32,786 nt of DNA from Spirogloea muscicola (Eukaryota > Streptophyta > Zygnematophyceae > Spirogloeales > Spirogloeaceae): positions 1,148,049 to 1,180,834 of the forward strand of contig WELB01000002.1 in the NCBI GenBank assembly GCA_009602725.1, read 5' to 3'. Under the pieces are notes generated by a model, which worked only from the letters and a program-made list of their open reading frames with translations, ran no database searches and had not been told where the DNA came from. How positions within the stretch are numbered: position 1 is the stretch's first letter; each line of letters begins with the position of its first letter. The translations under genes and the position numbers were made by a program. Of this stretch, positions 1-32,786 are shown one piece after another.

Positions 1-3000
1 CTCCTGCGCCTGCACGTCAGGTCTCCCCCGCCTCTCCCTCCCTCCGCCCCTGCTGCAGCAGCTGCTTCCGCTGCCCCCCCCCCTCATTGCTCCTCTCGCC
101 GTCTCCTTCCCTCACTTCCCCCCACCCCCTCTCCTCCGGGACCCCCCCGCGTGTGTGTCTCGCTGTGTGGACAAGGTGTTCAGTGGCCTCCTCCGACGCC
201 TTTCGCCAGCGTCTGCGTTTCTCTGCTGAGATGCGCTTTCAATGTCAATCACATATATTCCCTCCCCCAGAGCAGCTCGCAGCTCGCATCCTTCAGTGAT
301 CACCCGCCGCTGTGCCAGTGGCGAGCAATGTGGCAACAATCTGGCAGTAGCTGAGCAAGCACAGGCCTTGGCGCCGCCTCTGCCAAAGCGAGACTGCTTT
401 TGCGGCTTAGGAGCGCTCAGCGCTTGACCGATAGGCTCTCCACTGCTCCACCAGGTACGACAGCCGCGAGCGCCTCCACGTCCAGATTGCAGGGGCTCGG
501 CCCCGTTGGGAGGTGCCCGGCGACCTCCTGCCGCGCGACAACATCAGCGACCAGAATGTGGCATGCAGCGCCGCCCTGCTCCGGGCCAGTGGCGAGGCTG
601 CCGCCGAGCCCTTCGAGGACGACCTGCCGGGGCTGCAGACCGAATTTCGGGGGCCCCCAAGCCTCGACTCGCTGCTCGTCTTCTCGTACACCGTGCAGCC
701 TTTTGGCTTCGCCGTGTCACGCAGCGACACAGGCGAGGTGCTCTTTAACAGCACCCCATCGTCAGCGACGTGCCCCTTCCACCGGGGCACGGCGGCCGTT
801 CAGCCGCTTGTCTTCAAGGACCAGTACCTCAGCCTGTCGACGGCGCTGCCGCGTGATGCGCACGACCTGTATGGCCTCGGCGAGAGCACGCGGCCAGACG
901 GCCAGCGGCTCTCGCCCGGCAGCCGGTACACGCTCTGGGCGTCTGACATTGCATCGAGCACACTTAGTGTCAGCCTCTACAGCTCCCACCCCTTCTACCT
1001 GGACCTGCGCCACGGCGGCAGCGCACACGGCGTGCTGCTTCTCAACAGCAACGGCATGGACGTGGAGTATGGGCACGGCAGCTTGACGTACCGCGCTATC
1101 GGCGGCATCCTCGACTTCTACTTCTTCGCAGGGCCATCGCCGCTTGCCGTCGTGGACCAGTACACGGCGCTGGTCGGCCGCCCAGTCATGCCGCCGTACT
1201 GGACGCTAGGTGAGCCAAGGCGGAGCCCATCTTGCCTATGACATCGGCTTTGTAGCAGGCTTGCTGATCTTGTAGTTGCGAGCAGCCCCAAAGCACTCCG
1301 GATGCCGAAGCTTCATACTGTTGCTGGCGCGCGCAGGCTTCCATCAGAGCCGGTACGGGTACAGGGACTTAGAAGAGTTGGCGGGAGTGGTGGCGCACTA
1401 CAAGGACGCCAGAATTCCCCTGGAGGCCATCTGGAGTGACATCGACTCTATGCACGATTGGAAGGACTTCACACTAGACCCCGTCAACTTCCCCGAGGCT
1501 GGTATGCGCGAGTTTGTGGACAAGCTCCACCAAGAGGAGCAGCACTTCATTGTCATCATCGATCCAGGTCCGCCTGCTGGCACCTTGCAGGCCTGCGGCA
1601 AGACTGTGAGAGTGGTCAGGGCTCTCGCCCAATGTCTGAGGTCTTTCAATGTGCCTCGTCTCGTGCCTCGACATTCTGATCAGGGGTGCTCCCTGCTCCA
1701 AGCCAGAATTATCATTTAGAGGCTCAGCTAGACCAAAACACGGCAGACTATAATTGCTGAGCCAGCAAATTTCTCTTTCTATTTAGTAGACGCTGATGGT
1801 ATGGAATGGAATGGGAATGCATAGAAATGCACACATGCAGTGACCATGAAATTAGGATTGGCAGGCATAAAGGTGGAGAAAGGCTATCCGGCATATGAGC
1901 GCGGGCTCGCAGAAGGCGTGTTCATCCTGGACCGGCAGGGCGCGCCGTATCTCGGCCAGGTGTGGCCGGGCCCCGTGCACTACCCGGACTTCCTGCACCC
2001 CGCGACCGAGGGGTATTGGGCGCGAGAGATTGTGGAGTTCCACGGCCGTCTGCCCTTCGACGCGCTCTGGATCGACACCAACGAGCCGTCAAACTTCTGC
2101 ACCGCCATTGCGGCCTCGCTGCCTGAAGACCGCCCCTGCCCAGTGAGCCAAGCCGATGTCCTCACTTGCTGCCTGGTCATCAACGATACCGATCCCTCGC
2201 TGTGGGACCGGCCTCCGTATGACATCAACGCCGGCGGCGGCAAGCTGCACCTCAATTACCGGACCGTGGCCATGAGCGCGACCCACTACAATGGCGTGTT
2301 GGAGTACAACGCGCACAACCTCTACGGCCTGGCCGAGGCGAAGGCCACCAGCGCAGCCATGTGGCGTATCCTCGGCCGCCGCCCATTCGTGCTGTCAAGG
2401 TCCACGTTTCCCGGCGCCGGGCGCTTTGCCGGGCACTGGACGGGCGACAATGCAGCGACCTGGGAGGACCTGTACTACTCCATTCCTGCTATCCTGGACA
2501 TGGGCTTGTTTGGCATCCCATTTGTTGGTGCTGACATCTGTGGATTCGCGGGGAATACTACGGAGGAGCTCTGCAGCCGGTGGGCACAGCTGGGCGCCTT
2601 CTACCCCTTCAGCCGCAATCACGGGGCGATTGAGTCTTCCCACCAAGAGCTCTACCTGTGGGAAAGCGTTGCCGAGGTCGCCAGAAACGCTCTGGCGCTG
2701 CGGTATCGACTGCTGCCATACTTGTATACGCTCTCCTATGAGGCGCACGTCTCCGGCCACCCGATGGCTAGATCCCTGTGGATGCACCACTCGCAGGACC
2801 CGCAGACCATTGGCATCGACAAGCAATTTCTCCTGGGGAGTGGACTTCTTGTGACGCCAGTGCTGACCAAAGGCACTGTGACTGTGGAGGGCTACTTCCC
2901 AAATGTGACCTGGTACAGTCTCGTGGAAAGGTCGCACATCTGCAGCACTGGCGAGCATGTGCAGCTGGAGGCGCCTCTAGACACAATACACGTGCACGTT

Positions 3001-3549
3001 GCGGCTGGAAGTATTATCCCTATGCAGCAGAGCGCCATGACTACGGAGGCCTCCCGTCGAACGCCCTTCGAACTCATTGTTGCTTTTCAGATGGACGTAG
3101 ATGCTGATGTTCAGGCAGGTTGCGCTCAGCTTGGCATCTCGTCCCAGGAGGTGATACACAAAGCACACGGCCAGCTTTACTGGGACAAGGGTGTGGAGCG
3201 CGACCTGGACCTTGGCAAGGACAGCTTCACGCTTATCCAGTACAATGCCACCATCAGCATTTCTTGTGACCCCACGTCTTCACACCTCTCACAAATGCGT
3301 GGCAGGCTTGAGGCGAGGGTTGACAATGGAGGCGTCATTGGTGATTACTCCATTGCCTTGGAAGCTGTTGCAATTCTTGGAGTTCCCAAGAGGCCATCTT
3401 CAGTATTTCTAGTTGATGGGCCTAAGGCATCGGAGCTTGAAATACTCCACTATGAGTGGCCGAGGCTGCACATTGCAGGCTTGACCTTGCCAATGGAAGC
3501 AGGTTTTGTGATTGAATGGGAGCACGTTGCTCAATCTAACCTTGTCTGA
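1..3549 (+). CDS. GH31 alpha-glucosidase, 5' partial, 4 visible exons
   Basis: Hydrolyses terminal alpha-glucosidic bonds (maltase-type); plant relatives act in the secretory pathway or cell wall. Exons by GT-AG joins: 1-20, 455-1209, 1337-1567, 1865-3549, giving 896 residues with phase kept. The first 20 bases join to 455 to give LLRLHV-RYDSRERLHV, matching the N-terminal beta domain of plant GH31 enzymes, so the signal peptide and roughly 70 residues lie left of the window. Catalytic landmarks are clear: the nucleophile Asp in LWIDTNEPSNF (codon 2074-2076, visible residue 406), the acid/base Asp in GHWTGDN (2446-2448, residue 530), and the second GH31 signature around GADICGFAGNTTEELC (from about 2530). 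The large last exon holds most of the catalytic barrel and the C-terminal beta domains, ending at TGA 3547-3549. Alpha-glucosidase is the best fit; alpha-xylosidase is a less likely GH31 alternative because the WIDMNE-type site is glucosidase-like. Confidence 0.9.
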
Positions 3550-4933
3550 CAAAGTAGCTGGGGACATTCTCCAATACCACGAATACAATTTCAACCTCTG
3601 TACATCATGTCATACCCACTGATTCTAACATCCTTTCATTTGTTGTTGTGCCCCTATGAAATGCAAGTGTACTGTCTATGAACCTCCCCTGGGCTACTCA
3701 TCAGATTTGCAGCTCTCACTATTGCTTGCCAGACAGTGGTTTGAATGAACAACCGACTCCGTTGCTGAGCCCATGGTCATCTCGTACTCCTTTCTGGGTA
3801 CCAAGGAGTACCCTGCTCCAGGAATCATCAAATTGTCTGCTGTGTTTGGATGTGGGCATGTGTTAAAGTAGGCACTCTCAATCTAATCGTTTCTCGTGCC
3901 TCACTGCCGCGTGCCACCATCTCATGGTACTGGTTGCTGTTTGAAAGTACGCATACTCAAAGAGGATTGGGGACCGTAATAACTCTTTTTTTCCTCCTGG
4001 CAGTTGCAGGAAGTTTTCCCTATGAGATTCTTATCTTATGCAAGTAATTTTGGTTGAATTGATTGTTGGGTTTTCTTGTTGACCTTGTCGATGAACGCTC
4101 ATTCTACATTACATCACAAAGAACAATTGTTCAATGGGCGGGCCAAGATGAGCTCAGCCGTGGCTGCTGCATCTTGCGCCTAACATTACCTTACAGTCCT
4201 CTCCTGCGCTGCTTGACCATGGTGTTGGAGATGCACAACTCTCTTTGGTTGATTTGCACGATTTTTTAGTGACCTGATGTTCTGGTCAGACAAGACAACC
4301 CAGGTGGCCTTGTCGTAGGTCCTGCGTTTAGGTAAGAACCTATCGGGCAGCACAAGCCAAGGTCTGTCTTTGAAGGTTGCGCATTCATGGGAATGCACAT
4401 TCTGGGACTGCATGCGCACCCCAAGGATAATCCTGAACGGCCTCTTACCCATGCACAGAAGAGTTTGATGAAGGCAGCACTGCCTGTGCTGGACCTGGAG
4501 CAACATTGGTTTGGGCAGCACACAAGGGTCGGTCTATGCAAGCGTGCATTGACATGTCACCTTTCTGCACACATGCACACGTGGTGTATTGTGCAAGCCG
4601 CCTTCAGCTTGGCTGACATAGAGTCACCCTAATCACAAACCCAAACAGCTGCTTACGGCCCATTTGCTTGTCGTAGACGGCTGTATTTCACAGGTTGTTT
4701 GAAGTTGCAAATGTGATACTTAGTACGTGGGAGGACATTGCCTGACAGAAACTTGAGATCAATGTGATCTTGACTACCGAAGGTACGAGGAAGAAAGAGC
4801 AAAGGCGGTCAACATGCCATCTGCTTCAGTGATCTGTTGGTTTTCTAAGTGAAGGTAAAGGGGGGAGCAGCTCCACCGAACAAGCTTGACTCAAGAGTCA
4901 CAGCAGGAGAGAAACAATGAAGTTCGTGGGTGG
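3550..4933. other. Gene-free convergent intergenic spacer
   Basis: This separates the 3' ends of the GH31 gene (+) and the transportin gene (-). Short open frames on both strands have no recognisable motifs and no exon-like homology to either neighbour. It should hold both 3' untranslated regions and polyadenylation sites, which I could not pinpoint. Confidence 0.6.
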
Positions 4934-7900
4934 TCAAGTCAAGACAAGCTCGGTAGGTCTTAGAGCTGCCTGAGCCATGTCCCTGATCCTTCGATTTCGG
5001 CGACATGAGTCGCTCAACTCCTCTAAGGTGTCCAGCAATGAGGGCTCCCGTGCGCCGCTGGCTGTTGCTGCTACTGCCATCAGCATCTTTGTTTTCTCCT
5101 CTTCACTAGCAGCGGCAGAAGGAAGGAGGGCTGCTGCTTGATTGAACCACTGCACGGCACTTTGACTGCACAGCCTGGCCAGAGCAGCAACGACATCCAC
5201 CAACTGCATCAACAACACAGCGTCAGTAGCAGTGACGATGTCATTGGGCAGGCGTGTACTTCTGGCAGGCCTGCACTACGTCTGTCCTATGCACTTGAAG
5301 GAGAGTACTGTGTGATCGAGAACACGACCAGGTTGACTGAATGATTGTATGCATGATCGTATACATTGTATACGATCATGTATTGAGTACATGATGGATT
5401 GGAAGCACTGAGTCTCCAATCACCTCTACAGTCCGAGACTCTGGTAAGGCCCCTGTGAGGGCGGCCAGAAGGAGACGTGCCAGCGAACCACCGCGGATGG
5501 CTAACTCTGCCTCGGCAAAATCTCTGAACCCACCAGAGCCATCCTTCAGAGGCAACTCTAGGGCATCACGGAGGAAGTTCAAGAGGGATCGGCACGCTTC
5601 CCTGCGCAATAGCAACACAGGGTACTGCTGGTGAGCATAGTTGAGAAGCAGAGGATGCAAAATACGCACGTATCTCAGTATTGCAACCCTTGCCGAGTCA
5701 GAAGCGAAGAGAATTGATCAGAAGTAACAGGAAGCAAGTACGCGCTGTTATGTAGAAATAGGTGAGATGAACGTGGGAAGACTTCTCTAGCTGCAATTTT
5801 TGTTGTGGATGATGTACCCTCCTCGAAGGAGCTCCGCAGAAACCCTGGCCACCCTTGCAATTTATCTACAACATAAGTCATTTCCAGCTAGCATGACAGG
5901 CTCCGCTTCATACCTGTGCTGGAGAGTAATGCCTCTCATTGAGCAGTCAAGAAGCTGCCCAAAATAGGAGGTGTTGTACACCAAGTGGGGACAATATCGT
6001 ATACATCGGGAAGCCAATAGGAAGCAATCATCCACTAAGTCTGGATGCTGTGTGAAGTCCTGTCGCCAAGTACATCTGAAATAGTAAGCGTGCAAGCGGC
6101 ACAAGTAGAAGAAATAGAGAAGCTGCAGGTAAATATGCACACACAAACAAGCAGCCCGGAAGCCTTGGGCTGGCCCAGCTTACTTCGGTCGTTTTGAGTA
6201 TGCGTGTACACTCCCCAAAGAGGGAGGCCAGGAGAAACGAGAGGGGGCTGGAGCAAGAACCGTCACTGCCAAAGACCTGAGTGCAAAGCAAGAAGGCTGA
6301 GTTGGTAATACTGAGCGACACTTTCAATGAGACATCTATGACATGCTTAGTGGCACTGCAGAGCCAATCCACGGCTGGGCACCAGGGTGCTGAGTCTCCA
6401 ACAACCTACTGACAGGGCACTTTGTTTGTCACAGTCTGCAAGTAAGGCATACCTTGACTGCCTCACTAGCCACGTATAGCAGGCAGGGCTGATGAGGAGG
6501 CTGCCGAAAGTTTCTCTCTATCTCCTCCATTATGGTACCCAGAAATGGCCCTATTGTCCGACCAGCATTTCGTATCTGGCAGCAATTACAGCAACGAAAG
6601 CGATCAAGGAAGTCATTGCATCTTCAAGAAGACCTGACAACGGCTTTACTTTGCCTGCACTTCTTCCAACGTACCTTTACTAAGTACCTTATACGGATGG
6701 ATTAGACGCAAATAACTGCAGGGCAGGGTGGGCATTTGTTATGATGCAAAATGCATTGAAGACCTTGCAGCAACCTCTTGAATTTGAAATGGCTTTGGAC
6801 TAGTTCTGAGGGCTTACTGCATATTTACAAGCTCGGCAGAGTCTCTCCATGACACGGTCGTCAGAGCCTTTCCTGAATAAGTATGCTCCTTCCAGTCAGG
6901 GCAAGCACTGCACGTTATCTTCTACAGACTTGTCATTCTGCACAATTTTGCATTCTTGCTTGGCAACATATTAACAGGTACTGTATCTCAATGCACTCCT
7001 AAGGTACTACCCATTTGCAGTATAAGTATCTCACAACGCAAAAACAGGTTGAAGAAGTGGCCACATTTGTTGGAAAGCTTCCACCACCAAAGAGGGTTGC
7101 GTCACGTATCTGATCAGCCAAGATGGACGACCATGAACATGTTAACTTCAGTGCAGCACACTGCACGCATACTCGATACCTTCTGCTACAAGATCAATCT
7201 CATGGCTATCCTTTAATTGCATGAAGGCAATGCTTAACAGAGGCAATACCTGAAGATGTTAGCTATACGGTCTATTGAGACGGAGAACTGTCCGCTGATA
7301 GAGCTGCTCTGCTCAACAGGCATTGCTTGCTGTTGAGCAGCAAGTACTGCTTGCTGCAAAGAGGAGCCAATGCAAGCTGTCAATCTCTGTCTTCAACTTT
7401 TTCCCCACATAACACAGCAAGAATGACATTGGATCTGTAGGTGGCCAGCCAACAAGTATGCGCTTGCAATGACCTGAAAAGACAAAATGTCCAAAAGCAG
7501 ATATAGATCCTATAAGGCTAGCGATGATGTATTACTTGCGTCGCACATCTATTTAGAAGCTTCTATGAGTACTTCCAAAAAGGAAGATTGTTGGGCTACA
7601 CAGCACAATAGTGAGCCCATGTATGTGCAAAGGAGAGGGACCACACAACCTGCAAGGCACTAGAAATTGGGAAGCAGATGGCATGCAAAGCTCCAGAAGC
7701 CCGATCAGCTGGAAGAGCACTGACCACCATACTGCTCTACAATGCATTCCACATGACAGAAGAGTAGTGAAGTGCTACATTCAGAAGTCATGGAGCAAGG
7801 CTAATCTCTGAAGTGACGCACGTAGCAATTACAACGGCTCCACTTCAGGATACTGGGCACATGGATGGCAGAATTGGAATAAAGACCGAAGCATAAAGAC

Positions 7901-10900
7901 CGAAGCATGACAGATCTTCTTGCCAGAGGCTGCCGTTGGAAAGTGATGGCAGAAGTGCAAGATTTCTGTCCCGTCCAGGTCTATAAGCTAATTAGAAGTG
8001 CTGTGGATCCTGCCTGCAGCAGCCCACCTGATTCCTTCGACAATCTGAAGCTCATCAGCTGCAGCCAAATGAACAGCTTGATTTGTTGCTGTGTGTGTTG
8101 ACACCATGGGATTTGCAGCTAACACCTGATGGTATATTTGTATAAGTGGATCAATTGACACCACCAACTGCTGTCGACAAGCTGCAGGATGACAGGCAGC
8201 ATCTAGTCAGCATCACCACACCACGGTTCTGACGCCCGTGAGCTGCCTGCTTCGCACCTACAGATGTGGCATTCCTGCTACAGTAGGTCCAATGAATTGC
8301 ACATGAGAGGGGCAGGAGCATGGCTGTCTGATTGACAGCTTGCATGATCTTGAAATGATGGTTCCAGTAACGACCAACTGCCCACAAGCGTTGGCAAGGC
8401 AGTGGTTTGTACAAGGTATACATGCCACTCTTTGAGGGAGGAACATTACCATCACAGACATGCTTGAGAGCCAATGCAGCTGCTGGAGGTGCATCGTCTG
8501 GAGCTGAAAGACTCTCAGTCAAGAGAGCAAGAACACTTGGCAGCAGGTTACTGTGACTAGGTTGTTGTGCTGCTCCAGCCAGCCAGTCAGAGTAGGCGGC
8601 AATCATGAGTGAAACTGGTAAGAAGATAGTGAACATAGTGAAACACAATCAGCCAAAAGAAGATTGGCGGCAAGTCAAAGCATAGGCCATGCTCAGCAGC
8701 TTCAGCTGAAGCCTGCCATTTGATCACAGACAGCCTGTATGTTACTCGGAACAACAACTAGATGGTTGTCCGACCAATTAAGACATAGGAATCGTAGGAG
8801 ATCACTTGATCTGCGATGCGATGCCTGCTGACCTGTGTACAGCAGCTGGGGCTGTCGGGGCAGCTGAGGGAGCAATTCCATGACCTGCTCACAAAATGAT
8901 GACAAGCTTCTGTACGGGGCAGACGGAGCAACCACCACAAGGTGTTTTGGCAGGACAGCATGGCCGGGACCTCAAGTCCCACAATGGTACATGCTTAAAC
9001 TTCTGACCTCACAAGTACAGGCTGCAGCAGCTTAGACGTTACAGAATGAATGTACAACCTGGATCCTGGCTATGTGTATTACCGCTGGTAATTATGGTGG
9101 ACCTTAAGCGCAGAGTGCCAACCTGTGGTAGGACAGATCTTTCAGCTCGTGGTACGACATTTGCAATTGCTCGTATACAATAGATGGGGGCTTCTGCACT
9201 TGGCCACTCCAAGGCTCCAGCACTGGTCCCCTGAGTCAGCTGCTCAACAGAAGACGTTCTTTGTATAATCACGTCTTCTGATTTTTACAAGCAAATATTG
9301 TGGGACTTAAGCCTGAAGCCCAAGCCATGAAATCCTCTTATATTCATTGACTAAATGGTACAGCTTGTCTGCCCTTCTTGCATAATCAAACCTGCTAGAG
9401 ACGAAAGGAAGTATACCTCCACCAAAGGACGTGCCAAAAGCTGCAGGGAATGTTCCCCTCCCAAGACAGCAGCAGCATCCACAAGTATATCTGCAACGCC
9501 TGCACACAAGCCCCAACTTCTGATCGATTAGTCTGACGAGACATTTGCCAGTTAAAGTACTGTGAAATATGCACATGAAGACAGAAATTTGTGCAGCAAT
9601 TCCGCAGCAGTCTCAAGCAATGTACCACAACGTGTGTGCTTGAAATCAGCCTTCTCATCCCTTCTCCACTCGTCATACCCTTTAGGGTACTGCACCCTAA
9701 AGCTGACCTGCAGTGTCAAGTTGCCTGATTCAGGTCAGCCTGGGAGCTCTGGTAAGCTTGCAGGCTTCACTAGAGACCCAAAGTATGGAACTTCCAATAC
9801 AAAGAGTATACTGTGCTGGTAAGCATATGTCAATCACCAGCTGGACAAGGACCTCAAAAAGAGGCCTAAACAGCGCAAGTCGCCTGTTTCGCTCAGCTGT
9901 AGCAGCCACTGCCTCATCGGCATGATCATCATGCCTGCAGAAGGTGGATGACGGAGTACTCAGCAGGTGTTCTCTGTTGGGGCTGGTCTCTGTGTGTGTG
10001 ACATTAATGTAATCAGAGATGCACTGCAGAGGCAAACCTTTTTGAAAGACATCGGCTGAGATGATGCCAAAAGTTGAATGTAGTAGCTGCAATGCTGTCA
10101 TCTGGGTGAGAGGTCACTTCAATCAGGACCTCAGCCACAAGCAAAGCCTCGCTAGATCCACTTGCTATGAGATCGACATAGGCCTCTCCCATCTCCGCAA
10201 AAAGGCGAGCCATGCCTTTTACGGTGTCATCATCCTGGCAAGACAATGACTAAACTTCAGCATTGTTCCTTGAGCAAATCAGTGAGATATATTGGGGGGC
10301 GCACAATTTCATATGGCGCTTACTGCTATGATCAGCTCAGCGCCTTGACCAACCAACTCTTCTGCATGTATAGTGCACTGTCAAATTTTACCTCGTCCCC
10401 TCCACCATCGAGGCTAGTGTCCCCTACACCACTTCTCCCTTGCTTCTCCTCTTGGGCAGCCTGTGGCAATCAGGAACTTGCTTAGACTGATAAAGGCATC
10501 ATTCCACAAGGCGCCAGATCAAGTGACCTTCAAAGAACACCCAGCAGTATACCTGCTGACGCATGAGGTGCCCGTGAGTTCAGGATCATAACAGCTTCAT
10601 AAGAGAGTGTGAAATGTTCGACAGCTTCAACAAGTCGAGAGCAGAAGTTAGTAGCTTACCTTCAGTGCTTTGTTGAATCGAGGTCGCAGAGCCATCACAC
10701 GAGGTACAAGTATTTGAATGAGTGGCATGTTTGCCGCAATGTCTGCGCTGCTACTCCCTACTGAGAATCTGATGAGTTCGCAAACAGCTGCCACATCAAC
10801 AACTGCAATAGTGAGTCACAGAGCTCCCAGAGCTGTAAAAGCAAGGGTTCATGAGTGTGGCTGCTGGTCTGAGCAACACATTGGGCAGCTTAGAGGCTCG

Positions 10901-13185
10901 CAGAACTTTTGGGTTGCGTGCAATGGTAGAAGCCCTCGGCAGGTACTGACCTTCAACAGCCGCATCAAAAGTTTCTGGTCTTGCAAGTCCATCTAGAGCA
11001 GAAATAGTCAGGGGATGAGATGCTAGCACTGATGCAGAGACGTTCCTGCAGATAAAACATGTAGTATTTGCCTTCTTAACATCCTGAGCACTTTTCTCAG
11101 TCTTCATCTGATTATATGCAGTGACATTTTAATGCTACCATGCATGCAGAACAATGCAATGGTGCCGTTGCGTGTGTGTCCACAAAACAACACACAGCAT
11201 GCAGAACAAATGTGCAGACTTTGGGCAGGCATACCCATTACTGATGCGTAACCAAGCTGCAAAAGCCAAAAGCACCTACAAGCAATAGAGATTGAGTCAA
11301 CGTCTCTCCATGAAGTGAGAGGTTGTGATGCCATTGCAACTGCTGCAGTTCTCATTGCCATGTTGAGCCTGGAGAGCACCAGGCACTCAACCTCCAAGAC
11401 AGGTGCACACCTGCTCCTTTGCGCCACCACTGCCTTTTAAGAGAGAAGCTGCCAAAAGATTGAGAGCTTCAGGTACAGCAGCAACAAGCTCTGAGATAAA
11501 CTGTCGCCTCCTTTCTGGTCTGATTGCTATCTTGTAGCTGCTTGCTTCCTGCAAGAATCAGCCTGTACTTGTCAAGTGCCTGAATCAGCGCACATCCTAA
11601 GAATTCCACGCCTTGATCATTAGGCAAGTAACCATCATTTGTCAATCCTGTGACGCGCTGTCTGCCAGATCTTGTGCATGGGGTTGTCAAAAGATGATCT
11701 CCTACTCAGAAAAGCGCCACTGCTAAGGGCCCATCAGGGGGATGTTAGCATACCTGGGGCAAGACAGTCAGTATTTCCAGAAGGCCAGCGTATGCCTCAA
11801 GGTTTGAGCTGAGTTGATCCCCTAACCACGTCACAATACCTCCAGATGGACCCCACTTATCTTGGGGCAAGTGTGCCGCAACAGCTGCTATTGCTAGGCA
11901 CAACTGCATGAGCAGCAATACAGCAAATTAATGACGTAATGGGCAGGAATTTTCAGGAACTCGCTGCTTCCAATGGAAGAAAACCTTCAGAGGATTGCTG
12001 CTTCTCTTACAGTGGAAGAGAACTGCTTATCTGGATATTCAATATAACGAAGAGATCTGCTCATCTAAGAAAAATGCTGTTGGCAAACCAATCATCTCAG
12101 CAAGAGTGTATTCCTTGAGGAACATACCTGTGTCCTTACAGCAGCAGGGCCTCCCAAGTATAAGAACTTGAAGAGCAGGGCCTGGAGAGACAATTTCTAG
12201 CACTTATTGAGAACCCTGTGATCTGTCATTGACGTTGCCTAGTCAAATACATGCTAAATCCTCAAGCAGTGCTATGACAATTGGCTGGTCAACAGCCGCA
12301 AGATCCCATACTCATTGTTGCGAAAGTCCGGGCAGCTAAACCAGGTACATTATCGTCATGTCTCAAATAGACTCACCAAGAGTGAATCACGCAAAGAGAC
12401 AGGAGCTCCTGGTGGCAGCTCCTCAAAGTCCCGCTGAATCTGCAGGTGCACAGCCGTTATCACTGAATCATCTCTATGAACGTTCTGACTCAACGAGCTG
12501 ACACATTGCTTCAAGGCCTGCCTGGACTGGCCTGCAGCAGATTGTTCATACTTGCATGCTGACTGCTATGACGGCATTCTTTTCTATAAAACCCAGGGGA
12601 CAAGCTGGGCTTACGGAAGTTGGCCAAACAGCCCTCAAACGCAAGCCCTTGTACAGCACGTAAGCAGGGTGACGGACATACCTTCGTCCTCAGTGTCTGA
12701 GCACAAAAGTACTGCACCTCCAGCGAGCTGGTCGGTGAATGCAACAAGCTGTCAGAGACCTGCACCGACGTCAAACCCGTGCCCGGGAGTCACAATGGAA
12801 GCAAAGGGAAGCTTGCAAGTGGCTGCGGACCGTATCAAGTGTCAGCGGAAGCGCACAAGAGCTCGCCGAACGGGGACTGTGGAGGCCAGCTGGACTGCTG
12901 CCTCCAAGCAGAGGGTCCAGTGGTGGAGCTGGCCGAGGCCACAAGCTGCTCAAGTGACAGCGAGAGCCAGCACTGGGCTTCTGCGCGGCGTCGCGCTCTC
13001 ACCTGCCACGCCTCCACAGTCTGCTGGAAGTCCTCCAGCCAGCGGTTGGCGGCGGACCGCACCTCCGGGTCAGGGTGGTGGTACAGCGCCTGCAGCGCCT
13101 GCAAGAGCGTGGCCGCCGTGCCGCCGCCGCCTACGCCGCCGCCGCTGCCGCCGTCGTCGGCGGCGCCGGTGGCGGCCTGCGCCAT
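4934..13185 (-). CDS. Transportin-SR / importin-13-type nuclear import receptor (MOS14/TNPO3 class), 27 exons
   Basis: Importin-beta family receptor; MOS14/TNPO3 relatives bind RanGTP and carry SR splicing factors into the nucleus. Exons (descending): 13185-13003, 12759-12682, 12439-12377, 12181-12128, 11903-11754, 11548-11411, 11275-11235, 11045-10951, 10787-10660, 10460-10392, 10234-10038, 9934-9838, 9707-9626, 9490-9417, 9239-9123, 8884-8833, 8614-8450, 8181-8028, 7731-7650, 7353-7250, 7109-7038, 6872-6818, 6575-6453, 6276-6184, 6059-5914, 5601-5424, 5203-4934. They total 3060 nt (1019 aa) with phase kept at every join. The importin-beta N-terminal region (QALQALYHHPDPEVR, LEVQYFCAQTLRTK) is followed by the exportin-1-like region (LLEILTVLPQ), VSFRVQYP, DDCFLLASRCIRYCPHL, and the family C-terminus with EELSDSCRRNRR. 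Plant MOS14 is about 960 aa; the excess is a Gly/Ala-rich start and an insert in exon 10. The start is the ATG at 13185 before MAQAATG. Head-to-head with PLAA. Confidence 0.93.
5352..5380. repeat. 29-bp palindrome in transportin intron 26
   Basis: Two perfect 14-nt arms (CATGATCGTATACA at 5352-5365 and its exact reverse complement at 5367-5380) flank a single T. It lies in the intron between exons 5601-5424 and 5203-4934. Both DNA strands and the pre-mRNA could form a hairpin. The flanks hold further ATGATTGTATG / TACATGAT-like words, as in a decayed inverted repeat. Confidence 0.85.
7879..7906. repeat. 14-nt perfect tandem duplication in transportin intron 18
   Basis: The unit ATAAAGACCGAAGC occurs twice without a gap. 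It lies inside the intron between exons 8181-8028 and 7731-7650, so it has no coding effect. It is probably a local slippage event. Confidence 0.8.
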
Positions 13186-13725
13186 GGCGGCGGAGCTCAC
13201 AGGCGCAGCCAGCTGCAGCCGCCTTGCAGGCGGGGGCGGCGCGGGGGGGGTCCTGCCACCCTTCTCGTCAGACACCAACGGCAGGAGCCCCACTACTGCC
13301 GTCGGGCCCCGTCGTCGCGACGCTCTCCGGCACCGTAGAGACGAAGCGGGAGTCTCGTTGTATTCCGTCGTCAGGATGCGCCCCGACGCCGCAGACGAGA
13401 CGGGAGCGCCAACAGCTCCAGTGCCCTTCTGGCTGTTTCCTTTCTCTAGCGCCAGGAACTCCGCCGCCGCAGCCGCCGCCGCCGCCGCCGCCGACGCCGG
13501 CGCCGCCTCGCGGCGGGGCGTCGACTCAGAGACGGCGGCAGGACCTTCGGCCGTGCGCTCGTTAGGTCATCGATGAAAGCCTAGGCGCGGACCTCAAGCA
13601 CTTGGCGCATGGACATCGTGCGCCGGGGCTCTCCCTGCGGGCCTCGCCGCGCCGCCTGCCGCGGCCTCAGCTCCGGCAGCTGAATCCGCTGCACACCTCA
13701 AGGCGCTCGGCAGCCGGCCCGTGAG
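13186..13725. promoter_or_regulatory. Shared head-to-head promoter interval (transportin / PLAA)
   Basis: The transportin ATG (minus, 13185) and the first PLAA ATG copy (plus, 13726) face away from each other across about 540 bp of very GC-rich DNA with GCC-type triplet runs near 13468-13510. The two genes presumably share a bidirectional promoter and 5' untranslated regions. I see no convincing TATA box. In the sequence as given the distance to the working PLAA exon is about 1050 bp, because half the interval plus exon 1 is repeated across the N at 13993. Confidence 0.55.
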
Positions 13726-14504
13726 ATGGCGGCTGCGGAGTCGAAGCCGGGTCCTGGCGCGGCCGCTGGCGAGGACTACCAGCTGCGGTGCGAGCTGCGG
13801 GGCCACGCAGACGACGTGAGCGGCCCTCCCTGCTGCAGCCGCCGCACGCCCCGAGCTCGGCAGCTCGGGCATCTCGTGCAGCTCTGCCTCGGAAGCTCGT
13901 CGTACTGCCGGGAATCAGCGCCAGTCGCCGATCAGGTCCTGAGCCGCCGCTGCTGGCCACCCGTCGGTTGCGTTCCCGTAGGTGCGTGCTGTNCCGCCGC
14001 CGCCGCCGCCGGCGCCGCCTCGCGGCGGGGCGGCGACACAGAGACGGCCGCAAGGCCTTCGGCCGTGCGCTCGTTAGGTCATCGATGAAGCCCCAGGCGC
14101 GGACCTCAAGCGGTTGACGCATGGACATCGTGCGCCGGCGCTCTCCCTGCAGGCCGCGCCGCGCCGCCTGCCGCGGCCTCAGTCTTGGCAGCTGAATCCG
14201 CTGCACACCTCAAGGCGCTCGGCAGCCGGCCCGTGAGATGGCGGCTGCGGAGTCGGAGCCGGGTCCTGGCGCGGCCGCTGGCGAGGACTACCAGCTGCGG
14301 TGCGAGCTGCGGGGCCACGCAGACGACGTGAGCGGCCCTCCCTGCTGCAGCCGCCGCACGCCCCGAGCTCGGCAGCTCGGGCATCTCGTGCAGCACTGCC
14401 TTGGAAGCCAATCGTGCTGCCGGGAATTAGCGCCAGTCGCTGATCAGGTCCTGAGCTGCCGCTGCTGGCCACTCGTCGGTTGCGTTCCCGTAGGTGCGGG
14501 CTGT
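13475..14504. repeat. 512-bp tandem duplication split by a single N (13993)
   Basis: Copy A (about 13475-13992) and copy B (13994 to about 14504) align with a constant 512-bp offset; for example TTAGGTCATCGATGA sits at 13562 and 14074, and the PLAA ATG at 13726 and 14238. They differ by scattered substitutions, densest in the intron near 13881-13990, plus a Lys/Glu change in exon 1. Copy A stops 11 nt into PLAA exon 2; after the N the sequence restarts in the GCC run that begins copy A. That is how two overlapping allelic contigs placed end to end would look. Confidence 0.85.
13726..13815 (+). pseudogene. Extra copy of PLAA exon 1
   Basis: The 90 nt are nearly identical to 14238-14327 and encode the same MAAAES...GHADD start with Lys instead of Glu at residue 7. 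A GTGAGCGG donor follows. Its partner exon 2 is cut after 11 nt by the N at 13993, so this copy cannot make PLAA alone, though it could in principle splice to exon 2 at 14494. It is most likely an assembly duplicate of the true exon. Confidence 0.7.
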
Positions 14505-17500
14505 GTGCACCTTTGGCAAGGACGGCATTGTCACGGCGTCCCGCGACAAGAACCTCTGCTTGTGGTCTCCAGCAGCGAGCGATGGTGGCCGTAGCTACAG
14601 TGTCGCGGTCACGTTGGTGGGGCACACGAGCTTCGTGGGCGCGGTCGCTGAGGCTCCGCAGGGCCGCGTGGTATCCGGCAGCATGGACGCACGGGTGCTG
14701 CTCTGGAACGCGCAGTCGGGCGCGTTGCTGCAGGACCTCCGGGGCCATGAGCTACAGGTGACTGGCGTCGCCGTCACAGCTTCAGGCGACGTCGCGTCCT
14801 CCTCGGTGGACAAGTTAGCGGCAAACCCTTAAGCCCTGGAGGTCATGAAGACCAAGTCAGCCTCGACAGAGTCAGGAAGCGCAGTCTAAGGATTGGCAAG
14901 AGGGTGGCATGCCAGGACTGTGAGAGTTTGGCGCGACGGCAGCTGCATCGACGTCCTTCATGGACACGAGTCCTCTGTGCTGGCCGTACTCGCACTCCCT
15001 AGCGGCGAGCTTGTCAGCGGTGAGCACTGCTGCTGTTGGCAAGAGCCTGGAGGGCGCTGGTGGCGCAGGTGCCATGCAATAGCCAGGGTTGATGTTCTCC
15101 ATCCCTGAGCTTGCCTGGATTTGTGTCATCACTTCAGGCTCTGGAGACTGCACAGTGAAGGTGTGGCGAGGCTCGTCCTGCATACAGACCCTTCGTGGTC
15201 ACCAAGGTGGTAAAGAGCGGGCTTCCTGCACTGCCTCTGACTGCGAAGCTGCACTACCATGCTAGGATTTATTTTTCTTTTATTTTTCTTCCACGGACCA
15301 GGAGTTGCTGACCTTCCTGTCCTGCATCAAAAGCTTCTGACTTGCCCGTTGACTGCCTTCAAGGCTGAGGGCCCAGGCTTCAGGCAGGGTTTACAAGTCT
15401 CAAGCTTTGTTTCTGGGTTATTCAATTTTTGCAGAGCTATTAGCGGCTCCAGAAATGATCTGCTATACCCAGTAGCAGTCATGCCCCCTCTGAGGCATGT
15501 AGGATTTCGATTTACCAGAGGCCAAGCCTTTGCCCAAAGCCCTGAATCCTGCCCAAAGCGTCAGCCGCTTTAAGATGACAATACATCTGAGATGGTTGCA
15601 GACTCCGTGCGAGGGTTGGCGCTCATGCCCGGCATAGGCATCCTCTCAGCCTCCCATGATGGGTATCTCACAAGCCTCTCGATGCATCTTGCCGCCTGCT
15701 GCAGCCACCTTGGCACCTGCTACAATTCGGCACCTTTGTCAATGGTGGTGATTGACAGCAACATGTATCGTTGCATTTCTGCAAGGCGGCTTGCTAATGT
15801 TGGCACGACGTTGTGATAATTCACAGAAAGGATATAGATAGTCAGTATGTCCTGCTCTTACCCGCCAATATTTTCATTTTTGAGAAAACAATGCTCTTGC
15901 TGCCTCATGTGCTGTGCAGGTCCGTCCGCTTGTGGGCTCAGAGTGGTGAGCTGCTCCTGGAGATGGTTGGTCACAAGGCGCTTGTGTACTGTGTTGCGGC
16001 AGGCGCGGCTGGCGAAGTCGCCTCTGGCAGTGAGGACAATACTGCGAGGATATGGCAAGGTATGCTTGTCAGTGGACCACTTACCTTGTTCGACATTACC
16101 ACACTACATCTCAGCATGTATGCTTGTAACCTTGTAAACACTGGAGTCTTCATTTCAACTTGAGCTGGACAATAGATTTCCTTGTCCATTGTGGTCAATA
16201 GTTAGCTGCTCGACTCACTCTAGGATTTAAATTGCTTAAGGCATTGCTGTCAAATGTGCGGGGTGTTGCAGATGGGCAATGCAAGCAAACGATCGACCAC
16301 CCCGGTTGCATCTGGGCTGTGACATATCTTCCTGGCGGCGACCTCGTGACTGCGTGCTCCGATGGTGTTGCGAGGGTCTGGACAAGGGACGCCTCCAAGC
16401 GCGCTCCGCCTGATGAAATTGCTGCCTATGAGGCTCAGCTTGCCACACGCCCAGGGTGAGGGCAGGCAATGTCTGCGCCCTGCTGCCAAGCTAGACTACT
16501 TGGAGCCGTAACTTGGTTGTCAATTGTGGGACAGTTCTCCCAGCCAACGGATTATAGAGTATTGTGCTCTGCCGTCATTTCTCGACCTGAAGCTTGTGTG
16601 TCAGCGTGCGCCACAGCAAGACCGTGGGTGGTGTGAAAGTAGATGACCTTCCTGGGCCGGAGGCCCTCAAAGAGCCAGGTGCCTGCTTGGCTATGACATG
16701 CTGCTTTGTATGCAAAGTATGAAAGTCGTTCAGTGTTATGCATACTCACTGTATTTGCACCTAAAAGATGGACTGGTGCTGGTTACTGAGGTGGACTTTG
16801 GATTGTTGACGTGCCCAAGCCCTGACTTCAACTTCTATCTTTTCAAATTCTGCCAGGCAAAAAAGATGGTCAGATCAAAATATTCAGGGAAGGCGGCTCT
16901 GGTGTTGCTTACTCTTGGAACGCAAAAGAATATCAATGGGACAAGGTAGGCATGAAATGCTGAAGCAATGCAGGAGTGCAAATTCTGCTTGGTGAGAGCT
17001 TGGATGAAATACGTGAATCTGAAGACGTGTGTCTCTTCAGCTGGGCTGACATCTCCAGCATTTTGTCAGACGAATCACACTTTGACTGGAGATGATTGCA
17101 AAACAGCAGCCTGGATGCGATGTTATCTGCTTGCTCATGCTGATAGGCACTCCAACTGCAGATTGGCGAGGTTGTAGACAGGCCGGAAGATGGATCACAG
17201 GGCAAGGAGCTTGATGGAGTCACTTATGACTTTGGTGGGCCTCGCTGACACATATTATACTTGGAAGGCCCTTCTTATCATTATTGACAGTTGCAGGCAT
17301 TGACTGGTCGCTAAGTACTTGCATGCTGCAGAGTCCTGGGTCTTGCTAGGAGGGAGGACAATGTCCAGCGGTCTCTTTGGCGCTTTAGGCTATCACACAT
17401 GTTGCGGCAAAGTCCTACTTCTGTGTTTCTACAGGAGGAGAGCTATCTCCAGCAGTCTCTTGGGTTGCTATACAATTACAAACTAAAGTTCGTATTCCCT

Positions 17501-20500
17501 GCCCGACATGTGCAGTGTTTGATGTGGACATTGGTGACGGTGTTCCGCACCGAAAATTGCCTTACAACCGAAGCGGTACAAGCCTTGCCAGCATTGAGCT
17601 GCACATAAGTGCCTTGCCTTGTGCGCAAGGATGAAAGCAAAAGCAACAGAGCACATGTGTTATTGAAATTGTGCTCTCACTTGACTTTGCATATTCACCT
17701 TACGTGCAAGGTCGGCTTGGAGCAGCATGCGTGCAAAGTAGGGACTTTCCCATTGATTTTAAGATTCAGAGCAGCTTATCAAATCTTATGGATGCCTCGC
17801 ATGAAGCAGCAATATGATATGCTCAAATGTTGACTTCTTGCAGAAAACCCATATACAGTAGCAGACAGGTGGCTGGTCGAGCAGGATCTGCCAATAGGCT
17901 ACAGGGAGCAAGTTGTTCAGTTTATCATCTCTAATGCAGGAGGCCCTTCTCCTAGCCTGGACGATGCCGTTGCCAATCCATACACAGGAGGTGGGTGGCA
18001 CCTGACAGCAGCCCTGTTTATCACTTCTGTTGTTTCAATGAAGGAGCTTCCAATTGACTCAAACACATTATAAGCTCCAGTGGTTTGGGCTTGCATTCAG
18101 GCAATGCATACGTGCCTTCAAGCAGACAACCCTCATCGAGCTTTGGTATGTTCCTGTCCATCCCATAAATAGGCACCTTGAGCAGCTAATGCTGACCTTC
18201 GCTTCTGTTGCTGCATCTTGTGCATAACAGTGGTGGGTTCATCTGATGCAGTTGGTGTTTTGGTCTTCACTTTGTTGTTGACCTTGTTAATCGTAGTTGC
18301 AGGTAGCACAACAATGGTCACAAATCCTGATCCTTACACTGGCAATCAGAGTGAGCATACACCCTGTCAAACCAATCTCCGGCGTTGATTCTTCGGGCAT
18401 TTTAAGTTCTGCTTCCAATGGAGGCATACGATATTGCCATTCACCCTCATTGCTCGGGGCATGTATTAGTACTGGCTTCAAGCTTCAGCTCACTGTCCTT
18501 CCTTGCCTGCACTGCCTGGGTGGTTCAGGCACCCATCAACCAGCAAAAGCAAGCAGCAACCAGAATGCGAGCCTCCTCCATATTCCCAAGGTTATTGCTA
18601 ACATCTGCTTACTTTCAATCTATTTTGGGCAATGTCTTACCTTATGTCAGGTCAGAAAGTCAGATATCAGGTCATACATGCTTTAGCCAATAATCGTTGA
18701 CCAGACGGCCTTTGATGCTTTTCTGCTCAAGCAGATGGCATGTATTGTGTATACAGCATGCATGCAGGCTTGAATGTGGTCATAACAAAAGCTCTGCATT
18801 GGCACATGGTTTATCCGCATTCTGCGCACTCAATATATTGGAGGACGGTGCTGTGATATTGCAGAGGGGATTCCTTGCTTTTGATACTGCACAATATGAC
18901 GGCATACTGAAGAAGATGCTGGACTTCAATGCCACTATAGCGGCCTCTGACGATGTATTACCACAACAAGCACAACCTCGTTGCTTTGGGTTACCCTAGT
19001 TGCCTTTTTGAGCTGCACTTTGACGTCTCTACCAGCATTGACATAATGGCCATACTTCACCCACCAATAAGTTGCATAAGCACCTCTGTGTGGATAGCTC
19101 ACAAGTCGCATCCGTCACTTAATGTTGTTTTCTTTTCCTGCGGTCAGGTGTCAATCAGGACGTCAGCAATGACAAACTCTGACATGCTGAGGTTGCAAGC
19201 CATGCTTGACGTCCTCAGGGAGAGCAGCCAAAGCCAGTCTTCTACATTTGCAGACGTGGACTTCACGCTGCTCATCAAAGTCCTCCTCTCTTGGCCTACC
19301 GCCAACTTATTTCCTGGCAAGTGAATGCACAGGCTGTTATCTGAATCTCCAATTTGAGAATCTGAGTGATTGACCTCTTTGCTCTGCCTGTCTGGTGTCA
19401 ACTGAATGAGATTGTTCTTTGACCCTTGCTCCATTGCCCTTCTTACCATGCATGCGCAGTGCTGGATGTCCTGCGTATGATGCTTCTCAACCCCCAATGT
19501 GCTGAGCATTTTGCATCACTGTCAACCACACAAGGTGATGTAGTGCAATGTGCGGCACATATAACTAGAAGCAATGGATTCTCAATGAATATAGTTTGCT
19601 TGACAAGTACAAGATTGACATGGCACTCTTTTGGCAGCACAACTTCTGGCTATTTTGGTGTGCAAATTGGTCAGTAACAGGGCTCACTGGATTGCAATGG
19701 CTATTTTGGCAGGCCTTCTTCTGCAGGTGTTTCAGCGAGCTAGCTCTCCACCAGCACTTCCTGCAAATCTCTTGACAGCTATCAGGGCAGCTGCTAATTG
19801 CTTCAAGCAGGAACCCCTCAGGTTGTGGATGGGCAAGCATGTATCTGAGGTGTCCATCTGTACCCTCTCCAAGATATTTGGTACCTTGCAGATTAGCACT
19901 TGTCAGAATGAGATTCTCAAGAGTCCGGGTAAATTGCCATCCTATCTGAAAATTAGCAGCACAAATATTATGTAGATCCCCAGGTCCCATCACCAGGCTC
20001 CTCATTGCTAGCTTACAAGCTGATGATGTCATGTCAAAATTTGCTCTGGCTCTAGCCAAGGTGTTTATGTTTTGTTTGTCATTTTCTTTGAAACAGGTAT
20101 TAGATCTCTTTGCTGATTGTGTGGGTTCAGCCAATAAGAACATACGCCTGGCTATTTCAACCTTGATTCTCAAGTGAGTCCTTCATTCAAATCCTGCCAC
20201 AGAGCGTCACAGGCATAGCCTGTGGGCACTTGCATGACCCTGCTTGTCGTATGCTGATGATGCCCCTTGTGCTGCTCAAGCCATTTGTAATATGCAGCCA
20301 GTTCTGTGCATGAGCAGTTCCTCATTGTTAGCTTTGGAGGTTCAAGACAGCAGCTTGAAGGTGCAGACGCTCTCTGCTGCAATGGAGGTAGGTAGACGGA
20401 TGCAACGTCTTGCGACCATTCATTGCACTACGCTTGAAATGTAGCACACTACTGGAATGGGTGGAGAAATGTCGTGAGCACTTGCAAGCAGAACTAACGC

Positions 20501-20828
20501 TGCTAGAGGCTCTGCTTGTTGTATCAGATATCTGCCTCATATGACGATGATTCAGAGAGTCTTTTTCGAGCTCTTGTCGCTTTGGGGACACTGGTGAGTT
20601 TCTTTCTTAGCATGACGGGCCACACTTGCTATGCTTCTTGTGTCGAAGTTTTGGGATCACACTGTTGCATCACACCAAGTGGAAACCCTGTCACACCAGA
20701 TTCATGGAGGCGATGTGAAGGATGTGGCATTGGACTTGGGAATTGAGGACGTAGTCAAAGCACAGGAGAAGTCGGGAACAAATAAGATTGCGCAAGTAGC
20801 AAAGGAGATAGCATCCCTATTGAAATAA
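14238..20828 (+). CDS. PLAA: PLAA / Doa1 / Ufd3 ubiquitin-binding CDC48 cofactor, 23 exons
   Basis: Binds ubiquitin and the CDC48/p97 ATPase, acting in ubiquitin homeostasis and turnover of ubiquitylated cargo. Exons: 14238-14327, 14494-14813, 14916-15019, 15138-15206, 15602-15662, 15920-16059, 16272-16455, 16617-16678, 16857-16945, 17162-17234, 17516-17575, 17844-17990, 18101-18145, 18303-18350, 18529-18590, 18865-18954, 19148-19316, 19460-19534, 19713-19849, 20097-20173, 20318-20387, 20528-20593, 20700-20828. Phase is kept throughout: 2367 nt, 788 aa, against about 795 in animals. WD40 repeats cover residues 1 to about 320 (GHADDVRAVC, SRDKNLCLW, GHESSVLAV, SEDNTARIWQ). The PFU domain is at about 350-470 (FDVDIGDGVPHRKLPYNRS, NPYTVADRWL). 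The PUL domain runs from about 512 to the end (HIPKRGFLAFDTAQYDGIL, VLDVLRMMLLNPQCAEHF, LFRALVALGTL). Intron 17 uses a GC donor. The nearest normal start is the ATG at 14238. Confidence 0.94.
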
Positions 20829-21615
20829 GCTTGCCATAGCTGGAGGCCAGTCAAACAGCACAGACAATTCCATGCACATCAATAGACGTGAGTGGCTGGA
20901 AGCCATGTTACAGAGTATGTAGAATATTGCGGTGCCATTGCACCTCGGACTGTAGATTTTTCCTGAGCCCAATCTGGCACGCTGAGCTCCAAGCTAGCCA
21001 GGAGATTGTCTTTAACATCCGCAAACCTCACCCACGTTTTACCCTTTGCAGCTCATACAAATCTCCTGACCTCCCTCCGACTCTAATCAAAATTAGAACG
21101 GATTGTTGATTCTAAAAGCATGAGGATGGCACCTGTGGCGGAGGCACTGAGAAGTCTCACAATGTGAACTATTCGAGCTCTGGCAATAGCTAGGACTAGG
21201 TGGACATAAGGAAGAAATTGTGAGGCTAGATTATGTGCGCCGGCGGATAACAGTCGCTTCTGTAAGCAGCTGACAGTACTTGCCGCTCTCACAACGTCAA
21301 GCACTTACTATTTCTGTTCAGGTGCTTGGTAGCAGGGTGTACTGTCTGGGAAGAAACCCTGCCTGTTATACATTACTCAGTAGTCTTGTAGCATGGTCTG
21401 ATATATTAATCTGTTGCATCATTGATTATGTTGTGCAATTTGTGCTGCTCGGAGCTCTCACGACTGCCATCAGCACCCATCATAGTTCTCAGACATGCTG
21501 CAGACCGGCCTCTATGCAGTTTCAGTCTGAGGCTCTCAGGCTGAGCACCAGCTCCGGCAAGCATTCTTCAAAAAGTAACAAACATTCTTCAGTCATTTTT
21601 CGACCCTCTCAATGA

Positions 21616-21806
21616 TGTACTCATTTCGGCTGGCCGTTCAGGAAGAGGCAGCAGCTCTTCCAAAGGGCCATACAGAGCTACCACGCAGTGGAGCCTGTCG
21701 ATGAGCGCTTGTGGAGGCCAGATGACCGCGTATGGGGCAAGGGACTGTTGCTACGCAACTCAACAATGAAAGAGAAATGTGGCATTTGCATCAGCGAAGT
21801 GGACTG
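21616..21806 (+). CDS. Unassigned open frame / possible terminal exon
   Basis: A frame of about 62 codons, rich in charged and aromatic residues (for example QQLFQRAIQSYHAVEP and DERLWRPDDRVWGKGL), ends at a TGA around 21804-21806. Its composition looks protein-like, unlike neighbouring random frames. It has no clear start; a possible acceptor is the CAG at 21639-21641. I could not match it to a family or find convincing partner exons upstream, so it may be a chance frame or a gene remnant. Confidence 0.25.
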
Positions 21807-21939
21807 AAGGAGGAAGCAAAATAGAGTGCATCAACAGCAAAATAAGCTGGCAGGGGGTCCCAGCCCAGGAGATGCAGCACTACTGATAGGATTTTTTTGT
21901 CTCTATCTTTCCTCTAAGAGTGTGTAAGCGGCTACTGCT

Positions 21940-22060
21940 GTTGAAGGGCGGCTGTGAAAGCGAGCCGCGTGCATGAAAGAAAGAAAGTGCTCGCCCACAG
22001 AAAAAGGGGGCCAGCCAAGCCAGCCCGGAAAGAATGGACAATGTTCGAAAGCCAAAGAAA
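21940..22060 (+). repeat. Hairpin repeat family, copies 1-2
   Basis: GGCGGCTGTGAAAGCGAGCC begins near 21943. A second copy near 22004-22050 reads CCAGCCAAGCCAGCCCGGAA followed by AGAATGGACAATGTTCGAAA. The shared core is GGCTG-(A-rich loop)-CCAGCC, then an A-rich spacer, then GAATGGACAA-GTCCGA. Confidence 0.7.
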
Positions 22061-22379
22061 GAAAACACGCACAGCTAGGCAGCTAGACAAGAAGACACGA
22101 CGAAACCACAGGAAGCTCAATACCCACGGGTGAGCAACATCAGGTCAGAGTAGCATGAAAGAATCGATGCACTCTAATCACGTGTAGACAAAGTGAGCCG
22201 CGTGCGGACAAACACTTATGGAGTTTATGTACATACAAAAGAGTGGCGTAGCTGCAAATCGGGCAGCTTCCGCTCAGTACCCCGGGTTCAGCAATCGGAT
22301 TCAAACGGGCTGAGGAAGGTGCACCCCGATGCAGAGCACGAGCTGCTGCATGGACACAACTGGCAAGGTGAATGCGGCT

Positions 22380-22690
22380 GCTGATATTTAAAGAGCGGCT
22401 GTGAAAGCCAGCCAGATACATACAGGTATTCATGACGGAGCCACAGGCTAGAAGAAGTGGCACTCCTAATGGGGGCAACGGCTGCGAAAAGCCAGCCCAA
22501 AAAGAATTGACAAAGGTCCGGAGGGGCCTACAAGCGTGTACCAGCTACAAAGGGGTCGGAAGATGCTATGTCAGATCAGGGGGAGGATGGATCACTCAGT
22601 AGTTATGAGTGAGGAGCCTCAGATCCGACAGACTAGCTGCCGGAAAACTATCCCCCTGACGAAAGCGGGAGGCCGCAGCGAGACAGACAT
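22380..22690 (+). repeat. Hairpin repeat family, copies 3-4 with longer flank
   Basis: Cores at about 22393 (GCGGCTGTGAAAGCCAGCC) and 22479 (CGGCTGCGAAAAGCCAGCCC, then AAAGAATTGACAAAGGTCCG). The second copy continues through ATCACTCAGTAGTTATGAGT and CTAGCTGCCGGAAAACTATC, which resembles the flank of the copies at 28360-28440. The full element is therefore about 200 bp, not just the core. Confidence 0.7.
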
Positions 22691-23041
22691 GGCAAGGTGG
22701 TGAGAGGCAATGGGATTGGGCTAGCCCGAGCGACAGAAGGACACTTGCGAGTGCACAATACACAACCCCGAGGCAACGAAGCCGCCTTGCGGCTTGCGCC
22801 CTTGCGGCTTTCTGCTCGTGGTGCAGCACAGCTCAAGAGGTCAGCAGGCCGGGCGAGAGGAGGTTAAGACTAAGCTCCCAGCGTCCAGACTCGGGCTGCT
22901 GCAGAGCCTGCAGGCGAGAGCCCCTTGATGGCGACGTAGCATTCAGTTGCCTCAGCCCTTCCTACATACCGTAGTAACAAAATTCTACATTCACTTATAG
23001 TGACACCTCGTCTTTCTCCTCCTGGCTGAGCCGCTCTGTTA

Positions 23042-23123
23042 ATGTCAGCAGCCGCTTTCTTCACTTCCTCTTCACGAGAGCCCACAACGCCCAACTCGGC
23101 TCCGCCAGGTCCCGCCGAGGTCG

Positions 23124-23171
<48 letters not shown>

Positions 23172-24054
23172 ACACCGCACAGCCGCTGGTCCTGGCCTTG
23201 AGCGGCCGAACGCAGCGGCGGTGGGGCTCGCGGGCGGCGCCACCGGGCCCCCACCGCCAGCACTGGGCGAGCCCTTCCCAATGGGCGGCCTTGGCGGCGG
23301 CGTGGCGGCAGGCGCGGCGCAGGGCTTCGCATACTACACAAACCCTCTGGCGGCGTACGCGCCGAAGCCTGGCGGGGCCTCCACACAGTGGCGAGCGCCC
23401 CAGGCTGCGCCACAGCAGCCTCTGATCCCGCAGCTGCAGGCGTCGCCACAGCCAGGCGCGCCCTTCTTTGCGCCGCCAGGGCGGCCAGAGAACCACGGTG
23501 GCGCCATGCCGGCTCCCACGGACCCTCGTGTGGGAGCGAGCTTCGGACGGGGAGGCCCGTGGCGGCCCCCCCATCAGCCGAGGCCGCCTCGGCAGTTCCG
23601 GCCTTACGTGGGCCAAGGCCACGATGGTGCCGGCATGGCTGGCCGAGCTGGTGGTGGCAGCAGCTTCATGGGTACGCATCGCGGCGGCTTCCCAGGTGGG
23701 GCTCAGCCTGGTGGTCAGCTCCTTCGCCCAGATGGGCGGCAGGACGGACGGAGTCGTGGTGGCCGTGGTGGCGGGGGCCCGTCGAGGGGCCCAAAGGCCC
23801 CGCGGCACGGCGGCGGCGGCGGCGGCGGCGGCCATGGCAGCGGCGGTGAGGTGTCGGCGCGCGAGAAGCCCCACCTGTTCTACAACAAGTCCATGGTGCA
23901 GGACCCCTGGAAGGACTTGCTCGCGGCCCTGCCCCCAGCTGCAGCATCCCCGTCGCACCCTCCGCTACAGGCTACGCCAAACCCTGGCCGTGAAACCAGC
24001 AGCAAGAGCTCTGAGGGCTTGGAAACAGATGCCGCAGCAAGCAACTTGACCTGA
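23042..24054 (+). CDS. Gly/Pro/Arg-rich (RGG-like) protein, unknown function
   Basis: A low-complexity protein with Gly-, Pro- and RGG/GRG-type stretches (GRGGPWRPPHQPRPPRQF, SRGGRGGGGPSRG). It ends with a less degenerate segment, REKPHLFYNKSMVQDPWKDL, before TGA 24052-24054. The downstream frame is open from before 23221. The best start context, ATG 23042 (MSAAAFFTSSSREPTTPN), lies in another frame that runs into a (GCC)n poly-Ala tract at about 23119-23170, so a frame change (miscounted repeat or tiny intron) is needed between about 23170 and 23221. A conservative alternative is the in-frame ATG at 23281. RGG regions commonly bind RNA and the aromatic D-P-W tail looks like a conserved short motif, but I cannot assign a family. 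The 362-codon minus frame over the same DNA is Arg/Ala-rich and looks like a shadow. Confidence 0.5.
23119..23170. repeat. (GCC)n triplet microsatellite
   Basis: About 16-17 consecutive GCC/CGC triplets encode poly-Ala in the frame of ATG 23042 and poly-Arg in the frame of the downstream open frame. It sits where the two parts of the RGG-like gene fall out of frame. Such tracts are prone to length polymorphism and assembly error. Confidence 0.9.
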
Positions 24055-24949
24055 TAGAAGGCTCGCTTTGCTGAGCCAGCCCCTGACTTCTGCTTGTTGA
24101 GCACAAGCACAGCAGCCTTCGTCCTCGAAAGCCGTCCAACCAGCACTACTACGCTGCCTCTTGGTGAGCCCTCCCTCATCACGGGCACGTAGTCTACCCT
24201 GCCACCAATGGCTTGCTTAAATTGTTGCACATCAATTGGCTCTCTGACCTGCCTGCTACTCTCACCAGCTAACAGACCTTTCCGTCCATTGCCAGGGGCG
24301 TGTTCCTGTAGAGGAGGAGCACAAAGTCTCCACTACTTACAGCATAGTCACCTGCGGATGACGTTGACCAGCTCGGCAGAGGGTAATGTGTGTTGCTCCG
24401 GACATCATCCATGATGGCCTGGCTCAGGCTACGACACAGCCTACCGCAGCTGACGCAGGCTGAATTGGAATTACGGGAGATGCTGACTGTGCTCTCTCAG
24501 CTGCTGTTCGCTGCACTGCAGTGCGCAGTGATAGCAAATCTGAAAAGCAAGGCATTGGCTGGTTCTCCATGCTTTGAGGGTTTGCTAGATCAGTACAGCA
24601 AGTTGCTAACGTAGAAGCAATGAAGCCAGGAAGGATCCTCATCATATTGCTCAGCAAGTCCTGCGAGCTAAGCGAGATGCAAAGCCAGGCTCGGCACACT
24701 TGCAAGCACAAGGTCTCCTTAAGTCCTTTTAATGGACGCAGAAGGATATCCTGGCGCCTCCCTGACTGACAAGAGCCTCATCTAATGTGCTTTAAGAGAT
24801 ATTACTAGGAGCCCCGCAAGTGTGCCTTGCACTGAGCGGCTCTTCGTCTAAGAGCTGGCCAATGCAAGCCACACTTGCCGCTCATGGTGCAAGTGCAGAG
24901 GCGGCCAAAAAGCCATGTCATAACAGCTCCTGCGATGGCTTGCGGTCTC
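24055..24949. other. Convergent spacer between the RGG-like gene and the CCaMK-like gene
   Basis: Both genes end here. On the minus strand, 24250-24060 holds a protein-like open stretch (VREPIDVQQFKQAIGG, YVPVMREGSPRGSVVVLVG). An ATG-led stretch at about 24420-24290 (NTHYPLPSWSTSS) precedes it. They join only through introns of about 35 nt, far shorter than others in this window. I recognise no family and do not call a gene. Confidence 0.4.
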
Positions 24950-27682
24950 TCATCTGCAACTCATTTGTGACTTTGCGGATGTGGACGCCTTCTCCTTTGC
25001 TGAGGGGGATATACCACGCGCCGTCTGCAGCAGCGCATCCATTATGTACTTATCTGAGTGTAGGCCCGCACGGAATTCCTCAAAGCTCAGCCGCCCGTCG
25101 CTGTTGGCATCCATGCGGTCGAACAGGTCATCCAGCTCGCCCTGCTCTGTGATGTTCGACGGGAGGAACTCACACGGCAACGCCTGCCCGCATTTGCAGC
25201 AAGCAACATCATTTGCTTTCAGCAACAGCACGACATACTACTTCCTGTGCTTAAAGATTATTGCAGCCAAACAAGTACTCTGATTCTATTGCAGCCAAAC
25301 AAGAAGTAGCAGCATCTAGTCCTCTTAAAAATGTTGAATCGCATGGACACACTGACCAAGTCCGCACAATGGTTGGCAAAGTTTGCCTTTCTTACTCGCA
25401 ACATGCAAGCAAGCTCCTCCTTTGAAATGTGACCCGAATCGTCCAAGTCGTACATCTGCAGCCAGTAAGGTTTTGTGAGGGATATCTCTGTTATGTATGC
25501 AGTCTCGCAAAAGCTTAATGCCTGCATGAGCCAAGAAACACTGTGGTGAGCGGAATTTCTGCTCCATCAACTTGCATGTAGGCGCTGTACCTTGAAGCAG
25601 AACTTGAGGGCCTCTTCGCCCTCCGACTTCTTCAGGGATGCAAACCCGCACACGATTCTCGCGCATGTCCACTGTGCCATCGCTATTTGCGTCAAAGATG
25701 TCAAAGATGCGATGTGCAATGGGGGTCAGCGAGCCCATCTGCATGCCCTGCAACACCTGCTGAAATGCTGGGAGTGTCAGGCTGGTCCCATCGCCTGCCC
25801 TGCAGCACAACAGCTACGTTGGCCATCAGTGACCTTAGCAGGCACACGCAGGAACACTGCCTTGGGTAGCCATCTGAGCCCATTTTGCACCAAAGTAGAG
25901 GTAGCCCTACTCGTACCTGAAGCATGTCACGACTAGCTGCCATGCCAAGGGAAGAGATCGCCGTGTGGGTGCAATGAGTGAATGACGGCGCCTAAGTGCC
26001 TCAAGGTGCGCAAGCATATGACGAGCCAGAAGGTGATAAGGGTCGAGATTGCATACAAGCGTTTGAATTGGCTGTGCAGCATCTTGAGCTCCCCGGAACT
26101 GAGCCCCTCGCTGCCCATGAGTGACCGCAGCTGCTTGGTACGCAACATGAACTGGTTGCTCACGATGCTGGCATAGGCAGCCGCACGGAACTTGCGGCGA
26201 GCATTGAAGGAGATGAGCCGACGGAAGATGTCCTCCTCCACTGGCTCCCGCTTTGCTACTTGGCCCGTCACCCAGGGATGTAGCAGCAGCTGCCACGCGG
26301 TACAAGCACCGGCTGATGAGGGCTTCTGGGACAGCTGACCAACGCAGCAGCAGGAGCGGCAGCTGGTTGACAAGTGAGGCAGGAATCCACAGCTCACCCA
26401 TGTTACAAGGTCGCTCTTACCTCTGCAGCGCTTGGCCGCTGGCTGGCGTCCAAAGTGAGGAGGCCCTCAATGAGCTGCTTGGCAGATGGCGACACGCTCT
26501 TCCACGTCTTCTCGTCAAAGTCAAAGGAGGCCTGCACGCAAGGCCATGGGATACCAGCTGAATCGGAAGTACCTCATGATAACAAAGGGCTCATTCTCTA
26601 TCTTACTCTTGGAGTTGCGTGAGCGCATGCTGGCCCTTTCTTGACTGGCTGCGACAAATGCAATCCCGCTCGGTCCTGTCTTGAAGTGCAGCTGACAAGC
26701 ACACAGAATCTGTGGCAGGGGCTTCGCTCAAGTTATGCTGTGCTCAACAGCAGAACACCTACCGTCTGGATAAGCTGCTGCTTCTCCTTGTTGCTGCGAG
26801 CGTGGAAGGGAGGGTATCTGATCGACGTCGACATCGAATGCACGATGCGATAAAGTCAGGCTGGCCAGCAACTCGAGCGAGGCGACACGCACAAACATCA
26901 TGAGTGGGCACGTTATGTTGCTCACTCAGGAGCAAGCGCTCAGCCGGCTCACTGCCAGTATCACGAGGAAAAAAGGTGGCCGTCCTCGCGGGTGCTCACC
27001 CGCAGAGCAGGATGTAGAGGATGACGCCGAGAGACCACATGTCGCTGGCGGGGCCGAGGCGGCGCTGCCGCAGCGCCTCGGGCGGCACGTAGTCAATGGA
27101 GCCGAAGAGGCCGGCGAGCGGCCGCGTGGTGCCCTCGATCTGGCTGAGCCCGAAGTCCATGATCTTCAGCGGCGCCGCCTCGTCGGGCGTGAGGAAGAGG
27201 CAGTTCTCGGGCTTGAGGTCGCCGTGCACGATGCCCGCGGCGTGCAGGCTGGCCAGGCCGGCGGCGAGCTGCCGGATGACGGCGGCGGCGCCGGCCTCGG
27301 AGTAGCGCTCCTGCAACGCGATGCGGTCGAAGAGCTCGCCGCCGGAGCAGAGCTCCAGCACCAGGTGGATGTCCGCGTCGTCCTCGAACACGTCGCGCAG
27401 GTGGATGACGTTGGCGTGCGGCGACACGCGCTCCACCACCGCCGCCATCACCACCACCTCGTTCTCCACCATCGCCGCCGCCTCCGCGTGCGCGCCCCGC
27501 TTCCTTAGCGTCTTCACCGCCACCTCCCCGCCGCCGCCGCCGCCGCCGCCGCCGCGGGCCACGGCGCGCCGCACGACGGAGAAGCCGCCGGTGCCCAGCA
27601 CCTCCGCCAGCTCGTAGCACTCCTCCAGGCGCCGCGGCGGTCCGTCGTCGTCGTCGTCCTCGCTGGGGCTACCGGCGCCCAT
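24950..27682 (-). CDS. CCaMK-like calcium/calmodulin-dependent kinase with three EF-hands, 7 exons, one frameshift
   Basis: Ser/Thr kinase with the architecture of plant CCaMK (DMI3), a nuclear decoder of Ca2+ spiking. Exons: 27682-27000, 26817-26763, 26531-26421, 26289-26057, 25799-25591, 25455-25396, 25183-24950 (about 527 aa; land-plant CCaMK about 520). The kinase domain has the Gly loop GTGGFSVV, Lys57 in VAVK, LVLELCSGGELFDRI, DFG Asp176, GLFGSIDY and SDMWSLGVILYILL. The catalytic loop reads HGDLKPEN (Gly154), not HRD. Thr255 in FDEKTWK aligns with the land-plant autophosphorylation Thr. A calmodulin-binding/autoinhibitory helix (FNARRKFRAAAYASIVS, about 312-326) precedes EF loops DANSDGTVDMRE, DLDDSGHISKEE and DANSDGRLSFEE. 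After the first EF loop (residue 408) one extra A/T pair at 25656-25657 shifts the frame; removing it restores VCGFASLKKSEGEEALKFCFK and the next exon's phase. The 3' end (QTARGISPS to stop 24950) is the least certain. Ordinary CDPK is excluded by the three-EF visinin-like tail. Confidence 0.88.
25259..25305. repeat. Short direct repeat in the CCaMK-like gene's last intron
   Basis: ATTGCAGCCAAACAAG occurs twice, near 25259 and 25289, inside the intron between exons 25455-25396 and 25183-24950. It has no coding effect. Confidence 0.7.
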
Positions 27683-27683
27683 G

Positions 27684-27853
27684 NGCTTCCTCAGCGTCTT
27701 CACCGCCACCTCCCCGCCGCCGCCGCGGGCCACGGCGCGTCGCACCACGGAGAAGCCGCCGGTGCCCAGCACCTCCGCCAGCGAGTAGTGCTCCTCCAGG
27801 CGCCGCGGCGCGCCGTCGTCATCGTCGTCCTCGCTGGGGCTGCCGGCACCCAT
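27684..27853 (-). pseudogene. Duplicate of the CCaMK-like first-exon start, joined by a single N
   Basis: This 57-codon stretch repeats the kinase start (MGAGSPSEDDDDDG ... EVLGTGGFSVVRRAVARGGGG ... VAVKTLRK), with Ala/Pro, His/Cys and Ser/Glu differences and four Gly where the next copy has nine. It stops after the VAVK lysine region. The N at 27683 falls in the codon before the ATG of the second copy, so the frame happens to stay open. A real protein would have a pointless second half Gly-loop lobe. The likely cause is two allelic contig ends abutting at the GGC repeat, with the true gene having one copy. Confidence 0.75.
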
Positions 27854-28239
27854 GCCGGCGCCCCAGGCGGGCGTGTCCGCAGGACCAGCCCGCGCGAGCC
27901 GCCGCCGCCGCTAGCCGAAGGCCGCGGGGCCGCGAGGCGCCAGGCGGCCTGCAGGCAGGCGGCGGCGGGAGGCGCTGCCCGCGGGCCGCCCAGTCGGCAC
28001 GCCCCCCACGAGCTGGCCTGCGGAGCGCGGAGCGGCCCAGCTCCGCCTTCCGCACCGAGCTCGGGCTCTGGCTCTCGCTGACTTGACGATGTTGAGCGCC
28101 CACTTGCTGACGTCTCGGAAACTAGTTTCCTGCTGTTTGCGCCATCCAGCAGCCTGTTCAACCCTTGTACATCCCTTTTGGGCGTGCCGCTCACAGCCAC
28201 TGCCTTGCCTTGCACCAGAAGGAAAGTGGCTCTCCTAAA

Positions 28240-28640
28240 GAGGAGGGCTCGCCCATTGAGGATATGGGCTGGAAAAGCCAGCCCCAAAAAGAATGAACAA
28301 AGTACGAGAAGGGGCCAGAGGAAGCGCTAAGAACACAAAAGCACACAAAGAAAGAAAGCAGCTACAAATCACTCAGTAACCCCTGCTAAGCAGCCGCAAA
28401 TCAGAGAGGCTAGGGTCCTGAAAGTGGGTCCCCTCTCCTAAAGAAAGGGCTCGCCCATTGAGGATAGGGGCTGGACAAGCCAGCCCAAAAAAGAATGAAC
28501 AAAGAACGAGAAGGGGGCCAGAGGAAGCCAGAGGAAGCGCTAAGAAACCAAAGCACACAAAGAAAGAAAGCAGCTACAAATCACTCAGTAACCCCTGCTA
28601 AGCAGCCGCAAATCAGAGAGGGTCCCCTCTCCTAAAGGGC
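28240..28640 (+). repeat. 202-bp two-unit tandem repeat (hairpin family copies 5-6)
   Basis: GGGCTCGCCCATTGAGGATA occurs at about 28245 and again 202 bp later. Both units continue with the core (GGGCTGGAAAAGCCAGCCCC / GGGCTGGACAAGCCAGCCC), AAGAATGAACAAAG, CACACAAAGAAAGAAAGCAG, and ATCACTCAGTAACCCCTGCT. They differ by a few substitutions and a short insertion (an extra CCAGAGGAAG in unit 2). Confidence 0.85.
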
Positions 28641-28700
28641 TGTAAACAGCCAGCCCGAACGGAACTGACAAGGTCCGAAGGGACCGAGAAGCGCTCGACC
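28636..28700 (+). repeat. Hairpin repeat family, copy 7
   Basis: GGGCTGTAAACAGCCAGCCC, then GAACGGAACTGACAAGGTCC and GAAGGGACCGAGAAGCGCTC. This is one of the best matches to the GACAAGGTCCGA part of the family core and lies directly after the 202-bp tandem pair. Confidence 0.7.
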
Positions 28701-28749
28701 AGAAAGCTGGTCGAGCCTTCGCTGGTGGCACGAGGGCTTGTCAAGTGCC

Positions 28750-28910
28750 GTCCCGTATTCGAGCATCAGAGCGACCTCTCTGTGCTGACTCGTGGTTACT
28801 GAGCGGGTCAGCTTAGCAGCCGGTGACGTACACCTGTCGATGTGCTTGCCTCTGTACTTGACCACTCAGGCCCTCCATCACTCCATACACACTCCACAAT
28901 CCAGCTCCTT
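28750..28910. repeat. Second repeat type, copy A
   Basis: Contains CTGTGCTGACTCGTGGTTAC, GAGCGGGTCAGCTTAGCAGC, GATGTGCTTGCCTCTGTACT and CCATCACTCCATACACACTC. The same words recur in the same order at 29420-29565. Not recognised as a gene or a known element. Confidence 0.6.
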
Positions 28911-28929
28911 CCAGTCTTCTTTTATTTGC

Positions 28930-29380
28930 GCCTAGCCCCTTTCGACATTGTCAAGTCCTTCTGGAATGCGTGCTGGGATGGCCTTTTACGGCCTTTAGGG
29001 AATGCTTCATCTTGATTTTCCGTGATGCATTTCCAGACTCCTCTGGACCTTGTCCTTCTTCTAAAGGCTGGCCCTTTCTGCCCTCGCCCCATAGGAGAAG
29101 CTGCTCCTTTTACATAGCCCCCTTCAGAAGAGCTTCTTCATTCCAGATAAGTCCGTCTTTTGGGCTGGTCTTTCACAGCCATCGCCTCCTACTGAGAGAG
29201 CTACTTTCCAGCTGCTAGGTCTCCTAAACTGCGGCTATTGACTAGGGGTGTTTGAGCAGCCATCGTTAGTCGTCACTTGCTTGACTGAGCGGCTTGCGCT
29301 TGCCGACCCCTGTAGACCTTATCCTTTCCTCTTGGGCTGGCCTTTCACAGCCCTCGCCCCTCTCTCAGCGAGCTTCTTGA
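28930..29380 (-). repeat. Hairpin repeat family, copies 8-11 in inverse orientation
   Basis: Read on the minus strand, cores lie at about 29350-29300 (GGGCTGTGAAAGGCCAGCCC then GATAAGGTCTACAGGGG), 29185-29150 (GGCTGTGAAAGACCAGCCC), 29085-29040 (AAGGGCCAGCCTTTAGAAG then GACAAGGTCCAGAGG) and 29000-28930 (GCCGTAAAAGGCCATCCCAG then GACTTGACAATGTCGAAAGG). Orientation is opposite to the copies at 28.2-28.7 kb, so the interval forms a large imperfect inverted arrangement. Confidence 0.7.
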
Positions 29381-29419
29381 CTCTGAGCAACCTGCCGACC
29401 AATATGCGGGCACCGATCA

Positions 29420-29565
29420 GCAATCTCTGCTGACCCGCCCCACAGCTACGGAGCGGGTCACTACAGCGGCAGGCTGCCCACACTCGTGGATGCGCTTGCC
29501 TCTGTGCTGGCTGCTCTTGCCCTGCAACCTTCATCTCTTGGCCTGCATCACTCAGTACACGCGTT
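29420..29565. repeat. Second repeat type, copy B
   Basis: Contains CTGACCCGCCCCACAGCTAC, GAGCGGGTCACTACAGCGGC, GATGCGCTTGCCTCTGTGCT and CATCACTCAGTACACGCG, parallel to the words at 28750-28910. The copies are well diverged, so this is an old duplication or two members of a dispersed family. Confidence 0.6.
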
Positions 29566-29762
29566 CCTCCCATCCCCTTCTCCTCCTCGTGCCCTCCTTG
29601 TGCCACTCCGGCCTGCTCTCAACCGGCCTCCTTGTGCGCTGGCGGATTGAGGCTCAGCGGCATCGCCAGGCACCCCGGGCCACAACCGAGAGCACGGCGG
29701 CGTGGTCCGTCTCAGCTCCGGGCTGACAAGCGTACGCATCCGCAACACCCGCAAATGGGGGC

Positions 29763-32786
<3,024 letters not shown>

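What the first reader, a model, noticed from the sequence alone, without database searches (positions are those of the whole stretch)
24950..27682. CCaMK-type symbiosis kinase architecture in an algal-looking genome
Seen: kinase, calmodulin-binding helix FNARRKFRAAAYASIVS, and exactly three canonical EF loops in a visinin-like tail, with CCaMK-specific blocks (LELCSGGELFDRI, GLFGSIDY, FDEKTWK). Known: in land plants CCaMK decodes nuclear Ca2+ spiking for mycorrhizal and rhizobial symbiosis, and to my knowledge orthologues are described from streptophyte algae. Inference: an orthologue here either marks the host as a streptophyte alga or extends the family to chlorophytes; the ancestral role would then not be root symbiosis.
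Basis: partly seen in the sequence, partly recalled or inferred. Interest (0 to 1): 0.8.

Follow-up and report, generated by a model that had tools for sequence, protein, structure and literature searches.

The report
Land-plant symbiosis kinase in an alga
This is a genuine CCaMK gene, the calcium-decoding kinase that land plants use for mycorrhiza and root nodules, in what is very probably a single-celled alga closely related to land plants; its presence there was expected, but it exists in three copies with altered catalytic and calmodulin-binding residues that are worth testing.

Summary
The minus strand at 27682-24950 carries a seven-exon CCaMK: kinase, CaM-binding helix, three complete EF loops. 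Intron phases of its two unbroken homeologs, 2-0-0-2-0-0, equal the usual land-plant CCaMK pattern (PMC4672059). The host is not a chlorophyte: GRAS genes, CYCLOPS and triplicated loci fit Spirogloea muscicola (Zygnematophyceae). Zygnematophycean CCaMK is already published and reported to rescue Medicago mutants, so family and host are expected. The window copy has a one-base frameshift in exon 5, and its second "exon 1" is an assembly artefact beside an N. Less expected: all three copies have HGD instead of HRD in the catalytic loop, and Val at the position of Medicago W342, where W342V abolished CaM binding in vitro (a Leu-to-Phe change nearby may compensate). One CYCLOPS gene was found, with the S50 target site conserved and a likely S154 site. 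Biochemistry is untested.

The parts
27000..27682 (-). exon 1: N-terminus and most of the kinase domain, including VAVK, catalytic loop HGDLKPEN, DFG, GLFGSIDY
   Evidence: GT donor; intron phase 2 follows
26763..26817 (-). exon 2 (YPPFHARSNKEKQQLIQT)
26421..26531 (-). exon 3 (ASFDFDEKTWK..., with the conserved autophosphorylation threonine T255, equal to Medicago T271)
26057..26289 (-). exon 4: end of kinase, autoinhibitory and CaM-binding helix
25591..25799 (-). exon 5: vestigial EF region and EF loop 1; contains the single-base frameshift of the window copy
25396..25455 (-). exon 6: EF loop 2
24950..25183 (-). exon 7: EF loop 3, C-terminus and stop
27203..27229 (-). catalytic loop VHGDLKPEN: the HRD arginine is replaced by glycine (non-RD), in 3 of 3 homeologs
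26149..26208 (-). CaM-binding helix FNARRKFRAAAYASIVSNQF; Val at the position of Medicago W342, Phe at that of L333
   Evidence: PMC5696362 passages
25658..25693 (-). EF loop 1, DANSDGTVDMRE
25414..25449 (-). EF loop 2, DLDDSGHISKEE
25076..25111 (-). EF loop 3, DANSDGRLSFEE
27685..27853 (-). duplicated beginning of exon 1, identical over the coding part to the C126 homeolog, next to an N at 27684: assembly artefact

Best explanation
The locus is an orthologue of land-plant CCaMK (DMI3) in a zygnematophycean alga, most likely Spirogloea muscicola, kept as three homeologs after the genome triplication. Likely mechanism: at resting calcium the FNARRK helix holds the kinase off. Calcium filling the three EF hands and calcium-calmodulin on the helix release it and allow autophosphorylation at the conserved threonine. 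The active kinase then phosphorylates CYCLOPS at RxxS sites and so switches on transcription. Shown here: orthology, domain anatomy, constraint on the protein among the three copies, presence of a CYCLOPS gene with the S50 site and a likely S154 site, and CASTOR/POLLUX-type domains in the genome. Inferred from the family: the biochemical steps. Not shown: any activity, localisation, expression or biological role in the alga.
For: Kinase tree of 11 rows: the three algal copies and DMI3 form one side of a branch, 100/100, in 100% of 200 bootstrap trees; kinase identity is 59.1% to DMI3 against 36.8-44.2% to the 7 other kinases. Intron phases of the unbroken homeologs, from the exon lengths, are 2-0-0-2-0-0; in the survey of PMC4672059 23 of 34 CCaMK genes have six introns, all but one of them with 200200. 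The C-terminal part matches calcineurin B and neuronal calcium sensors best in the PDB (60 of 375 matches shown). Conserved by my numbering: T271, F327, N328, R323 and K270 equivalents; S243 to Cys and E319 to Asp are changes also reported for some lower plants. Pairwise dN/dS (NG86) about 0.10, 0.14 and 0.12. CYCLOPS on contig C105 with RLNSEELF (E 2.9e-5 for the block) and MTRNRSSEL (E 0.33 alone). CASTOR/POLLUX domain PF06241 over its cut-off at 5 of 7 matches. Host: 92 GRAS exon matches, with at least five sets of three and some of two as I read the list; Dicer_dimer at exactly 3 places, where three DCL2/3/4 copies are reported for S. muscicola, although which Dicer type these are was not tested; no PYR1 match, as reported; S. 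muscicola described as the only streptophyte alga with a detected genome duplication or triplication.
Against: The catalytic loop is HGD, not HRD, in 3 of 3 homeologs, while 8 of 8 other kinases compared have HRD. Val sits where Medicago W342V lost CaM binding in vitro. The CaM-dependent step may therefore differ from land plants. The window copy itself is frameshifted. No plant or other algal CCaMK could be fetched, so the tree rests on one recalled land-plant sequence, and 4 of its 8 inner branches are drawn open. The PYR1 absence has no positive control. The species was inferred, not read from a label.
Confidence: 0.92

Rival explanations
1. It is a CDPK or CDPK-related kinase with one degenerate EF hand.
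For: CCaMK and CDPK share the kinase superfamily, and the region before EF loop 1 looks like a vestigial EF hand (sequence).
Against: The tree separates it from two PDB calcium-dependent kinases (9vhu, 2wei) and from three other kinases of this genome, with 100/100 support. It carries an FNARRK helix as CaMKIV does. Intron phases equal CCaMK. The EF part matches NCS and calcineurin B proteins, with no CDPK among the 60 best PDB rows shown.
Confidence: 0.02
2. The host is a chlorophyte, so the CCaMK family is extended outside streptophytes.
For: GC-rich exons and a compact gene look chlorophyte-like.
Against: [quoted passage not shown] CYCLOPS is present. Triplication signature.
Confidence: 0.02
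3. The window copy is a dying pseudogene, and only the C8 and C126 homeologs still make CCaMK.
For: Single-base frameshift in exon 5 absent from both homeologs; an assembly gap beside exon 1. Its dN to C126 is slightly higher than that of C8 to C126, 0.0187 against 0.0170.
Against: That difference is small, and its dN/dS stays near 0.10 and 0.14, so any loss would be very recent. The sequence beside both Ns is visibly mis-assembled, so a base error is at least as likely.
Confidence: 0.3
4. The host is another triplicated zygnematophyte rather than Spirogloea muscicola.
For: The assembly label is hidden; 153.1 Mb in 471 contigs was not matched to a published figure in any text I saw.
Against: S. 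muscicola is described as the only streptophyte alga with a detected whole-genome duplication or triplication. Three Dicer_dimer places and no PYR1 match both fit reports on it.
Confidence: 0.08

Closest known systems
Land-plant CCaMK (Medicago DMI3, Lotus CCaMK)
   Same: Domain order, 54% identity over 517 positions, three EF loops at the same places, FNARRK CaM-binding helix, T271-type autophosphorylation site, S343 equivalent, intron phases 200200 in the homeologs
   Different: HGD instead of HRD; W342 to Val, L333 to Phe and I338 to Tyr in the CaM helix; S344 equivalent is Asn in 2 of 3 copies; shorter loop between the lysine strand and helix C; acidic N-terminus with a Gly run; extra C-terminal tail; three copies instead of usually one (DMI3 recalled)
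Zygnematophycean CCaMK (Zygnema Zci_01672; orthologues reported to rescue Medicago mutants)
   Same: Same class of host, orthologous gene by description (PMC11096116 and PMC7289718 passages)
   Different: No sequence of these was available here, so whether they share HGD or the altered helix is unknown
Mesostigma viride CCaMK (group B5 CFK)
   Same: Streptophyte-algal CCaMK lacking the first EF hand, reported in PMC5482843 (passages)
   Different: Earliest-branching charophyte by that paper; sequence not compared
Animal CaMKIV and CaMKI
   Same: Kinase followed by a CaM helix, FNARRK in CaMKIV; CaMKIV carries Ala at the W342 position
   Different: No visinin-like EF domain in those kinases (recalled); separate group in the tree

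Membership tests
CCaMK | Ser/Thr kinase domain | tested here: met
   Pfam PF00069 1.1e-61; lysine, helix-C Glu, catalytic Asp, Asn and DFG present (by reading)
CCaMK | overlapping autoinhibitory and CaM-binding helix with F-N (Lotus F321 N322) | tested here: met
   FNARRK at residues 311-316
CCaMK | visinin-like domain with exactly three calcium-binding EF loops | tested here: met
   three loops by pattern, none other in the protein; best PDB matches are calcineurin B and neuronal calcium sensors
CCaMK | autophosphorylation site T265 (Lotus) / T271 (Medicago) | tested here: met
   T255 in EKTWK
CCaMK | groups with a land-plant CCaMK apart from CDPK and CaMK | tested here: met
   100/100 in an 11-row tree with one recalled land-plant sequence
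CCaMK | intron phases 200200 | tested here: met
   2,0,0,2,0,0 from the exon lengths of both homeologs; the window copy prints 2,0,0,2,1,1 because of its frameshift; pattern of PMC4672059
CCaMK | negative-regulation serines S343 and S344 (Medicago numbering) | tested here: inconclusive
   S343 equivalent present in 3 of 3; S344 equivalent is Ser in C126, Asn in C2 and C8; exceptions are known in land plants
CCaMK | calcium and CaM dependence of the enzyme; decoding of nuclear calcium spiking | not testable with these tools
   needs protein biochemistry and imaging
CDPK | four calmodulin-like EF hands and no CaMK-type CaM-binding helix | tested here: not met
   three EF loops and an FNARRK helix
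RD kinase (land-plant CCaMK state) | Arg before the catalytic Asp | tested here: not met
   HGD in 3 of 3 homeologs, HRD in 8 of 8 comparators, DMI3 being recalled

The most novel reading that the evidence does not exclude
Spirogloea CCaMK has a rewired switch. The loss of the HRD arginine and the exchange of the two anchor residues of the CaM helix (Leu to Phe, Trp to Val) change how calmodulin gates it, so that the alga's CCaMK acts mainly as a direct calcium sensor through its visinin-like domain. It is kept in three copies but feeds a single CYCLOPS that keeps the kinase's target sites, which would make it a living record of a CCaMK-CYCLOPS circuit with a different calcium logic from that used in mycorrhiza.
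Probability: 0.15. Interest if true: 0.6.

Novelty: new member of a known kind. Interest (0 to 1): 0.3.

Why it matters
The presence of CCaMK here supports what is published: the kinase and its substrate CYCLOPS predate root symbiosis. The useful addition is a natural experiment. Three constrained homeologs share two substitutions at residues that matter in land-plant CCaMK or in kinases generally, and one copy differs at the S344 site. Swapping these residues between alga and Medicago would show which parts of the calcium/calmodulin switch are needed for symbiosis and which came later.

Tried and rejected
Chlorophyte host and CDPK identity were considered and rejected. The duplicated exon 1 was considered as a tandem duplication and rejected: it is identical to the C126 homeolog over the coding part, where C8 and C126 differ by about 10%, and the other N of the window (13993) shows the same kind of thing, with 13992-13759 99.6% identical to C126. 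rbcL typing gave no match; the assembly may lack plastid sequence. The rDNA pattern occurs at 3 places; two were scanned, both with partial 18S matches, and only L032 was read: no group I intron was seen near its 3' end, and I drew nothing from it. A scan of viral contigs for further CCaMKs found 27 pattern matches and no relative. The idea that W342V alone makes this kinase CaM-blind was tempered: L333 to Phe may compensate, CaMKIV has Ala there, and Medicago W342A still bound CaM. Structure prediction was not tried: the spliced protein is not a contiguous translation of the window.

Papers: PMC4672059 sections 16 and 17 and passages; passages only of PMC5482843, PMC6232258, PMC11725925, PMC11096116, PMC7289718, PMC11712027, PMC7994812, PMC9065682, PMC5696362 and PMC5865340. 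Delaux 2015 (PMC4629359, not held) and Cheng 2019 (not looked up) were not read; they are cited through others. Searches for prior reports: (0 papers); one search lists 3 papers with both Spirogloea and CCaMK, of which I saw passages of two and not the third (PMC9915684, a preprint of one of them). Non-RD CCaMK: (0 papers). Supplements could not be read, so a tree listing the Spirogloea gene may well be in print.

Rows left out: in the tree, L012 stands for L012-L014 (near copies as I read); L019-L020 and the weaker kinase matches were not used. One search scored 82 of 211 candidates, so three copies is what was found. The dN/dS used 521 codons, gapped columns and the broken codon dropped. Pfam was run on 10 ORFs of the window plus the CCaMK, not on all 191 ORFs of 75 aa or more. 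One search listed only pieces of 150 bases or more.

Full report
What is there. On the minus strand a gene runs from an ATG at 27682 to a stop at 24950 in seven exons (27682-27000, 26817-26763, 26531-26421, 26289-26057, 25799-25591, 25455-25396, 25183-24950), all six introns GT-AG. The product, 527 residues with X at one break, has a kinase domain, an FNARRK helix and three EF loops. The EF pattern occurs three times in the six-frame translation of the window, all three in this gene, against a mean of 0.005 in 200 shuffles. A single-base frameshift interrupts exon 5.

Copies. The host genome (153.1 Mb, 471 contigs; the window is C2:1148049-1180834) shows three copies, on C2, C8 and C126 (82 of 211 candidates scored). 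C8 and C126 have the same seven exons and unbroken frames of 1572 and 1569 bases. The segments around them align beyond the gene: window 32687-28635 and 27683-23213 to C8 at 87% and 92%; window 32747-28635, 27683-23076 and 21992-14271 to C126 at 89%, 87% and 88%. Against this, the last 8.3 kb of the C8 stretch I fetched (past the match to window 23213) has no match of 150 bases or more to the window, so collinearity with C8 was seen on that side only to about 23.2 kb. I take this as a triplicated segment. dN and dS (NG86, 521 codons) are 0.0085/0.088 (C2-C8), 0.0187/0.138 (C2-C126) and 0.0170/0.144 (C8-C126): the protein is constrained in every pair, the window copy hardly less than the others. 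The duplicated start of exon 1 at 27853-27685 is identical to C126 over its coding part, although C8 and C126 differ there by about 10%, and it abuts an N; the second N of the window is similarly flanked by sequence 99.6% identical to C126. I take both as assembly artefacts.

Family. In an 11-row kinase tree the three algal copies and DMI3 form a group with 100/100 support, apart from three other kinases of the same genome, two PDB calcium-dependent kinases (9vhu, 2wei), CaMK1D and CaMKIV. The intron phases of the two unbroken homeologs, 2-0-0-2-0-0, are those of land-plant CCaMKs: 23 of 34 genes surveyed have six introns, all but one of them 200200 (PMC4672059). The window copy prints 2-0-0-2-1-1 because of its frameshift. 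The EF half matches calcineurin B and neuronal calcium sensors in the PDB, as expected of a visinin-like domain. CCaMK membership is met on the architectural features tested; the S344 site is inconclusive and the enzyme's dependence on calcium and CaM is untested.

Host. There are 92 GRAS exon matches, in at least five sets of three and some sets of two by my reading; [quoted passage not shown] Spirogloea muscicola is described as the only streptophyte alga with a detected whole-genome duplication event, a triplication, as having three copies of a DCL2/3/4-type Dicer and as lacking PYR/PYL receptors. Here Dicer_dimer occurs at exactly 3 places and PYR1 finds nothing (without a positive control). 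The host is most likely S. muscicola; this is inference, as the record is unnamed.

Pathway. A CYCLOPS probe (Lotus, from memory) finds one place, on C105: the C-terminal block RLAESKGRGGVAPILSADVVALNKRCLDLEKEVRSLKLNLAFMNR followed after a gap that looks like an intron by KDSEQTTKIEELEAEVKKL, and upstream an N-terminal block with RLNSEELF (E 2.9e-5 in that stretch) and a short piece with MTRNRSSEL. These correspond to the S50 and S154 regions, whose phosphorylation is necessary for CYCLOPS activity in Lotus (PMC5865340 passages); in my recalled sequence the second site sits one or two residues off the published number. The MTRNRSSEL match alone is weak (E 0.33) and rests on its place between the other blocks; a weaker rival, MTRSASAEL (E 3.0), lies just before the N-terminal block. 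No second CYCLOPS was found with the alga's own C-terminus, although a missing match in this assembly does not prove absence. CASTOR/POLLUX-type PF06241 domains are over the cut-off at 5 of 7 matches.

What is unusual. In all three copies the catalytic loop is HGD; 8 of 8 comparators have HRD. The catalytic Asp, Lys and Asn remain. Since CCaMK seems to have no phosphorylatable residue at the CaMKI activation-loop position (my alignment by eye), loss of the arginine may cost little; this is inference. The CaM helix reads FNARRKFRAAAYASIVSN in C2 and C8 and ...SIVSS in C126. Medicago W342 is replaced by Val, and W342V did not bind CaM in vitro while W342A did (PMC5696362 passages); L333 is replaced by Phe, and CaMKIV carries Ala at the W342 position, so compensation is plausible.

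What is known. Group B5 CFK (CCaMK) is reported from Mesostigma onward, and not from the chlorophytes in the table passage I saw (PMC5482843 passages). Zygnema has CCaMK, CYCLOPS, POLLUX and a SYMRK pro-orthologue in separate expression modules (PMC11096116 passage). Zygnematophycean CCaMK orthologues are reported to rescue Medicago mutants (PMC7289718 passage citing Delaux 2015). PMC4672059 stated that unicellular algae lack CCaMK (six algal species checked) and that most CCaMKs are single-copy; if the host is the unicellular S. muscicola, this genome is an exception to both.

Verdict. A true CCaMK, in an expected kind of host. The finding as stated is largely known biology. What remains of interest is the pair of shared substitutions and the three-to-one ratio of CCaMK to CYCLOPS found here.

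Noticed in passing
window 435-3546 (+): Exons of a glycoside hydrolase family 31 gene (mutarotase-like N-terminus, TIM barrel, C-terminal domain), at the other end of the window.
   Followed up: partly
window 22978-24051 (+): Gly- and Arg-rich ORF with a weak match to MPLKIP (E 0.00049, below the Pfam cut-off), convergent with the CCaMK gene.
   Followed up: no
window 13759-13993: Single N at 13993 flanked by 234 bases that are 99.6% identical to the C126 homeolog, where the neighbouring alignment is about 88%: a second gap artefact like that at 27684.
   Followed up: partly
window 28175-29378: Diverged direct repeats (for example 28335-28409 and 28547-28621, 99% alike) with GGGCTGG...CCAGCCC-like palindromes; by eye a similar sequence adjoins an rDNA fragment in L032, so it may be a dispersed repeat.
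   Followed up: partly
L032 1357-3030: 18S rRNA match that looks broken: only the 3' part is recognisable by eye and about 560 extra bases are spanned; L033 is also partial, the third place was not looked at.
   Followed up: partly
L029, L036, L037 (G000 C105:226700-230700): Apparent single-copy CYCLOPS in a genome where CCaMK, several GRAS genes and Dicer are found in threes.
   Followed up: partly
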